A DNA stretch of 64,000 nt from Lentisphaeria bacterium (lineage in GTDB: Bacteria > Verrucomicrobiota > Lentisphaeria > Victivallales > Victivallaceae), in assembly GCA_017456285.1 (NCBI GenBank), contig JAFTJQ010000072.1, positions 1 to 64,000 of the forward strand. The letters are read 5' to 3'. The position numbers and the translations under genes were made by a program. Below, in pieces: positions 1 through 64,000 of the stretch (positions within the stretch are counted from its first letter, which is position 1; each line of letters opens with the position of its first letter). The notes beneath the pieces were generated by a model. The model saw only the letters and a list, made by a program, of their open reading frames with translations. It was not told the DNA's origin and searched no databases.

Positions 1-186
1 GGGAGAGTAGCTTGGAGCGATTTAGTGACAAGTGGCAATCTCCCCCGTTGTGTGGCAACTCGTGGCAAAGGATTTAAGTTGTCATTCCGCAAAAAAGCGG
101 GAGGACAACTTGAAAATTTTGCCACATTTCAAGCAATCACCAAACCGCCATATTACGCCCACTTAAATTACAATTGTCCAGTCTGA
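1..186 (+). CDS. Possible C-terminal end of an unidentified protein (partial)
   Basis: The first plus frame is open from the window edge to a TGA at 184-186, about 61 codons with no internal start needed. The translated end (…PPYYAHLNYNCPV) looks protein-like, but I do not recognise a family. A 36-bp inverted repeat (76-111) lies inside the frame, which could mean a palindromic element inserted in a gene or that the frame is not coding. Strong tandem hairpins with T-runs follow at 375-430, a fitting place for a terminator of a gene ending here. Seen: open frame and hairpin. Inferred: coding. A tail of a gene outside the window is the main reading; chance is the alternative. Confidence 0.3.
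   Translation, partial: GRVAWSDLVTSGNLPRCVATRGKGFKLSFRKKAGGQLENFATFQAITKPPYYAHLNYNCPV
76..111. repeat. 36-bp interrupted palindrome
   Basis: AAGTTGTC (76-83) pairs with GACAACTT (104-111), and inside it CCGC (87-90) pairs with GCGG (97-100) around an A6 loop. The left arm includes GTCATTCC, a word whose complement GGAATGAC recurs at 14317-14324 with variants near 16109 and 16157, so this may be one member of a scattered palindromic repeat family. Confidence 0.6.
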
Positions 187-374
187 TGACTGGTTGCTGG
201 GGTGTGGGGAGTGCAATCAACTCCCCACAAAAAAACAAAACCTCTACCAACACAATCACAATCTTTCAACGGACACTCAATGCTTCCAATTTTCGGCATC
301 AGCTCCACGCTGATGATTAGGCTGATTGGGTAAAATTTTTTGAGTCGAGAATTCAACTGTCTGCTACGCAGACG

Positions 375-430
375 GGCGGTGGACGGCAGCAGGCTTGCTG
401 CCTTTTTTTATCAGCCACCGCCTTTTTTTT
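375..430 (+). terminator. Nested double hairpin with T-runs
   Basis: An outer stem GGCGGTGG (375-382) / CCACCGCC (415-422) encloses an inner stem GGCAGCA (385-391) / TGCTGCC (396-402). T7 follows the inner stem and T8 follows the outer stem. This is the shape of two intrinsic terminators in series reading rightward, fitting a gene that ends near position 186. Confidence 0.6.
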
Positions 431-760
431 GAGGGTTCTGCACCCTCAAACTCCGCACAAGGTCAGCGACCTTGACCTAAAAGATGCTATTCGCATCTTA
501 TCACGCTTTCGCACTCGTCAAACAAGTTGGGAACACTTTTCCTCATAGCAGTAATCAACGTAATTTTGTCCTGTCAACGGATTTTTTGAAAGTAGGTGTC
601 GAGAGGCGAAAACTTTTTAACTTTTCTGCAATTTTGGCAAAAATTGCAGAAGGTTGAAAAAGTTGTTGCCTTCGTCCATGAATATGGATAAAAATTTTGA
701 GATGTGAAAATTTGTAAAATTTTCGCATCTCTTTTGGTCAAGGTCGTTGACCTTGCGTAG

Positions 761-795
761 GGGTGTGGGGACGGCGTTAGTCCCCACGAAAAAAC
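761..795. repeat. GTGGGGAC hairpin repeat, second copy
   Basis: GTGGGGAC and GTCCCCAC form an 8-bp stem around a 7-nt loop, followed on the plus strand by an A-run. A close relative lies at 201-238 (GTGTGGGGAG…CTCCCCAC then A7). It abuts the trxB stop codon, but the T-run on the minus strand precedes the hairpin rather than follows it, so it is not a standard terminator for trxB. Confidence 0.55.
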
Positions 796-797
796 AA

Positions 798-1727
798 CTA
801 TTTGGACTCATTCAGGTAGTGGAGAGCGTCCAAAGCCGCCGCACAGCCCATTCCTGCGGCGTGGATGGCTTGGCGGTAGGTCGGATCAGCACAATCGCCC
901 GCCGCAAAAACTCCACGCAAACTTGTTTCTGAACTTCGATTTTTAAGCACGATAAACCCTCGTTCATCAAGTTGCAGTTGATTTGCAAAAATTGTTGTGG
1001 CAGGGATATACCCCAATGCAACAAATGCTCCCTGAACTTGAATTTCTCTAATTGAATTATCACTTGAATTTTGAATTTTGACTCCCGATAATTCTTTATC
1101 CCCCAGAAATTCAATCACTGAACTATTGAAAATTATTTCGATATTTTGGTGTTTTTTTACTCTTTCGACCATAATCGGGGAGGCATTGAAGTTATCACGG
1201 CGGTGAATCAGATAGACCCGATTGGCGATTTTGCTCAAAGAATCTGCCTCTTCCATGGCACTATCACCGCCACCGATTACGCAGACGTCCATATTGCGGT
1301 AAAAATTACCGTCACAGACTGCACAAGCGGAGATGCCACGATATTTGAACTTGTTTTCGCTTTCGATATTCAAAAATCTCGGAACTGCACCGACGGCAAT
1401 AATCAGAGCATCGGCTTCGATAATTCTGCCTGAAGATAAGTGGATGATTTGTTTGCCGCCGTCGGTCAATTCGGCTTGCATGACTTCATCGTATTCGATT
1501 CTTGCCCCGAAAGTCATTGCCTGCTCCTGAATTGAACTCATAAGTTCAAAACCCTGAATGCCGTTGCTGAATCCCGGATAGTTTTCAACAAGTGTAGTTT
1601 GCGTCAGTTGTCCGCCAGGCAGTTTGCCGCAGATAACTAAAGGGTTGAGTTCTGCTCTGGCGGCATAGATTGCCGCACTTAAGCCTGCAATTCCGCCACC
1701 GATAATAATTAATTTTTCTTTATCCAT
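798..1727 (-). CDS. trxB: Thioredoxin reductase
   Basis: NADPH-dependent flavoprotein that reduces thioredoxin in the cytoplasm. Seen: FAD-binding GGGIAG at residues 10-15, the redox pair C135-A-V-C138 in the ACAVCDGNF context, the NADPH-binding GGGDSA at 152-157, and a C-terminal GDCAD-type FAD motif. Its 309 residues match the low-molecular-weight bacterial family. The start is supported by a strong AGGAGGAG just upstream. It is the last gene of a minus-strand run after fabF, an M42 peptidase and a small membrane protein, so it is probably in the same transcript. The CAVC active site is a common variant of CATC and not a defect. Confidence 0.95.
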   Translation of the reverse strand: MDKEKLIIIGGGIAGLSAAIYAARAELNPLVICGKLPGGQLTQTTLVENYPGFSNGIQGFELMSSIQEQAMTFGARIEYDEVMQAELTDGGKQIIHLSSGRIIEADALIIAVGAVPRFLNIESENKFKYRGISACAVCDGNFYRNMDVCVIGGGDSAMEEADSLSKIANRVYLIHRRDNFNASPIMVERVKKHQNIEIIFNSSVIEFLGDKELSGVKIQNSSDNSIREIQVQGAFVALGYIPATTIFANQLQLDERGFIVLKNRSSETSLRGVFAAGDCADPTYRQAIHAAGMGCAAALDALHYLNESK

Positions 1728-1756
1728 AAACTCCTCCTTTCCCTCTCAATTTATGG

Positions 1757-1951
1757 TTAAAATATGGTAAAATACAACCCAATCAAGAAAAATATAATCC
1801 CTAAAGCAATGTACAATCGCTTGAATTGCAACAGATTGCTTTTGCGTTTCAACGGGGAAGTGGCAAACTTTCTATATCTGTTACTTTGCAGATACTTGGC
1901 AAGTTTCTTTCCCCGATATTTTTGCGGTATTTTCTGTTTGGGTTTACGCAT
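1757..1951 (-). CDS. Small basic single-pass membrane protein, unknown
   Basis: A 64-residue product: the first 45 residues are rich in Lys/Arg (KPKQKIPQKYRGKKLAKYL) and the last 18 form one hydrophobic helix (YIALGIIFFLIGLYFTIF). It would sit in the inner membrane with the basic part in the cytoplasm. I recognise no family. It begins 14 bases after the M42 peptidase stop and ends 29 bases before the trxB start, so it fits the operon spacing. No clear ribosome site precedes its ATG, which lowers confidence; it may be translated by coupling. Confidence 0.55.
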   Translation of the reverse strand: MRKPKQKIPQKYRGKKLAKYLQSNRYRKFATSPLKRKSNLLQFKRLYIALGIIFFLIGLYFTIF

Positions 1952-1965
1952 ATTTGATTGAACTA

Positions 1966-3036
1966 TTAATTAATTCCCGGGATAAATTCCTCATCTCCTT
2001 TGAATGAAGCAATTGTTTCGGTCAGAATTTTAATAGCATTTTCAACATCACGAATATCACAGATTTCTACTTGAGAGTGCATGTAGCGATTAGGAATGCT
2101 GATTAAGCAAGTAGCAACTCCGCCTCGGGTCATCTGCATTTGAGCTGCATCTGTTCCGCCTGAAGCACGGTGTGAAGCAGTGTCCTGATAAGGAATTTTA
2201 TGCTCTTTAGCAACCTTGCGGACGATTCTGCCCAAAACCACATTATTATCGGCGCTGCGACTGAGTTCAGGACCTTTACCGAGCTTGATGTCGCCCAAAA
2301 GTTTTTTCGGAATATCGGGTAAATCGGTTGCGAAGCCGACGTCAATTGCAAATCCGACCTGCGGATCGACGGCAAAAGTTCCTGTGGTTGCACCACGCAA
2401 ACCGACTTCTTCCTGTACTGTCCCCATGCCGTAAACAGCGACATTGAGTTTGCGTTTTGACAAATTTTTCATGACTTCCGCCACGATGAATGCACCGACT
2501 TTGTCATCCATGCCTTTGGACATGAAGCGATTTTTGCTCAAAAATTTGAAATTCGGAACCATGGCAACCGGATCGCCGATGGTAACAAGTTTCTCTGCTT
2601 CCTTGCGATTGTCAGCACCGATGTCAATCCACATATCGCGAATTTCTACTGGTAGATCACGTTCTTTAGCGGAAAGCAAATGAATCGGTTTTTTGCCGAT
2701 TACACCTCGAACAACGCCATTTTCAGTAAGAATATTTACTTCACTTGATGGGATATTGAGTTTGTCAATTCCGCCGTTGGGACGGAAATAGCAAAGCCCC
2801 TCATCAGAGATATAGACGATTTGAAATCCGATTTCATCATAGTGACCAGCCAGCATAACTTTGAGTTTGGCATCTCGATTAAGCACCCCTGCGGTATTTC
2901 CGAGGACATCGGTTTTGACTTCATCACAGAAAGTTGCGAGATATTTTCTAAAAACTGCTGCGGCTTCTTCCTCGTATCCTGACGGACTTGAACTCATCAT
3001 CAAGTCCTCTAAAAATTTCAAACTTTTTTTATCCAT
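1966..3036 (-). CDS. M42 family metallo-aminopeptidase
   Basis: Cytoplasmic, di-metal aminopeptidase of the M42 (glutamyl aminopeptidase/tetrahedral TET-like) family, which trims peptides. Seen: metal and catalytic residues in the usual order, H65-Y-D67 (AGHYDEIG), D177/D178 (GMDDKVG), the E209-E210 pair (VQEEVGLRGA), a third ligand in the AIDVG segment, and H320 in the RYMHSQVE motif. At 356 residues it is full length. M42 members are sometimes labelled endoglucanases in error. It follows fabF by 23 bases on the same strand and is followed closely by the small membrane protein and trxB. Confidence 0.9.
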   Translation of the reverse strand: MDKKSLKFLEDLMMSSSPSGYEEEAAAVFRKYLATFCDEVKTDVLGNTAGVLNRDAKLKVMLAGHYDEIGFQIVYISDEGLCYFRPNGGIDKLNIPSSEVNILTENGVVRGVIGKKPIHLLSAKERDLPVEIRDMWIDIGADNRKEAEKLVTIGDPVAMVPNFKFLSKNRFMSKGMDDKVGAFIVAEVMKNLSKRKLNVAVYGMGTVQEEVGLRGATTGTFAVDPQVGFAIDVGFATDLPDIPKKLLGDIKLGKGPELSRSADNNVVLGRIVRKVAKEHKIPYQDTASHRASGGTDAAQMQMTRGGVATCLISIPNRYMHSQVEICDIRDVENAIKILTETIASFKGDEEFIPGIN

Positions 3037-3059
3037 TTTGTAAATTCCTTAAATTTTAG

Positions 3060-4283
3060 TTATTCAACATCACTTAAAACAATACTGCAATTTGAACCGC
3101 CGAAAGCGAAACTATTTGATATAACGTGTTTCATATCAACATCATAGCGAGTTTCGGGGGTAATGTTTGCCCACTCGTAACCATCCATCGGCTCTTCGTA
3201 ATTTAAGTTCGGCGAGATGAATTTATCCTGCAACATAATTGAACTGAAAATAATTTCCGCCGCTCCGGTTGCTCCGATCATGTGACCGGTTTGCGATTTG
3301 GTGCTATTGATAATGATTTTTTCTCCGAAAACGCTTTTGATTGCATCGAGTTCCAATGGGTCGCCGACACATGTTGAGGTGCCGTGGGTATTGACGTAAG
3401 CAATATCTGACGGTTTAAGTCCGGCATCCTCCACTGCCATTTTCATAACCTCTGCATTAGTCGGAGCATCGGGGACAACCATATCGGTTGCATTACTATT
3501 TGCCGCAATTCCTGAAATTTCGGTAATCGCTTTCCCCCCGCGTTTTTTCAGGTGTTCTTCGGATTCAAGGATCATCCATGCCGAACCGGAAGATAGAACA
3601 AAGCCATCACGTTTTTTGTCAAAAGGACAGCTTGCTTTGCTCGGCTCATCATTTCTATTTGAGAGTGCTTTCATCGCATTAAACCCGATTGCCTGCGACC
3701 AGTCAAGCGGCTCTGAACCACCGACAATTACAATGTCGTAAACTCCGTATCTAATTAAGCGAGCGGCAGTTATGATTGCCAAAGCACTGGTTGCACACGC
3801 CGCAGAAATGTCGTAAGATTCGCCTTTTAAGCCGAAAAACATTGAGACAACTGAAACCGCAGTTGATGGCATAATTCTCGGAACTCCGAAAGGAGAAACA
3901 GTACGAATGCGGTGCTCTTTCAAGTAATTATTAGCATTTGCAATTGTCTCCTCGCCATTGCCGTTTGCAACTCCCCCGATGACTGCCACACGCATTTTAG
4001 CAAGTTCTTCACGAGAGATTCCTGCTTCTGTAAGTGCTTCATTTACAGCACTTACTGACATGCTTGCTGCCGGCGGAGCGAAGCGAAGAAATTTGCGATC
4101 CATCAAATTGGAGTCAGGAGTTGCATCGGCAACACCTGCAACTTGCGAACCGAATTCCAAGTCGATAAACGGTTGATAGGCGACAATGCCTGATTTGCCG
4201 GACTTCAAAGCTTCACGGTTTGCTTCCAAACCTTTGCCGAGCGGAGTGATTAATCCGCGCCCTGTGATAAAAACTTTATTCAT
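3060..4283 (-). CDS. fabF: Beta-ketoacyl-ACP synthase II (KAS II type)
   Basis: Condensing enzyme of type II fatty acid synthesis, extending acyl-ACP with malonyl-ACP in the cytoplasm. Seen: thiolase-fold protein of 407 residues with the Cys-His-His triad C163 (SAACATSA), H300 (VNTHGTSTC) and H334 (SQTGHMIGATG), plus the C-terminal SNSFAFGGSN loop. An AAGGAAC lies just before the ATG. No acpP, fabD or fabG is adjacent, so it could be a specialised KAS rather than the main FabF. It heads the minus-strand run fabF-M42 peptidase-small protein-trxB, and diverges from the peptide transporter ATPase gene. Confidence 0.88.
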   Translation of the reverse strand: MNKVFITGRGLITPLGKGLEANREALKSGKSGIVAYQPFIDLEFGSQVAGVADATPDSNLMDRKFLRFAPPAASMSVSAVNEALTEAGISREELAKMRVAVIGGVANGNGEETIANANNYLKEHRIRTVSPFGVPRIMPSTAVSVVSMFFGLKGESYDISAACATSALAIITAARLIRYGVYDIVIVGGSEPLDWSQAIGFNAMKALSNRNDEPSKASCPFDKKRDGFVLSSGSAWMILESEEHLKKRGGKAITEISGIAANSNATDMVVPDAPTNAEVMKMAVEDAGLKPSDIAYVNTHGTSTCVGDPLELDAIKSVFGEKIIINSTKSQTGHMIGATGAAEIIFSSIMLQDKFISPNLNYEEPMDGYEWANITPETRYDVDMKHVISNSFAFGGSNCSIVLSDVE

Positions 4284-4308
4284 AAATGTTCCTTAAATTT
4301 TCTTAAAA

Positions 4309-4338
4309 TTACAAAAAAATATCTAAATACACTATAAT
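4309..4338 (+). promoter_or_regulatory. Candidate sigma-70 promoter for the ABC ATPase/mutL run
   Basis: TTACAA (4309-4314) and a perfect TATAAT (4333-4338) are 18 bases apart, about 100 bases upstream of the start at 4445. The region is AT-rich, so this is a plausible but unproven call. Confidence 0.45.
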
Positions 4339-4444
4339 ATATTTAGTTTTTTAAATTTTGCAACAAAAAAAGTTGGAATATTTCAGAATATGCGTTATAT
4401 TTTCTATAAGAATGAATATTTTTGACAAAAAATTAGAGAATTTT

Positions 4445-5461
4445 ATGAAATTATTGGATGTAAAAAATCTTTGCATTGACTTAAATGTCGGCAAAAAAAG
4501 AGTACCGGTGGTAAGAGATGTGAGTTTTTCGCTTAAAAAAGGCGAGATTTTGGCTTTGGTCGGGGAATCAGGTTGCGGTAAAAGTTTAACAAATTTGTCA
4601 TTGGCAGGTCTGTTGGATGAAAAAGTTGCGTCCGTCAGGGCTAATTCCATTGAGATATGGCGTAAAGACGGACCGTTTGAAATTATTAATGCTTCTCCTC
4701 GAGAGATGCGTAGTATTCGAGGCGGTACAATAAGTTATATTTTTCAGGAGCCTGCGGTATCGCTGAACCCGGTTTTGAAGATAAAAAATCAGATAGCGGA
4801 AGTGCTTCGATTGCATCGTAAAGATGTAAAAAATGAGCGTGAGGAGATTATAAATTTACTCAAATCAGTCGGAATCGTTGACCCCGAAGGTCGCTTGAAT
4901 GCTTACCCTCACGAGCTGTCAGGGGGTATGCAGCAGCGTGTGATGATTGCTATGGCACTTGCCGCAAATCCTGAATTGCTCATTGCAGATGAACCGACTA
5001 CCGCATTGGATGTAACAATTCAAGCACAGATTTTGGAGTTGATAAAAAGACTTTGCAATGAGCGAAATATGGGGGTTATTTTGGTAACTCACAACTTGGG
5101 AATTGTGGCACAAATGGCTGATTATGTGGCAATTATGTATGCAGGGATGATTGTGGAAAAGGGCAGAACTGCGGACGTAATTAACTCTCCATTGCATCCA
5201 TACAGCAAAAAATTATTGTCCACAGTCCCCGTCCTCGGCAAGAAATTAGATACTTTGCCGACTATTCGCGGCACAGTTCCTGCGGTGGGCGAATATCCCG
5301 CCGGATGTCGCTTTTACGGGCGGTGTGATGAGTGTAAGGGTTTGAGCGATAATGTTTTAGAGAAATGTAAATTTTTTGTGCCTGATGAAGTCGAGTATGC
5401 AAATGGTCGTTTCGCACGTTGTCACAAATTGCAGCAGCATGAGGGGAGTTTGGATAAATAG
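4445..5461 (+). CDS. Oligopeptide/dipeptide ABC transporter ATP-binding protein (OppD/DppD type)
   Basis: ATPase that powers peptide import at the inner membrane. Seen, numbering from the ATG at 4445: Walker A GESGCGKS (40-47), Q-loop FQEP, signature LSGGMQQR (158-165), Walker B LLIADEP (178-184), switch His in VTHN, and the C-terminal oligopeptide-transporter domain with spaced cysteines (GCRFYGRC…C). An upstream in-frame ATG exists (4358), but the extra 29 residues lie before the domain and have no ribosome site, so 4445 is preferred. Its permeases and OppF partner are not adjacent; a family 5 binding protein lies far away at 45895. It is followed directly by a TPR gene and mutL, an unusual grouping. 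Confidence 0.9.
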   Translation: MKLLDVKNLCIDLNVGKKRVPVVRDVSFSLKKGEILALVGESGCGKSLTNLSLAGLLDEKVASVRANSIEIWRKDGPFEIINASPREMRSIRGGTISYIFQEPAVSLNPVLKIKNQIAEVLRLHRKDVKNEREEIINLLKSVGIVDPEGRLNAYPHELSGGMQQRVMIAMALAANPELLIADEPTTALDVTIQAQILELIKRLCNERNMGVILVTHNLGIVAQMADYVAIMYAGMIVEKGRTADVINSPLHPYSKKLLSTVPVLGKKLDTLPTIRGTVPAVGEYPAGCRFYGRCDECKGLSDNVLEKCKFFVPDEVEYANGRFARCHKLQQHEGSLDK

Positions 5462-6154
5462 ATGAAAAACAGGCAGTTTATTTTGTTGATAATTTTGCTG
5501 GCAGTGGTTTTTGCTTTGACAGCAGTGGTTATGAAATTCTATACACCTAAAGACAAAAGCACGGACACGCAGGAACTTCAAAGTTTACGGGAGCGTCAGG
5601 AGATTCAAATTCTGCTCGGGCAGGCGTATTTTCTGATGTCCAATGGGGATTATGTCTATGCGGAGAATACATTGAACAGACTTTTTGAGAAGTCTCCGAA
5701 TAATATTTTGGCATTGCAGATGCAGGGGCAGATATATTTTAATACTGCGAGATATGCAGAAGCGGAGAATACGTTTCGTAAATTGATTTCAATTAATCCC
5801 GAAAATGCGTCAAATTACAATAATTTGGGGCAGGCATTGGCGGCGAAAAATGATTTGAAAAATGCGATAGTTTATCTGAAACGGGCAATTGAAATTGCAC
5901 CTGAAGTGGTTATGCCTTATTTTAATTTGGCAGAACTCTATTTGCGAATCGGGGATAAAAAAGCGGCGATTGAGAGTTTGCGGATAGCATTTGAAGTTGC
6001 CTTAAAAAATCGCACTTTGATTTTGAATTTATCGGCGTTCAGTGCTTTGGAGAGTGAGGCGGAGTATCGGAGTTTGATTGCTGAATTGCTTGAGAAACAG
6101 CTTAAACTTCCTGCCGAAAAAATTGTGGAGGACTCAAAAAATGAGCAAAATTAA
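5462..6154 (+). CDS. Membrane-anchored TPR protein
   Basis: A 230-residue protein with one N-terminal membrane helix (about residues 5-24) followed by consecutive tetratricopeptide repeats (ALQMQGQIYFNTARYAEAE; YNNLGQALAAKNDLKNAIVY; YFNLAELYLRIGDKKAAIE). TPR arrays bind partner proteins; the partner is not evident. The start codon comes immediately after the ATPase stop, and the end overlaps the mutL start by 14 bases, so it is translated from the same transcript. No enzyme function is suggested. Confidence 0.8.
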   Translation: MKNRQFILLIILLAVVFALTAVVMKFYTPKDKSTDTQELQSLRERQEIQILLGQAYFLMSNGDYVYAENTLNRLFEKSPNNILALQMQGQIYFNTARYAEAENTFRKLISINPENASNYNNLGQALAAKNDLKNAIVYLKRAIEIAPEVVMPYFNLAELYLRIGDKKAAIESLRIAFEVALKNRTLILNLSAFSALESEAEYRSLIAELLEKQLKLPAEKIVEDSKNEQN

Positions 6155-8078
6155 AATAATGCCCGAGAGCTTGAGCAACAAAATTGCCGCAGGTGAAGTC
6201 ATTGAGCGTCCCGGTTCAGTCGTCAAAGAACTCATGGAGAATGCTATCGATGCCGGAAGTACCGTCATTAAAGTTGAAATTGAAAAAGCAGGCTCGAAAC
6301 TTATTCAGGTAAGCGATAATGGTTGCGGCATGGATAGTGATGATGTCATGTTAGCTCTTGAGATGCACGGAACGAGTAAATTAATTGATGAAAAAGATAT
6401 TTTTAATATCACTACGATGGGATTCCGGGGTGAAGCATTGCCCTCGATTGCGGCGGTTTCCAAGTTTTCACTTACCAGCAGACGCAAAGAAGATTTGGAG
6501 GGAACGCAGTTAAAAGTTTCAGGTGGAAAATTTTTAGAGATTGCACCTGCGGGGTGCAGTGTCGGGACGGTAATCAGAGTTGAGGATTTGTTTTTTAATA
6601 TTCCTGCGCGAAAAAAATTTTTGAAATCAGTGTCAACAGAGGAGTTTCATATTCAGGAAGTTTTTATGATGCTGGCATTGATTTATCCCTCGATAAGTTT
6701 CCAATTAATTATGGACAAAAGGGTGGTTTATAATAGCAGTGCGGACAATAAACTTGACAGCCGCTTGCGAACTTTTTTCGGCAAACACTTTGCCAATGAG
6801 ATGCTTCGAATTGATTACCGAAGCGGAAATTATCGAGTCTATGGGTATATTGCTAAAGCTGGATTTACCAAGAGTTCACGCCGTGAACAGCGAACTTTTG
6901 TCAATAACCGCATGGTTGAATCGCAGGCAATTTATCGGGGAATAAGAGATGGCTATGCGACAATTGCCGAAAAAGGCAGATATTCGCCTTGTGTGCTGTT
7001 TGTGGAGGTGCCGCCTGAAGAACTTGATGTGAATGTTCATCCCGCAAAAAGGGAGGTGAGATTTAAGCATGAATATCATGTCTCTTATGCTGTTGAGGAG
7101 GCGATTAAGGGGGCATTGCAGGCACTGCAGAGAGATTTTTCGGAAAAAGCTGAAACTGTATTGGATGTGGCAGGATTTTCTCAAGGGAAAGTTTCGCTTG
7201 CTTCAGTGATGTCAGATGCTTATCAGACCTATAATCCTAAAGATAGCGGGGAATTTGAGTTTTATCCTCAAACTGCCGTTTCGAGTGCGGAAGATTTAAA
7301 AAATTCAAAACCCGAAGCGAAAGTGCTTGAAAATACTCCTGAAATCAATAGTGCTTGTGAAGTCGTAAATGAGAGAGATTTTATCTATCCTGAGTTTAGA
7401 GAGGAATTGCAGGAAGAAGTGATTGAAAAAATCTCATCTGAAGTCCCCGCTTGTGAAGTAGCAGATACTCCCGATGATGATTTGGTTGATTTCCAAATTG
7501 ATAATTCATTGAGCTACCCTGAAAAAGTTTTGGCGATTTTGAATAACTCCTATATCCTTTGTGAGGGGGAAAAGGGGTTGATGATAATTGACCAACATGC
7601 CGCCCATGAGCGGGTACTTTTTGAGGAACTGCTAAAAAAACACGGAGAAAATTCTGTTTCGCAGGCGTTGTTGATTCCTGAAATGCTGAATTTATCGCCA
7701 TCGTATGCAGTGGTTTTGTTGAAAAATATTAAAACCTTTCAGTCGCTCGGATTTGATATTGAACCGATGGGCAAAAACAGTGTTATGCTTAATGCGGTGC
7801 CGATTTCATTGAAAATTACTGATACTTCGAAGTTGATTGAGGATATGTTAAGTTCATTGATTTCCGAGGGAAATACCAAAAATACCCTGACATTGGAGTT
7901 AATTGCTCAAGCGGCCTGCAAGGCGGCGGTAAAATTCCATGATAATATCACGCTTGACGGGGCGAAGTTATTGCTTAAGCAATTGAAAAATTGTCAGCAG
8001 CCGAGTCTGTGTCCGCACGGACGACCGACGATAATTGAAGTCGGCTATAATGAATTGATTAAAAAATTCCAGCGTTAA
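6141..8078 (+). CDS. mutL: DNA mismatch repair protein MutL with endonuclease motif
   Basis: Mismatch repair matchmaker/nickase that acts after MutS. Seen: GHKL ATPase motifs ELMENAIDAGS (around residue 30-40), DNGCGM (59-64) and GFRGEAL (94-100); an acidic linker; and the C-terminal metal-binding DQHAAHERVLFEE starting at D484 with SLCPHGRP at about C624. These match the nicking-type MutL of bacteria that lack MutH. The start at 6141 is chosen because the GTGGAGGACT ribosome site fits and MSKIKIMPE begins the family domain. Length 645 residues is normal. No mutS is nearby. Confidence 0.95.
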   Translation: MSKIKIMPESLSNKIAAGEVIERPGSVVKELMENAIDAGSTVIKVEIEKAGSKLIQVSDNGCGMDSDDVMLALEMHGTSKLIDEKDIFNITTMGFRGEALPSIAAVSKFSLTSRRKEDLEGTQLKVSGGKFLEIAPAGCSVGTVIRVEDLFFNIPARKKFLKSVSTEEFHIQEVFMMLALIYPSISFQLIMDKRVVYNSSADNKLDSRLRTFFGKHFANEMLRIDYRSGNYRVYGYIAKAGFTKSSRREQRTFVNNRMVESQAIYRGIRDGYATIAEKGRYSPCVLFVEVPPEELDVNVHPAKREVRFKHEYHVSYAVEEAIKGALQALQRDFSEKAETVLDVAGFSQGKVSLASVMSDAYQTYNPKDSGEFEFYPQTAVSSAEDLKNSKPEAKVLENTPEINSACEVVNERDFIYPEFREELQEEVIEKISSEVPACEVADTPDDDLVDFQIDNSLSYPEKVLAILNNSYILCEGEKGLMIIDQHAAHERVLFEELLKKHGENSVSQALLIPEMLNLSPSYAVVLLKNIKTFQSLGFDIEPMGKNSVMLNAVPISLKITDTSKLIEDMLSSLISEGNTKNTLTLELIAQAACKAAVKFHDNITLDGAKLLLKQLKNCQQPSLCPHGRPTIIEVGYNELIKKFQR

Positions 8079-8147
8079 AAAATTGAAAAAGAGAAAAATT
8101 ATAATTTTCATTGTAATAAACAAATAAATCCCTGTAAAGGAGAAAGC

Positions 8148-9563
8148 ATGCAGAAGTTATTAAATCGTATTTTTCAGGTGTCTGAAAATGATAGTACCAT
8201 AAAAAGGGAGATGCTCGCCGGCTTGACTACATTTCTGGCAATGGCATATATCCTCGCTGTAAATCCGACGATTCTCGGCAGTACGGGAATGGACAAAAAC
8301 GGTATCTTTGTTGCCACCGTTCTGGCGGCGGCACTTGGTACGATGTGTATGGCACTTTGTGCAAATTATCCATTTGTACTGGCACCGGGGATGGGATTAA
8401 ATGCTTATTTTGCATATACTATCGTCGGGCAAATGGGATTTTCATGGCAGTTTGCATTGTTTGCGGTATTTTGTGAGGGGATAATATTTCTGCTGCTGTC
8501 GGTAACTAATGTCAGAGAAACGATCTGTAATGCGATACCTCAGCCGTTGAAGCATGCAGTTTGTGCCGGAATCGGGTTGTATATTGCTTTTATCGGGTGT
8601 CAGAATTCTAATTTGATTAATGATAATCCTGCGACTTTGATCAGTCTTTGTTCATTCAAAATTGCTGATTTTTCCAATAGCAGTTTAGCGGCATTGTTGG
8701 CATTGATCGGCTTGATAATAACTGCGGTGCTTTTAAGTTTTAAGGTCAGAGGGGCGTTGCTGCTTGGGATTTTGATTACTTGGTGTATGGGGATGTTAAG
8801 TCAATTAATCGGACTTTATCAAATCGATGTTGAGAATGGTTTTTATTCGCTCTATCCGTCATTTGATATGGGGATGTGGCAAGATCTCTGGGGAGGCTTC
8901 AAAAATGTCTTTATGCAGGCATTTTCGGAGAAAAGCTGGACTCGTGAAGGCTCAATCGGGTACGGCTGGGAATTGGTTTTCAGTCTGCAGTTTATTGTGA
9001 TTATTTTTGCTCTGCTTTTTGTTGATTTATTCGATACTTTGGGGGTGCTTACGGGTACGGCGGCTCAAGCGAATATGCTTGATAAAGACGGCAAACTTCC
9101 TCGTATTAAAGGTGCATTGCTTGCCGATTCCATCGCCACCGGAGCAGGGGCGATTTTGGGAACATCCACCACTACAACCTACATTGAATCAGCAGTCGGA
9201 GTTTCAGTCGGAGGGCGTACAGGATTTACAGCATTTACCGCGGCGATACTTTTCTTGCTGGCGTTGCCGTTTGCTCCGTTGTTTCTGGCGATTCCTGCCT
9301 TTGCGACAGCACCGATTCTGATAATTGTCGGATATATGATGCTGGGAGCGGTTCAGAAAATTGATTTTTCGGATGTAACAATCGGAGTTCCGTCATTTTG
9401 TACTATGATTGCGATGCCGTTTTGCTACAGTATCAGCGACGGAGTATGCGTTGGTATCTGCTGTTGGACGATTATTAATACCGTAATGGGGAAATTTGAG
9501 AGAATATCCTGGATGTTGTGGATTTTGACAATTCTTTTTATTGCCAAATACGCCATGCTGTAA
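8148..9563 (+). CDS. NCS2 family purine permease (AzgA/PbuG type)
   Basis: Inner-membrane proton symporter for adenine, guanine or hypoxanthine. Seen: 471 residues with about 12-14 hydrophobic segments, the N-terminal EMLAGLTTFLAMAYILAVNP hallmark of the AzgA-like branch, and the DTLGVLTGTAAQA and GTSTTTTYIESAVGV segments of the substrate site. AAAGGAG precedes the ATG. A strong terminator follows at 9585. It starts 70 bases after mutL, so it may share that transcript or have its own promoter. Confidence 0.92.
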   Translation: MQKLLNRIFQVSENDSTIKREMLAGLTTFLAMAYILAVNPTILGSTGMDKNGIFVATVLAAALGTMCMALCANYPFVLAPGMGLNAYFAYTIVGQMGFSWQFALFAVFCEGIIFLLLSVTNVRETICNAIPQPLKHAVCAGIGLYIAFIGCQNSNLINDNPATLISLCSFKIADFSNSSLAALLALIGLIITAVLLSFKVRGALLLGILITWCMGMLSQLIGLYQIDVENGFYSLYPSFDMGMWQDLWGGFKNVFMQAFSEKSWTREGSIGYGWELVFSLQFIVIIFALLFVDLFDTLGVLTGTAAQANMLDKDGKLPRIKGALLADSIATGAGAILGTSTTTTYIESAVGVSVGGRTGFTAFTAAILFLLALPFAPLFLAIPAFATAPILIIVGYMMLGAVQKIDFSDVTIGVPSFCTMIAMPFCYSISDGVCVGICCWTIINTVMGKFERISWMLWILTILFIAKYAML

Positions 9564-9584
9564 AATTTTTTCGGACAAAAAGGC

Positions 9585-9628
9585 AATCAAGTTCCGAAGT
9601 AATGAGTTTTTCGGAACTTGATTTTTTT
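9585..9628 (+). terminator. Intrinsic terminator after the purine permease gene
   Basis: AATCAAGTTCCGAA (9585-9598) pairs with TTCGGAACTTGATT around a short loop, followed by T7. It reads rightward after the permease and sits just before the convergent end of rtcR (9642); an A-run on the left side could also let it serve rtcR. Confidence 0.8.
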
Positions 9629-9641
9629 ATGGTGCAGTAAC

Positions 9642-11219
9642 TTAAATATCTTTGCATTGTTGGAAAGTTAAGTTGAATTTCTCCAGGTATTTACCCAGAC
9701 GGTCGGAGTCATTCAAGCTATTGCGTTTAATGCGTGATACAGCAAAAAGTTTTTTTCCTGCCTCTGCCCGACTGTTGCTTTTTCGACAAACTTCGACAAC
9801 TTTTCGTAATTGACAGAGGTCAAATTCATCGTATTCCGAGCGGTAATTGTCGCCGAGAAGTTTGGTTAATAACTCATCTGAAGCGGAAGTTCGGCGGTTT
9901 TTATTAGACCTGGTAATCTCATTTCTGACTATGACTTCATCAATTCGTCCACCTGAAGAGAGGGTTGCCATTCGGGTTATCATCGCATTCAAATCCCGGA
10001 AATTTCCTCGCCATGAGTTTGCCGGGTCAAGTGCAAAGTGCATAAATTCCGCTCTGGCTTCCTTATTGAAAGTTATGTGTTTGCCGCTTTTTTCGGCAAA
10101 GCATTTAAGTTCATATTCCAAATTTGGTTCAATATCTTCACGGCGATCGGCAAGTCCGGGCAACTGAAAGTCCCACAGGTTTATTCGTGCCAATAAATCG
10201 GCACGGAATTTGCCCTCGCTTACTGCTGTTTCCAAATCACGATTGGTACCGCAGATTAGTTCGAAGTTGCTTTCGCTCTCGACATCTGCACCCAATGGAA
10301 AAAATTTCTTTTCCTCAATGGCTCGAAGCAGCATTGCTTGTTCGTCAATCCCAAGTTCCCCGATTTCATCCAGAAAGAGGATTCCGCCGTCAGCTTTTTT
10401 CAACAACCCCGGGCGGTCGGCAAGTGCTCCGGTAAATGAGCCTTTTTTGTGACCGAAAAGCACACTCATTGCCTGATCCCCACGCAAAGTTGCGCAGTTG
10501 ACATTTACAAATTCGCCTTTAATTTGGTTGTTGAGTTTTTTGAGTTCGTAAATTCTTTTGGCAAGCTGGGATTTACCTGCACCGGTCGGTCCTGTAAGCA
10601 AAATCGGTTCAATTGAACGAATTGCTACTCGTTCAATAGTCTCAATAAGTTCGTTAAATTGCTTGTTTTTGGTGGCAATGCCCGACTTCAGAAAGTCCAA
10701 ATCATTTTCACGCTCAATGGCAAATCGCTTGGCAAGCATATCGTAACGGGAGAGGTCAAGGTCGATAATATTGTAGCTGCCCTCGGGACTTTCCCCCGGT
10801 TGGGTTTGAATGAGTTTGCCCGGCAGGTGGTGCGATTCATTAAGCAAAAAGAGGCAAATCTGTGCAACGTGAGTACCGGTCGTAATGTGGATATAATAGT
10901 TATCACTCTCACTTGAAAAGTCATGTCGCTGACTGAAGTCATACAATTTACTGTAAACTTCTTCAAAGTCCCATGGATTATCCATTTTTATTGCTTCGGG
11001 GATAATTTCGGTTGAGGGGGAACAAGTTTTTATGTCCTCGGAAATTTTTTTCATTAAACGCTCATAATCGGGCGGATAAATCATAAAATATCTGTCAAAA
11101 TGCAGATCTTCCTGCATGGCAAGTGCGACAGACGGACGCCATGTATTCCAGCGATTTAAGCCGTATTTGTGTCCTCGCTGGTCGAGAGTAGTTCCTAAAA
11201 TTGAAATTAAAATATTCAT
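9642..11219 (-). CDS. rtcR: RtcR: sigma-54-dependent activator of the RNA repair operon
   Basis: Transcription activator that responds to RNA damage and opens sigma-54 promoters of rtc operons. Seen, numbering from the ATG at 11219 (525 residues): N-terminal RtcR/CARF-like domain (ISILGTTLDQRG, RWNTWRPSVAL, HITTGTHVAQIC); AAA+ domain with Walker A GPTGAGKS (210-217), the sigma-54 contact loop GSFTGA (260-265, a variant of GAFTGA), and Walker B ILFLDEIGE (about 280-288); then a C-terminal helix-turn-helix region (about 460-520). An in-frame extension to 11480 would add 87 low-complexity residues across the sigma-54 promoter and is rejected. It is divergent from the Ro60-rtcB genes. The CARF domain is established for the family; the ligand here is unknown. 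Confidence 0.95.
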   Translation of the reverse strand: MNILISILGTTLDQRGHKYGLNRWNTWRPSVALAMQEDLHFDRYFMIYPPDYERLMKKISEDIKTCSPSTEIIPEAIKMDNPWDFEEVYSKLYDFSQRHDFSSESDNYYIHITTGTHVAQICLFLLNESHHLPGKLIQTQPGESPEGSYNIIDLDLSRYDMLAKRFAIERENDLDFLKSGIATKNKQFNELIETIERVAIRSIEPILLTGPTGAGKSQLAKRIYELKKLNNQIKGEFVNVNCATLRGDQAMSVLFGHKKGSFTGALADRPGLLKKADGGILFLDEIGELGIDEQAMLLRAIEEKKFFPLGADVESESNFELICGTNRDLETAVSEGKFRADLLARINLWDFQLPGLADRREDIEPNLEYELKCFAEKSGKHITFNKEARAEFMHFALDPANSWRGNFRDLNAMITRMATLSSGGRIDEVIVRNEITRSNKNRRTSASDELLTKLLGDNYRSEYDEFDLCQLRKVVEVCRKSNSRAEAGKKLFAVSRIKRNSLNDSDRLGKYLEKFNLTFQQCKDI

Positions 11220-11369
11220 TTTTCTATAATTCCCTATATTGATATATAAAATTTTATATAAAAATAATATAACATTAAAAATTGAAAATGCAAGCGTAAA
11301 AAAAATAAAAAAATTTTTTAAGTTCAAAAATGTAAAAAAATTAACTTTTTTTGAAGATTTTTTTAAAGT

Positions 11370-11385
11370 TGGCACGCTATTTGCT
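11370..11385 (+). promoter_or_regulatory. Sigma-54 promoter of the Ro60-rtcB operon
   Basis: TGGCACG (11370-11376), four bases, TTGCT (11381-11385) matches the -24/-12 consensus exactly and points right, toward the leader RNAs, Ro60 and rtcB. Transcription should start near 11396. Because rtcR lies divergently next to it, RtcR is the obvious activator; its binding sites should lie in the AT-rich 11220-11369 stretch, where I could not define a clear repeat. Confidence 0.9.
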
Positions 11386-11431
11386 AAATAAAAGACAGAA
11401 ATTGAAAAATTTTGAGTTGTTTGAAAAAAAG

Positions 11432-11504
11432 TGAGGTGAGATTCCGGGTTCAACGAAACTTTTAGTGAAGTCTTGCACATGTGACCGGAATAAATTATTC
11501 CTCA
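11432..11504 (+). ncRNA. Candidate Y-like RNA a in the operon leader
   Basis: TGAGG (11432-11436) pairs with CCTCA (11500-11504), and inside it ATTCCGG (11441-11447) pairs with CCGGAAT (11485-11491). The enclosed part carries GGGTTCAAC (11446-11454), like a tRNA T-loop. It begins about 35 bases after the expected sigma-54 start. In known Ro60 loci, small Y RNAs with paired ends and tRNA-like internal modules are encoded next to the Ro60 gene. The fold is by eye; a processed product is inferred. Confidence 0.4.
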
Positions 11505-11525
11505 TTTATCATATTGTAATTAAAT

Positions 11526-11709
11526 AACGAGGGTGCTGAAAATTGTTTCAACGTAATGTCGGCAACGAATGGGTTGTCTTTCGGTGGCAATAAGTCCGGT
11601 AATTCTATTTTACTTTTTATTGTCACGGTGCAATAATCTGTTGCTCAAACTCAAATTTATAGGGCAGCGGATTTGTGGTTTACACATATTTTTCCTTTAT
11701 TCCCTCGTT
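11526..11709 (+). ncRNA. Candidate Y-like RNA b in the operon leader
   Basis: AACGAGGG (11526-11533) and CCCTCGTT (11702-11709) form a perfect 8-bp closing stem around about 168 bases. The inside holds GTTTCAACG (11545-11553), again T-loop-like. There is no long open frame here. Ends that pair with each other and an internal effector part is the layout expected of a Y RNA; alternatives are an mRNA leader structure. Confidence 0.4.
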
Positions 11710-11723
11710 TGTTTTAGTTTTTA

Positions 11724-11806
11724 TGTATGGAGCGATAATTAGGGTTGCAACAAATGCAAAGGACTGAAAAATCCTTGTCGTTGCTGAATGAGTAATTCTC
11801 CATGCA
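11724..11806 (+). ncRNA. Candidate small structured RNA c in the operon leader
   Basis: TGTATGGAG (11724-11732) pairs with CTCCATGCA (11798-11806) with one G-U; AATTA/TAATT, GCAAC (11747-11751)/GTTGC (11780-11784) and AAGGA (11759-11763)/TCCTT (11772-11776) nest inside. The result is a continuous, interrupted hairpin of 83 bases. It lacks an open frame and follows RNA b by 14 bases. Confidence 0.4.
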
Positions 11807-11823
11807 TTATTTTGAATAAATGG

Positions 11824-11935
11824 TAATAGAGGTGCATTTGTTTGGTTCAACAGATCCATGGCCTATGCTCTCCCCAAGGCGATCGGGTTGTATCGATTAA
11901 TTAAGGAGAGGCAAACAATAATTATTCCTCTATTA
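11824..11935 (+). ncRNA. Candidate Y-like RNA d in the operon leader
   Basis: TAATAGAGG (11824-11832) and CCTCTATTA (11927-11935) form a perfect 9-bp end-to-end stem. A second stem TTGTTTG (about 11838-11844) / CAAACAA (11912-11918) and a third CTCTCC / GGAGAG lie inside, with GGTTCAAC (11844-11851) in the internal part. A stem formed by both ends followed by an internal module is the Y RNA design. It lies 54 bases before the Ro60 start codon. Confidence 0.45.
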
Positions 11936-11989
11936 TCTTTTTAGAAGTTTTATTTATCGCCCTGAAGCAGGGCAGAAAGGTTAGTTATT

Positions 11990-13570
11990 ATGAAAAATAT
12001 TATCAGTGAATTGGAAAATATTAGGAATTATAAAGATGCTGATACCTTGAACCATGAAAATTTTCCGGCATGGACAATGAGTGATTCCATGCGTTTAGAG
12101 CAGTTGGCAATGACCGGATCGCTCGGTAATAGTTTTTACGTATCAAAGTCAGCACTAATTGCCGATGCACTTGAGTTATTGGAACGTGCTGATGCCGAAG
12201 AATTGGCACGAGTTATTGTTCGCGGCAGAAATGAGGGTTTTATCCGTACATTTCCTTTGCTTGGATTGGTGGTGTTATCCAAGAAATCACCGCAGCTTTT
12301 TCAGCGAACTTTTCCCAAGGTTGTATTGACGGGAAATGATTTGGAAGACTTTATCTCCATGACTCGTCAAATGCGTGGATTCGGTCGCTCAATTAAGCGT
12401 GCTATCCACAGTTATTTGCGTGAATCGGTAACTCCGTATTATGCGATGAAGTATCGTCGTCAAATAGCTGATGCAATTCGTATCAGCCGTTTTGATGGTA
12501 ATGATCCGCTTTATGCTTACGCTCTCGGTGCTTATTCGAGAGTAAAAGGGCTTGACGCAAATAAAATCAAGGAAGTTTATTCGGCGTATAGTGAATTTGA
12601 GGCTCGTAAAACGTTTCTGGAATTGCTTGAAGCAGGCAAAATGGTTGAAGCTGCTAATGTTTTGGTGAAAAATCGCTTGGATGTCGATAGTTTGAGTGCT
12701 TATTATCACAAGTTTGATAAAATCATTTGGACTGCCGTTGCGGAAATTACGCCCGTTATGCGTTTTTTGAAATATTTGGCAAAATTCGCCCGTGAGGGGG
12801 TTGATGTCAGAAAATTTGCAATTAAAAAATTGACGGTTGATTCACTCAAGGCGGCTAAAGTTTTTCCGTTCCGATTGTATTCTGCTTATGAGGCAATTCC
12901 GAGCAATTTGGAATTTTCCCAAAGTGATACATTGTGGGGGAAATTGACAAACTTCACATTCGATGTTGAAAATAAATCTCAAACAATTGAAGATATTTTG
13001 GAAAATGTATTGGATGATTATACACTTGAGTATGATTGGGAAGAATTTAATGATTACAGCTGGGTGATTGCTCCTGATATGTCAGGTTCAATGATGAGCC
13101 GAATTGCCGGTAGCAAATTGACTTTTTCAGAAGTCAGCGGCATGTTTACAGGTTTTTTCTCCAAAGGACTTAATCAGGTACGGATTTTGCCGTGGAATAC
13201 AATGGTTTTGCCGTATGGCATTGAGAAACACGCATCGGTAATTGAACAAATTGAGTACCTTCAAAACAGTGTCTGCGGTGGAACTTATATGGAAGTTGCA
13301 GTTGATTATATGCTTAAAAATCGAATCAAAACTGATTATACAATTTTTATTACCGACTCCATGGAATACGGACAAGGCTGGCTCGCCTCATGGAAGCAAT
13401 ATCGCCGTTTCAATCCGAATGCCAAAGCATTTTTGTTGAGGTTGGATTGTTATAGCACTCAGCCGATGTCGGATGAAGATGCGAAAAAAAACGGTATTTA
13501 TCAAATTTTCGGTTGGAATGATAATGTTATTGAATATATTAGGTATGTGATTAAACAAAATAAGAAATAG
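11990..13570 (+). CDS. rsr: Ro60/Rsr-like TROVE domain protein
   Basis: Ring-shaped RNA-binding protein of the Ro60 family, which binds Y RNAs and misfolded or damaged RNA and in bacteria works with nucleases during stress. Seen: an N-terminal TROVE domain of helical repeats (about residues 20-330, with the RGFGRSIKRAIHSYL and YYAMKYRRQIADAIR segments) and a C-terminal von Willebrand A domain with an intact MIDAS motif D363-x-S365-x-S367 (APDMSGSMM). Its 526 residues match bacterial Rsr. It is the first protein gene after the sigma-54 promoter and about 600 bases of structured leader. In enterobacteria rsr, yrlA and rtcBA also form an RtcR-controlled unit, which supports the call. Confidence 0.93.
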   Translation: MKNIISELENIRNYKDADTLNHENFPAWTMSDSMRLEQLAMTGSLGNSFYVSKSALIADALELLERADAEELARVIVRGRNEGFIRTFPLLGLVVLSKKSPQLFQRTFPKVVLTGNDLEDFISMTRQMRGFGRSIKRAIHSYLRESVTPYYAMKYRRQIADAIRISRFDGNDPLYAYALGAYSRVKGLDANKIKEVYSAYSEFEARKTFLELLEAGKMVEAANVLVKNRLDVDSLSAYYHKFDKIIWTAVAEITPVMRFLKYLAKFAREGVDVRKFAIKKLTVDSLKAAKVFPFRLYSAYEAIPSNLEFSQSDTLWGKLTNFTFDVENKSQTIEDILENVLDDYTLEYDWEEFNDYSWVIAPDMSGSMMSRIAGSKLTFSEVSGMFTGFFSKGLNQVRILPWNTMVLPYGIEKHASVIEQIEYLQNSVCGGTYMEVAVDYMLKNRIKTDYTIFITDSMEYGQGWLASWKQYRRFNPNAKAFLLRLDCYSTQPMSDEDAKKNGIYQIFGWNDNVIEYIRYVIKQNKK

Positions 13571-13641
13571 TTAAAGAATTTATAGAGTATTAAAATTTGA
13601 AAATACAAGCGTAAAAAATAAAAAACGAAAGGATGTTGATT

Positions 13642-14100
13642 ATGCTTATTACATTGGCTCAAGCCCTCAAAGAAAAAAATCGTATCGCCGGTGAAATCCG
13701 TGATTTGTGGAACTTGGTACAGAGTGAAAATGCGTGCTGGGAAACTCACAGCCGCAGTATTAACATTGCTGAAACAATGCAGACCATTCACCTCTATACC
13801 GAAAAACTTATTGAATTGAAAACCAAAATCGGTAAAGCTAATGAGGGCAATTTGGCAAATATGTATGCTTTGGAAGAGTACAAGAGTCAAATTAGTTGTT
13901 ACGGCCATATCGATACCGCAGAAGAGGTACGTTATTTGGGCGAAAATGAAGACCGCATGTTGACCAAAACTTGTGTAATCAAAAATAGCGATGTGCTTAA
14001 ATTGCAAAAGCAGTTGCAGATTAAATGCAACCACCTTCAAGATGAACTTGATGTATATAATGCAACTCACAAAATTGAGTTTGATACTCCGTTGAAGTGA
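13642..14100 (+). CDS. DIP1984/DUF6847-like small helical protein
   Basis: A protein of 152 residues, predicted mostly helical (ALKEKNRIAGEIRDLWNLVQ at the start; a KLIELKTKIGKAN central helix; a basic LKLQKQLQIKCNHLQ helix near the end). Its pattern resembles the DIP1984 (septicolysin-like) family of unknown function; recognition is from memory and moderate. The start at 13642 is preferred over the ATG at 13633, because GAAAGG ends one base before 13633 but is well spaced for 13642. It lies between the Ro60 and rtcB genes in the same direction, so it is probably co-expressed under RtcR and may have a role in RNA handling; this is inference. Confidence 0.7.
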   Translation: MLITLAQALKEKNRIAGEIRDLWNLVQSENACWETHSRSINIAETMQTIHLYTEKLIELKTKIGKANEGNLANMYALEEYKSQISCYGHIDTAEEVRYLGENEDRMLTKTCVIKNSDVLKLQKQLQIKCNHLQDELDVYNATHKIEFDTPLK

Positions 14101-14118
14101 TTGCATTATACAAAAAGT

Positions 14119-14141
14119 CAAACTGACATTTTTTGTCAGTT
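14119..14141 (+). terminator. Hairpin after the DIP1984-like gene
   Basis: AACTGACA (14121-14128) and TGTCAGTT (14134-14141) pair around a T-rich loop. No T-run follows, so it is more likely an mRNA-stabilising or processing hairpin, or a weak terminator, between this gene and rtcB. Confidence 0.35.
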
Positions 14142-14152
14142 CGGCTCGGAGT

Positions 14153-14289
14153 AAACTGCTATTCCGCCATTCCTAAGGGAGATAGATGTTGATACGAATG
14201 CGATCCTGCAATTAAAATTTAAGGGTTAAGGACTTAAGAATCAATCATTACTTCTCAAAACTTAAAACTTTTTTTAGGAATGGCAGTTT
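14153..14289 (+). ncRNA. Candidate structured RNA e between the DIP1984-like gene and rtcB
   Basis: GCCATTCCTAA (14166-14176) pairs perfectly with TTAGGAATGGC (14274-14284), and AAACT (14153-14157) pairs with AGTTT (14285-14289) past an asymmetric bulge. The closed unit of about 137 bases has no open frame. A bulged long stem joining both ends is reminiscent of the Ro60-binding stem of Y RNAs. Alternatively it could regulate rtcB mRNA. Confidence 0.45.
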
Positions 14290-14295
14290 CTCCCA

Positions 14296-14343
14296 TCGGG
14301 TGGGCGGTTGCCGTTGGAATGACGGAAATTTCCACCCCCCCGA
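14296..14343. repeat. Hairpin with GGAATGAC word upstream of rtcB
   Basis: GGGTGG (14298-14303) and CCACCC (14332-14337) form an outer stem with CCGT/ACGG (14311-14325) inside; GGAATGAC in the loop matches the word in the palindrome at 76-111. This may be a dispersed repeat rather than part of the RNA repair system. Confidence 0.4.
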
Positions 14344-14376
14344 GGCTCTTTTAATTATTAAGAGAAAGGATAAAAA

Positions 14377-15576
14377 ATGGAAATTATAAAAAGTGATGGA
14401 CTCTCCATCCCAATAAAAAGTTGGTGTCGGGATATTGAAGCAGTCGCAATGGCACAAGCAGAAAATCTTGCCCGTCATGTCGCATTGCGTCATCATGTGG
14501 CACTTATGCCTGATTGTCATTGCGGTATCGGTATGCCGATCGGCGGAGTGATTGCCGCCAAAGATGCAGTTATCCCTGCCGCTGTCGGAGTTGATATCGG
14601 GTGCGGTATGATTGCAGTTGAAACTGATGTCGATGCGGATAAACTTGCCGAAATGCGTTTCCGTCGGGAAATTCATTCACGGATAAAGGAGTTTATTCCG
14701 CTCGGCGAAGGACAACCGCACAAATCGGCACAAACTTGGGAGGGTTTTGAAGAGTATTTAGATGCGAAAGACTCAAATTCAGAACTCATCACCAAACTTG
14801 ACCGTCACAATCTCGGAACTCTCGGCGGCGGAAATCATTTTATCGAAATTCAGAAAAGTGATTCCGACAAGGTTTGGATAATGATTCACTCGGGAAGCAG
14901 AAATCTCGGTAAAAGGATTGAAGAGCTTTATCAGCAAAAAGCAATGCAACTTTGTGAGAGATTTTATACGCCGCTTGCGAATAGCGATTTGGCATTTTTG
15001 CCGATTCAGGAAAAAGAGGGGCATGATTATTTCCGAGATATGAAATTTGCGTTGAAATACGCCTTTGAAAATCGTCAGCGAATGATGAGAGTTTGCAAAG
15101 AGGTTTTAGCGGAATTTATCCCGGAAGTCAATTTCCTGCGTGAAGTAAATATTCACCATAATTATGCCGCATTTGAGGAGCATTTCGGCGAAACTTTGTG
15201 CATTCACCGCAAGGGTGCAACCAGTGCTAAACTCGACGAAATCGGTATTATCCCCGGTTCAATGGGGACGGCAAGTTATATTGTGCGAGGTTTGGGTAAT
15301 CGGGATAGTTTTATGAGTTGTTCGCATGGAGCAGGTCGCAAAATGAGCCGTACCGCTGCTTGTAATAACTTGACGGTTGCCGAATGCGATGAGGCGATGC
15401 ATGGAATTGTTTGTGATCGCTGGCAGACAGTACGCCGTTACGGAAAGCATAAGAAAACAATTGATTTATCTGAAGCACCGCAGGCTTATAAGGATATTGA
15501 GGAGGTCATAACCGCCGAAAGCGATTTGGTTACTCCTTTAGTCCGTTTAACTCCGTTGGCGGTAATTAAAGGCTGA
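14377..15576 (+). CDS. rtcB: RNA ligase RtcB (3'-phosphate/2',3'-cyclic phosphate with 5'-OH)
   Basis: GTP- and Mn-dependent ligase that rejoins RNA ends left by ribotoxins and by tRNA cleavage. Seen: PDCHCGIGMPIGG (from residue 45), GVDIGCGM (D73, C76), GGGNHFIEI, HSGSRNLG, IPGSMGTASYIVRG and the guanylylated histidine H317 in SCSHGAGRKMSR. Length 399 residues fits the shorter bacterial RtcB form. GAGAAAGGA precedes the ATG. No rtcA (RNA 3'-phosphate cyclase) or archease gene is in the window. It is third in the Ro60-DIP1984-rtcB run and is followed 15 bases later by a tRNA-like RNA. Confidence 0.96.
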   Translation: MEIIKSDGLSIPIKSWCRDIEAVAMAQAENLARHVALRHHVALMPDCHCGIGMPIGGVIAAKDAVIPAAVGVDIGCGMIAVETDVDADKLAEMRFRREIHSRIKEFIPLGEGQPHKSAQTWEGFEEYLDAKDSNSELITKLDRHNLGTLGGGNHFIEIQKSDSDKVWIMIHSGSRNLGKRIEELYQQKAMQLCERFYTPLANSDLAFLPIQEKEGHDYFRDMKFALKYAFENRQRMMRVCKEVLAEFIPEVNFLREVNIHHNYAAFEEHFGETLCIHRKGATSAKLDEIGIIPGSMGTASYIVRGLGNRDSFMSCSHGAGRKMSRTAACNNLTVAECDEAMHGIVCDRWQTVRRYGKHKKTIDLSEAPQAYKDIEEVITAESDLVTPLVRLTPLAVIKG

Positions 15577-15591
15577 TATAAAAAATACATC

Positions 15592-15725
15592 ATCGGGGTA
15601 GCTCAATGGTAGAGCAGAGAAAGAGCGAGTGATCGTCGCTGAAAACGTATGGGTGAAGCGTTTTTCGGTGCAGGGATTTTCCGTCATCAGCGTCTCGTAT
15701 GTGGGTTCGACTCCCACCCCCGATG
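15592..15725 (+). ncRNA. tRNA-like RNA with a long insert in place of the anticodon loop
   Basis: Three tRNA arms are textbook: acceptor ATCGGGG (15592-15598) / CCCCGAT (15718-15724); D arm GCTC-AATGGTA-GAGC (15601-15615) after TA at 15599-15600; T arm GTGGG-TTCGACT-CCCAC (15701-15717). In the anticodon position GAGA (15617-15620) pairs with TCTC (15693-15696), but instead of 7 bases the loop holds about 70, with further stems CGCTGA (15637-15642) / TCAGCG (15687-15692) and AAAACG / CGTTTT (15642-15664). No CCA is encoded; CCCG and T6 follow. It lies 15 bases after rtcB. YrlA-type Y RNAs are known to mimic tRNA, so a tRNA-mimic Y RNA is the best guess; a tRNA with an intron is the rival. Confidence 0.65.
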
Positions 15726-15898
15726 CCCGATTTTTTAATTAAAATTAATTCGCCGCGTGATAACAATTTTATTTATTATCAAGCGGCTGCATTTTTTTAT
15801 TTTTAAAATATTTCAGAATGATTAGTTGATTTTGTGATAAGTTATGGTATATTTCATTCCACGCAGAAAATAATAATCAATAATAAAAAGAGTAGGGG

Positions 15899-15945
15899 GG
15901 CAAAGTAATTTGATTTTTGCAAAATACTTTGCTCTTTTTTATTTT
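15899..15945 (+). terminator. Intrinsic terminator downstream of the RNA repair island
   Basis: GCAAAGTAATTTG (15900-15912) pairs imperfectly with GCAAAATACTTTGC (15919-15932), followed by TCT6. It closes the rightward transcription of the island. Confidence 0.65.
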
Positions 15946-16087
15946 TCACCACAGCTATCCCATAAAAATATGAATTAAGAATGCGTCTTCCGCCGTCAGA
16001 GGCTATGGAGGACAGGGGAATTATAAATTATTGCAGGTGTTGCTCATTAAAGAACGATAAAGGGCAAGATTGAAACGGCTCGTAATT

Positions 16088-16190
16088 CTGGATTCTTCGC
16101 TTCGCTCTGAATGACGATGGGCGGACATGCCGCAATAGCAATGCAGAACCAAATCCGTCATTCAAAGGAGCGATAGCGACGAAGACCAAT
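16088..16190. repeat. Imperfect inverted repeat, MITE-like
   Basis: The left end (TTCGCTTCGCTCTGAATGACG, around 16096-16116) and the right end (CGTCATTC…GGAGCG…GACGAAG, around 16156-16186) are imperfect inverted copies about 40 bases apart. This kind of GAATGACG palindrome is a common dispersed intergenic repeat in bacteria. No transposase is present. Confidence 0.5.
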
Positions 16191-16206
16191 TTTCTAATTT
16201 TTTTTA

Positions 16207-18285
16207 TTAAATTTGCTTATAGAAGTAGAGCAAGACACTGCGTTTCGCCATTTTTTTGCGAATATAACGGAAGTCACTGCCTTTAATTCTACTTGTTGTG
16301 TTGCTTGCAAAGTCTCTTACTTCGTAAGTTGCTTCCGAATCAATCTCATTCAGTATGGCAATAAATTCATCATCTTCAGTTTCAGGACGGCTGAAAATAA
16401 GCACATATCCTGATTTTTTTGCCTCGTCATGTGCCTGCATGGCACAAAATTGCGAGAGGTCTTCAGAGTCTTTGGTGAGTTGGTAATAATTGCCGTCGAT
16501 CAATAATTGCCGCATTTCTTTGATTGCAAACAGATGCTTACGCATACTGTCAAAATCATAATCTTGCGGTATCGCTTTCAATGCAGGTGCAGTGTGCCAG
16601 AGACAACTTGCTACTCCCGTGCCGCAACCGCTTGAGAGCATAGCGTAACTGTCGCCATTGGGCATCCATGAAATTAAGCTATGCAATGGATAGACTTCAT
16701 TGAGATAGAAATTCTCCAGATGCAAGCAACTGTAATTAAAGTCCATAAATGTCTCATAATCGCTTTGGCATAACGGAAATGAGTAAGTTGCAAGCATATA
16801 ATCCAAGCGACGTCCTCCTGAAGCACAATTATCAATAATCATGTCAGGACGTTTTTCCCGCAAAGTTCTCCAGAAGCGATAGAGGTTATTGATGTGTTTC
16901 ATCTCGTGGACGCCGACTCGGTCGGGAGCATCGTGTGCTGCCCAAAATTCATAAAAGTTGATGTTTTGATCTTGGCGGTAGTATTCAATTCGCTCATTTT
17001 CAAGGAATTCCAATACCCAGTTGGTGATATGGTTGCATGCCTCATCATTGCCCAAATTATAAATTAAACTTTGGAATTGATTATCTAAAAACCATTCGGG
17101 ATGTTCTTTGATAATCGGGGAACCGCAATCACGGTGGCAACGCTCCAATTCAAACCACAACATCGTTTTAAGTCCGCATTCTCTCGCAAAATCGGCAATT
17201 TCAGACATGCCGTTCGGGTGTGCATAGTTATTAATGCGGTTGTTGCCGACTCGAATCGGCCAATCAGACGGCGGATCACCTTCCTTGAGATCGCAGAAAT
17301 GCGGACATGGTCCGTCATGGCCCTGCCAGCCCGCATCAATCCAATGTACTTCAAACGGCAACTCTTTTTCTTTGCAAAGAAGCAGGGATTTTTTCATATC
17401 TTCGGTCGGAGAACCTCCCCACGAAATCATGCTCAAAGGCGGCAAAAGGAGTTTGCCTTTGCTGTCGTATGGAGCATGATGGGTCAGCATGAAACGGCGG
17501 TGAGTATTAATGAAGTTTCGGACGGTAACATTATTTCTGAAGCCGATAAAATATCCCGGAAGACGCAAAGTTTCATTCGGTTCGACACAGAAATGGGCTC
17601 TTTGCAAACCTGAATTTACTTTCCAAGTTTTGCCGTATTTAAAAGCGTTTATGAGTGAGGTTTCACTTTTTAATGAAAAATCCGCTTTCCAGCCGCCGCT
17701 CCAGCCGACTCCGATGTCGTATCCGTTGAGGTCATCAAAGTCCACTCGGAAAAACGGCAAAGCTCTTTCGCTCGTGCGGGTTAAAGATTCTGAGTTAAGC
17801 TGAAGAGAATCCTCTCCCGGTTGCGGATACAGGCGACGGTCGATTCGAATAAAGTCGTGGGCGGTACAGAAAGTTCCCAAGTAATAACTTACTTTTAAGC
17901 GATTTCCTGCATGTGAAAAGTTAGTTTGCGGCAAGGTCATAACTCCGTAATAGGCTTGCTCCGCAATTCCTTGCAAATCGAGAGTTTTAATTTCTTCAAT
18001 AATACCGCTTTTGCTATCGCCGGAGTTATGGACAAAAGCCTCGTATTCAATGTACGGGAAATTTTTGAAAATTTTGAATTTAAGTTTGAAAGAAATTCCG
18101 CTGTCAGTCAAAAAGTATTCTAATTCGGTAAGTTCTTGGGATTCAGTTTGTCGAGTGCTGTTAATTTTGCAATCAAGTTCGGTTGAAAAAATTTGCTTTC
18201 CGTCGTAAAGAAAAGAGAATAGATTGCGTTTATTCTCCTTGAGTTCCTGCCAGAAAATATCTCTTTGTGCAAAAGACTCTTTCAT
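16207..18285 (-). CDS. GH36 family alpha-galactosidase-like enzyme
   Basis: Predicted alpha-galactosidase (melibiase) removing terminal alpha-galactose. Seen, numbering from the ATG at 18285 (692 residues): N-terminal beta-sandwich, then a TIM barrel with PFEVHWIDAGWQG, LKTMLWFELERC, nucleophile D439 in YYRQDQN, CASGGRRLDYML and acid/base D509 in LCQSDYE. The start is chosen from the GGAGAATTG ribosome site; the in-frame extension to 18465 is low-complexity. No signal peptide is seen, so it is probably cytoplasmic and handles imported oligosaccharides. The RQDQN nucleophile context differs from the KWDMN of classical GH36, so substrate may differ. It is transcribed away from the main glycan cluster. 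Confidence 0.85.
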   Translation of the reverse strand: MKESFAQRDIFWQELKENKRNLFSFLYDGKQIFSTELDCKINSTRQTESQELTELEYFLTDSGISFKLKFKIFKNFPYIEYEAFVHNSGDSKSGIIEEIKTLDLQGIAEQAYYGVMTLPQTNFSHAGNRLKVSYYLGTFCTAHDFIRIDRRLYPQPGEDSLQLNSESLTRTSERALPFFRVDFDDLNGYDIGVGWSGGWKADFSLKSETSLINAFKYGKTWKVNSGLQRAHFCVEPNETLRLPGYFIGFRNNVTVRNFINTHRRFMLTHHAPYDSKGKLLLPPLSMISWGGSPTEDMKKSLLLCKEKELPFEVHWIDAGWQGHDGPCPHFCDLKEGDPPSDWPIRVGNNRINNYAHPNGMSEIADFARECGLKTMLWFELERCHRDCGSPIIKEHPEWFLDNQFQSLIYNLGNDEACNHITNWVLEFLENERIEYYRQDQNINFYEFWAAHDAPDRVGVHEMKHINNLYRFWRTLREKRPDMIIDNCASGGRRLDYMLATYSFPLCQSDYETFMDFNYSCLHLENFYLNEVYPLHSLISWMPNGDSYAMLSSGCGTGVASCLWHTAPALKAIPQDYDFDSMRKHLFAIKEMRQLLIDGNYYQLTKDSEDLSQFCAMQAHDEAKKSGYVLIFSRPETEDDEFIAILNEIDSEATYEVRDFASNTTSRIKGSDFRYIRKKMAKRSVLLYFYKQI

Positions 18286-18310
18286 ACAATTCTCCTTTTT
18301 TTTGGGGGGT

Positions 18311-18391
18311 GGATTTTGTGAATAATTTTCATTGTGACTATAATTTAACATGATAAAAAACTTTTTCAAGGTAGATTTTGTGAATAATGTT
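18311..18391. repeat. Direct repeat in the divergent GH36/prepilin promoter region
   Basis: GATTTTGTGAATAAT occurs twice (about 18312-18326 and 18374-18388), 62 bases apart, between divergent genes. It may be a paired regulator site. A plus-strand promoter match TTGTGA-17-TATAAT (18316-18344) overlaps the first copy. Confidence 0.45.
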
Positions 18392-18535
18392 AAATATTCA
18401 ATTAAAAAATCATTTTCTACAAAATTATAATTATAATTTATAAATAAAATCTTTTGTATTTTCAATTTTTTAAACTATATTTATTATAAGTGATTATTTT
18501 CAGCCATAAAAAATTAACTTCTTCAGGAGAAAATT

Positions 18536-19306
18536 ATGAAAAAAAATTATTTTACTTTTAAGGAATTTTGTGTAATTATTTTCACTGTTTCAATTGCAGC
18601 AACTTTGGTTTTTTCTGCATACAGTGAGCAATTGAATATCAGCAAAAAAACTATCTGCTCTGCAAATTTACAGCGGCTTTATTCTGCAATGCAGTCTTAC
18701 GCAAATGACAATGATGGGTATTCATTCAGTTATCTTTCTAATGGTTCACTATGGTGCAGTGCCAGTGCGTATATCAGATTAGTGCCGTATGTGAATACTC
18801 AAGTTGCACTCTCATCCTTGCTTAAAATGAACTCAAATCAGCGAGATAACTTGTGTCCTAAAGAGTTTATTTGTCCTGATGTAACTCCGGCAAAAGGCAA
18901 TTTTGTTTCCCAATATGCCTATGCTTTGCCATACAGTTTCAAACACCAAACTCCGTACAGGCTTTTTGCTCACACTCAATGGAAAAGTCCAAACGGGTTA
19001 ATTAAATATGCTCCGGCAAATTTAATCATTGCCGGCGACAGTCAAGTTTGTAATAATAATTACAGTGCAAAAAATTTCCGTGCGGTAAATCTCTCTCATG
19101 AAAAATCTGAAATCGGTTGTTCAATTCTCAAACTCCGCCATGATAATGAGTGCAATGTAGTGATGCTTGACGGAAGTTGTCAGAGTGCAAATGAAGATGC
19201 TCTTTTTGATGACAAAGCGTTGCCGGTTATGAATTCACGGGGAATTTTAGTCGCTAATAGCCTTACAGCGATTTTTTCAGCTGATAACGAGATAATCAAT
19301 TACTAA
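18536..19306 (+). CDS. Degenerate prepilin-like protein
   Basis: A 256-residue exported or membrane-held protein. It starts like the pseudopilins of this genome (NYFTFKEF then a hydrophobic helix, compare YFTLIEL at 38630), with the conserved Glu five residues after the presumed cleavage site kept but the helix much changed. The body has ICSANLQRLYSAMQSYANDNDGY, like the CVNNQKQ…Y…DNGD block of the others, and a VVMLDGSCQ segment in place of FADGHV. It probably belongs to the DUF1559-like prepilin group, perhaps a pilus-like or surface display component. It is 19 bases upstream of a secreted GH42-like gene, so co-transcribed. GGAG precedes the ATG. Confidence 0.65.
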   Translation: MKKNYFTFKEFCVIIFTVSIAATLVFSAYSEQLNISKKTICSANLQRLYSAMQSYANDNDGYSFSYLSNGSLWCSASAYIRLVPYVNTQVALSSLLKMNSNQRDNLCPKEFICPDVTPAKGNFVSQYAYALPYSFKHQTPYRLFAHTQWKSPNGLIKYAPANLIIAGDSQVCNNNYSAKNFRAVNLSHEKSEIGCSILKLRHDNECNVVMLDGSCQSANEDALFDDKALPVMNSRGILVANSLTAIFSADNEIINY

Positions 19307-19325
19307 ATTTTAAGGATATATTTGC

Positions 19326-21506
19326 ATGAAATTTTTTCAAAAAATATTAAGTGTACTCTTGTTGTCTCTATTTGCACTCTCGGTGATTGGTGCAACTAAG
19401 TCAGAAATTACCCGCAAAAATGGCAAAGTGCAATTTCTGATTAATAACAAAGTGTATGAACCAATTTTGTATAACTACCCCTACAAATGGCCAATGCAGA
19501 AAGAGGCTTTTCGTCGTGAATTGGAGATGTTCAGAAATGCTGATGTGCATTTGTACACGGTCTGTTTTCAGCTTCATGAATTTGTAACTTGGCCTGATGG
19601 CTCAAATAAACAGTGTTTTGCGCCTGATAAAAAGGTGGCACTTTTTGAGGTAGATAAGCGAATTAAAGATGCCTTGGATGCCGATCCAAATGCGTACATT
19701 ATGTTTGCTATTACTGCTGGGTATCACACAATTTGGTGGGAAAAGGCACACCCGGAGGAGTGTATTGCTTATCCAAATACAGAGGTTGATTATAGCTGTA
19801 ATTATGATGGGGGCAACTACATTACCCCAAGTATGGCAAGTAAAGTTTGGCGAAAAGATTTGTGTGATGTTATTGCACAAGTTTGCGAACAGATAAAAAA
19901 ATCTCCTTATGGAGACAGAGTTTTTGCGATAAGAATTGACTTCGGCTCTTCGAGAGAGTGGTTTCTCAATGGCTTCGACTATGATTTGCAGCCAGATGTA
20001 TCCAAACCGATGTTGGAGGCATTCAGAGCCTATCTGAAAGAAAAGTACGGCACAGTTGAGAATTTGCGCAAAAACTGGAGCAATGACAGTGTAACATTTG
20101 AGACAGCTCAAATCCCGTCGCCAAGAAAACGCAGAAAAACTTCTGCTGGATCACTTCGCCACCCAATAGTTGAGGGTGATGTGCTTGATTATCTGGAAAC
20201 AATTCAGAAAGAAGCATTTGATTTGCAAATAGCATGCAACAAGGTTGCCAAAGAAGCCTTTGACGGCAGATTATTAGTTGGTAATTACAGCGGATATTTT
20301 GGCGGAATTCACATGGGCGCGGAACACCGTCAAACTCTGAATTATGAGCGTTTGATGAGTGATTATGTTGATTTCCAGATTGCTCCGCCGATGTACAATG
20401 ATGAATTTCGTGGCATGGGCGCACCGAGTTTAAGTCAGGCAACTTCTGATTCTCATAAACTTTACGGAAAAATGTCAATTTTGGAGAATGATACCCGTAC
20501 TCATTTGGAGAAGGGCAAATTCCAGAAGTTTGCCAATAATCAAGCTGAATCAAATGCTTTGCTTATGCGTGATTTCGGAATGACTCTCGCCAAAGATACT
20601 GGCATGTGGTTTTTGGATTTCGGGCGTGATTTCTATGATACAAATGAATTTAGAAAACTTTTCCAAGAGATGACTGCCATCAAAAAACTCCCAGCAACTG
20701 GCAAAAGTACTGCCCGCGTTGCGGTAGTTGCCAATTATGGAAATTTGCTCAATATGTGCATTAAAAGATGGGATCCTATGGCGTATATTGCAGTAAGCCG
20801 TCTCCTTTTGGAGTTAAGTTACAGCGGAGTGGCGTGGGATTGCATATCGATTGAGGACTTGAAAGTCGCACGTGATTACGATGTTTACTTTTTCCCGAAT
20901 TCATTTTATTTGAATGATAATGACCGATTGTTGATTGAGAAGTTGAAGCAAAAGGGCAACAAGACTTTTGTTTGGACTTTTGCGCCAGGTTGGCTCTCTG
21001 ACAAGGGTGATGATTTGCAAGGCATTGAGCAAGTCAGTTCATTCAAGGTAAAAGTTATCGACAAGCAAATTGCCGATAGAACTATTAAATTAACTGCAAA
21101 TAATAAAATTATTCAGCACAAGTTATTGAAGGTTGGTCCGTTTTTTGCGATTGAAAATGCAGATAAAAAAATTGGTGCCACTGATAATTGTGTCTCTATC
21201 GGAGTTAGAAAAGATGATACTAATACACATTATCTTACTTCGGTAGGACTCTATCCCGGCGAGGTGGTACGACAAATTCTCGCAGATGCCAAGGTGCATA
21301 TTTACTGTGATAATCCCAAAGATATTATTTTTGCGAATAATGATTTTTTAACTCACCATACCGCAAATGGCGGAGAGACTGAAATTAAATTACCGACTCT
21401 CAAAAAGGTAAAAATGGTCTATCCGAAGGAGCAGGATTTTGGTGAAACACAACTCATTAAATTTACCGCAGAACCTAAATCAACAACGATATTTTATTTG
21501 AAATAA
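19326..21506 (+). CDS. Secreted GH42-like glycoside hydrolase
   Basis: A 726-residue protein with a signal peptide (SVLLLSLFALSVIGA, cleavage near residue 23), a TIM-barrel part (about 40-460) resembling clan GH-A beta-galactosidases (FRRELEMFRNADVHLYTVCF; FAIRIDFGSSREW; YGKMSILENDTRTH), and a C-terminal amidotransferase-like trimerisation part (ARVAVVANYGNLLN onward). Candidate catalytic residues are the Glu in SSREW and the Glu in ILENDTR, by analogy only. Likely acts outside the cytoplasm on a beta-galactoside or related glycan. It lies between the degenerate prepilin gene and a GH51 gene. Exact family could be GH42 or a newer relative. Confidence 0.7.
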   Translation: MKFFQKILSVLLLSLFALSVIGATKSEITRKNGKVQFLINNKVYEPILYNYPYKWPMQKEAFRRELEMFRNADVHLYTVCFQLHEFVTWPDGSNKQCFAPDKKVALFEVDKRIKDALDADPNAYIMFAITAGYHTIWWEKAHPEECIAYPNTEVDYSCNYDGGNYITPSMASKVWRKDLCDVIAQVCEQIKKSPYGDRVFAIRIDFGSSREWFLNGFDYDLQPDVSKPMLEAFRAYLKEKYGTVENLRKNWSNDSVTFETAQIPSPRKRRKTSAGSLRHPIVEGDVLDYLETIQKEAFDLQIACNKVAKEAFDGRLLVGNYSGYFGGIHMGAEHRQTLNYERLMSDYVDFQIAPPMYNDEFRGMGAPSLSQATSDSHKLYGKMSILENDTRTHLEKGKFQKFANNQAESNALLMRDFGMTLAKDTGMWFLDFGRDFYDTNEFRKLFQEMTAIKKLPATGKSTARVAVVANYGNLLNMCIKRWDPMAYIAVSRLLLELSYSGVAWDCISIEDLKVARDYDVYFFPNSFYLNDNDRLLIEKLKQKGNKTFVWTFAPGWLSDKGDDLQGIEQVSSFKVKVIDKQIADRTIKLTANNKIIQHKLLKVGPFFAIENADKKIGATDNCVSIGVRKDDTNTHYLTSVGLYPGEVVRQILADAKVHIYCDNPKDIIFANNDFLTHHTANGGETEIKLPTLKKVKMVYPKEQDFGETQLIKFTAEPKSTTIFYLK

Positions 21507-21530
21507 TTGATATATTTTAAGGAAATAAAA

Positions 21531-23003
21531 ATGGCAAAAGTAAAAATTCAAAAAAAAGAAAAATATAAAATTTCTCCATATTTGTTCATGCAATTTGCTG
21601 AACCATTGGGAAGTTCTGATAGTTCTATTGATGCAGCATGGGATTGGGTCAATGAGTCATGGCAGCCGGGAGCAGTGGAAATGGTAAAAAAACTTGCTCC
21701 GCCGATGATTCGCTGGGGTGGATGTTTCGCAAGTTATTACCACTGGTACGAGGCAGTAGGTTCACAAAAAGACCGTGTCCCCATGTTGAATTTGTGTTGG
21801 GATGGATATTATGCAAATATGGTTGGTACTTGTGAACTTGCCGAGTTGGCAAAAGAGGTTAATAGTGAATTGCTTTTTTGCGTGAATTTCGAGTCTGACG
21901 GACGTAAGCACTGGGCTTACCCTCGTCCCGATATGAATCGACTCGGTGATGCGGATGAAGCGGCTGATTGGGTGCGTTACTGCAATGATCCTGATGATGC
22001 CAGACGTCAGAGCCACGGTTATAAAGAGCCTTTTAATATCAAATATTGGCAAATCGGTAATGAGACAAGTTACGATGTCAGAGGTTTTAATGCCGATGAA
22101 AATGCGGCACTTGCACCGAAGTTTATTAATAAAATGCGTGAAGTTGACCAGAGTTTGAAATTTATTATCTGGGGTGACGGATTTAATACTGATTGGCGTC
22201 CTCGTTATAAAGAAGGTTTAACTTGTGATTGGACGGAGAAAGTTTGTGAAAGTACACAGGATAGCAATCACTTGGTTGCTTTCCACAATCACTTCGGCGA
22301 TACTCCTGCGTATGCGGTTTTGGAGGGAATGAATTATCGACTGGATGCGGATGCTACTTGGGAAGCAACTTTGCTTGCGGCAGTGGATTTTGAGGATAGA
22401 ATCAAGTATATGCGTAACTCCGTTGCGCCATACAATAATAAATTGGCAATCACCGAGGGACATTTTATTATCAGAGGTCGTCATAGAGGGGATTATCTCT
22501 CTTCTTGGTATGCGGGAATTGCTTATGCGAGATGCGTTAATGTCTTGCAACGTCATGCTGATGTGGTGGAAATTGCAACTTTGGCAGACTTTATGGGAAC
22601 TCGTTGGCAAAATAATGCAATTATGCTGCCAAGTCCGTGGAGCAACGGCGGAGAACCTTACTTCCTGCCTGCGGGTACAATTATGCGTTTAATGAGTCAG
22701 CATATCGGCAAATTTGCTGTTGATGTGGAAGCTGATAATAATATTGATGCTTGTGCAAGTTGCGACGGCAATAAATACTATTTGCACTTAATTAATCTAA
22801 ACCGCACCGAAGCACAGAAAATTGAATTGTCTGTCGGTGGCGAAAATGTTGTGCCGAAGCGAATTTTGGAAATTTCGAATGATCCGACTGATGAGGTATG
22901 TGTTTTAACTCCGAATATTTTTGAGCCGAAAGAAGTTAAAGTTGATAGTTGTTATTATACCTTGCCTGCTGCCGCAGTTGCAGTAGTTGAGTTTGAACTT
23001 TAA
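21531..23003 (+). CDS. GH51-like alpha-L-arabinofuranosidase
   Basis: Retaining exo-enzyme releasing arabinofuranose from arabinan, arabinoxylan or pectin side chains. Seen: TIM barrel with PPMIRWGGCFASYYHW, acid/base E178 in YWQIGNETSYD and nucleophile E309 in AITEGHF, followed by a C-terminal beta-sandwich (YLHLINLNRTEAQKIELSV). 490 residues from the ATG at 21531, which has AAGGAAAT upstream; the slightly longer frame from 21507 has no support. There is no signal peptide, so it is cytoplasmic, as usual for GH51. It is 24 bases after the GH42-like gene and 27 before the nucleoside hydrolase-like gene. Confidence 0.85.
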   Translation: MAKVKIQKKEKYKISPYLFMQFAEPLGSSDSSIDAAWDWVNESWQPGAVEMVKKLAPPMIRWGGCFASYYHWYEAVGSQKDRVPMLNLCWDGYYANMVGTCELAELAKEVNSELLFCVNFESDGRKHWAYPRPDMNRLGDADEAADWVRYCNDPDDARRQSHGYKEPFNIKYWQIGNETSYDVRGFNADENAALAPKFINKMREVDQSLKFIIWGDGFNTDWRPRYKEGLTCDWTEKVCESTQDSNHLVAFHNHFGDTPAYAVLEGMNYRLDADATWEATLLAAVDFEDRIKYMRNSVAPYNNKLAITEGHFIIRGRHRGDYLSSWYAGIAYARCVNVLQRHADVVEIATLADFMGTRWQNNAIMLPSPWSNGGEPYFLPAGTIMRLMSQHIGKFAVDVEADNNIDACASCDGNKYYLHLINLNRTEAQKIELSVGGENVVPKRILEISNDPTDEVCVLTPNIFEPKEVKVDSCYYTLPAAAVAVVEFEL

Positions 23004-23030
23004 TTAGTGAAAAATCAGGATAAGTGATAT

Positions 23031-23918
23031 ATGAAGCACTTTATTTTAGGGACGGATTGGTGGTCAGATTGTGATGATGCAGTTGCCTTGAGATTACTTC
23101 TGAATTTGCATAAAGCCAAGAAAATTTCACTTGATGCAATTATTGTTAATGCCTGTATGGAGTATTCTGCTGCAGGTATGGACGGATTTTTGACTCTTTC
23201 AGGAGTGGAAATTCCGATCGGAATTGACAAAGAGGGAACTGATTTTTACGGCAAAGGATTATATCAGGAGCGATTGGCGAAATCAGCAAAAAATATTAAA
23301 TCAAATGATGATGCCGAAGACCCGATAAAACTTTATCGGAGAGTTTTGGCAAATTCAAGCGAAAAAGTTCATATCCTCGAAATCGGATTTTCACAGGTTT
23401 TGGCTAATTTGCTTAAAAGCGAAGCCGATGAAATTTCACCTTTGAGCGGAGTTGAACTGGTCAGAGAAAAGGTTGAGCAGTTGTGGATTATGGCTGGCAA
23501 ATGGGGATTCCCGGAGGGGGCGAAAGAACACAATTTTTGCAATAATTTACGGGCGTCGCAGGCGGCGGAATATCTTTGCAAATATTGGTCAAGTCCGATT
23601 ACTTTTTTGGGCTGGGAAATCGGTAATACTGTTATTACCGGAACGAAACTCGACCATAGTGATTTTCTCTATCAAGCTATGTGTGATGCGGGATATCCTA
23701 ATGGGCGTTGTTCCTGGGACCCGATGTTGGTACTGCTCGGAACTTCAGGTGATTTGACGGCGGAGGGGTACGATTGCGTTTATGGTCAGGCGAGAGTTGA
23801 CGGCGAGAACGGCATGAATTACTTTACGGAATCGGCTGATGGCAAGCACCGTTATGTCAAAAAAGTCAAGCCGGATGAATTTTATGTGGATAGGATTGAT
23901 TCAATGATTAATTTGTAA
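23031..23918 (+). CDS. Nucleoside hydrolase-like protein (IUNH superfamily)
   Basis: A 295-residue member of the inosine-uridine nucleoside hydrolase fold. Seen: the N-terminal calcium-binding aspartate cluster (LGTDWWSDCDDAVAL, with D9, D13, D15, D16), IMAGKWGF in the middle, and a C-terminal WDPMLVLLG segment that supplies the last metal ligand. The family cleaves N-ribosides, but the placement behind an arabinofuranosidase and before alpha-galactosidase suggests it might act on another pentofuranoside. Ribosome site is weak. It is the last gene of the run that begins at 18536. Confidence 0.8.
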   Translation: MKHFILGTDWWSDCDDAVALRLLLNLHKAKKISLDAIIVNACMEYSAAGMDGFLTLSGVEIPIGIDKEGTDFYGKGLYQERLAKSAKNIKSNDDAEDPIKLYRRVLANSSEKVHILEIGFSQVLANLLKSEADEISPLSGVELVREKVEQLWIMAGKWGFPEGAKEHNFCNNLRASQAAEYLCKYWSSPITFLGWEIGNTVITGTKLDHSDFLYQAMCDAGYPNGRCSWDPMLVLLGTSGDLTAEGYDCVYGQARVDGENGMNYFTESADGKHRYVKKVKPDEFYVDRIDSMINL

Positions 23919-24190
23919 TTATCTGAAAAATAAAATTCATGGATTATCGGTTGTCGCGAAGGAATTTTTTTGGAGCGGCATTTACAGAAAAAACATTATC
24001 CACCTTTGCATTTTTCGTAAAGGTGGATAAATTTTTTTTAAAAACTTGCATTTTTAGCGGATTGTTACAATTATTTGTCATTTTGTCTCTTGTGTTTTTT
24101 ATTTTATATGGTATATTTATTAGCGTGACTGATATTGTGCAAAATATAATTATTTTAAATTTATAATTATTGGTATAGAAAAGGATGAAA
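23919..24190 (+). other. Spacer with shared promoter A
   Basis: Holds a small hairpin (TATCCACCTTT…AAAGGTGGATAA, about 23998-24029) that could end the upstream run, and the shared promoter element at 24046-24117. No gene: a 75-codon frame here overlaps the promoter and is rejected. Confidence 0.6.
24046..24117 (+). promoter_or_regulatory. Shared glycan promoter element, copy A
   Basis: TTGCATTTTTAGCGG-ATTGTTACA-… through TTTTGTCTCTTG, then -35 TTGTGT (24090-24095), 16 bases, -10 TATATT (24112-24117). The block aligns base for base with copies at 38327 and 40804. It lies about 74 bases before the GH36 gene start. The conserved part just upstream of -35 is where an activator would bind. Confidence 0.65.
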
Positions 24191-26377
24191 ATGTTATTCC
24201 CGTTTGAAAATTACAGTAAATTTAAGCTTGGTAATATCACGGCTCGATTTTTCCTACAGAATAAGCAAATGCTTTTTTGTATATATCCCAGCGAGATGGA
24301 AGACAAACTTGTTGAACACCAAAGTTGTATCAATCATGAAACCGCACTTCAATCTTATTGCAAAGCACTTAAGGTCAATTTTAATCCCGTAACGGTGGAG
24401 AATATGATTCAATTTCATATTCAAGGTGATGAACATGCTGATTCCTATTTGACAGGCGACTCTATGGTGAATAACGGAACTGCCAGAAATTTGGAGTTTG
24501 TGAGTCAAGTCAAAGCTGGTAATTGTATCAAAACTATCATGAAAACTCCAAATAGAGAAATTTATGCGACTCAAATATTGACAGTTTATCCAGATAAACC
24601 GTATGTATCAATTAATACCGAAGTGGAAAATCGTACCGATAATGCAATTACTATTGACCAACTATCAAGTTTTTCACTCGGAATGATTTCTCCTTTTGCT
24701 TTTGATGATGGTTCAGACCGTTATTATTTGCATCGTCGTTTGGCATTTTGGAGTGCCGAGGGGAGATTAAAAAGTGATTCAATTGAGGATTTAGGGTTTG
24801 ATCGTTCTTGGACTGCAGCAGTTGGTAGAGTTGAACGATTTGGTCAGCAAAGTACCCAGGTAAGCAAGAAGTATTTTCCTTTTGCGATTGTGGAAGACCG
24901 CGAAGCAAAGGTTTTCTGGGGCGTGCAATTGTGTGCAATTGGTCCATGGCAAATGGAATTAGTGCGTCGTGGAGATTATTTGAGTTTAGTTGGCGGTATG
25001 ACTGATAAAAATTTTGCCAATTTTGAGAGAATTTTAGCTCCAGGAGAAAAAATTAAGGGAATGGAAGCAATTGTTTCAGTCGCTTCAACTGCTATCGAAA
25101 ATGTAATGAATAATCTGGTCGCATACAGTGAAGATAATAATATCGGTTACTCTCCAAACGAAGTGAATTGTCCAGTTTCTTTTAATAACTGGTGTACCCA
25201 TTGGGGAACTTTTACTGAAGATGATTTGCTGAAAACAGCAGACATTCTGAAAAATAAAAATATAAAATATTTCGTAATTGATGCTGGTTGGTTCACTGAT
25301 AAAAACAATTCAGAAAAAAATCCTGAATGGTCTGTATCAAAAGGCGATTGGTATGTAAATAAATTCCGCTTCCCGAATGGGATTAAACATACGATAGATA
25401 TGTTAAAGGCAAAGGGCTTTGAACCGGGGATTTGGTTTGAAATTGAGCAAGTGAATGTTGCTTGTGCCGAAGTCGCAAAAGAACATCCAGAATATTTTGT
25501 TCAATGCTATGGAGTGCCTTATACCTATGATAATTCCAATTGGGTATTGGATATGAGGAAAAAAGAGGTCAGAGAATTTTTACACTCAAAAGTAACCAAT
25601 TTTTTAATAGAGAACGGTATTAAGTACTTAAAAACAGACTATAATTATTCTATGATTGGAGCGGATTCAAATAATGGTAGTACGCAAAATGGATTGTATG
25701 AATATTGTGAAGCGGTTGAGTCTTTCTATCGAGAGCTAAAGGAGCGAATCCCTGACTTGACTTTGGAAATTTGTGCTTCAGGAGGTCATAGATTGTCTGC
25801 GGCATGGATGACGATTGGAGATATTGTAAGTGTAACTGATGCCCATGAAGGAGAAATTGTGCCTCTCATTATGGCGGAAACTGCTATGCAGATCCCGATG
25901 CGAAGCAATCAATGTATAACAACCATTCGCAGTTGGAGTGACGAAAAACGTTTTCATTATTGCTTAGCGGCAGGTTTTATTGGCAGATTATGCCTTTCCG
26001 GCGATATTGAAGATTTGACTAATGAGCAATTAGATTGTATTCAAAAGGGTATCAATTTCTATGAAGAGATGAAACCTCTCGTCTTTGACAGCAGAAGTCG
26101 TGTAGAGAAACACCTTGATAATAAATCATGGACTTCACCTAAAGGATATCAACTCTATTTTAGAGAAAATAACAATATACTCGCAGTAATAGTTCACACT
26201 TTCTTGAATGCTCCAAACGAAATTGAATTTGAGTTGGTAAAGAATGTTAAAATAAAAAATGTCTTTAAACGCTTAGATGTACAAGTTGAGTTAAAAGAAA
26301 ATGGTAAGGTGAAAATTTCTAATTTACAGACTTATGACGGATTGGCAATATTATTTGATATTGAGAATGGGTTTTAA
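24191..26377 (+). CDS. GH36 alpha-galactosidase
   Basis: Cytoplasmic retaining alpha-galactosidase. Seen, from the ATG at 24191 (728 or 729 residues): N-terminal beta-supersandwich, barrel with KYFVIDAGWFTD, FEPGIWFEIEQVN, nucleophile D483 in YLKTDYNYSMIG, ICASGGHRLSAAW, and acid/base D550 in VSVTDAHEG. The GAAAAGG site is spaced for 24191; the ATG at 24185 touches it. It differs from the first GH36 in the window in both motif contexts, so the two are not recent duplicates. First gene of a run of nine or more genes driven from promoter A. Confidence 0.9.
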   Translation: MLFPFENYSKFKLGNITARFFLQNKQMLFCIYPSEMEDKLVEHQSCINHETALQSYCKALKVNFNPVTVENMIQFHIQGDEHADSYLTGDSMVNNGTARNLEFVSQVKAGNCIKTIMKTPNREIYATQILTVYPDKPYVSINTEVENRTDNAITIDQLSSFSLGMISPFAFDDGSDRYYLHRRLAFWSAEGRLKSDSIEDLGFDRSWTAAVGRVERFGQQSTQVSKKYFPFAIVEDREAKVFWGVQLCAIGPWQMELVRRGDYLSLVGGMTDKNFANFERILAPGEKIKGMEAIVSVASTAIENVMNNLVAYSEDNNIGYSPNEVNCPVSFNNWCTHWGTFTEDDLLKTADILKNKNIKYFVIDAGWFTDKNNSEKNPEWSVSKGDWYVNKFRFPNGIKHTIDMLKAKGFEPGIWFEIEQVNVACAEVAKEHPEYFVQCYGVPYTYDNSNWVLDMRKKEVREFLHSKVTNFLIENGIKYLKTDYNYSMIGADSNNGSTQNGLYEYCEAVESFYRELKERIPDLTLEICASGGHRLSAAWMTIGDIVSVTDAHEGEIVPLIMAETAMQIPMRSNQCITTIRSWSDEKRFHYCLAAGFIGRLCLSGDIEDLTNEQLDCIQKGINFYEEMKPLVFDSRSRVEKHLDNKSWTSPKGYQLYFRENNNILAVIVHTFLNAPNEIEFELVKNVKIKNVFKRLDVQVELKENGKVKISNLQTYDGLAILFDIENGF

Positions 26378-26392
26378 CTTTTAGGATAAATT

Positions 26393-27085
26393 ATGAATAA
26401 CTGTACTAAACAACCCCAAAATATGCTTGATAAAAAATATCAGGAAAATATTGTGCCTGCTGAAAAGCAAAATGGTAAAAATATCTATCTCGGCAATAGT
26501 TGCGGCAGTCCCAAAGTGCTTTTTGTCGGTAATTCCGTAACCAAACATGGCGTGAAAGAGGATATCGGCTGGTTGCGAGATTGCGGAATGGCGGCAAGTT
26601 GTGCGGAGTGTGATTATGTGCATATTGTTGCCGAAGAATTTCGCAAAAAACATCCGCAAAGTTCTTTCGGGATTTTGCAGGTTGCAAGTTTTGAACGTAA
26701 TTTTGATAAAAACTTTAATATTCTTGAGGAGTATCGGGAAGTTATTGACTGGCAAGCAGATATTGTAATATTATTTTTCGGTGCCAATGTACAGGCAAAT
26801 TACGATGCAGGTTTGCCGCACAAAGCAAATTTCGGTGCGGAATATGAGAAATTACGCAATTTATTGAATTTAGGTAATACTGTATTCTATCATGTCGAAG
26901 GATTCTTTTTGCGTCCGGAAGTTACTAATGACCGCTATGAAGTTTGTCAAAAATATCATGATACATGGATTTCATTAGAGGGAATTAATGATCTTGCCGA
27001 AACCCATGGTTTATTTAATCACCCTAATGACTTGGGAATGAAACTTATTGCAGAACGGATTTTGGAGAATATTATTACTGAATAA
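26393..27085 (+). CDS. SGNH/GDSL-like hydrolase
   Basis: A 230-residue protein with SGNH blocks: VLFVGNSVT (block I, with Ser in GNS), ILFFGANVQ (block III, Asn), and the C-terminal HPND (block V, Asp and His order altered to H-P-N-D; in classical SGNH it is DxxH). It would be an esterase such as a carbohydrate acetyl esterase, but the changed block V makes activity uncertain. No signal peptide, so cytoplasmic. It sits between the GH36 and the first DUF6259 gene with short spacers. Confidence 0.65.
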   Translation: MNNCTKQPQNMLDKKYQENIVPAEKQNGKNIYLGNSCGSPKVLFVGNSVTKHGVKEDIGWLRDCGMAASCAECDYVHIVAEEFRKKHPQSSFGILQVASFERNFDKNFNILEEYREVIDWQADIVILFFGANVQANYDAGLPHKANFGAEYEKLRNLLNLGNTVFYHVEGFFLRPEVTNDRYEVCQKYHDTWISLEGINDLAETHGLFNHPNDLGMKLIAERILENIITE

Positions 27086-27108
27086 AAAACAAAACAGAGG
27101 TTTTTATT

Positions 27109-29235
27109 GTGGATAACAGTCAAAAAATTGTATTTAATCAAAATGGGTATTTGCTTTCGCTTGTTTTGAATAATATTGAATTTATCAAGGCAAATCATGC
27201 TGAAAGTCTCTTTATTATTCAGTTGAGAGATTTTATCGGCAGTCCTTTTCAGCTGTCTGCATGTGATTTCAGAAATGTGGAAATTTCTGAAGCTGATGAT
27301 AGCGTGCAAGTTGTTTATTCTGAATGTCCGAGATTGCCGGGTACGATGATAATTGTCTATGCCGTAATTGAAGAAAATTCTGTCAATTGGCAAATTAGAG
27401 TCGAACTTGAAAGCAATGACTATTCTCTCGAATGGGCTGATTATCCCAGATTGGTGCTTAAAGCCAATGAAAATACTAAAACTTTGCTGCCGTACGCAGA
27501 GGGAACTCTCGTAAGTAATCTCAAAACCCGTGAAGAAAAATGCAATTTCCGTTGTGAATATTCAGAGTATCCGCTTACGGGACTCAATAACTTCTATTCG
27601 GGCCCTGCGGCAATGCAGTTTGAAGCAGTTTATGACAACAATTCAGGACTTTACATCGGTTGTGAAGACCCAACTCACTCGCCCAAAACTATTGATGCTG
27701 CAAGTTGCGGCGATGACGGAATTATTTTGATGATTCAGAGTTTTACAGGCGGAGATAATAAACTATCTTATGCAGTTAAGACCTCCAGTTTTGAAGGAGA
27801 TTGGCAAACTGCGGCAGAAATTTACCGCGCCTTTTTGGAGAAATCAGATCCATTTTTGCCTGCCAAACTGAGTGAAAGAATGCCTGATTGGCTTCGCAAG
27901 TCGCCGATTATTCTTGCTTATGCCGTCAAAGGCAACGGAAGTGACCACGGCGATTTGAGTCCAAATGAATTTTATCCCTACATCAATGCTTTGCCGACGA
28001 TGGAGAAATATCAGAAACTTTGGGATAATCCGGTGATGGGTTTACTTATGCACTGGGAGGGGACTGCTCCGTGGGCACCGCCATTTGTTTGGCCGCCATT
28101 CGGTGGAGAATGTGAACTCAAAAAATACGTCGATGCCATGCACGAAAAAGGTAATACCGTCGGCTTGTACTGTTCCGGAATTGCTTGGACTCAAAGAAGC
28201 ATGATTGACCACTCTTACTCCCTCGAAAAACGCTTTGTAGAAGACAATGTAGCAGAGTCAATTTGTATCGGACCACGCGGAGAAACTTGGTCGAGAGTTT
28301 GCAATAATCCCATGGGGCAGAGACTTGGTTTTGACCTCTGTCCGGAAACTGATTATACCCATAAAGTTGTAACTGATGAGGTCAGTTCTGCGGCAAAGCT
28401 GGGGGTTGATTATATGCAATATTTCGACCAGAATCTGGGATGTTCTGCACCATTTTGTTACAGCAAAAATCATAATCACCCGAATCTACCCGGTTCATGG
28501 CATACTGAATCAATGAGAAAATTACTTTTTGACGCTCAAAAAGCTGCAGATAAAACTATCCTCGGCTGTGAAAACGGTGCGGCAGAACCATACATGGAAG
28601 TTTGTATGCTAAATGATTTAAGAAACCATTTGGCATGGGGTGCAGGCGGTAAACCTGTTCCGCTCTATCCATATTTATTCCACGAATATGTTTGCGGTTT
28701 TTCAGGTAATGGTTGCAGTTTAAGTGCTTGGGTTGATTTGAAAAAAACTCCTTATATTCTTCATTGGATTATGGCTTGGAATTTCGTCAATGGTAATCTT
28801 CTCTCTCCTGTTTTGAAGGAAAAAGGTGAAATCTACTGGCATTGGAATTTACTTTGGGATAGGCATGAAAAACCTGAACAAGAGTCTTTAATTGAGTTAA
28901 TCGGCAACTTGTCAGAGTGGCGAAGAACTCTTGCGAAAGAATTTTTGATTGACGGCAGAATGGAGATTTGTCCGGAAATCGAATGTGAGAAAAATATTGT
29001 CTATTTGAAGCAGAATAGAACTGAAAAAATTCCCGCAATCGAGAGTGCCGTATGGAGCAATTCAAAGGGAGAAAAGGTACTTTTTCTCGTTAATTACAGT
29101 GATTGTGAAATTGCTTGCCGAGTTGACTTAAAAGGCATTGCTGTCAATCTGGCAGGGGATGAGCAACGATTTGAGGGTGGAATAATTACCGTACCGAAAT
29201 TCGATGCAATTATGGTCAAGTTAAAAATTAAATAA
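27109..29235 (+). CDS. DUF6259-like TIM-barrel protein, first copy
   Basis: A 708-residue putative glycoside hydrolase, GTG start with AGAGG 10 bases upstream. N-terminal beta-sandwich (about 1-260), then a barrel with MGLLMHWEGTAPWAPPFVW, GNTVGLYCSGIAW, LGVDYMQYFDQN and CENGAAEPY, and a C-terminal beta domain. Acidic residues in HWEGT, YFDQN and GCENG are candidates for catalysis. The pattern is that of DUF6259 proteins found in gut polysaccharide loci; no substrate is established to my knowledge. A copy about 93 percent identical over the first 100 residues lies at 40922, and the similarity includes the ribosome site. Confidence 0.75.
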   Translation: MDNSQKIVFNQNGYLLSLVLNNIEFIKANHAESLFIIQLRDFIGSPFQLSACDFRNVEISEADDSVQVVYSECPRLPGTMIIVYAVIEENSVNWQIRVELESNDYSLEWADYPRLVLKANENTKTLLPYAEGTLVSNLKTREEKCNFRCEYSEYPLTGLNNFYSGPAAMQFEAVYDNNSGLYIGCEDPTHSPKTIDAASCGDDGIILMIQSFTGGDNKLSYAVKTSSFEGDWQTAAEIYRAFLEKSDPFLPAKLSERMPDWLRKSPIILAYAVKGNGSDHGDLSPNEFYPYINALPTMEKYQKLWDNPVMGLLMHWEGTAPWAPPFVWPPFGGECELKKYVDAMHEKGNTVGLYCSGIAWTQRSMIDHSYSLEKRFVEDNVAESICIGPRGETWSRVCNNPMGQRLGFDLCPETDYTHKVVTDEVSSAAKLGVDYMQYFDQNLGCSAPFCYSKNHNHPNLPGSWHTESMRKLLFDAQKAADKTILGCENGAAEPYMEVCMLNDLRNHLAWGAGGKPVPLYPYLFHEYVCGFSGNGCSLSAWVDLKKTPYILHWIMAWNFVNGNLLSPVLKEKGEIYWHWNLLWDRHEKPEQESLIELIGNLSEWRRTLAKEFLIDGRMEICPEIECEKNIVYLKQNRTEKIPAIESAVWSNSKGEKVLFLVNYSDCEIACRVDLKGIAVNLAGDEQRFEGGIITVPKFDAIMVKLKIK

Positions 29236-29254
29236 ATTTAGGAGATAGGTTATT

Positions 29255-30775
29255 TTGAAAAATAGAATTTATGCAGTAACAAAAACTGATATTGATACTG
29301 AAAATTATGACGTGAAACTTAATGGAGTAAATCTCGAACTTAATACTGCCAGAGTTTCTGCATATCCCTTTAATCGGGCATGGCCGGGACATCAGCGGCA
29401 AATTGAGCAAACTGAATTGGTGAATTTTGTCTCGTTTGCTTGCGAGGGTGAAAATATTCTGGAAATCAAATCGAAAGAGAGTTTTGAAAATGTAATTATC
29501 CGTCCGCAATCACTGAAATTCAAGCATGAAGTAACAAGTGACGGCACTGTAAAAGTTTATATGACCAAACCTGCGTATTTTACAATCGAACCTTTCGGAC
29601 GTAAAAATGCTTTGCATATTTTCGCTGATCCGATGATTGAATACCGCACTTGTGAAAATGAAGAAGTTATCTACTTCGGCGAGGGTGAACATGAAGTCGG
29701 AGTTATTGAATTAAAGGATAATCAAACTCTCTTTTTGGATGAAGGAGCTGTGGTTTATGCAAGAATTCATGCCCTTGATGCGAAAAATATTAAAATTGTC
29801 GGACATGGCATTTTAGATAATAGCCATAACAAAGCGGAACTGCTCTTTGAGGCAAATGTTGAAAATAATGGGTTACACTCTGCCTCAAATGCTATTCGCC
29901 GCCACACCATTCACTTGGAATACTGTGAAAATATTGAGATAAAAGGGATTACAATACGAGATTCTTTATTATTCACTATTGTGCCCGCAGGTTGCAGAAA
30001 TGTCGAAATTAAAAATGTAAAAATTATCGGCAACTGGCGTTATAATTCCGACGGAATTGATGTGATAAATAGCGAAAATATTCATATTGCTGATTGCTTT
30101 ATCAGAACTTTTGACGATTCAATTTGCGCAAAGGGATTTTCAGCAAAAAGTGTCCAAAATAAAGAAGAGCAACTACATGAATTAATATGTCATAATGGCG
30201 GAGATTATTCTGTTTTTAAAGATGTCTTGGTTGAAAATTGCGTCGTTTGGAATGATTGGGGCAAATGTTTGGAAATCGGCGCAGAAACTTGTGCAAACGA
30301 AATTTGCAACTTTAACTATCGAAATTGTGACCTTATCCATGTTACAGGAACAGTAATAAGCTGCTTAAATGTTGACTGGGCTGATATACATGATATTAAT
30401 TATGAAAATATCAATATTGAGTATGACGACCAAATTTTAATTCCGAAAATGCAGAATAGCGATATTGATAAATACGAGAGTCATGATTTAGATTTTGCGC
30501 CTGAAACAATCGGACTTGAAATTGCTTACAGCCCGGCTTATTCTTCAATGAACGGCGATAGAGAGCAGCGTGGTAAAATCAGAAATTTCTCCTACAAAAA
30601 TATTTGTCTTTACAGCAGACAGCAGCCTTTTTTGTTTTTCAAAGGATTTGACAGTGAGCATCAATGCGAAAATATTACAATTCAAAACTTTTATCACAAC
30701 GGCAAAAAGTTGGATGATTTAAGCAATTTCAAACTTGAAGTAAATGAATTTCAAAAAAATATAGTTATAAAATAA
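29255..30775 (+). CDS. GH28-like polygalacturonase
   Basis: Parallel beta-helix protein (506 residues) of the pectin-degrading GH28 type. Seen: repeated NIEIKGITIRDSL / NVEIKNVKIIGNW / NIHIADCFI coils, the NSDGID motif (D266, D269) and TFDDSICAKG (D287, D288), which hold the catalytic aspartates of the family. TTG start preceded by AGGAGATAGG. No signal peptide, implying cytoplasmic action on imported oligo-galacturonides or a related rhamno-oligosaccharide. It follows the DUF6259 gene by 19 bases. Confidence 0.85.
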   Translation: MKNRIYAVTKTDIDTENYDVKLNGVNLELNTARVSAYPFNRAWPGHQRQIEQTELVNFVSFACEGENILEIKSKESFENVIIRPQSLKFKHEVTSDGTVKVYMTKPAYFTIEPFGRKNALHIFADPMIEYRTCENEEVIYFGEGEHEVGVIELKDNQTLFLDEGAVVYARIHALDAKNIKIVGHGILDNSHNKAELLFEANVENNGLHSASNAIRRHTIHLEYCENIEIKGITIRDSLLFTIVPAGCRNVEIKNVKIIGNWRYNSDGIDVINSENIHIADCFIRTFDDSICAKGFSAKSVQNKEEQLHELICHNGGDYSVFKDVLVENCVVWNDWGKCLEIGAETCANEICNFNYRNCDLIHVTGTVISCLNVDWADIHDINYENINIEYDDQILIPKMQNSDIDKYESHDLDFAPETIGLEIAYSPAYSSMNGDREQRGKIRNFSYKNICLYSRQQPFLFFKGFDSEHQCENITIQNFYHNGKKLDDLSNFKLEVNEFQKNIVIK

Positions 30776-30788
30776 AAGGAAGTTGATT

Positions 30789-32333
30789 ATGAAGAAGATT
30801 TTTAACACCGACAAAAGAATTAAATTAGGGCTTTGGGGTTTGGGCAGAGGTACTGAATCACTGCTCTCTATGAAAAACTTGAACTTCGATTTGGTTGCAG
30901 GCTGCGATTACAATGCGGATATGAGAAAGGCTTTTTCAGAAGCAATTCCTGATGCCTTTGTTACCGATAATGAAGAAGAATTTCTCTCACAAGATATGGA
31001 TGCGGTATTGATTGCTACATTTCTTTTTGACCACACCAAACATACAATCATGGCGTTGGAGAGAGGCTTTCACGTCATGTGCGAAGTAACCGCCTTTACC
31101 TCGCCTGCCGAGGGGGTAAAGTTGGTCGAAGCAGTCGAAAAAAGCGGAAAAATTTATAATTTCCTTGAGAATTACCCTTTTACCAAGAAAAACATGTATC
31201 TTCGTAAACTCTGGCAAGAGGGATTTTTCGGTGAATTTCAATACGGCGAATTTGAATATCTCCACGAAGAGCGGGTTCTCCAATATTGTTATAATGCTCC
31301 GGGCGGCCCTGCAATTGAACCCGGCTGGACTTGCCATAGCTGGCGAGGTACAATCAAACCTCACACCTACATTACCCACTCCCTTGGTCCATTGATGAAT
31401 ATTACGGGGCTTCGTCCGGTTCAGGTTGCGGCATTGAGATGCGGAGTTGGTTTGCCGGGGTACATGTTGTATGAAAAAGATGCTGTCGGTGGAACTGTTG
31501 CTCCGTCATTCTTTAAAATGAGTAACGGCGGTATTTATCGCAACTGTCAGGGTAGTTCGACCAATAACTACCACATGGGTGCCAGAATTTGGGGTACTCG
31601 TGCAGGTGCGGAACATCTTTATGATGATACTTTCAAAATCCGTGTCGGGGCTTTCGGGGACGGACTTTTGCTTGATGTTGACCCTGAATGGCCCGACTTG
31701 GCAGAGGAAGCTGAAGCCGCAGGACACTCTGGCGGAGATTTCTGGCAGTTGTACTATTTTGCACGAGAAGTTCTTTATGGCGAAAAAGCTCCGTGGGATA
31801 TTTACAGTGCTGCGGATTTGACTTTGGCAGGAATTTGTGCCAATCGTTCAATGGAACTCGGCGGACTCCCCGTCGATATTCCTGACTTCCGTAAAAAAGA
31901 AGATCGTGATAAATACCGTGATGATTACGAGTCAATCGTGATAAAAGATCGCAACCCCAGAAAAATTTTCCCTGACGGACACGATACAAATATTACCAAA
32001 AACTTTACTACACTTATGACTAAAATTTATCCGCTCTATTGCGGTGAACACGGTATTAAACTCTATTATCGTGCAATTGACGGTATCAAGTTGTATGAAA
32101 ATATCGCTGACCCTGCCCAGAAACTTACCGTGGTTAATGCGGTTAATAAACTCATTAAGCACCTGCCTGAATTGTCTAAAAATTGCAGTGAATTAAAGAA
32201 AATCGGCGATATGTATCCCGATTGCCCCGCAGGTTGGATGATTGCTAAATTCCTCCGTGAAAACGAAATGGATAAAATTTTTAATTATGAACAAACTATT
32301 AAGGATTTGCAAAATTGGCTTGCCTCACTTTAA
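30789..32333 (+). CDS. Gfo/Idh/MocA family oxidoreductase
   Basis: NAD(P)-dependent sugar or inositol dehydrogenase-like protein, 514 or 515 residues. Seen: N-terminal Rossmann fold (IKLGLWGLGRGTESL), the conserved substrate segment MCEVTAFTSPAEGVKLV replacing the EKP motif, and a large alpha/beta C-terminal domain. The ATG at 30789 has an AAAGGA at good distance. Longer than the usual 330-400 residues because of a C-terminal extension with NNYHMGARIWGTRAG and later parts. It precedes two isomerase-like genes, a common pairing for catabolism of unusual sugars by oxidation and epimerisation. Confidence 0.85.
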   Translation: MKKIFNTDKRIKLGLWGLGRGTESLLSMKNLNFDLVAGCDYNADMRKAFSEAIPDAFVTDNEEEFLSQDMDAVLIATFLFDHTKHTIMALERGFHVMCEVTAFTSPAEGVKLVEAVEKSGKIYNFLENYPFTKKNMYLRKLWQEGFFGEFQYGEFEYLHEERVLQYCYNAPGGPAIEPGWTCHSWRGTIKPHTYITHSLGPLMNITGLRPVQVAALRCGVGLPGYMLYEKDAVGGTVAPSFFKMSNGGIYRNCQGSSTNNYHMGARIWGTRAGAEHLYDDTFKIRVGAFGDGLLLDVDPEWPDLAEEAEAAGHSGGDFWQLYYFAREVLYGEKAPWDIYSAADLTLAGICANRSMELGGLPVDIPDFRKKEDRDKYRDDYESIVIKDRNPRKIFPDGHDTNITKNFTTLMTKIYPLYCGEHGIKLYYRAIDGIKLYENIADPAQKLTVVNAVNKLIKHLPELSKNCSELKKIGDMYPDCPAGWMIAKFLRENEMDKIFNYEQTIKDLQNWLASL

Positions 32334-32351
32334 GTAAAAGGGTGTCATAAA

Positions 32352-33218
32352 ATGAATATTCCAATAACTTTTCACAATTATTTGGCAGAATTTTCTGAAA
32401 AAACCCGTCCTTTTGTCATGAAAGAATTTGCGGCAAACGGGGCGAAACACTTGATTATTTCAGATCAACTGTTTTTGCAACTCATGCAGGATAGCACTTT
32501 GGCAACAAAACTTATGCAGGAAATGGCACAGGAGGGGTTGTCCTTTGTTGACGGGCACGCTCCGTCAGGCAGGCTTTTGGATTTAAACTGCCCTGATTTG
32601 AGTTTCAGGAGTGAAATGATTAATCGTCACAAAATGGTATTGAATATCGCCGCTTCAATGGGGGTAAAAACTGTAACTATTCACTGCGGATTGGATTTTG
32701 TAACCAAAGAAGTCCCGTTGGAAACGCATGTTGCACGGACAAAAGATGCTTTGGAGAAACTTTTAGATGAAGCCGAAAAATGCGGAGTGATTATTGCCAT
32801 TGAAAATATTTGGACCCCAAATTGTCATCCTGATGTGCTGCTGGACATAAAAAAAGATTTTCCGACCGATTATTTGGGATTTTGTTATGATTCAGGGCAC
32901 GCAAATTTGCTGGATAAGCGTCATGTAAATTGCTTCAATCAAGCACAGAATGACTGGATGAAAATTCTTAATTTACCTGAAGTAAAATGGGAAGATAAGG
33001 CTTTGGAGAAAATGCTTCCGCATGTGGTAAGTTGCCATTTGCACGATAATGACGGCTCCTGTGATCAACATAGACTTATCGGCACCGGAAATATTGATTG
33101 GAAGCACATTAAAATTTTGCTTATGCAAGCCCCTCGTTTGCAGTGTATTCAAAGTGAAATGGCAAATGATTCAATTCGTGAGATCTGCGAGGCAATGAAT
33201 TTTTTTGAAGCACTCTAA
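32352..33218 (+). CDS. Sugar phosphate isomerase/epimerase-like TIM barrel, copy 1
   Basis: A 288-residue protein of the xylose isomerase-like/AP endonuclease 2 fold. Metal-binding pattern: H in TIHCGLDF, E in IAIENIW, D and H in YDSGHAN, H in SCHLHDNDGS. Likely isomerises or epimerises a free or phosphorylated sugar or a keto-acid sugar made by the oxidoreductase upstream. It and the next gene are tandem duplicates: the two share the same N- and C-terminal sequences such as HVVSCHLHDNDGSCDQH. Confidence 0.8.
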   Translation: MNIPITFHNYLAEFSEKTRPFVMKEFAANGAKHLIISDQLFLQLMQDSTLATKLMQEMAQEGLSFVDGHAPSGRLLDLNCPDLSFRSEMINRHKMVLNIAASMGVKTVTIHCGLDFVTKEVPLETHVARTKDALEKLLDEAEKCGVIIAIENIWTPNCHPDVLLDIKKDFPTDYLGFCYDSGHANLLDKRHVNCFNQAQNDWMKILNLPEVKWEDKALEKMLPHVVSCHLHDNDGSCDQHRLIGTGNIDWKHIKILLMQAPRLQCIQSEMANDSIREICEAMNFFEAL

Positions 33219-33230
33219 ATAGGAGAAAAA

Positions 33231-34109
33231 ATGAATATACCAATAACATACCACTACCCATTGTGGGACTTTGATGAGCGTACTCGTCCTCGAATTATGC
33301 AGGAATTTGCCGCTAATGGGGCAAAGCACCTGATTGTCGGCGAGGGATTATTCAGAGTAATTATGCAAGATAGCACGTTGGCAAAAAAGCTTATGCAGGA
33401 GATGGCACAAGCAGGGTTATCCTTTGTTGACGGGCATGCTCCTTTTGGTAAATTTTTGGATATGAGTTGTCCCGATGAGAGTTTGAGACGGACGATGATT
33501 AACCGCCACAAACTGGCATTGAATATCGCCGCCTCAATGGGGGTTAAAACCTTAACAATCCATTGCGGAGTTGATTTTCATACTCCGGACGTGCCGTTTG
33601 AAGTGCATATTGCACGAATAAAAGAGGCATTAGCTGAATTATTGATCGAAGCCGAAAAATGCGGCGTGATTATCGCTATTGAAAATGGCTGGTATCCACT
33701 CGGACAATCTGTTGTATTACTGGATATAAAAAAAGATTTTCCGACTGATTATTTGGGGTTTTGTTACGATTCAGGACACGCAAACTTGCTTGATAGAAAT
33801 CATGTGCCGCCTGAAAACAGGACTGAAAAAGATTGGTTAAGTGTTACCAAAAAGAATGAAGTCAAGTGGGAAAATGATGGATTGGAGAAAATGTTACCTC
33901 ATGTCGTAAGTTGCCATTTGCACGATAATGACGGTTCTTGCGATCAGCATAAGCGTATCGGTTCAGGTAATATTGACTGGAAGCACATTAAAAATTTACT
34001 TATGCAAGCCCCTCGTTTGCAGTGTATTCAAAGTGAAGTTCAAATCTATATGGCAAATGCTTCAATTCGTGATTTAGTTGCTGATATGAATTATTTTTGT
34101 AAATTGTAA
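33231..34109 (+). CDS. Sugar phosphate isomerase/epimerase-like TIM barrel, copy 2
   Basis: A 292-residue tandem paralog of the preceding gene, by eye about 70 percent identical, with the same metal-site pattern (TIHCGVDF, IAIENGW, YDSGHAN, SCHLHDNDGS). The main differences are in the loop after IAIEN and in a three-residue insertion near the end. The start is 12 bases after the stop of copy 1, with GGAGAAAA. Retention of both suggests different substrates. Confidence 0.8.
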   Translation: MNIPITYHYPLWDFDERTRPRIMQEFAANGAKHLIVGEGLFRVIMQDSTLAKKLMQEMAQAGLSFVDGHAPFGKFLDMSCPDESLRRTMINRHKLALNIAASMGVKTLTIHCGVDFHTPDVPFEVHIARIKEALAELLIEAEKCGVIIAIENGWYPLGQSVVLLDIKKDFPTDYLGFCYDSGHANLLDRNHVPPENRTEKDWLSVTKKNEVKWENDGLEKMLPHVVSCHLHDNDGSCDQHKRIGSGNIDWKHIKNLLMQAPRLQCIQSEVQIYMANASIRDLVADMNYFCKL

Positions 34110-34128
34110 AAAGGGAGATTGAATTATT

Positions 34129-35121
34129 ATGTTAGCAGGAATTATGGTGACGTTGTTAGTCGGATTTGTTTGGATGCTGGTCGGAGTGATTTACAGCAGA
34201 GCTACTAAAGATAAGACACAATTTAATCTATTTATGATTAATTTTGTTATCTTGTATGCAATCACCGCATTTACACTTCCATTGCTTGCTAATTTGGGAA
34301 TAGTGCAGGAGTTTATTCCGCTCAAATACATGCCGGTTAAACCTCTGACGCAAATTCCGTGGAGCGATTTGTGGAAATTGGCACTATTGACTGCACCGGC
34401 AACTCTAACAGGGTTTGCAGGATTTTTCATTCTCTCTTTTGCGATGCGAAAAGGTTCGCACAGTGTGGCTTGGGGAATTATGCAGTCAGCCATTGTGCTG
34501 CCGTTTCTGACGGGGTGGTTAATTTTGGGCGATAATGTCAAATGGGGAAATCTCTGCGGTATGTTGATAATTATTCTATCATTGGCAATATTAGTTTTGG
34601 GTAAAATTGCAAGTGGCAAAAATTCTGCAAATACGGAAGAAAAATCAAATAACACAAGAGATTTTCTGATTTTAACTTTTGTGGCGTTTTTATGTACCGG
34701 GATTCAGCAGTCATGTACATTGCTGCCTAATAAAGCGGATATTATTTTCCCAAATACTCAAGCATTTAATGAGGCGGTTTTAGCTTGGCGTATTCCGCTT
34801 GGCAGTTTGGGAAGCGTAATTACTTGGACGATAGTATGTTTGCTTGCGAGAATTAAATTCTCATTCAGTCAGTTCAAAAACAGTCTTTTGTATGCGGTAG
34901 TAGTTTGGATGGGACATACACTATTTTATTTAGCGGTGGATATTTTGTCAAACTATAAATTATCGGGGATTGCCTATCCGCTGGCAATCGGGTGCTGTAT
35001 CATCTTTTTCTCACTTTTCTGCGTAATTATCCGCCATGAAAAACTGCATATTTTGGAAAAAATCGGCATCGGAGTTCTATCTTTAGGGCTTTTTGTACAA
35101 GCATTAGCAACGCTTTTTTAA
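34129..35121 (+). CDS. DMT-superfamily sugar transporter-like membrane protein
   Basis: A 330-residue protein with about ten hydrophobic helices, the layout of the drug/metabolite transporter superfamily, including the RhaT and GRP sugar porters. No family motif pins the substrate. Its place right after the oxidoreductase and isomerases and before the GH5 genes suggests uptake of a sugar used by this pathway. GGGAGA precedes the ATG. Confidence 0.7.
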   Translation: MLAGIMVTLLVGFVWMLVGVIYSRATKDKTQFNLFMINFVILYAITAFTLPLLANLGIVQEFIPLKYMPVKPLTQIPWSDLWKLALLTAPATLTGFAGFFILSFAMRKGSHSVAWGIMQSAIVLPFLTGWLILGDNVKWGNLCGMLIIILSLAILVLGKIASGKNSANTEEKSNNTRDFLILTFVAFLCTGIQQSCTLLPNKADIIFPNTQAFNEAVLAWRIPLGSLGSVITWTIVCLLARIKFSFSQFKNSLLYAVVVWMGHTLFYLAVDILSNYKLSGIAYPLAIGCCIIFFSLFCVIIRHEKLHILEKIGIGVLSLGLFVQALATLF

Positions 35122-35159
35122 TAAAAATTATTAACCCACAACAAAGAAAGGTAAAAAAA

Positions 35160-36725
35160 ATGAAAAAAATGTTGAAAAAAATGTTGTTGCTGTTTTTTGC
35201 TGCAATGCTTGCTCCACTTGCAAGTTCAGCAGAAATTCGGCTAACCGCTAAAGATTTCCGCTTGGGAGAATTTAATGAGCATGGAGTAAAGTACAAAACA
35301 AGTTTCGCTAAAGGTATTTTGACTGTGGAAATTGACAAAAGCTCAACTCTCAGCAATGGTACTTTCGGGGCAATTTTAACCGCTCCTGCGCAAAAAATGA
35401 TCGGTATGGGTGTTCGTTTCCGTGGTGAAGTCCGCTATACCGACATCGGGTCAGATGCGAAAGGTCCATTCTGGGGCGGCAAAATCATGGCAACCAACTT
35501 CCGTCAGGGTCAGTATAACTTCTTTGTATCACCTGTTTTGCGTGGAACAAAAAGTGAATGGCAGCCGATTTCGCTTGAGTGCGATTTTCCTGCTGACCAG
35601 CAGTCTGCACACATTGTTTTCGGTATGCAGCAGGCATACGGCAAAATTGAATTTCGCAATCTGGTTTATGAAGCATTTCCGATTGCTCCGATTACCAATG
35701 TCAAACTTCCTGCAAACTTCAAGTGCCAATATACCAAAAGAGTAACTGAAAATTCTGCCCGTCGTGGGGTAATGAGTCCTGCTTGGGCTCGTTTGACCGA
35801 ACAGGATATTCACGATTTGGCAAAATGGAATGTGAATTTGATTCGCTATCAAGTGGTTGACGGTTGTCCGAATGTCAGAGATATTGCTGTATTCAAAAAA
35901 TGGTTCTATTCCGCACTTGACCACATTGAAAAATTGATGCCGTTGTTGGAAAAATATGATATTCAGGTAATTATCGATATGCATGGTGTTGTCGGCGGTC
36001 GTTGCGGCAAATCAAGCAAATTCGATCCCAGCCACTTTATGGCAATGGAAGACACCAAATATCGCAATGCCTTTATCGAAATTTGGAAAGAAACTGCAAA
36101 GCGTTTCAAGGGCAATAAGCAAATTTACGCCTATGACCTCTGCAATGAACCGATTCAGCACGGCAAAGCAAAACACAGTTTCTGGGATTTGCAGTATGAT
36201 GCGGCGAAAGCAATTCGCACAATCGACCCCGAAGTGCCGATTATGGTGGAATCTAACCACATGGCAAATCCGATTTTCTTTGAAATGCAGCCGATGCCTT
36301 TGAAGAATATCATCTACTCAATTCACATGTACGCACCGGGAGACTACACTCATCAAGGGGTAAATGATACCAGCTATACCAAGCAGTTTTATGCGAAAAA
36401 ATATGATTATCGCAATGCGGGTTGGGATCGTGCCAGACTTGCTAAAGCAATGGAGGCAGTTCGCAAATTCCAGAATAAATACGGTGCAAAAATTCAAGTC
36501 GGCGAATTTTCTGTCGCAATCTGGGCACCCGGCGGTGCAGCTTATTTGAATGATTTGGTATCGATTTTTGAGGAGTACAAGTGGGATTGGACTTATCACG
36601 CTTTCCGTGAATGGGACGGCTGGTCTTTGGAGCATGAGGGCAGACCTGATGCTATGTGGAAAGCAAAACAGCCTACTGACCGCTTGAAAGTCATGCTTAA
36701 GTATTGGGAAAAAAATAAACAATAA
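35160..36725 (+). CDS. Secreted GH5 glycosidase with N-terminal carbohydrate-binding-like domain, copy 1
   Basis: 521 residues: signal peptide (about 1-24, ending ASSA), a beta-sandwich resembling a carbohydrate-binding domain (about 25-180), and a GH5 TIM barrel with DLAKWNVNLIRYQ, VIIDMHGVVGG, acid/base E330 in DLCNEPI and nucleophile E449 in VGEFSVA. GH5 covers endoglucanase, mannanase and related beta-glycan hydrolases; the subfamily cannot be set by eye. It acts outside the cytoplasm. AAAGGT precedes the ATG. The next gene is a paralog. Confidence 0.9.
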   Translation: MKKMLKKMLLLFFAAMLAPLASSAEIRLTAKDFRLGEFNEHGVKYKTSFAKGILTVEIDKSSTLSNGTFGAILTAPAQKMIGMGVRFRGEVRYTDIGSDAKGPFWGGKIMATNFRQGQYNFFVSPVLRGTKSEWQPISLECDFPADQQSAHIVFGMQQAYGKIEFRNLVYEAFPIAPITNVKLPANFKCQYTKRVTENSARRGVMSPAWARLTEQDIHDLAKWNVNLIRYQVVDGCPNVRDIAVFKKWFYSALDHIEKLMPLLEKYDIQVIIDMHGVVGGRCGKSSKFDPSHFMAMEDTKYRNAFIEIWKETAKRFKGNKQIYAYDLCNEPIQHGKAKHSFWDLQYDAAKAIRTIDPEVPIMVESNHMANPIFFEMQPMPLKNIIYSIHMYAPGDYTHQGVNDTSYTKQFYAKKYDYRNAGWDRARLAKAMEAVRKFQNKYGAKIQVGEFSVAIWAPGGAAYLNDLVSIFEEYKWDWTYHAFREWDGWSLEHEGRPDAMWKAKQPTDRLKVMLKYWEKNKQ

Positions 36726-36737
36726 GGATTTTTTTTA

Positions 36738-38294
36738 ATGAAAAAAATATTGCTTTTAATTGCTATGATTTTCTCTTTGCCGCTTTGGGGCGGCGAAGAG
36801 ATTGCATTGGGCAAAAAAGATTTTAAATTGGGTGATTTCTGGTGGAAAGCAGGTAAATATTCTGTAACTTATGAGGACGGAATTTTTACTGTAGATATTC
36901 CGGTTCAGCATGGGATTTCCAATGAAACTCGTGGTGCAGTGTTTAATATTCCGGTAAAAAAATTGCTGGGCAAAGGGGTTCAAATTCGTGGTGAAGTCCG
37001 CTATGAAAATATCGCTTTTGACAAGGGCAATGCACATGCCGGCGGTAAAATTTTAGCGTACAATGAAAAAGCCGGGCTTAAAAACTTCTTTGTTTCTCCA
37101 ACTTTGAGAGGCACTCAAAAAGAGTGGCAGCCAATTATGCTTACTTGTGAGTTCCCTGCCGATATAGATGATGCACAAATTGTTTTGGGGATACAGCAGG
37201 GGTGGGGCAAATTGCAGTTCCGCAATATGCGTATTGAAGAGTTTCCGATTGCCCCGATTATCAAAGCCGATTTGCCGCCGAATTTCCGTTGCGAGTACAC
37301 TGATAGAGTTACCAAAAACGTTGCCCGTCGCGGGGTAATGAGTCCACCGTGGAGCAGAATGACCGAGCAGGATATTCATGATTTGGCAAAATGGAATGTA
37401 AATTTAATTCGCTACCAGATTGTTGATGGTTTAGTTGATGCAAAAAATATTGAAGGTTATAAAAAATGGTTCTATTCCGCACTTGATCACATTGAAAAAA
37501 TGATGCCGTTACTTGAAAAATATGATATTCAAGTAATTATCGATATGCACCATGTTGTCGGCGGACGTTGCGGCAAAGTAAGCGGTTTCGACCCCAGTCA
37601 CTTTATGGCAATGGAGGATAGTAAATACTTGAATGCTTTCGTGGAAATCTGGAGAGAAACAGCAAAGCGTTTCAAAGGCAACAAGCAAGTTTACGCCTTT
37701 GACCTCTGCAATGAACCGATTCAGCACGGCAAAGCGAAACACAGTTTCTATGAAATGCAATACGCTGCCGCCAAGGCAATTCGTGAAGTTGACCCCGAAG
37801 TGCCGATTATGGTCGAGGGTAATCACATGGCGAACCCGAACTTCTTTGAAATGGAGCCGATTCCATTGAAAAATATTATCTATTCAGTTCACATGTATGC
37901 ACCCGGTGATTACACGCATCAGGGGGTAAATGATACCAGTTACACCAAACAGTTTTATGCGAAGCGTTATGATTATCGCAAAGCAGGCTGGAATCGTGAG
38001 AGATTGGCTAAGTCAATGGAAGCAACCCGTAATTTTGAGAAAAAGTACGGTGCTAAAATTCAGGTCGGTGAATTTTCTGTGGCAATCTGGGCTCCCGGCG
38101 GAGCAGATTACTTGAATGATTTGATCTCAATTTTTGAAGAGTACAAGTGGGATTGGAGTTATCACGCTTTCCGTGAGTGGACGGGGTGGTCATTGGAGCA
38201 TGAGGGTACTCCTGACAAAATGATTAAAGCCTCAAAGCCGACTGACAGACTTGAAGTTATGCTTAAATATTGGCAGCAAAACAACAAGAAATGA
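36738..38294 (+). CDS. Secreted GH5 glycosidase with N-terminal carbohydrate-binding-like domain, copy 2
   Basis: 518 residues with a signal peptide (LLLIAMIFSLPLWGG), the same domain layout as the preceding gene, acid/base E326 in DLCNEPI and nucleophile E445 in VGEFSVA. The catalytic barrels are close (about 80 percent by eye), while the N-terminal sandwich is more diverged, which may broaden binding. It is the last gene of the run; the promoter B region follows. Confidence 0.9.
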   Translation: MKKILLLIAMIFSLPLWGGEEIALGKKDFKLGDFWWKAGKYSVTYEDGIFTVDIPVQHGISNETRGAVFNIPVKKLLGKGVQIRGEVRYENIAFDKGNAHAGGKILAYNEKAGLKNFFVSPTLRGTQKEWQPIMLTCEFPADIDDAQIVLGIQQGWGKLQFRNMRIEEFPIAPIIKADLPPNFRCEYTDRVTKNVARRGVMSPPWSRMTEQDIHDLAKWNVNLIRYQIVDGLVDAKNIEGYKKWFYSALDHIEKMMPLLEKYDIQVIIDMHHVVGGRCGKVSGFDPSHFMAMEDSKYLNAFVEIWRETAKRFKGNKQVYAFDLCNEPIQHGKAKHSFYEMQYAAAKAIREVDPEVPIMVEGNHMANPNFFEMEPIPLKNIIYSVHMYAPGDYTHQGVNDTSYTKQFYAKRYDYRKAGWNRERLAKSMEATRNFEKKYGAKIQVGEFSVAIWAPGGADYLNDLISIFEEYKWDWSYHAFREWTGWSLEHEGTPDKMIKASKPTDRLEVMLKYWQQNNKK

Positions 38295-38326
38295 TTGGAG
38301 GTATGCATCCAAAATCAGCAATTTTA

Positions 38327-38398
38327 TTGCATTTTTACCGGATTGTTACATTTTATTACCATATTGTTTCTTGTTTTTTTGAAAAAATGAGGTATAAT
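38327..38398 (+). promoter_or_regulatory. Shared glycan promoter element, copy B
   Basis: TTGCATTTTTACCGG, GATTGTTACA, TTTTATTACCATATTG, then -35 TTGTTT (38371-38376), 16 bases, -10 TATAAT (38393-38398). A GCAATTTTATTGC palindrome at 38318-38330 overlaps the left end and is also present (one change) in copy C. It drives the leader and pseudopilin gene at 38630. Confidence 0.7.
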
Positions 38399-38408
38399 AT
38401 ATGATGTG

Positions 38409-38473
38409 ACCGGAAATTAGCAGTTTTTGCAAGTCAATATACTTGAATTGACAACCAACACTGCTATAACGGT
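38409..38473 (+). ncRNA. Structured 5' leader of the pseudopilin transcript
   Basis: Three nested stems: ACCG (38409-38412)/CGGT (38470-38473), AGCAGT (38419-38424)/ACTGCT (38460-38465), GTCAAT (38433-38438)/ATTGAC (38447-38452). It starts within about four bases of the expected transcription start. It does not match a riboswitch I know; it could protect the mRNA end or regulate translation. Confidence 0.45.
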
Positions 38474-38484
38474 AAAAACATTAA

Positions 38485-38616
38485 ATGACGTTTAATAATA
38501 CACGGGGTATTATTGAAATAGGAATGAGGGCTGAAAAAAAGCAAAATCAAGCTCAAATTCTGAATATTAATGAGGACGGTATTCCCATTGATATTTTAAC
38601 AAAAACCTTAACTTGA
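38485..38616 (+). CDS. Possible 43-residue leader peptide, unknown
   Basis: An ATG frame of 43 codons in the leader between promoter B and the pseudopilin gene, product MTFNNTRGIIEIGMRAEKKQ…ILTKTLT. It has no ribosome site of note and no recognised family. It ends 13 bases before the pseudopilin start, with AAAGG (38617-38620) following, so coupling is possible. Equally it may be a chance frame or a gene remnant. Confidence 0.3.
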   Translation: MTFNNTRGIIEIGMRAEKKQNQAQILNINEDGIPIDILTKTLT

Positions 38617-38629
38617 AAGGAATTAAAAA

Positions 38630-39346
38630 ATGAAAAAATCACTCTATTTCACCTTAATTGAATTGTTGGTGGTCATTGCAATCATTGCGATTCTTGCAGG
38701 AATGTTGCTTCCGGCACTTAACAAAGCTCGTGAAAAAGCCCGCACAATTTCTTGTGTAAACAACCAGAAACAAGTTGCTTTGTCAGTAACTCAGTACACC
38801 ATGGATAATGGCGATTCATTGCCTAATAATCGTTCATGGCTTATGGATTTCTGGACTCAGGTTCGTCCTTACATCGGCGGTATGACTGATTGGCCGACCA
38901 AACCGCACAACTTGTGCTGCCCGTCTGCAACTTTCCTCGAAGCCGGTGCTGCTAATAATAAATACATTGCAACCTATGTTCCGACTGCTATCGAAACTGA
39001 AGTTGCTGCTGCTGAGGCTAAAAACGGTTGGTTCGGAAACGACGGAAAACCCCGCAAATTGACCACACTTGATCCTGCATCTGCAATTTTCGGTGAACAG
39101 AATTATTTGTATGGAAATGCCGGATACTATCGTGCTTATGGTTGTGATAATGCTGCTTGCCCGGGTTTGCAGGCAACGCAAACTAAAGGTACTGAAGGTA
39201 ATAGTGCTCTTGCTACCCACTTTATCCACGGCGGTTCTGCTAACTTCGCATTTGCTGACGGTCACGTTCAGACTGTTAAATCTAATGGCAAACAATTATT
39301 TAATCAGAAAGATTCAAGCGGTACCTCTTGGGGTCTTGTACAATAA
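38630..39346 (+). CDS. Prepilin-like protein (type II pseudopilin start, DUF1559-like)
   Basis: A 238-residue protein: short basic leader, cleavage context LYFTLIEL with the conserved Glu, a perfect hydrophobic helix ([16 protein letters not shown]), [10 protein letters not shown], then a globular part ending in [13 protein letters not shown], the H-x-DG signature seen in this family. Prepilin peptidase would cleave before the FTL. Such proteins are highly expanded in Lentisphaerae and Planctomycetes; they may build short surface fibres. It has its own promoter (B), structured leader and terminator, so it is a single-gene unit embedded in a glycan locus. Confidence 0.88.
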
Positions 39347-39371
39347 TAGTTCTGTTTAGAATTTAATTCAA

Positions 39372-39408
39372 AAAATACTGCTTCTCAAATTTGAAAAGCA
39401 GTATTTTT
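39372..39408 (+). terminator. Intrinsic terminator after the pseudopilin gene
   Basis: AATACTGCTT (39374-39383) and AAGCAGTATT (39396-39405) form a 10-bp stem followed by T5. Confidence 0.85.
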
Positions 39409-39467
39409 GTATTATAGTAATTACTTGCAAAGTAGTTTTTACAGTTAAAAAGGGAAAAAACGGGAAA

Positions 39468-40631
39468 ATGAAAAAAATCATAATTTGGGTGATGTTAGTT
39501 ATGAGTATGTGTCAAATCAGTGCAAATATGCCGACGGAAGTATTCAATAGTTATCCGACAGTTTATGCAATCGGAAATGAGTATCAGATTATCGTTTCGG
39601 TAAAAAAATCAACTCTCATGTGGGTTGAAGTTAATGGCAGAAATTATTATGATGACTCAAATGGAATTTTGCGTTCAGAGAGCCCCACACATATTTTGAA
39701 AGTGCCGATGGCTGAACTTGATAAAGCAAAAAAATATACAATTTGCTATCGGGAAATAGTGGGCGAGAGATTACCGTATTTTAATAAAACAACTGAACTC
39801 AAAAAAATTAGTTTCAATTTTCGTCCCGTCCAAGGAGATAATATAAAAATTTATTCGATTGCTGACGCTCATAATCGGGTTGAAACTCCCGTTGCCGCAG
39901 GAAAATTCTGGGGCGATGATTTAGATTTGCTGATATTAAATGGCGACATCCCTGATGACGGCAGAAAAATTGAACATTTTGTTACAATTCATAAAATTGC
40001 AGGCAATATTACCAAAGGTGAGATTCCCGTAATTTATTCTCGCGGCAATCACGATATGCGTGGCAAATTCGCCGAGAAATTAAGCGAACACTCTCCGACT
40101 CAAAATGGAAACAGTTATTTTACTTTCCGAGTCGGTGCTTTGTGGGGAATTGTCCTTGATTGCGGTGAGGATAAACCAGACACCAATGTGGAGTACGGCA
40201 ATACGATTGCCTGTCATGAATTTCGACTTCGCCAGACAGAATTTTTGAAGCAAGTTATTGCTAATGCGGAGAATGAATACAAGCAGAATGGCGTAAAATA
40301 TAAACTCGTGGTTTCGCATGTGCCGTTTTCACAAGTTCCGAATCCGCCCTTTAATATCGAGCAGGATATTTATCGCGAATGGTGCAAACTTTTGCGTGAT
40401 GAAGTTAAACCGCATTTGATGATTTCAGGACATAAGCATAGACAGTATGTGATACTTGAAAAATCAGAAAATGATCATTTGGGTCAGCCTTGCCCCGTAG
40501 TTGTCGGATCTCATCCGAGCAACGATTTTTATCGTGGTACGGCGATGGAGTTTGCCCCGACTTCAGTTGAGGTGCTTTTTACTGACGATAAAAAAACTGT
40601 ACTTGAGAAATATCAATTCCCGATTAAGTAG
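39468..40631 (+). CDS. Exported calcineurin-like metallophosphoesterase
   Basis: 387 residues: signal peptide (about 1-19), a beta-sandwich (about 20-120), and a metallophosphoesterase domain with the motif series SIADAHN, LNGDIPDD, SRGNHD, VSHVPF and SGHKHRQ that binds two metals. Exported to the periplasm or surface. Substrate is unknown: a phosphorylated glycan, nucleotide or phospholipid are all possible. It has GGGAAAAAACGG before the ATG. It lies alone between two regulated units. Confidence 0.85.
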   Translation: MKKIIIWVMLVMSMCQISANMPTEVFNSYPTVYAIGNEYQIIVSVKKSTLMWVEVNGRNYYDDSNGILRSESPTHILKVPMAELDKAKKYTICYREIVGERLPYFNKTTELKKISFNFRPVQGDNIKIYSIADAHNRVETPVAAGKFWGDDLDLLILNGDIPDDGRKIEHFVTIHKIAGNITKGEIPVIYSRGNHDMRGKFAEKLSEHSPTQNGNSYFTFRVGALWGIVLDCGEDKPDTNVEYGNTIACHEFRLRQTEFLKQVIANAENEYKQNGVKYKLVVSHVPFSQVPNPPFNIEQDIYREWCKLLRDEVKPHLMISGHKHRQYVILEKSENDHLGQPCPVVVGSHPSNDFYRGTAMEFAPTSVEVLFTDDKKTVLEKYQFPIK

Positions 40632-40790
40632 ATGCTTGGAGGGCTGGAAGCATGGCGTCGGTCGCTTGCTATAAATATGGGAAGCTCTGTGAGGCATTCG
40701 GTCTGCGAGCCGTTTAAGGCTCGTATGTAGTCGCTCTGAAAAGAGCGACACCTTATTTCGGCTATGAATCCATGCGTCCATGCAGCTAAA
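40632..40790. repeat. Palindrome-rich spacer
   Basis: No gene. Contains CGAGCC (40706-40711)/GGCTCG (40718-40723) and GTCGCTC (40730-40736)/GAGCGAC (40743-40749) hairpins, plus ATGCTTGGAGGGCTGGAAGCAT near the left end. These resemble the hairpins at 1-800 and may be the same type of intergenic repeat. GC content is higher than in the neighbours. Confidence 0.5.
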
Positions 40791-40803
40791 ATCGGCAATT
40801 TTA

Positions 40804-40876
40804 TTGTATTTTTACCCGAATGTTACACTTTATTACCATATTATCTCTTGTTATTTTTGAGATATGGCAGTATATT
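40804..40876 (+). promoter_or_regulatory. Shared glycan promoter element, copy C
   Basis: TTGTATTTTTACCCG, AATGTTACACTTTATTACCATATTA, then -35 TTGTTA (40848-40853), 17 bases, -10 TATATT (40871-40876). It aligns with copies A and B. It lies 45 bases before the second DUF6259 start. Confidence 0.65.
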
Positions 40877-40921
40877 AAATAAGTATAGAATTTGTTTTAT
40901 AAAAAAATAGAGGTTTTTATT

Positions 40922-43039
40922 GTGGATAACAGTCCAAAAATTGTATTTAATCAAAATGGGTATTTGCTTTCGCTTGTTTTGAATAATGTTGAATTTATCA
41001 AGGCGAATCATGCCGAAAGTCTCTTTATCGTTCAATTGAGAGATTTTATCGGCAGTCCTTTTCAATTGGCGGCAGGGGATTTCAAAAATGTGGAAATTTC
41101 TGAAGCGGATGATAGCGTGCAAGTTATCTATTCTGAATGTCCGAGATTGCCGGGTACGATGATAATTGTCTATGCCGTAATTGAAGAAAATTCAGTTAAT
41201 TGGCAGATTCGAGTCGAACTTGAGAGCAATGACTATTCTCTCGAATGGGCAGACTATCCGAGATTGGTGCTTAAAGCCGATGAAAATACCAAAACTTTGC
41301 TGCCATACGCCGAGGGAACTCTCGTAAGTAATCTTAAAACTCGTGAAACAAAATGTAATTTCCGTTGCGAATATTCAGAGTATCCGCTTACGGGAATCAA
41401 TAACTTCTATCCCGGCCCTGCCGCAATGCAGTTTGAGGCTGTTTACAACAATAATTCAGGGCTTTACATCGGTTGTGAAGACCCAACTCACTCGCCCAAA
41501 ACTATTGATGCTGCAAGTTGCGGCGATGACGGAATTATTTTGATGATTCAGAGTTTTACTGGCGGAGATAATAAGCTCCCTTATGCAGTTAAAACCTCTT
41601 ATTTTGAGGGAGATTGGCAGAATGCGGCAGAAATTTACCGCAACTTTATGGAGCAGTCTGATCCCGTTTTGCCTGCCAAATTGAGCGAGAGAATGCCCGA
41701 TTGGCTTCGCAAGTCGCCGATTATTCTTGCTTATGCAGTCAAAGGCAACGGAAGCGACCATGGCGATTTAAGCCCGAATGAATTTTATCCCTACATTAAT
41801 GCTTTGCCGACTATGGAGAAGTATCAGAAACTCTGGGATAATCCTGTAATGGGCTTGCTTATGCACTGGGAGGGAACTGCTCCGTGGGCTCCGCCATTTG
41901 TCTGGCCTCCTTACGGCGGAGAGAGTGAACTCAAAAAATACATTGATGCAATGCACGAAAAAGGTAATACCGTCGGCTTGTACTGTTCCGGAATTGCTTG
42001 GACTCAAAGAAGCATGATTGACCACTCTTACTCCCTCGAAAAACGCTTTGCCGAGGACAATGTGGCGGAGTCAATTTGTGTCGGCCCACGCGGAGAAACT
42101 TGGTCAAGAGTTTGTAATAATCCCATGGGGCAAAGACTTGGTTTCGATCTCTGTGCTGAAACAGATTATACCCATAAAGTTGTAACTAATGAGGTCGGTT
42201 CTGCCGCTGATTTGGGGGTTGATTATATGCAGTATTTCGACCAGAATCAGGGATGCTCCGCACCGTTTTGTTACAGCAAAAATCATAATCACCCGAATTT
42301 GCCGGGTTCATGGCACACTGAGTCAATGAGAAAATTACTTTTTGATGCTCAAAAAGTTGCAGATAAAACTATCTTGGGTTGCGAAAACGGTGCAGCCGAG
42401 CCATACATGGAAGTTTGCATGCTTAATGATTTAAGAAATCACTTGGCGTGGGGGGCAGGCGGTAAACCTGTGCCGCTCTATCCATATTTATTCCATGAAT
42501 ATGTTTGCGGTTTTTCAGGCAATGGAGTCTGTTTGAGTGATTGGGTTGATTTGGATAAAAATCAAAATATTCTCCATTGGATTATGGCTTGGAATTTTGT
42601 CAATGGTAATCTCTTGTCACCGGTTTTGAAGGAAAAAGGTGAAATCTATTGGCATTGGAATTTGCTTTGGGATCAGCATGAAAATCCGAAACAAGAACCT
42701 TTGATTGAGATTATCGGTAATTTGTCAGAGTGGCGAAGAACTCTTGCCAAAGAATTTTTGATTGACGGCAGGATGGAGATTTGCCCGAAAATCGAATGTG
42801 AGAAAAATATTGTCTATTTGAAGCAGAATAGAACTGAAGAAATTCCTGCAATCGAGAGTGCGGTATGGAGCAATTCAAATGGTGAAAAGGCACTTTTCCT
42901 CGTAAATTACAGCGATAGTGAAGTTGCTTGCCGAGTTGATTTGAGCGGTATTGCCGTCAATCGGGCAGGGGATGAGCAAGAATTTGCGGGTGGAGTAATT
43001 ACTGTCCCGAAATTCGATGCAATTATGATCAAGTTGTAA
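40922..43039 (+). CDS. DUF6259-like TIM-barrel protein, second copy
   Basis: About 705 residues from a GTG start that has the same AGAGG ribosome site as the first copy (27109). All the notable motifs are kept: HWEGTAPWAPPFVW, GLYCSGIAW, YFDQN, GCENGAAEPY. About 93 percent identical over the first 100 residues by eye, with many silent changes, so both copies seem to be under selection. Unlike the first copy it is alone, under its own promoter (C) and terminator. Confidence 0.75.
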   Translation: MDNSPKIVFNQNGYLLSLVLNNVEFIKANHAESLFIVQLRDFIGSPFQLAAGDFKNVEISEADDSVQVIYSECPRLPGTMIIVYAVIEENSVNWQIRVELESNDYSLEWADYPRLVLKADENTKTLLPYAEGTLVSNLKTRETKCNFRCEYSEYPLTGINNFYPGPAAMQFEAVYNNNSGLYIGCEDPTHSPKTIDAASCGDDGIILMIQSFTGGDNKLPYAVKTSYFEGDWQNAAEIYRNFMEQSDPVLPAKLSERMPDWLRKSPIILAYAVKGNGSDHGDLSPNEFYPYINALPTMEKYQKLWDNPVMGLLMHWEGTAPWAPPFVWPPYGGESELKKYIDAMHEKGNTVGLYCSGIAWTQRSMIDHSYSLEKRFAEDNVAESICVGPRGETWSRVCNNPMGQRLGFDLCAETDYTHKVVTNEVGSAADLGVDYMQYFDQNQGCSAPFCYSKNHNHPNLPGSWHTESMRKLLFDAQKVADKTILGCENGAAEPYMEVCMLNDLRNHLAWGAGGKPVPLYPYLFHEYVCGFSGNGVCLSDWVDLDKNQNILHWIMAWNFVNGNLLSPVLKEKGEIYWHWNLLWDQHENPKQEPLIEIIGNLSEWRRTLAKEFLIDGRMEICPKIECEKNIVYLKQNRTEEIPAIESAVWSNSNGEKALFLVNYSDSEVACRVDLSGIAVNRAGDEQEFAGGVITVPKFDAIMIKL

Positions 43040-43057
43040 TTTAATCATTTAATTTAT

Positions 43058-43095
43058 TGAGAGATGCGAAACTTATTCCGCATCTCTTTTTTTTT
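43058..43095 (+). terminator. Intrinsic terminator after the second DUF6259 gene
   Basis: AGAGATGCG (43060-43068) and CGCATCTCT (43079-43087) form a 9-bp stem followed by a long T-run. Confidence 0.85.
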
Positions 43096-43143
43096 GTGGC
43101 GATTTTTTTGATAAAAAGTAAATAAAAAAATCTCTTCTATTAT

Positions 43144-43171
43144 TTGAAAAATTACAAAATTGTGGTATATT
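43144..43171 (+). promoter_or_regulatory. Candidate sigma-70 promoter for the GT2 gene
   Basis: TTGAAA (43144-43149), 16 bases, TATATT (43166-43171), about 67 bases before the GT2 start codon. Plausible by position after the terminator. Confidence 0.4.
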
Positions 43172-43237
43172 AATTAGGTTATTGTTTTATTTGTAAAAAT
43201 ATGGTGAAAATCATAAAAATTAAGGGTATTCGGAACT

Positions 43238-44650
43238 ATGAAATATCAATTGACTGAAAGCAGAAAAATTTCTTTGATTTCTAAAAAATCAAAGTGGGCG
43301 GTTTTTGTCAATTGTGTGATTTACGGGGCGATTATTGCCGTGCCGTTATTGATGCTTCTTCTGGTCTATACCAATACCTTTTTTAAGTTTCCGACTGCAA
43401 TTTTCCCTGAAGATGTCAAGCAGGTGCTTGCTTATATCGGAATATTTTTGACCGTAAGCAATTTAGCATATCTAATTTATATGTTTTTTTTGATAAAATG
43501 CAAATATCGAGAAGTGCCGACCGTCGCAGATGAGGATTTGCCGAGTTGTGCGGTGATTATTCCTGCCTACAATGAGGGCAAGCATGTGCTTTCATCTCTT
43601 AACAGTATTTTAGAGGCGGATTATCCTCCCCATAAACTCGAAATCATTGCAGTCGATGACGGCAGTACCGATGATACTTGGGAGTATATTGCAAGGGCTG
43701 CGGCGGAATCAAATGGCAGAATTAAGGCATTGAAGCAACCTTGCAATATGGGCAAGAGATTTGCAATTCAAGCAGGCGTAAATGCTTCAAACGGCGATAT
43801 TATTGTAACAATTGACAGCGATTCAATTATTTTCGGTGATGCTCTTAAGCGATTGGTTTCCCCGTTCGTAAAAAATGCCAAAGTCGGTTGCGTCGCAGGA
43901 AATGTCAGAGTTTTGAACTTGGATGAGGGAATATTGCCGAAGATGCTGGAGGTAAGTTTCCTTTTCAGTTTCGAATTTGTCCGTGCCGCACAGAGTGCAT
44001 TCAAAGGGGTTTTCTGTGCACCGGGGGCATTAGCGGCATTCAGGCGCAGTGCGGTTTTAAGCTTCATTAAAGAGTGGGCAGAAGAGATGTTTCTCGGTAA
44101 ACCTGCGAATATCGGCGAGGACAGGGCATTAACCGGTAGAATTTTGAAAAATAATTACGATGTGGTTTTTCAGAAAAATGCAATTGTTTATACTTTGGTA
44201 CCGACAACTTACAAAGGACTTTGCAAAATGCTCATTCGTTGGGAGCGGAGTAATGTCAGAGAGAATTTTTTGATGATTCCCTTTGTTTTCAATCGTTTTG
44301 CTTTTAATTCTTTTAAGTTTATTTCGATACAGATTACTCTATTTATGCAGTTGTTGTGGTCGATAATTCCTCTTTTTACCGCTTTTTTGTATATCTACTG
44401 CATGATTGCAACTTTGGGGTATTTCTTTGTAATTGCCTCTCCGATGGCGGTAGCATTTGCGGTATTGCCGGCAATATTGTACTATCACAGGTGCAAAAAT
44501 ATCAATGCTTTTTTGGCGTATATTTATTCATTATTTTATTTCACGGTGCTTTTTTGGATTACTCCGTATTCCATATTGTCATTTCATCGTTCAAGCTGGC
44601 TTACGAGAGGCGAAAAAAAGCAGAAGTTGAATAATGACGGACGAGTTTAA
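43238..44650 (+). CDS. Processive GT2 family glycosyltransferase
   Basis: Membrane-bound glycosyltransferase of the NodC/hyaluronan synthase/poly-N-acetylglucosamine synthase type, 470 residues. Seen: two N-terminal membrane helices, a GT-A domain with VIIPAYNEG, VDDGSTDDT, IDSDS (metal-binding DxD), GED and the IRWERS form of Q/RxxRW, then four or so C-terminal helices. It would polymerise a surface polysaccharide from nucleotide sugars. The next genes deal with the cell envelope too, which fits. Confidence 0.85.
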   Translation: MKYQLTESRKISLISKKSKWAVFVNCVIYGAIIAVPLLMLLLVYTNTFFKFPTAIFPEDVKQVLAYIGIFLTVSNLAYLIYMFFLIKCKYREVPTVADEDLPSCAVIIPAYNEGKHVLSSLNSILEADYPPHKLEIIAVDDGSTDDTWEYIARAAAESNGRIKALKQPCNMGKRFAIQAGVNASNGDIIVTIDSDSIIFGDALKRLVSPFVKNAKVGCVAGNVRVLNLDEGILPKMLEVSFLFSFEFVRAAQSAFKGVFCAPGALAAFRRSAVLSFIKEWAEEMFLGKPANIGEDRALTGRILKNNYDVVFQKNAIVYTLVPTTYKGLCKMLIRWERSNVRENFLMIPFVFNRFAFNSFKFISIQITLFMQLLWSIIPLFTAFLYIYCMIATLGYFFVIASPMAVAFAVLPAILYYHRCKNINAFLAYIYSLFYFTVLFWITPYSILSFHRSSWLTRGEKKQKLNNDGRV

Positions 44651-44770
44651 GAAAAATTGAGAAAAAATTACAAAAATTTGATAGATTAACTTGATATTTT
44701 GACAAAATAGGGTTATTTTTCATTTGGTACGAATTATTGTTAAATTATAAAAAGATTAGGGTTTTAGAAA

Positions 44771-45874
44771 GTGCGAGTATTAAATTGGTATATTACAAAA
44801 AGTTTTTTGGTTACATTCGGAATGGCAATATTTATTTTGACATTCTGCATGACCGGAGCGAGAATTGCGATCTACTTGGACACAATTGTTAATGGGATCC
44901 CATTGGATACATTTTGTAAATTTATTATATATGTGATGCCGGTAATGTTGACCTATACGATTCCATGGTCAATTTTGGCTGCTGTAATGTTGATTTTCGG
45001 TCGACTCTCGGCGGATTCGGAAATTACGGCGATGCGAGCTTGCGGAATTTCGATTTTGCAGATTGTAGCTCCGATTATGTTGATTGTTTTTTTGATTACC
45101 GGGTTGTCTTTTTTCATGCATTTGGAGTTAGGACCGGTCGGATTATGGAAGTCCAGAACCTTGATGCAGACCGTAAGTGTCGAGTCTCCGACGGCACTAT
45201 TTGAACCCGGAAAACTGGTGAATCCTCCTAATACGGGTATGTTAGTTTATGTCGGCGATAAAATCGGACAAGACCAACTGAAAGATATTCAAATTTTTAT
45301 TTCAGCTGCCAATGAAGAAGTAGCACAGGATATTTCTGCCCCGGAGGGATTTGTGAAAGTTGATAAAGAAAAAAAGATTCTTACTCTTGTTTTGAAAAAT
45401 TGTTTGACGATTAACAAAGCAGATAAGGAGATAACTCGATTAATCTCTGATGAATTGCATTTTTCTATTGACTTAGGGAAAAAGGCTAATTCAAAAGAGC
45501 TTTGGCGAGATGCCAAATACATGCGTTTAGATGAGTTGCTTGCCTATCTTCGTATGATAAAAAGAAGTTCTACACGCACCCCGGTAATTGAGTGTAAGCT
45601 CGAAAGTGAAATAAGTAAGCGTATTGCTTTCGCACTTTCTCCGATAGCGTTTTTGCTTATCGGAATTCCTTTGGCAATTCGAACCGGTCGCAGAGAGACT
45701 TCGGTCGGGTTGTTTTTGAGTGTGATTTTGGCGGGAGTCTTTTTCCTTTTGATTATTTTTATTCAGGATCTGCATAAGGAACCGAAATTGTATCCGCAGT
45801 ACTTATTGTGGATTCCTAATCTTCTTTTTCAGATTGTAGGTGCGATTTTGACCTATCGAATATCGCAGAGATAA
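44771..45874 (+). CDS. LptF/LptG family permease (YjgP/YjgQ)
   Basis: Inner-membrane subunit of the lipopolysaccharide export ABC system, 367 residues. Seen: three N-terminal membrane helices (YITKSFLVTFGMAIFIL first), a periplasmic jellyroll-like part (about 125-270), and three C-terminal helices. GTG start. The family normally comes as an LptF-LptG pair; only one is in the window, so the second must lie elsewhere. It is followed 20 bases later by a peptide-binding protein gene. Whether it is LptF or LptG cannot be decided by eye. Confidence 0.85.
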   Translation: MRVLNWYITKSFLVTFGMAIFILTFCMTGARIAIYLDTIVNGIPLDTFCKFIIYVMPVMLTYTIPWSILAAVMLIFGRLSADSEITAMRACGISILQIVAPIMLIVFLITGLSFFMHLELGPVGLWKSRTLMQTVSVESPTALFEPGKLVNPPNTGMLVYVGDKIGQDQLKDIQIFISAANEEVAQDISAPEGFVKVDKEKKILTLVLKNCLTINKADKEITRLISDELHFSIDLGKKANSKELWRDAKYMRLDELLAYLRMIKRSSTRTPVIECKLESEISKRIAFALSPIAFLLIGIPLAIRTGRRETSVGLFLSVILAGVFFLLIIFIQDLHKEPKLYPQYLLWIPNLLFQIVGAILTYRISQR

Positions 45875-45894
45875 GGAGTTGCGAGGGAGAGTTG

Positions 45895-47715
45895 ATGGGG
45901 CGTTTAATTACAAATATAATTCTTTTTTTGCTATTGGCATCAGTAATTATCATGGGGATTGCTGTTGTTAATTCCAATGATCGGCTTTACTTCAGCAATC
46001 AGCAAATTTTGCAGCAATTTGAGCAGTTGAAGTCAGAGGTAAAAAATCAGCCGAAAACTTTTAATGCGTCTGCAAGTGCTGTTAGTAGTGTCAATAAAAA
46101 AAATCAAAATATCGCCAATGCGGAATTTTTTGCCGCCGATGCCGAATTCGGCGGTAAATTGGTGCGAGCAATTTCAGCCGACACTCAAAATTTGAATGCT
46201 ATTATCAATAATGATTTGACCGCGGCGGAATTTAATTCTTTGTGCAGTTCAACTTTGGCAGAGAGAAATTATGCCAATCCCGAAGTTTTTCAGCCGCTTA
46301 TGGCAGAGAGTTGGAGTATCCTTGATGGTGGCAAAACCTATTTTATCAAGTTGCGGAAAAATATGTTTTGGCAATCATTTAATGATGTCGATACAGGAGC
46401 GCTGGTTGAGCCGAAAGAAATTACGGCAGAGGATTTCAAATTCTATGTCGATGTAATCAAAAATGAGGATGTGAATGCTCCCGTATTGCGGACTTATTAC
46501 AAGGATTTGGAAAAAATTGAGATTTTGAATGATTACGAATTTTTGGTCAGGTGGCGTGAGAAAAGTTACGGTACGCTTGAGTCAACTTTGAGCATGTCGC
46601 CGCTGCCGAAGCACTTTTACTTGAAATCGGGAGAGAAGTTTTCGCCGGAGAAATTCAATAATGATAATGTCCGAAATCGCATGATTATTAGTTGCGGGCC
46701 GTATAAATTCGTCAAGTGGGATAAGGATTCAAAGGTTATTTTTGAGGCAAATGAGACTTATTGGGGACGTGATTACGGAATTGCTCCGCCGATAAAAGAG
46801 CTGGTTTTTGAACTTATTAAGCACCCGAACAGCCGATTCCAAGCACTTTTAAGCGGGAAATTGGGACAATTGGGGTTAACTCCTGAACAGTGGGTAATGC
46901 GTTCAGAGAGTGAAGAATTTAAAAAAGCGAAATTGCAGAAATACAAAGTGCTTGCTCCGAGTTATTTCTATATCGGCTATAATCTCAAAAAAGAGTTGTT
47001 TCAAGACAAAAAGGTGCGACAGGCATTAACAATGCTGGTCGATAGAGAGCGAATAGTCAAAGATATTTTCCGTAATGAAGCAGAAATTGTAACCGGACCG
47101 TTTTTCCGCAACAGCAAGTATTATGATTCAAGTATCAAACCTTATCCTTTTGATATTGAGAAAGCCAAGCAGTTACTTGCTGAATCAGGCTGGAGTGATA
47201 GTGACGGCGACGGAATTTTGGATAAAAACGGCAAGAAGTTTGAGTTTACGATTTTAGCAGTGTCATCGCATCCGATTCAGGAGAAAATGTTACCGATTAT
47301 CAAAGAAGACATGGCAAAAGCCTCGATAGATATGAAAATTCAAACTATTGAGTGGTCAGTCTATTTGCAGAAGTTGCAGAATAGAGATTTTGAAGTTTGT
47401 ACGCTCGGATGGGCAATGCCTTATGAGTCTGATCCCTATCAGTTGTGGCACTCAAATCAGGCGGATATACCCGGCAGCAGTAACCACATCGGCTTTGCGA
47501 ATAAAAGGGCAGATGAGTTGATTGAGAAGTTGCGACAGACTTTTAATATGGATGAGAGAATTAAATTGGCACATGAATTTCATCAGCTTATCCATGATGA
47601 ACAGCCTTATACTTTTTTGGTAGCACCGTATTCGCTCGGTGCTTTGTCGGAAAAATATGGTAATTTGCGGATTTTCGCTAATAGTGTGCCAAGTATTATT
47701 TGGTATGAAAAATAG
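45895..47715 (+). CDS. Family 5 extracellular solute-binding protein, membrane-anchored
   Basis: 606 residues; peptide/nickel-type ABC substrate-binding protein. Seen: N-terminal hydrophobic anchor (IILFLLLASVIIMGIAV), a Gln-rich coiled segment (about 28-65), then the SBP family 5 domain (LAESWSILDGGKTYFIKLRKNMFW; ISCGPYKFVKWDKDS; RQALTMLVDRERIVKDIF; DPYQLWHSNQA). There is no lipobox Cys, so it is held by the helix rather than lipidated. ATG at 45895 is preferred over a TTG just before. No permease genes are adjacent; the OppD-like ATPase at 4445 could be a distant partner. Confidence 0.88.
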   Translation: MGRLITNIILFLLLASVIIMGIAVVNSNDRLYFSNQQILQQFEQLKSEVKNQPKTFNASASAVSSVNKKNQNIANAEFFAADAEFGGKLVRAISADTQNLNAIINNDLTAAEFNSLCSSTLAERNYANPEVFQPLMAESWSILDGGKTYFIKLRKNMFWQSFNDVDTGALVEPKEITAEDFKFYVDVIKNEDVNAPVLRTYYKDLEKIEILNDYEFLVRWREKSYGTLESTLSMSPLPKHFYLKSGEKFSPEKFNNDNVRNRMIISCGPYKFVKWDKDSKVIFEANETYWGRDYGIAPPIKELVFELIKHPNSRFQALLSGKLGQLGLTPEQWVMRSESEEFKKAKLQKYKVLAPSYFYIGYNLKKELFQDKKVRQALTMLVDRERIVKDIFRNEAEIVTGPFFRNSKYYDSSIKPYPFDIEKAKQLLAESGWSDSDGDGILDKNGKKFEFTILAVSSHPIQEKMLPIIKEDMAKASIDMKIQTIEWSVYLQKLQNRDFEVCTLGWAMPYESDPYQLWHSNQADIPGSSNHIGFANKRADELIEKLRQTFNMDERIKLAHEFHQLIHDEQPYTFLVAPYSLGALSEKYGNLRIFANSVPSIIWYEK

Positions 47716-47755
47716 TAATTTATTAAAAATTTAACGAATAAAGGAAATTAGAATT

Positions 47756-48556
47756 ATGATCAAAGTTGCAGTTGTCGGTGCGGCAGGCAGAATGGGCCGC
47801 AGATTTGTTGCGAATATTTGTGCAAGCAGTGATATGGAACTGTCAGGAGCATTGGAAATCAGTAATTCTCCGTTTATGGGGCAGGATGCAGGAGCAGTAG
47901 CGGCATGCGGAGATTGCGGTGTAAAAATTTCTGCTGACAGTGAAGCGGTTTTTGCCGCCAGCGATGCGGTAATTAATTTCTCAACTGCAGGCGTGCTTGA
48001 GTCAACCAAAATTGCTTTGAAGCATGGTTGCAAGGTGGTTATCGGAACTACAACCTTGAGTGCTGATGAGAAAGCTGAACTTAAAGAGTTGGCGAAAAAC
48101 GGTGCAATTGTTTTCGCTCCGAATATGAGTATCGGGGTTAATTTACTTTTTTACTTGAGCAGAAAAGCAGCAGAGATTCTGAATGAAGATTTTGATATTG
48201 AAATTGTTGAAATGCACCACAATCTCAAAAAAGATGCTCCGAGCGGTACTGCGGTGCGTTTGGGCGAAATTCTCTGTGAAGCAAGAGATTTGGATTACGA
48301 TAAAGATGTTCGCCACGGTCGTGAGGGTTTAGTCGGCGAAAGAACTAAAAAAGAGATTGGCATGCATGCACTTCGCGGCGGAGATGTGGTCGGCGATCAC
48401 ACTGTGATTTTTGCTGCGAACGGCGAGAGAGTGGAATTGACCCATAAAGCCTCAAGCCGGGATACTTTTGCGCGCGGAGCATTACAGGCGGTTAGATTTT
48501 TGATGGACAAAAAATCAGGTCTGTATGACATGCAGGATGTTTTGAAGTTAAAATAA
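47756..48556 (+). CDS. dapB: 4-hydroxy-tetrahydrodipicolinate reductase
   Basis: Lysine and diaminopimelate pathway enzyme that reduces HTPA with NAD(P)H. Seen: Rossmann GAAGRMGRR (8-16), GTTTLSADE, FAPNMSIGVNLL, and the catalytic H154-H155-NLKKDAPSGTA segment, then RGGDVVGDHTV. 266 residues is normal. AAAGGAA upstream. Followed 16 bases later by lpxB. Confidence 0.95.
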   Translation: MIKVAVVGAAGRMGRRFVANICASSDMELSGALEISNSPFMGQDAGAVAACGDCGVKISADSEAVFAASDAVINFSTAGVLESTKIALKHGCKVVIGTTTLSADEKAELKELAKNGAIVFAPNMSIGVNLLFYLSRKAAEILNEDFDIEIVEMHHNLKKDAPSGTAVRLGEILCEARDLDYDKDVRHGREGLVGERTKKEIGMHALRGGDVVGDHTVIFAANGERVELTHKASSRDTFARGALQAVRFLMDKKSGLYDMQDVLKLK

Positions 48557-48572
48557 AAATTTTTGAGTAGTT

Positions 48573-49745
48573 ATGGATAAGCAGGAAAAGAAAATTTATA
48601 TTTTCGCAGGGGAGTCATCAGGCGATATTTACGGAGCTAAATTGGCAACTGAAGCCAAACGAATTGCCGAGGAGCGTGGCGTGAATTTACGCATTTCCGG
48701 TATGGGTGGTGAAAGAATGGCTAAAGCAGGCGTGGATTTGCAAGTTGACTCAACCGAGTTGGGGGTAGTCGGAATTTTTGAAATTCTGAAGATGATTCAC
48801 GTTTTTATCAAAATTTATTTTAAGTTGGTAAAAATGGCAAAAACGGAACGCCCTGATGCGGTTGTTTTGATTGATTATCCCGGATTTAACCTTGCTTATA
48901 CATTTGCGATGGCGAGATTGAATATTCCCATAATTTGGTATGTCAGTCCGCAAATTTGGGTTTGGGGCAAGTGGAGAAAGAAGCATTTGGAACGTTTGTG
49001 CCGAAAAATGTTGGTGATTTTCCCATTTGAAACCGAGGTGTATAATCGTGAGATTTTGAATGTTGAATTTGTCGGGCATCCGCTTTTGGAGATTATTGAC
49101 AGCCGAATTGATCGCAATATCGTGCGTGATGAGCGAACATTTGTTTTGCTCCCCGGTAGCCGAAGCAGTGAAATTACCCGCTTACTGACTCCGATGTTGG
49201 ATGTGGTTCGTGAGATTGCTCCGAAGCACCCTGAACTTGAGTTTGTAATTTCTGCCCCCAGAGAGAAAATGGCGAAACTTTGTGAGAAAATTCTAAATAA
49301 GTATCGCAAAAAGCATAAGGATTTGCCTGAAATTAAACTCACTTGCGGAACAACCCACTATTATCAGCAGAAAGCTGTTGCCGGCTTGGCTGCCAGTGGT
49401 ACGGTAACAGTCGAATCGGCTTTGACGGGACTTCCGCTGGTAGTAATTTACAAAATGAATTTTTTCACTGCATTGCTGGCATTGGTTCTGGTAAAACTCT
49501 ATCGGGGATTTTTTACGATGGTAAATATTATTCTCAATAAAGAGGTTTTTCAGGAGTTTGCCCAGTACAAGGTGAATAACAAAAATTTGGTGCCTGCGGT
49601 TGAAGCAATTTTACCCGGTGGCTCCAGACGGAAAGAAGTAGAAGCAGATATGATTGAACTTAGGAGAGTTCTTTCAAGCGATCATAAACCATCCGAGAGT
49701 GCGGCAATTGCCGTTTTGGATGAGATCAGCAAAACTGATAAGTAA
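48573..49745 (+). CDS. lpxB: Lipid-A-disaccharide synthase
   Basis: Joins UDP-2,3-diacylglucosamine and lipid X to form the lipid A disaccharide at the inner membrane face. Seen: FAGESSGDIYGAKLA, ISGMGGERMAKAG, ELGVVGIFEILK, IDYPGFNL, WYVSPQIWVWGKWR, FVGHPLLE, LLPGSRSSEI, and ASGTVTVESAL, all family hallmarks. Length 390. Together with lpxK at 58445 it shows a lipid A-bearing outer membrane. Confidence 0.95.
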   Translation: MDKQEKKIYIFAGESSGDIYGAKLATEAKRIAEERGVNLRISGMGGERMAKAGVDLQVDSTELGVVGIFEILKMIHVFIKIYFKLVKMAKTERPDAVVLIDYPGFNLAYTFAMARLNIPIIWYVSPQIWVWGKWRKKHLERLCRKMLVIFPFETEVYNREILNVEFVGHPLLEIIDSRIDRNIVRDERTFVLLPGSRSSEITRLLTPMLDVVREIAPKHPELEFVISAPREKMAKLCEKILNKYRKKHKDLPEIKLTCGTTHYYQQKAVAGLAASGTVTVESALTGLPLVVIYKMNFFTALLALVLVKLYRGFFTMVNIILNKEVFQEFAQYKVNNKNLVPAVEAILPGGSRRKEVEADMIELRRVLSSDHKPSESAAIAVLDEISKTDK

Positions 49746-49793
49746 TTTTGATAATTAATTTGAATAATATAAATATAGTACAAGAGGTAAAAA

Positions 49794-51236
49794 ATGGATT
49801 ATGAAATTGTTATCGGACTTGAAGTCCACGCACAAATTCGTACAGCAAGCAAGATGTTTTGCTCATGTCCGAATAGATACGGTGCAGAACCGAATACTTT
49901 GATTTGTCCCGTTTGTATGGGATACCCCGGAACTTTGCCGGTGCCGAATAAAGAGGCTATTTACAAGGCGGTGCAGGCAGGCTTATTGACAGATTGCGAG
50001 ATTGCTAAATTCAGTAAATTTGACCGTAAAAGTTATTTTTACCCCGATTTGCCGAAAAATTATCAGATTTCGCAGTATGATTTACCCTTTTGCTCAAATG
50101 GCAAAATTCAGCTTTCCGGCAAGGGCTTTTCAGGTGCGATGCTTCCTGACAAAACTATTGGGATTACCCGTATTCACTTGGAGGAAGACCCTGCGAAGTT
50201 GATTCACTATGCTCATCAGAGCGGAGCTGATTACAACCGTGCAGGTGTGCCGTTGATTGAAATTGTCAGCGAACCTGATATGCGTAGTGCGGATGAGGCT
50301 TATGCTTATTTGACTCAACTTAAAGAGATTCTCCAGTACGGCGGCATCAGTGATTGCGATATGGAGAAAGGTCAGATGCGTTGCGACGTAAATATCTCAC
50401 TTCGCCCCGTCGGGCAAAAGGAATTCGGAACTAAAGCCGAAATCAAAAACTTAAATAGTTTCAGTGCTGTCCATAAAGCCATTGAGTATGAGGCATGGCG
50501 ACAAGCAAATATCCTCGATAACGGCGGCAAAATCCGTCAGGAGACTCTGGGTTGGAATGATGAAGCAGGTGAAACCTATCTTATGCGTTCAAAAGAACAG
50601 GCACATGATTACCGTTATTTCCCCGATCCGGACTTGATGCCGGTAACATTTACCGATGAGGAAATTGAAGCAATTCGTGCGAATTTGCCGGAATTGCCTG
50701 CTGCAATGAGAGCGAGATTGGTTGCTGATTACGGCTTGACAGAATATGATTCACAGGTGCTTACCTCTGAAAAGGCGATTGCCGAGTATTTTGAAAAAGC
50801 CGCTGCAACTGCGATTAACAAAAAAATTCTCGCAAACTGGATTATTTCTGAACTTCTGCGTGAACTTGGTAATGCTAAAGTTGATATTACCGAGTCAAAA
50901 GTTTCTCCGGAGAATTTGGCAGAGTTGGTCAATTTGATTGAGAAAAAGGTAATTAACGGCAAAATCGCTAAAGATGTTTTTGTGGAAATGTTTGCTACAT
51001 GTGCTAAAGCCGAGGATATTGTTAAAGAAAAAGGATTGGTGCAAGTTGCTGATAGCGGAGCGATTCGTGAATTTGTTATTGAGGCTATCAAGGCTAATCC
51101 GAAACAGCTTGAGCAGTACAAGGGCGGTAATGAGAAACTTATCCAGTTCTTTGTCGGTCAGGTTATGAAACTCAGCAAAGGCAAAGCAAATCCGCAGATG
51201 GCAATTGAATTGTTGAAAGAAGAATTGAATAAGTAA
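49794..51236 (+). CDS. gatB: Aspartyl/glutamyl-tRNA amidotransferase subunit B
   Basis: Kinase/amidase partner of GatCAB, converting misacylated Glu-tRNA(Gln) or Asp-tRNA(Asn). Seen: IGLEVHAQIRTASKMFC, CPVCMGYPGTLPVPN, KSYFYPDLPKNYQISQYD, EEDPAKLIH, YNRAGVPLIEIVSEPD, MRCDVNISLRP, and the C-terminal helical YqeY-like tRNA-binding tail. 480 residues. gatA and gatC are not adjacent. AAGAGGT upstream of the ATG. Confidence 0.96.
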   Translation: MDYEIVIGLEVHAQIRTASKMFCSCPNRYGAEPNTLICPVCMGYPGTLPVPNKEAIYKAVQAGLLTDCEIAKFSKFDRKSYFYPDLPKNYQISQYDLPFCSNGKIQLSGKGFSGAMLPDKTIGITRIHLEEDPAKLIHYAHQSGADYNRAGVPLIEIVSEPDMRSADEAYAYLTQLKEILQYGGISDCDMEKGQMRCDVNISLRPVGQKEFGTKAEIKNLNSFSAVHKAIEYEAWRQANILDNGGKIRQETLGWNDEAGETYLMRSKEQAHDYRYFPDPDLMPVTFTDEEIEAIRANLPELPAAMRARLVADYGLTEYDSQVLTSEKAIAEYFEKAAATAINKKILANWIISELLRELGNAKVDITESKVSPENLAELVNLIEKKVINGKIAKDVFVEMFATCAKAEDIVKEKGLVQVADSGAIREFVIEAIKANPKQLEQYKGGNEKLIQFFVGQVMKLSKGKANPQMAIELLKEELNK

Positions 51237-51267
51237 TTTTTTTACTTGCCGATTTGAAAGGTAGAAA

Positions 51268-51933
51268 ATGTTTACCGGAATTATTGAAAAACAGGCTGAA
51301 CTTGTCTCTCGCAAAGTAATGGGCAAAGCAGGTAAATTAGTTGTAGAAATTGCAGACGGCTATGATAGTTTCTCTGATTTGGTTATCGGAGAGAGTATTG
51401 CGGTTAACGGCTGTTGTTTGAGTTTGGAAAAATACTCTGCATCATTGCGGACGCTGGAGTTTCATACTCTGGCGGAGACGCTTGATAAAACTAATTTGGG
51501 GAGTATCAATAAAGGCGGCAAATTGAATTTAGAGCGGGCATTGACGCTCAATTCCCGACTTGGCGGGCATTTTGTTTCCGGTCATATTGACGGAACGAGC
51601 GAGGTTATTTCTCTTAAAAAGCAAGGCGATGATTATGAATTGAAAATCGCTATGCAGGAGGAGTTACTGCCATACATGGTACCTAAAGGCAGTATTGCCA
51701 TAAACGGCGTATCTTTGACTTTGGTTGAGGTTAATGATAAATTTTTTACCGTGCATTTAATTCCTTTGACTTTGGGTGATACTAATATCGGAAGTTTCAA
51801 AGGGGGGGAATTGGTTAATTTGGAGACTGATCTCATTGGTAAATATGTGGCATTTCAGCTTAAAAGTCTGATGCCGCAGAAAAAAAAGAGTAATATTACC
51901 ATGGATACTCTGGCTCAGGCGGGATTTTTTTAG
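51268..51933 (+). CDS. ribE: Riboflavin synthase, alpha subunit
   Basis: Makes riboflavin from two lumazine molecules. Seen: two tandem lumazine-binding repeats, the first starting MFTGIIEKQAEL and containing NGCCLS, the second starting SRLGGHFVSGHIDG (about residue 95) and containing INGVSLTLV. 221 residues is typical. AAAGGT lies before the ATG. No other rib gene is adjacent. Confidence 0.94.
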   Translation: MFTGIIEKQAELVSRKVMGKAGKLVVEIADGYDSFSDLVIGESIAVNGCCLSLEKYSASLRTLEFHTLAETLDKTNLGSINKGGKLNLERALTLNSRLGGHFVSGHIDGTSEVISLKKQGDDYELKIAMQEELLPYMVPKGSIAINGVSLTLVEVNDKFFTVHLIPLTLGDTNIGSFKGGELVNLETDLIGKYVAFQLKSLMPQKKKSNITMDTLAQAGFF

Positions 51934-51936
51934 AGA

Positions 51937-52668
51937 ATGGAAGCAGAAGCGATTGAAAAAAATTTTGAAGCACTTGATAATTCGGGAGTTTATCTGGCAA
52001 GTTCAGATAAACTCGGAGAGTTGTCGCAATTGCTTGAAACTGCCGATGAGCGAGAGATAAATATTTTGATTGAGGGAAGTCTGCTTAATGACAGCAATTT
52101 TGTTGCAAATTTTCGTAAAATTGTCAGCGATTACTCTGATAGTGTGAAGTTGTCGGTGCGTGAATTACTGCCGAGTTCGATGTTCAAACTTATGATGAGT
52201 CAAAATGAGAAAATGAAACTTGATTTTTTAGAGTTGTTTGAGAGAAATTTGCAAAAAGTTCAGGAACTTGGGATTGGTAAAATTATTCAAAATTTTGATT
52301 TACTGGAGACAATAGGGAATAATAAAGATTTTTTGGATGCGATTTACGGCAGATGTTTTATGCGGCGAATTGAGTTAAGTTTGTCCTTGCGGATACCGTT
52401 ATTAAATGGCAAAAATTTACTCTATATCCATGAACTTATTCGTCACAGCATGTACAATAATCTCAAGTTGATATTGGATATTCATGTGGATGAGAATGGT
52501 TTTCTGCAAATGGATTTTGCTGAAGAGATTAAGCCATTATTATTTGACATCGGGGCGGTTCATTTTTGGTGTGAAAGCCGTTTCGGTAATCGTATCGAAA
52601 AATCAACCATTGCCGAGGTTAGTGAAGTTTGCCGAAAATTCAATCGTAATTTGGAAGTTTTTGTGTAA
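51937..52668 (+). CDS. Unknown protein, possible TIM-barrel/epimerase-like
   Basis: 243 residues, soluble, with no clear family. Its alternation of helices and strands (NLQKVQELGIGKIIQNFDLLETIG; LIRHSMYNNLKLILDIHVDENG; LFDIGAVHFWCESR) would suit an isomerase-like barrel but no metal-binding set is obvious. It starts four bases after the ribE stop and its stop abuts the next start, so it is translationally coupled to its neighbours. Function cannot be assigned. Confidence 0.7.
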   Translation: MEAEAIEKNFEALDNSGVYLASSDKLGELSQLLETADEREINILIEGSLLNDSNFVANFRKIVSDYSDSVKLSVRELLPSSMFKLMMSQNEKMKLDFLELFERNLQKVQELGIGKIIQNFDLLETIGNNKDFLDAIYGRCFMRRIELSLSLRIPLLNGKNLLYIHELIRHSMYNNLKLILDIHVDENGFLQMDFAEEIKPLLFDIGAVHFWCESRFGNRIEKSTIAEVSEVCRKFNRNLEVFV

Positions 52669-53442
52669 ATGGATGCTTTTTTTAACGGCGTGAATGGTAT
52701 TCAATTATTAATTTTGATTATCAGTGCCATACTTATCGGAATCAATAAAACCGGTATGCCCGGAATTGGGGTATTGCCGGTTATTATGCTCTCAATATTT
52801 TTCCCTGCTAAATACTCGACGGGACTTCAATTAATTATGCTCTGCATGGCGGATTTCATGGCAATGCTTTATTATCGACGCAAGGGAAATTTGAAGTTGG
52901 TTTGCAAAATTTTGCCATGTGCCTTGATCGGGTTAGGGGCAGGGAGTCTGTGTTTGAAATTTTTGGGTGATAATGAGGGCGGATTAAAAGTTGTTATTGC
53001 TGTAATCATTTTGAGTTTGAGTATTTTAAACTATTGGAGATTGCATTATTTGAAAGTTGATGCTCTGCCCGAGAGTTTTCTTTTTGCCTCAATTGTCGGA
53101 ATTTTTGCTGGAGTTACAACTCAAATTGCTAATGCCGCAGGCCCGGTAATGGCGGTTTATCTGCTGGCTTTGCGTCTGCCGAAAGACGAATACATGGGAA
53201 CAAGCGTCTGGTGTTTTTTTATCTTAAATCTTATCAAACTCCCGATATTTATTTGGGAGGGGAGAATAACTTATCAAGCATTCAGAACAGATTTGAGTAT
53301 GTTGCCATTTATTTTGATTGGAGCGATAATCGGCATTTTCTTTGTGCGAAAAGTACCGCAAAAACTTTTTAATTCAGTAATCGAAGTTTTGGTGCTTGTT
53401 TCGGGGATAAAGTTACTTTATGACGGCATAATGCTGTTGTAA
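52669..53442 (+). CDS. TauE/SafE (TSUP) family membrane permease
   Basis: 257 residues with about eight membrane helices in two repeated halves; NKTGMPGIGVLPVIMLSIFF is the first-half hallmark and FAGVTTQIANAAGPVMAVYLL the second. The family exports or imports sulfite, sulfoacetate or other anions; the substrate is not determinable. The ATG directly follows the stop of the preceding gene. Confidence 0.85.
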   Translation: MDAFFNGVNGIQLLILIISAILIGINKTGMPGIGVLPVIMLSIFFPAKYSTGLQLIMLCMADFMAMLYYRRKGNLKLVCKILPCALIGLGAGSLCLKFLGDNEGGLKVVIAVIILSLSILNYWRLHYLKVDALPESFLFASIVGIFAGVTTQIANAAGPVMAVYLLALRLPKDEYMGTSVWCFFILNLIKLPIFIWEGRITYQAFRTDLSMLPFILIGAIIGIFFVRKVPQKLFNSVIEVLVLVSGIKLLYDGIMLL

Positions 53443-53465
53443 TAAAGGTTGCTTATCAATAAATT

Positions 53466-55265
53466 TTATTTGCGGTAATTTTTCTTGTTTTTAGAGAAAA
53501 ATTGTCGATTTTTGCCTTCTCCGCTACGTCTTTTTTTGAGGACTTCAATCTGCGGACGGCGCTCTGCCAAACCTCGATTAACGTGTATTTCACTGCCGTC
53601 GGGGGCAAGTCCGCTGTAATACATGGCGGCACCCATGGTCATCGGCAATGGGATATAATCCTGAACCTGCTGCAAACTCCATTTATTTTGTGACAAGAAA
53701 TCATCTACAATTTTCATATCTTCCGCAGTACAGCCGGGGAAGTTGGAGATAAAAAGCGGTATTAAATACTGTTCTTTGCCGCATGCCTTTGACTCTTTTT
53801 CAAAAAGTTCTTTGATTTGATAAAATTCGCAACTCGGATTTTTACGCATTAAACGCAAAACATCATCAGAAAGATGTTCCGGGGCAACTTTCATGTGGCC
53901 TGACACATGGTGCTGTACGATTTCACGGAAAAGCTCTTTCTGACGCAAAGCGAGGTCAAGTCTGATTCCTGAGTTGATATAAACATGCTTAACTCCCTCA
54001 ATCGCACGGACTTTGCGAAGAAGTTCCAGCACCCGCAGTCCGTCGCAGTGATAGTTAGGACAGATTTTTGGGAAAAGGCAGCTTGCCCGTTTGCATTTAG
54101 CACAAATTTTTGTATCAGTAGTGCTGCCGTAAATATTTCCTGCCGCACCACCGATGTCGCTGATTGTACCTTTGAAGTCGGGACTTTTTGCCATCTGGGT
54201 AATTTCATTAATAATTGATTCCTCACTTCGGCTCATTACATGGCGGCCCTGATGGGTTACGAGACCGCAGAATGCACAACCTCCGGGGCAACCGCGAACT
54301 GCCATAACGGAATCTTTTACCGTTTCAAAAGCAGGTACTCTGCCTTTGTACATCGGATGAACTTTTTTGGCGAAAGGCAGTGCATGCATTGCATCAAGTT
54401 CATCACTGCTTAAGGGCATGGCTGGGCGTTCAATTAAAAGAATTCTATCGCCGTATCTTTGAAAAAGCGGTTCCCCACCGATACTATTCATCTGGGATTC
54501 GACAGTAATTGTTGAGTCGAGCAGAGCCTTTTTATTAACCAAATGCTCTTCATAGGATGGCAATTCCAAATAATTCGATGTGTCAAAAGTTTCCGCCTCT
54601 TTTTTACCTAAAAATACTGCTGTTCCGGGGATTCCTCGAAGCGGTTCATTATTAACCAATCTGCGGAAAATCTCCGGCATGGTACGCTCTCCCATACCGA
54701 AGCAGAGAATATCGGCTTTGGAATCAACCAGAACGCTCGGACGGATTTTATCCTGCCAGTAATCGTAGTGAGCAACACGTCTTAAACTTGCTTCCAATCC
54801 GCCGATAACGATTTTCACACCGGGGAAAGCCTGTTTGGCAAGTTGAGTATAGACAGTCAAAGCATGAGGTGGTCGTTTTCCGGTTTCGCCGTTTTCGCTG
54901 AAAGCATCATCTTTGCGGAAGCGGCGACCTGCGGTGTAAATATTTACCATTGAATCCAAGTTGCCGCTGGTAATACCGATACCGATTTTGGGACGCCCCA
55001 TAATTTTAAGTGATTCGGGATTTTTCCAGTCAGGTTGAGCGATGATTCCGACGGTGTAGCCGCAATTCTCTAAAACTCTGCCGATAATGGCAATCCCGAA
55101 TGACGGGTGATCGACATAAGCATCTCCGCCGATTAAAAGAATATCAAGTTCCTCAATTCCACGCTCAATCATATCCTCACGGCAAGTCGGCAGAAATTCT
55201 AAACGGCTTACAACCGAATTTTGAGTAGGTGCAGATTGCTTTGATTTTTTGAAGTTTTTAGCCAT
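53466..55265 (-). CDS. YgiQ family radical SAM protein
   Basis: 599 residues; UPF0313/YgiQ type with an N-terminal B12-binding-like part (DILLIGGDAYVDHPSFG) and a radical SAM core with the iron-sulfur cluster motif C326-PGG-C330-AF-C333 and HVSGHMKVAPEHLS. The function of YgiQ is not established. C-terminal basic tail (RRSGEGKNRQFFSKNKKNYRK). Its ATG overlaps the stop of the upstream gene by one base, so the two are coupled. It converges with the TauE/SafE gene. Confidence 0.9.
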   Translation of the reverse strand: MAKNFKKSKQSAPTQNSVVSRLEFLPTCREDMIERGIEELDILLIGGDAYVDHPSFGIAIIGRVLENCGYTVGIIAQPDWKNPESLKIMGRPKIGIGITSGNLDSMVNIYTAGRRFRKDDAFSENGETGKRPPHALTVYTQLAKQAFPGVKIVIGGLEASLRRVAHYDYWQDKIRPSVLVDSKADILCFGMGERTMPEIFRRLVNNEPLRGIPGTAVFLGKKEAETFDTSNYLELPSYEEHLVNKKALLDSTITVESQMNSIGGEPLFQRYGDRILLIERPAMPLSSDELDAMHALPFAKKVHPMYKGRVPAFETVKDSVMAVRGCPGGCAFCGLVTHQGRHVMSRSEESIINEITQMAKSPDFKGTISDIGGAAGNIYGSTTDTKICAKCKRASCLFPKICPNYHCDGLRVLELLRKVRAIEGVKHVYINSGIRLDLALRQKELFREIVQHHVSGHMKVAPEHLSDDVLRLMRKNPSCEFYQIKELFEKESKACGKEQYLIPLFISNFPGCTAEDMKIVDDFLSQNKWSLQQVQDYIPLPMTMGAAMYYSGLAPDGSEIHVNRGLAERRPQIEVLKKRRSGEGKNRQFFSKNKKNYRK

Positions 55266-55762
55266 CAGAAGTTTCCATCATATTTAATCATGGTTGAGTC
55301 TTGCGGAGTTTGTCCGTTTAAGTTTTTGAATGGCAAAACTACTTTTGCTCGGTCGATCGGCTGAAAATTCGCATGCAGTTCATAGGAGGAATTACTCATA
55401 TTTGTATCGACGAAAAAGAGCAGGAAAAAAATATCACTCTCTCTTTCGGGAGTTATTTTGTCGGTAGTGTATTGAAAACCATTGTAATTTTTTTGAATTG
55501 CGACAGTCGGATAAAAGTTATTATTTACCTTTAATTTGTAGTCAAAAATTGAAATTGTCCGTCCTGGGGCGAGTCTGACTGCTACAACCGCATAGCAACG
55601 AGCAGAATCCACGCCGAAAAGGAGTTTGCTGAAATTTTCAATCGCCACCTTTTGAGTAGTAAATTCAGCATTCAAAACTTCGCCTGAACGAAAAGGTATT
55701 GTTTTGCCGAAGCAGGCGGCAAAAAGCATAAAAGCCAATAAACTCAAACATATTTTTTTCAT
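55265..55762 (-). CDS. Small exported protein, unknown
   Basis: 165 residues with a clear signal peptide (ICLSLLAFMLFAACFG), possibly a lipoprotein because AACFG resembles a lipobox. The mature part looks all-beta (FNAEFTTQKVAIENF; NNNFYPTVAIQKNYNGFQY). No family recognised. The start at 55762 is chosen for the signal peptide; the longer frame from 55801 adds residues that do not fit. Coupled by a one-base overlap to the YgiQ gene. Confidence 0.7.
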   Translation of the reverse strand: MKKICLSLLAFMLFAACFGKTIPFRSGEVLNAEFTTQKVAIENFSKLLFGVDSARCYAVVAVRLAPGRTISIFDYKLKVNNNFYPTVAIQKNYNGFQYTTDKITPERESDIFFLLFFVDTNMSNSSYELHANFQPIDRAKVVLPFKNLNGQTPQDSTMIKYDGNF

Positions 55763-55858
55763 AATAAGCACCTTTAGTGAAAAATTTTGTATTCTTTGCA
55801 ATAATATAGCATATTTTTCCGAATTTACAATATTTTTCGCATCTTATCGGATAAATTT

Positions 55859-57091
55859 TTAGTTCGCCTTTAATTCCTTATCCACTATTGCACATACGCA
55901 GGCGTCAGACCAAACATTAATCGCAGTTTCAATCATGTCGATAATTGTGTAAATCGGCAGAATTATCCCCATAATTCCAATTGGAGCGCCGATTCCTGCC
56001 ATCAGCGAGAGGGTGAGGAAATAACAACCCATCGGCACGCCGGCATTGCCGATTGCTGAAATTACGGAAATTAATATCCACAAAGCAATCACGCCGGGGG
56101 TAAGTGCAATATCGCCATTTTGCATAACGAAAAGAGAGGTAATCAGCACAAATGCGGCACAGCCATTCATGTTAATTGTACAGCAAATCGGCAGAATAAA
56201 TCTGGCAACCTCTTTTTTGGCATTGAGGTTATTTTCGGCGGAAGCGATTGTTACGGGCAAAGTTGCGGCAGAACTTTTGGTAAAAAGTGCCATCAATACC
56301 GCAGGGAGCATACCGCGGAAAACTCTAATCGGATTAACACCTCGAATCAGCAGAAATAGCGGTAAAACCACAAAAAATTGTAATAAGTTGCCGATTAAAA
56401 CAACCGCAACATACTTGCCGATTGAGCCGACAATAATCCCCTCGGACATCTGGGCTGACAATTGTGAGGCAAAAGCGACAATTCCGAGCGGCAAAGTCCA
56501 AACTAATGCTTTGATTAAAGTAAAAAGCAACTCCTGAAGCCCCAGCAGTCCTTTAATAAGCACTTGAATATTTTCTGAACTTTTCATTACCGCCAGAGTT
56601 AAGCCGACTGCCGCCGCGACCAATAGGATGCTTAAAACATTTCCGCTTGAAATCGGGGCAAGGATGTTATCAGGCACAACTGACAAAATATGGTCGTAAT
56701 AAGAAATTTTGCCTAAATTTGCAGGCACATCATTTTGTCCTGCGGTAATTAAATCCTGTGCCAAATTTTCGGGAGCGATTGTCAGGTACAAAACTGCTCC
56801 GAGAATAGATGCAACCAAAGTTGTAAGGAAAGTGTATAGCAGTGTTCTGCGGAAAATTTTGCCGATATCCTTTTTCCCACCGAGCAGTGCCAAAGTGGTT
56901 GTAATTGACAGTGCAATCGTCGGTACTGCAATGAATTTGAAAAGTCTGGTGTAAACCGTCGCAACGAAATTCAGGAAATTATTGAGCCATTCATAGCCTA
57001 AAGTTCCTAAAAAACCGCCGACTATCAGTGCTGCCATCCAGATTAAAAATTGTTTAGCATTAAACCCGTTTTTTTGTTGTATATTTTGCAT
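55859..57091 (-). CDS. Dicarboxylate/amino acid:cation symporter (DAACS family)
   Basis: Sodium- or proton-coupled transporter for glutamate, aspartate, serine or C4-dicarboxylates; 410 residues, eight helices plus two hairpins. Seen: TKSSAATLPVT (serine-rich hairpin), CTINMNGCAAFVLI (the NMDGT-like motif in changed form), and GAPIGIMGIILPIYTIIDM. AGGAGTTC precedes the ATG. The M16 peptidase gene follows upstream of it on the same strand. Confidence 0.88.
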   Translation of the reverse strand: MQNIQQKNGFNAKQFLIWMAALIVGGFLGTLGYEWLNNFLNFVATVYTRLFKFIAVPTIALSITTTLALLGGKKDIGKIFRRTLLYTFLTTLVASILGAVLYLTIAPENLAQDLITAGQNDVPANLGKISYYDHILSVVPDNILAPISSGNVLSILLVAAAVGLTLAVMKSSENIQVLIKGLLGLQELLFTLIKALVWTLPLGIVAFASQLSAQMSEGIIVGSIGKYVAVVLIGNLLQFFVVLPLFLLIRGVNPIRVFRGMLPAVLMALFTKSSAATLPVTIASAENNLNAKKEVARFILPICCTINMNGCAAFVLITSLFVMQNGDIALTPGVIALWILISVISAIGNAGVPMGCYFLTLSLMAGIGAPIGIMGIILPIYTIIDMIETAINVWSDACVCAIVDKELKAN

Positions 57092-57121
57092 GATGAACTC
57101 CTGTGTGTGTAGGTATTTAAT

Positions 57122-58222
57122 TTATATTTTTTTATCGGAAAAATGGTAAAATTTCCCTTGTTTACTTTTTAGAAAATCAATGACATTACTGTATGTAAGT
57201 AGTTTATTATCAAGCAAATAATCAATAGTATTCTCGTATGGCGTAATAAATTTGCTGATATTGCTGTAGCGATTAATATCATCTTTCTCCAGGGTGATTT
57301 TGTATGAAGTGATCATATCATTGAAGCGTTTGCGAGTGATGAATTTCTCCACATTATTCAAAACATTTTCAATTACTTCAAAGGTAAATTGCAAATTTTC
57401 ATCGCTGACCTGAGTCAGAATGTCCATAGTGGCAAAGTTGTAACTGAATGATGGTGCACCGCAATTGACGAAGTAGGCTAAAGCATTCTCCTCTCGTACG
57501 GTGCGAAATAGCGGACTATCCATGCCTTTGGAGAGTAAAGCACAAGCAAATTTGGCGTAAGGAAGTTCATTTCCAGCCAATTGGGTATGCAGATGCACCA
57601 CGGCTTTTTCCTTGAATTCACTCTGTTGCTCAAGTTTCAACGTGCTTGAATTGCTGAAGTTAAAAATTTTGTTGCAATCAGTTGTGGCAAAATCGAGTTT
57701 GAAATCAATCGGCTTACTCCCGACATAGAGCAATTTATCAGGCTTGCTGAAAAAAGTTTTCTGAAACTCTAAATACTGCTCGTAACTTAAATTCTCCAAA
57801 TCCTCACGATACCCGATAGCACCGCAGTAGTCGTAGTTAATACGGCTTTGATTAAGCAGATAACTTGAGATTTGATCGGTGAAGCAGTCTTTGTATTCCT
57901 CCAAAACAACTTTGCGTTCACGCTCAAAAAGTTCACGGCTCGGAGTGAAGCTCATAATTTTAGTAATGAAGTCCTCGGCAAATTTTTTAACGTAACGCTC
58001 CAGCCCCTGCAAATAAAATGATACATACAACGGCCCGGTGCAGGCATTGCTGATGATTCCGTATTTATCGTATTCACTCTCCAAATCACGCACCGCATAG
58101 GACATCAGGTGTTCTGCCAAGTGGCTGACTCCTCTGAACGGTTTTTTTTCATGTATGACTTTCCCTGAATAAATCAAGTTGATAGAACTTAATTTAGTCG
58201 GACTTTTTGCAAAAATATTCAT
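57122..58222 (-). CDS. M16 family zinc peptidase, single-unit
   Basis: 366 residues with the inverted zinc motif H34-LA-E37-H38 (HLAEHLM) and a downstream Glu in RKVVLEEYKD (E108/E109), so the catalytic half of an insulinase/processing peptidase is intact. The rest is a second M16 half with TQLAGNELPYAKFACALLSKGMDSPLF. No signal peptide. It is 30 bases upstream in direction of transcription of the symporter gene, possibly the same transcript. Substrate unknown. Confidence 0.82.
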   Translation of the reverse strand: MNIFAKSPTKLSSINLIYSGKVIHEKKPFRGVSHLAEHLMSYAVRDLESEYDKYGIISNACTGPLYVSFYLQGLERYVKKFAEDFITKIMSFTPSRELFERERKVVLEEYKDCFTDQISSYLLNQSRINYDYCGAIGYREDLENLSYEQYLEFQKTFFSKPDKLLYVGSKPIDFKLDFATTDCNKIFNFSNSSTLKLEQQSEFKEKAVVHLHTQLAGNELPYAKFACALLSKGMDSPLFRTVREENALAYFVNCGAPSFSYNFATMDILTQVSDENLQFTFEVIENVLNNVEKFITRKRFNDMITSYKITLEKDDINRYSNISKFITPYENTIDYLLDNKLLTYSNVIDFLKSKQGKFYHFSDKKI

Positions 58223-58444
58223 AATTCACAATTCCTCAATATTAAGTAACAATAATTATAGCACAAATTCTGAAAAAATCAAATTAAAAGCTATGGAAAA
58301 ATCCTGCTATTTTCCGTAAAAAAGGGGTAATATAGGCACTATAAGCAGTTTTTTTCAAAAAGAAGCGGAAAATTTCTTGAAATAATGGTTTTTAGTGGTA
58401 TCTTAAAAGGTGATAATATTTTGCAGCAAGAGAGAGATATTTTT

Positions 58445-59617
58445 ATGTTTAAGAAATTGAAAGCAGAGAATTTAGAGCAGTATTTTCTGAAACTTATCAA
58501 AAACCGCAAACCAGAGGGATTTGAGAAGTTTCTTTTGTGTGTGCTTTTTGTTGCTTCTCGTTTCTATCGTATGGCGGTACAAATTCGAATTTGGATGTAC
58601 GAAAAAAGAATTATCCGCAATCGCTCAATCGGCTGTTTGGTTGTAAGTATCGGCAACGTAAGCTGCGGCGGAACGGGCAAAACTCCGGTGGTGGAAGTTT
58701 TTGCGAGAAGTTTGACGGAGCAGGGCAGGCGAGTAGCGATTTTGAGCCGCGGCTACCGCAGTAAATCATTGACATTCTGGGAAAAACTTGAGAAGCGTTT
58801 TGCCCATAAAAAAATTGAACTTCCGCCGAGAATTGTCTCTGACGGCAATGAGGTCATGCTTAATCCCCGTGAAGCAGGCGATGAACCGTATATGCTGGCA
58901 TCAAATCTGCAAAAAGTGGCAGTTCTGGTCGACAAAGACCGAGTTAAATCGGGTTTGTATGCGATTGATAAATTTGAAACCGACGTATTGATTCTCGATG
59001 ATGGTTTTCAGTATTTGCGGTTGAAACCGCATATTAATATTGTTTTGGTGGATTCGACTGATCCATTCGGCAATGGGCATGTGCTTCCGAGAGGAATTTT
59101 GCGTGAACCGGTAAAAAACATTGCCAGAGGGGACTACATTTTTCTTACTAAATCAAGCGGCGGTAATAAAAATAATCACTTACGGAAGTTTTTGCGTAAG
59201 TACAATAAAAGAGCTGAAATTATTGAGTGCTGTCATAAGCCGCAGTATTTGCAGCATGTATTTAATTGCGAAGAGAAGTATCCGCTTGAGAGTTTGCGAA
59301 ATACCCGAGTGGCGGCGATTTCTGCTATTGCCCAGCCAAGTAGTTTTGAGGGCTTTCTTGAGAAGCAGGGGGCGATTATCGTGGAGCGAATCCACTATGC
59401 CGACCACCATGCTTACAGCCAGCAGGAGATTATAGATTTTATCAATCAAGCGAAAAAGGCAGGAGCGGAATATATTATTACTACTGAAAAAGATGCAGTT
59501 AGAGTGCCGAGAATTGATCGGCAGGATATAAAAATGCTTTTTCTGCGAATCCAAATTGATATTTTGAGCGGACAGGAAAACTTTGAACAGTGTATCAAGC
59601 GAATCTGCTTTCTTTAG
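58445..59617 (+). CDS. lpxK: Tetraacyldisaccharide 4'-kinase
   Basis: Phosphorylates the 4' position of the lipid A precursor at the inner membrane. Seen, from the ATG at 58445 (about 390 residues): N-terminal membrane-associated helix, P-loop GNVSCGGTGKT (70-80), LSRGYRSKSL, GDEPYMLA, ILDDGFQYLRL, DSTDPFGNGHVLPRGILREP and TTEKDAVR. A longer start at 58385 adds 20 residues without family support. Alone on the plus strand between minus-strand blocks. Confidence 0.93.
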   Translation: MFKKLKAENLEQYFLKLIKNRKPEGFEKFLLCVLFVASRFYRMAVQIRIWMYEKRIIRNRSIGCLVVSIGNVSCGGTGKTPVVEVFARSLTEQGRRVAILSRGYRSKSLTFWEKLEKRFAHKKIELPPRIVSDGNEVMLNPREAGDEPYMLASNLQKVAVLVDKDRVKSGLYAIDKFETDVLILDDGFQYLRLKPHINIVLVDSTDPFGNGHVLPRGILREPVKNIARGDYIFLTKSSGGNKNNHLRKFLRKYNKRAEIIECCHKPQYLQHVFNCEEKYPLESLRNTRVAAISAIAQPSSFEGFLEKQGAIIVERIHYADHHAYSQQEIIDFINQAKKAGAEYIITTEKDAVRVPRIDRQDIKMLFLRIQIDILSGQENFEQCIKRICFL

Positions 59618-59690
59618 TTATCATTACTTGCTCCCCCACCCAAAAAAACATTCGTGCATGTATTCAAATTATATCGTTTATGTATAAAAA

Positions 59691-59722
59691 ATGGCATCAA
59701 CTTAAATCCAAGTTGATGCCAT
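59691..59722 (-). terminator. Intrinsic terminator of the propeller-LamG hydrolase gene
   Basis: ATGGCATCAACTT (59691-59703) pairs perfectly with AAGTTGATGCCAT (59710-59722). On the minus strand the stem is followed by T6, so it ends the gene whose stop is at 59738. Confidence 0.85.
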
Positions 59723-59737
59723 ATAGGTCACTAAAAT

Positions 59738-61957
59738 TTATTGACCGAAGCGGTAAGCAAAAATATCTGCATCCTGCAATTCATAAAGAATGCGAATCGG
59801 TTTACCCGCCAATTTGCTGACATCTGATTTGCCATGCCAACTTACAATGCGGTCAAGTGAGTCATCATAGATGACATCGCAGTCTGCAAGTGAATATCCG
59901 AGAATTGCTTTACCGGTTTCAGCATCCTGTAATTCAACTCTGATTGAACCGCGGGCAGAAGTTGAGCAGTTAAGAAGCAACATGGTTTTGCCCCACGGCA
60001 AGCGAGTCGGGAAAGTTGCATTCTGCTGACCGTCAGCACTTAAGCGGTCAATCAAAGGTACTGCACGCTCGGTTTCCATGGTATATAAAACACCTTTTTC
60101 TTTTGCAAGATCAAGAGTTTTTTCTGCGCCGTTTTCAGCGAGAGCAGCGATCTCCTCTGCCGACATTGCCCGTTTCAAAATTAAAATATCATCAGCGTAG
60201 CCGATAAATGGACTGTTTACCATGCCATTCGGAGGATAATCATTAGCGAAACGGATATTGCCGAGACTTGAATTTAAGTCAAGATCCTTGCGGTCAATAT
60301 TATTTTCCGCCACTAATTTGCCATTCATGTAGAGTTTAATTTTGCCATGATCGACGGTTGCTGCGAAGTGGTGATTTTTCTGCTTTGCAATTTCTGCTTC
60401 GAGTGCGTGTCCGCCGAATTCAGCTTTGCCGAATGGGGTAAAAGCGAAACGAACCAACGACAAATGATGCTGATTTTTGTTCGGAGCTAAATAGATATGG
60501 AAACAAGCTTTCCAGCCGCCCGGCTGTTTGTCATTTGAAGAGAAAAATCTTCTCTCTCCGCCGCGGCTCAAATAATCTGTCTGCAATGCGAAAGTTGCAG
60601 TTTTGCCCAGGTTCTGGGTTTCGGGGATTTCCAATGAAGTCGGTTTGGATGCCCGGAAAACTCCGTTGCCGAAGTGGGTAATTTTGCCCTTGATAGACGG
60701 TCCTCTATCAATTGTAATCGGAGTAAAAAGCGGGTCTTTCGGGGCTTCTTTGACTTCATTATCGGGAGTTGCCTTGAAAGTTAAAGGTGTGGTTAAAACA
60801 GTACCTTTTTTTGCTCCTGCATGGATTGAAGCAAATCCGTCTATACGGAGAGTGCAGCGGCGGATATTGACTTCACGTCCTTCAAAGTAGCCCTCGCTGA
60901 AATAGAGTGATAATTCCTTGTTTCCTCCGGGGATGTCAGTCGGAGTTTCGATAAGTCCGCCCCATGCTGCATAGTTATTGCGATTGTACCAGCGTTCACG
61001 ATTTAAGCCGGGACGGAGGAACGCTTCTTCAAAAAGATAGAAGTTCTCACCGTCACGACTGCTCATAAATCCGCCGTCGCCAACCCCGATACCCAAGTTG
61101 CCGGGATATAACCTGCCGTCACGGAATAACATCGGGAAGCCCAGAAGATACGGTGCTCTGCCATACCGCATAATCGCATTGGTGTAGAAATTCTCATCTT
61201 TACCGCCGTATGAAAGCATTTTTCCCTCGGTCCAGTTGATAAAGTCTTTGCTGGTAGCAGTGGCGATTCCGCGATTTTTTTGCGGAGATTTGCGATAATA
61301 GGCGACATAAAGACCTCGGGCATTATCGTAGAAAACCAAGTTCTGTGAGTCAAAGTTACCGCCGGTAATAATTGCTTTATCTGAAACAAGTTTCCAGTTG
61401 ATTCCGTCGGGAGAGACAAAACCGAAAAGTTGTTTCGGTGCTCCGTGGTCAAATGCTACTGCTTTATAAATTTCATCCGCAGGACAATCGGGATTAGTGT
61501 CCTTAAATGGAGTGAAGCAGTGAGTCCAGCGGGCAGGGACGGGGACGATGTTATTCGCTTTTGAGCCATTAAATTCGACTTTATTTAAAATCGGGCGAGT
61601 CCAATTAATTCCGTCGGTACTCTCTGCCAAACAGGTAAATTCAGGGTGCTGTTTTCTGGCAGTACCGATAATTCCCCATTGAGCGAAGTGTCCGCCGTTG
61701 TAATACATGCGGTATTTGTCGCCGTCTTTGAAAATAGTGAAGTAGCATGAGCAGTTACCTTCGTGCGGTTGATCGAGTTTGAAAGTAATTTCTCTCTCAA
61801 TCGGGCTATGAAGTTTAATCTCTGCATTGTCCATTTTTTCAATCATTTGATTATCGACAAAAAGTTCACGATCGGAACCCAAATTTGCCACATCGGCAAA
61901 AAGTGTACTTGCCATTGCCAATAGCGATAATGAAAAAATTTGTTGTTTTTTGAGCAT
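59738..61957 (-). CDS. Secreted beta-propeller (GH43/GH32-like) protein with a LamG domain
   Basis: 739 residues: signal peptide (FSLSLLAMASTLFA), a five-bladed propeller-like part (about 25-400; NCSCYFTIFKDGDKYRMYYNG, CLAESTDGINWTRP, LFGFVSPDGINWK, IATATSKDFINWTEG repeats with SxDGxNW blade signature), and a concanavalin-like LamG part (about 440-620; ATVDHGKIKLYMNGKLVAE, GYADDILILKRAMSAEEIAAL), then a beta tail. It resembles GH43/GH32/GH68-fold proteins; catalytic acids cannot be set by eye, so hydrolase activity is inferred. Exported, it would bind and cut a polysaccharide outside the cell. Upstream lies a pseudopilin gene. Confidence 0.75.
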   Translation of the reverse strand: MLKKQQIFSLSLLAMASTLFADVANLGSDRELFVDNQMIEKMDNAEIKLHSPIEREITFKLDQPHEGNCSCYFTIFKDGDKYRMYYNGGHFAQWGIIGTARKQHPEFTCLAESTDGINWTRPILNKVEFNGSKANNIVPVPARWTHCFTPFKDTNPDCPADEIYKAVAFDHGAPKQLFGFVSPDGINWKLVSDKAIITGGNFDSQNLVFYDNARGLYVAYYRKSPQKNRGIATATSKDFINWTEGKMLSYGGKDENFYTNAIMRYGRAPYLLGFPMLFRDGRLYPGNLGIGVGDGGFMSSRDGENFYLFEEAFLRPGLNRERWYNRNNYAAWGGLIETPTDIPGGNKELSLYFSEGYFEGREVNIRRCTLRIDGFASIHAGAKKGTVLTTPLTFKATPDNEVKEAPKDPLFTPITIDRGPSIKGKITHFGNGVFRASKPTSLEIPETQNLGKTATFALQTDYLSRGGERRFFSSNDKQPGGWKACFHIYLAPNKNQHHLSLVRFAFTPFGKAEFGGHALEAEIAKQKNHHFAATVDHGKIKLYMNGKLVAENNIDRKDLDLNSSLGNIRFANDYPPNGMVNSPFIGYADDILILKRAMSAEEIAALAENGAEKTLDLAKEKGVLYTMETERAVPLIDRLSADGQQNATFPTRLPWGKTMLLLNCSTSARGSIRVELQDAETGKAILGYSLADCDVIYDDSLDRIVSWHGKSDVSKLAGKPIRILYELQDADIFAYRFGQ

Positions 61958-62061
61958 GTTAAAAATTTCCTTTCACTTATTAAGTTTTTTGTGTTTTTAC
62001 AAAAATATTAAGCGTAAACTTGGGTTTTTCTTAAAATATTGCATGCAATTTTACTGATTGG

Positions 62062-62091
62062 AAAAATTGGAGCGGTTGGAGCAACCACTCC
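62062..62091 (-). terminator. Intrinsic terminator of the minus-strand pseudopilin gene
   Basis: GGAG.GGTTG (62069-62078) pairs with CAACC.CTCC (62082-62091), and the minus-strand reading is followed by T5. It ends the gene that stops at 62111. Confidence 0.65.
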
Positions 62092-62110
62092 ATAATATTG
62101 ATTAAAAGAA

Positions 62111-62821
62111 TTAATCAGCGATATGAGTCCATATACCTTTGTTAGTGGTCGGAAGATTGTCCACATCCATGGCTTCAACATGACCATCACACAAAATCAT
62201 ATTTACATTGTCTCCATGAATCTTCCAGAGAGGTTTGCCTTCGCCGATATTGGGGCTCATTAAATAATCTTGACCTGTTGCAGTCTCACAAATAAGCATT
62301 GTATCAGTAGGAGATTTAATGCTTGCAAGGGCGCGGGTTGTAGCAACATCCCAGTTGATAACACCTGTTCCGGGAGTTCCCCAGTCTTTGTTATATCCGG
62401 CATGAATAGCATAAGTCAAGAATAATTTACCTTTATCTCCTGTTGCTAAATTAAAGTCGCATTTGTTGGTGGCATCTCTAAGGGCATAACTTCTGCTCGG
62501 ACAGGTCAATTTATTGACACTTGCACCTTTGGTCAATTCTGCAACTTTTACATCTCCACCGACATAAGGGATAAGTTTGAGCATGTAAACATCCGTATTA
62601 TTTTTTAAAACAGCATTACGAGTGGTAGTAATCATATCCTGATTATCATTGCAATACATAATCATTGCAGTACCGACTTGTTTCATATTGCTTGTGCAGG
62701 AAACAGCACGGGCTTTTTCGCGAGCCTTGTTTAATGCCGGAAGCAGCATGCCGGCAAGGATTGCAATAATTGCAATGACAACTAACAACTCAATGAGTGT
62801 GAAATAAAGAGATTTTTTCAT
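62111..62821 (-). CDS. Prepilin-like protein (type II pseudopilin start, DUF1559-like)
   Basis: 236 residues with the same leader, cleavage site (LYFTLIEL), hydrophobic helix and [10 protein letters not shown] stretch as the protein at 38630; the globular parts differ ([34 protein letters not shown]) but both keep a DGH motif near the end ([11 protein letters not shown]). The identical N-terminus suggests selection for assembly into one kind of fibre or export by one machine. It has its own strong promoter at 63108-63136 and a terminator; the propeller-LamG gene follows. Confidence 0.88.
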
Positions 62822-62875
62822 TTTTTTATCTTTCTTTTTAATGTTTTGGGGTTTGTTTTTTTTATTTTTTCTACA

Positions 62876-62903
62876 AATTGCAGTGACAGTTGTTACTGCA
62901 ATT
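62876..62903. promoter_or_regulatory. 28-bp palindrome in the pseudopilin leader
   Basis: AATTGCAGTGACA (62876-62888) and TGTTACTGCAATT (62891-62903) are inverted repeats with one mismatch. It is 55 bases before the start codon at 62821. It could be an operator or an mRNA hairpin. Confidence 0.5.
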
Positions 62904-63107
62904 GCCTTAATTTGAGCTTAATTGTGTTTTTTTGTTAGAATTAATTTTTTTTGTGTCTTTTTTCCTTTCTTTTTTGTTAGTTATAAAAGTTTATTAAGAA
63001 TTAATGCTATAAGCCTGAATTAAACTTTTTATTTGCTTTGTTTTTTATAATACTTTTTGAGTATATGCCTTTAATGTTAATAGTTGTAATTATTGTTAAC
63101 TGCCTAT

Positions 63108-63136
63108 AGTATAGCACAAAGAATGCAAAATGTCAA
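63108..63136 (-). promoter_or_regulatory. Strong sigma-70 promoter for the minus-strand pseudopilin gene
   Basis: On the minus strand: TTGACA (63136-63131), exactly 17 bases, TATACT (63113-63108). This is near-perfect consensus and points at the pseudopilin gene. Expected start near 63101. Confidence 0.8.
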
Positions 63137-63365
63137 TAGTTTTTTTGAAAAAAATTGCAATTTTTTTTAAATGTTATTGCTGCAAATAAGGATATTTTTA
63201 GTCGTAAAGTGTTTTTAATTAATGCTTTATATGGGTTTTGCCGTGCTTTGTCAATGAGTGGGCAAAATGAATTATTTGCATGCAATTATTTATTGTTTTT
63301 TTATTTTTTTTGCCATATTGATTGTTTTTTATACTATCCGTCGCACTTGGATATTTGCAAAAAAA

Positions 63366-64000
63366 TTACAAAAAGCGTTTGCGGAAAGTACATTTTTGGC
63401 AGAATGGTTCAGAAACAATATTATCGGCAAAATTTTTGACCATGTTTTGCAGTCTCGGAGCATTTAAGATTTTTTGAAAATCTGTAACTTCATCGATATT
63501 GCCGAGCGTGATTGCTCCCTCTGAATCGAGACAGCAAGGCACCACACTACCATCAAGCAAAATTCCTAATTGCGAACTTCCGCCGTGACAGAACCCATGA
63601 ACAATTTTTTCTGATTCAGTGTTTTGATTCGGCAAATCAGCAGGCCAATCAAATTTTTTATCGACATTGAGATATATTCTATCTAATAACTTTTTGCTTC
63701 GGCGATTATTTGGTATTTGAATTGATTCAAGCTGAAAAAAATCGGCAATTTCGGCTAAAATTATACTGTTTTTTGCCTCATCGCTGCTTGAATAGTTCCA
63801 TAATCGGTAGTTTACAAAAACATCATCACGCTTTTGCATAAGTAATTCGGAGAAATGCAAAATTCCCTGCATGACTTCGCCGTGAATTTCTGCATCATTC
63901 AGGGCATGCAGTGAGAAGTTAATTTGCTTAAAAAACGGATTTTCGACTAAAGCAACTTTTTTTGATTCATCTAAAAGAGTGCCGTTTGAGGTTATTTTAA
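63366..64000 (-). CDS. Radical SAM protein with SPASM domain, C-terminal part (5' end beyond the window)
   Basis: The minus frame is open from the window edge at 64000 to the stop at 63366 (about 211 codons), so the gene starts outside. Seen: an ITSNGTLLD strand typical of the radical SAM barrel, FSLHALNDAEIHGEV, and a C-terminal SPASM auxiliary-cluster pattern (GFCHGGSSQLGILLDGSVVPCCLD, then FCQKC). The CxxxCxxC core motif must lie upstream and is not visible. Proteins of this group mature peptides or enzymes such as sulfatases; here the substrate is unknown. Confidence 0.85.
   Translation of the reverse strand, partial: KITSNGTLLDESKKVALVENPFFKQINFSLHALNDAEIHGEVMQGILHFSELLMQKRDDVFVNYRLWNYSSSDEAKNSIILAEIADFFQLESIQIPNNRRSKKLLDRIYLNVDKKFDWPADLPNQNTESEKIVHGFCHGGSSQLGILLDGSVVPCCLDSEGAITLGNIDEVTDFQKILNAPRLQNMVKNFADNIVSEPFCQKCTFRKRFL

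Follow-up and report, generated by a model that had tools for sequence, protein, structure and literature searches.

A tRNA-like RNA with a branched insert in place of the anticodon arm: an apparently new small RNA family of Lentisphaeria, found in part behind rtcB in predicted RNA-repair operons

The Ro60-rtcB operon

The window is the whole stretch of 64 kb of DNA that was analysed; it comes from a 2.42-Mb draft genome that is 98% complete. RtcR, the sigma-54 activator of RNA repair, is encoded at 9642-11222 on the minus strand, divergently to the operon described here (NCBIfam RtcR equivalog: 732.7 bits, cut-off 650). Its start lies near 11222 and the Pfam match begins at 11219. A sigma-54 promoter, TGGCACGCTATTTGCT, is predicted at 11370-11385 (+) and is the sole zero-mismatch match in the window. 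It is separated by a leader of about 600 nt from the gene of Ro60 (Rsr-like, TROVE plus vWA; 11990-13570, +). Ro60 is recognized by Pfam vWA_Ro60 (E=4e-9) and by comparison with the solved Ro60 and Rsr structures (E=7e-14 and 2e-8, respectively); its closest publicly titled relatives come from metagenome bins of Lentisphaerae, of which several are of ruminant origin. The next gene is an ORF of 155 aa (13633-14100, +) with a weak DIP1984-family similarity that is below the cut-off (E=0.004). It is followed by rtcB, encoding the RNA ligase (14377-15576, +; Pfam RtcB, E=6e-108). The intergenic segment 5′ of rtcB (14100-14376) has an unusually stable predicted fold (z -3.5) that includes a long stem.

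The tRNA-like RNA lies 15 nt behind the stop codon of rtcB. Downstream of the RNA, a terminator-like hairpin and its T run (15752-15797, +) are predicted from fold and sequence to close the operon. Since RtcR, the sigma-54 site, Ro60 and rtcB precede the RNA and the terminator-like hairpin follows it, it appears to be the final gene of an RtcR-controlled Ro60-rtcB RNA-repair operon. The preliminary description, made from the sequence alone, had rightly placed it directly after rtcB; Ro60 is encoded in the same operon.

Extent and parts of the tRNA-like RNA

The segment 15592-15725 (+) matches the Rfam tRNA model over the full length (45.2 bits, cut-off 29; E=1.2e-7). In this alignment, the acceptor, D and T arms are all present in the normal tRNA order, and the single insertion, of 72 nt, is found between the two strands of the anticodon stem. 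Canonical arms in tRNA order and a structured insert in the anticodon arm had both been proposed beforehand, and both are borne out. ARAGORN finds nothing in the 64-kb window, and the Rfam fast filters also miss this RNA. Searches of the 64-kb window for TAGCTCA..GG.AGAGC (D arm) and GGTTCGANTCY (T arm) give one hit apiece, both within the tRNA-like RNA.

The whole RNA is 138 nt long (15591-15728, +; all parts given below are on the same strand) and is made of an 8-bp acceptor, a D arm, a branched insert, a T arm and a CCC tail. The bounds first proposed, 15592-15725, are those of the Rfam match but leave out C15591, where the acceptor starts, and the tail, which runs to 15728. The 5′ strand of the acceptor stem (CATCGGGG, 15591-15598) pairs and covaries with 15718-15725; the 3′ strand, CCCCGATG, and the tail CCC together occupy 15718-15728. 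The terminal pair of the acceptor, C15591-G15725, is kept as C-G in all eight copies of the RNA that are described below. The D arm (GCTC-AATGGTA-GAGC, 15601-15615), placed by the Rfam tRNA alignment, is 100% paired in the eight copies. The T arm (GTGGG-TTCGACT-CCCAC, 15701-15717) is supported by the Rfam tRNA alignment and by the alignment of the eight copies.

All eight copies have a 3′ end of GCCC instead of NCCA. In the window, the tail is CCC (15726-15728) and CCA is not encoded, whereas CCA is encoded by all 43 ordinary tRNAs found in the same genome. GCCCA is found in five of eight homologues and, with an 8-bp acceptor, is readable as C plus CCA. If a 5-bp anticodon stem is assumed, position 33 is G, G, G, G, C, G, A and G in the eight copies. 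An anticodon loop with U33, either direct or after intron removal, is found in none of them (0/8). Judged by its sequence, the RNA is without an anticodon loop and hence without the means to decode codons. An ordinary decoding tRNA was rejected on account of the absent U33 (8/8) and of the non-CCA end.

Single-sequence folding of the window copy is unremarkable (z -0.93), so the evidence for the structure of the insert is comparative and rests on the homologues.

Homologues and distribution

A first covariance model (R1) was built from the window copy and the copy of genome G072 (locus L010). It found six more copies within the taxonomic order to which these two genomes belong. The total is eight copies: that of the window and seven homologues in six other genomes, all of this order. 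A second model (R2) describes the full structure. It scores the eight copies at 73-157 bits; they are carried by 7 of the 198 genomes of the class, in three genera, one genome having two (G078a and G078b). R2 found no further copy among the 198 genomes of the class or in a phylum-wide set of 388. Weak matches of R1 or R2 across the phylum (23-60 bits) were dropped as being of ordinary-tRNA length; among the matches listed, the lesser ones of the phylum search all have this length. A BLAST match in G017 falls inside a protein gene and was set aside as chance. No model match was found in 26 viral contigs bearing the P3 motif (defined below), and a plasmid search gave no match. The RNA is rare and patchy, being found in just seven genomes of three genera.

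Structure of the insert

The layout of the insert is constant across the eight copies: P1, P2, then a three-way junction with two hairpins, P3 and P4. P1 is the anticodon stem, of 4 bp in the eight-copy alignment; in the window its 5′ strand GAGA (15617-15620) pairs with TCTC (15693-15696). A linker, AAGAGC opposite UGCG, precedes P2, whose 5′ strand GAGTGAT, with a bulged G (15627-15633), pairs with GTCATC (15683-15688). The feet of the three-way junction are conserved (GUC ... GCA). P3 (15635-15672 in the window, including these feet) has 7-10 bp and a conserved loop, UAUGGGUNAAG, replaced by CAUUUGGGUNAG in two copies; the window loop (15648-15658) is UAUGGGUGAAG. P4 is a small GG...CC hairpin (GGG-ATTT-TCC, 15673-15682), about 35 nt longer in the G093 homologue. 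Of the two insert stems given in the preliminary description, AAAACG/CGTTTT is the top of P3; CGCTGA/TCAGCG was dropped, the homologues placing its strands in different helices (P3 versus P2 plus linker).

Standard pairs occupy 94% of the 301 pair cells of the eight copies. In an alignment fitted to an author-written structure, both sides change in 21 of 38 pairs, compared with 9.5±1.9 in shuffles and 3-8 when the partners are slid. Doubly changed pairs are 3/4 in P1, 3/6 in P2 (87.5% paired) and 8/9 in P3. From an unfitted MAFFT alignment, RNAalifold recovers the D, P1, P3, P4 and T helices and part of the acceptor, with 13 doubly changed pairs. When the tRNA arms are fixed, thermodynamic folding of individual copies gives the complete insert for G078a, G112, G093 and G068 and part of it for G072, G035 and G078b; for the window copy it does not give the insert, and the minimum-energy fold of that copy departs from the consensus. 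Pairing of the GGG of the P3 loop with the conserved CCC tail is possible; both sides are invariant, so that it is outside the reach of covariation.

On this comparative evidence, both the tRNA body (8-bp acceptor, D arm, T arm) and the three-way-junction domain are under selection. A P1-P2-P3-P4 insert that is conserved and covaries is what would be expected of a family of insert-bearing tRNA-like RNAs, and the eight copies show it. These RNAs form a small family that is well supported as such and apparently new: no such RNA was found to be described in the literature searched (open-access; many journals lie outside it).

The same data bear on the suggestion, raised in the preliminary description, of a tRNA gene interrupted by a short intron, with RtcB as the ligase of its exons. 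The rtcB gene adjoins the tRNA-like RNA, and the draft genome gave no tRNA of four anticodon families (Ile-GAU, Ala-UGC, Ser-GCU and Arg-UCU). Draft metagenome bins often lack some tRNAs, and these four are taken as assembly gaps. Removal of an intron never forms U33 in the eight copies, the insert and its stems are conserved by covariation, no bulge-helix-bulge is visible by eye, the tail differs from that of all 43 tRNAs of the genome, and RtcB was not found in two copy-bearing genomes (G035 and G078). A spliced tRNA is hardly credible. Group I and group II introns were also considered and rejected: no family match was found in the window, and the insert has 72 nt.

Genomic context of the other copies

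Four of the eight copies have rtcB just upstream. In G072, the RNA is encoded downstream of rtcB in a Ro60-rtcB operon, at the same place as in the window. In G112, it is found 23 nt 3′ of rtcB; a sigma-54-like site and a tRNA-Ile(UAU) gene lie 5′ of rtcB, RtcR is divergent, and Ro60 is absent from the contiguous sequence between RtcR and rtcB. In G072 and G068, the distance from rtcB is a few hundred nt and another tRNA-like RNA intervenes. This second RNA has a long anticodon arm in G068 (L059:1868-1952, +) and is reduced to an acceptor/T minihelix in G072 (L010:3921-3965, -). From these gene arrangements, the tRNA-like RNA is encoded in an RtcR/sigma-54 RNA-repair operon in at least two genomes.

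A tRNA-Ile(UAU) gene is unusual in bacteria. Such a gene lies directly 5′ of rtcB in G072 (L010:5353-5428, -), G068 (L059:154-229, +) and G112 (L056:2879-2954, -); the operons therefore appear to handle tRNAs. At another locus, a normal-sized tRNA-like gene, called Leu-CAA and without a long variable arm, is found just 5′ of Ro60 (L018:2025-2099, +).

The other four copies, one each in G035 and G093 and two in G078, lie away from rtcB. Searches of the G035 and G078 draft genomes gave no RtcB and no RtcR; G093 has both, on other contigs. Ro60 was not found in these three draft genomes. Absence of Ro60 rests on a protein search for one family, plus contiguous sequence for G112; PF05731 (TROVE) is not used as evidence of absence because it finds none of these Ro60 proteins, that of the window included. 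Conversely, the tRNA-like RNA is missing from some RtcB or Ro60 loci (G017, G073). With half of the copies away from rtcB, and two copy-bearing genomes in which no RtcB or RtcR was detected, the association with RNA repair is real but not a fixed one.

In G072, G068 and G035, the tRNA-like RNA or its cluster is preceded by a palindrome, AGTGGAC-N7-GTCCACTTG, and then TATATTA. It is probably the operator of some regulator, and its position suggests that these three copies are controlled by a regulator other than RtcR. The same palindrome and TATATTA also precede unrelated small genes; the sites, all in one genus, include L010:4075-4097, L058:7374-7396, L059:1737-1759 and L103.

These contexts raise the alternative of a regulatory RNA unrelated to repair, which would often travel with rtcB and would keep its tRNA body for processing and stability only. 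It would account for the orphan copies in varied contexts, two of them in a single genome, and for a promoter-like element shared with other small genes. Against it are the four copies placed just downstream of rtcB across two families, and in two of these the gaps of 15 and 23 nt, too short for a promoter of its own outside rtcB. This alternative is on balance somewhat unlikely.

Leader hairpins and Ro60

In this group, the leaders of Ro60 operons carry tandem hairpins (NNGAGGUG ... GG-UUUCAAC ... UUAUUCCUCNN; 3′ side of the stem: AUUCCUC). A covariance model of these hairpins (R3) finds three of them in the window leader, all on the plus strand: 11431-11505 (52.8 bits), 11727-11803 (49.9 bits) and 11827-11932 (long loop; 34.1 bits). 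A possible degenerate hairpin with GUUUCAAC (11529-11611, +) was found by regular expression only and is missed by R3. The hairpins covary, with 10 of 13 pairs doubly changed in an eleven-sequence alignment, and are unmatched by Rfam. R3 has 33 matches at E<=0.05, every one in a Ro60-bearing locus, and none in the loci of G112, G068, G078, G035, G093 and G017. Separately, one leader unit with a T arm and then a closed acceptor-like hairpin is a YrlA-like permuted tRNA mimic (L020:4960-5056, L021:9849-9946, L022:315-411, L024:9849-9946).

The leader hairpins are in the same operon as the tRNA-like RNA but differ from it: they are without tRNA ends, have their own NNGAGGUG...UUUCAAC...AUUCCUC stem, and track Ro60, not the tRNA-like RNA. 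This distribution makes them the natural candidates for Y RNAs that bind Ro60 in Lentisphaerae and Kiritimatiellae, and better candidates for the Ro60 tether than the tRNA-like RNA.

This weighs on the Y RNA reading of the preliminary description, in which the insert would bind Ro60 and the tRNA body an effector, as an in-line version of the permuted YrlA. Ro60 is encoded in the same operon as the RNA in the window and in G072, and the Ro60 stem of YrlA appears likewise to be at the anticodon position of a tRNA mimic (Rfam consensus; PMC8394870). Against this, R3 hairpins were found at Ro60 loci and at none of the Ro60-less loci examined, and the tRNA-like RNA scores no higher than 4.5 bits with R3 at any position, even when filters are off. 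Rfam YrlA gives 18.2 bits, at an offset place, for a cut-off of 69. The co-occurrence with Ro60 expected of a Y RNA does not extend to the copies of G035, G078 and G093 or to the G112 locus (draft genomes). The published motif GNCGAAN0-1G is present only in G072 among the copies. A Y RNA in this position is quite improbable; by these comparisons, the tRNA-like RNA is not the Ro60 tether.

Comparison with known RNA classes

The well-described bacterial tRNA mimics are of two kinds, tmRNA and YrlA. The features of YrlA were compared through the Rfam consensus (RF02553) and a review of its modules (PMC8394870). The tRNA-like RNA resembles YrlA by its tRNA elbow (D and T arms), by a non-tRNA helix at the anticodon position and by a Ro60/RtcB/RtcR neighbourhood. 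YrlA is circularly permuted, its acceptor is closed and the RNA ends lie in the Ro60 stem, whereas the tRNA-like RNA has the normal order, free acceptor ends and a closed three-way-junction insert, and is also found without Ro60. It shares with tmRNA (RF00023) a tRNA acceptor and T arm and a large insert at the site of the anticodon arm, and differs from it by a full D arm, a length of 138 nt and the lack of CCA; neither a tag reading frame nor pseudoknots were seen. The tmRNA model was rejected, only a 17-nt piece of the T arm being matched (15.1 bits, cut-off 47). Separate tmRNA genes are found in four of the copy-bearing genomes. Compared with tRNA (RF00005), intron-bearing ones included, the acceptor, D and T arms and their order are the same; the differences are the 8-bp acceptor, the lack of an anticodon loop and of U33, the conserved insert and the GCCC end.

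Proposed role

The tentative explanation preferred here, plausible though short of an even chance, is that of a noncoding RNA built on a tRNA chassis, encoded in RNA-repair operons and acting as an adaptor or decoy for tRNA-handling enzymes in a response to tRNA damage. RtcR, which is activated by tRNA fragments with a 2′,3′-cyclic phosphate (PMC7790460), would sense broken tRNAs and the operon transcript would be made. The tRNA-like RNA would be excised from it by the ordinary tRNA-processing enzymes, so that the tRNA body would serve as maturation signal and as handle for tRNA-binding proteins. The P2/P3/P4 domain would be the specific part. Anticodon nucleases, PNPase or RtcB would be offered a tRNA elbow and acceptor that come with no anticodon loop to cleave, and P3 would bind a partner. 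A decoy role has already been proposed for the tRNA-like domain of YrlA (PMC7790460).

The RNA could instead be a substrate or a sensor, cut by a nuclease (e.g. in the P3 loop) and resealed by RtcB, or releasing a 5′ fragment that signals to RtcR. The ligands of RtcR are 5′ tRNA fragments (PMC7790460), the P3 loop is conserved, and RtcB of E. coli is reported to act on tmRNA, which is also tRNA-like with a large insert (PMC9650030); because of this last report, rivals of this kind were kept. Two genomes nevertheless retain the RNA while RtcB and RtcR were not found in them, and a cleavage site is not in evidence, which leaves this reading unlikely.

In its broader form, the adaptor or decoy explanation describes a new class of in-line tRNA-derived RNA. 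The anticodon arm would have been replaced by a branched protein- or RNA-binding domain, and the RNA would be a dedicated component of tRNA repair (cofactor, guide or decoy for RtcB or anticodon nucleases), distinct from the Ro60 Y RNAs. This is put forward with rather less than even confidence. If true, it would add a third arrangement of bacterial tRNA mimic: the tRNA body would stay intact and in normal order, with a different domain in the place of the decoding arm. Its position immediately after the ligase gene, in operons under RtcR control, would make the RNA a handle on what the RtcB/Ro60 operons act on and on why tRNA-like RNAs are found there. The tRNA-Ile(UAU) gene and the further tRNA-like RNA in the operons of relatives suggest that tRNA replacement, decoying or both may be part of the response.
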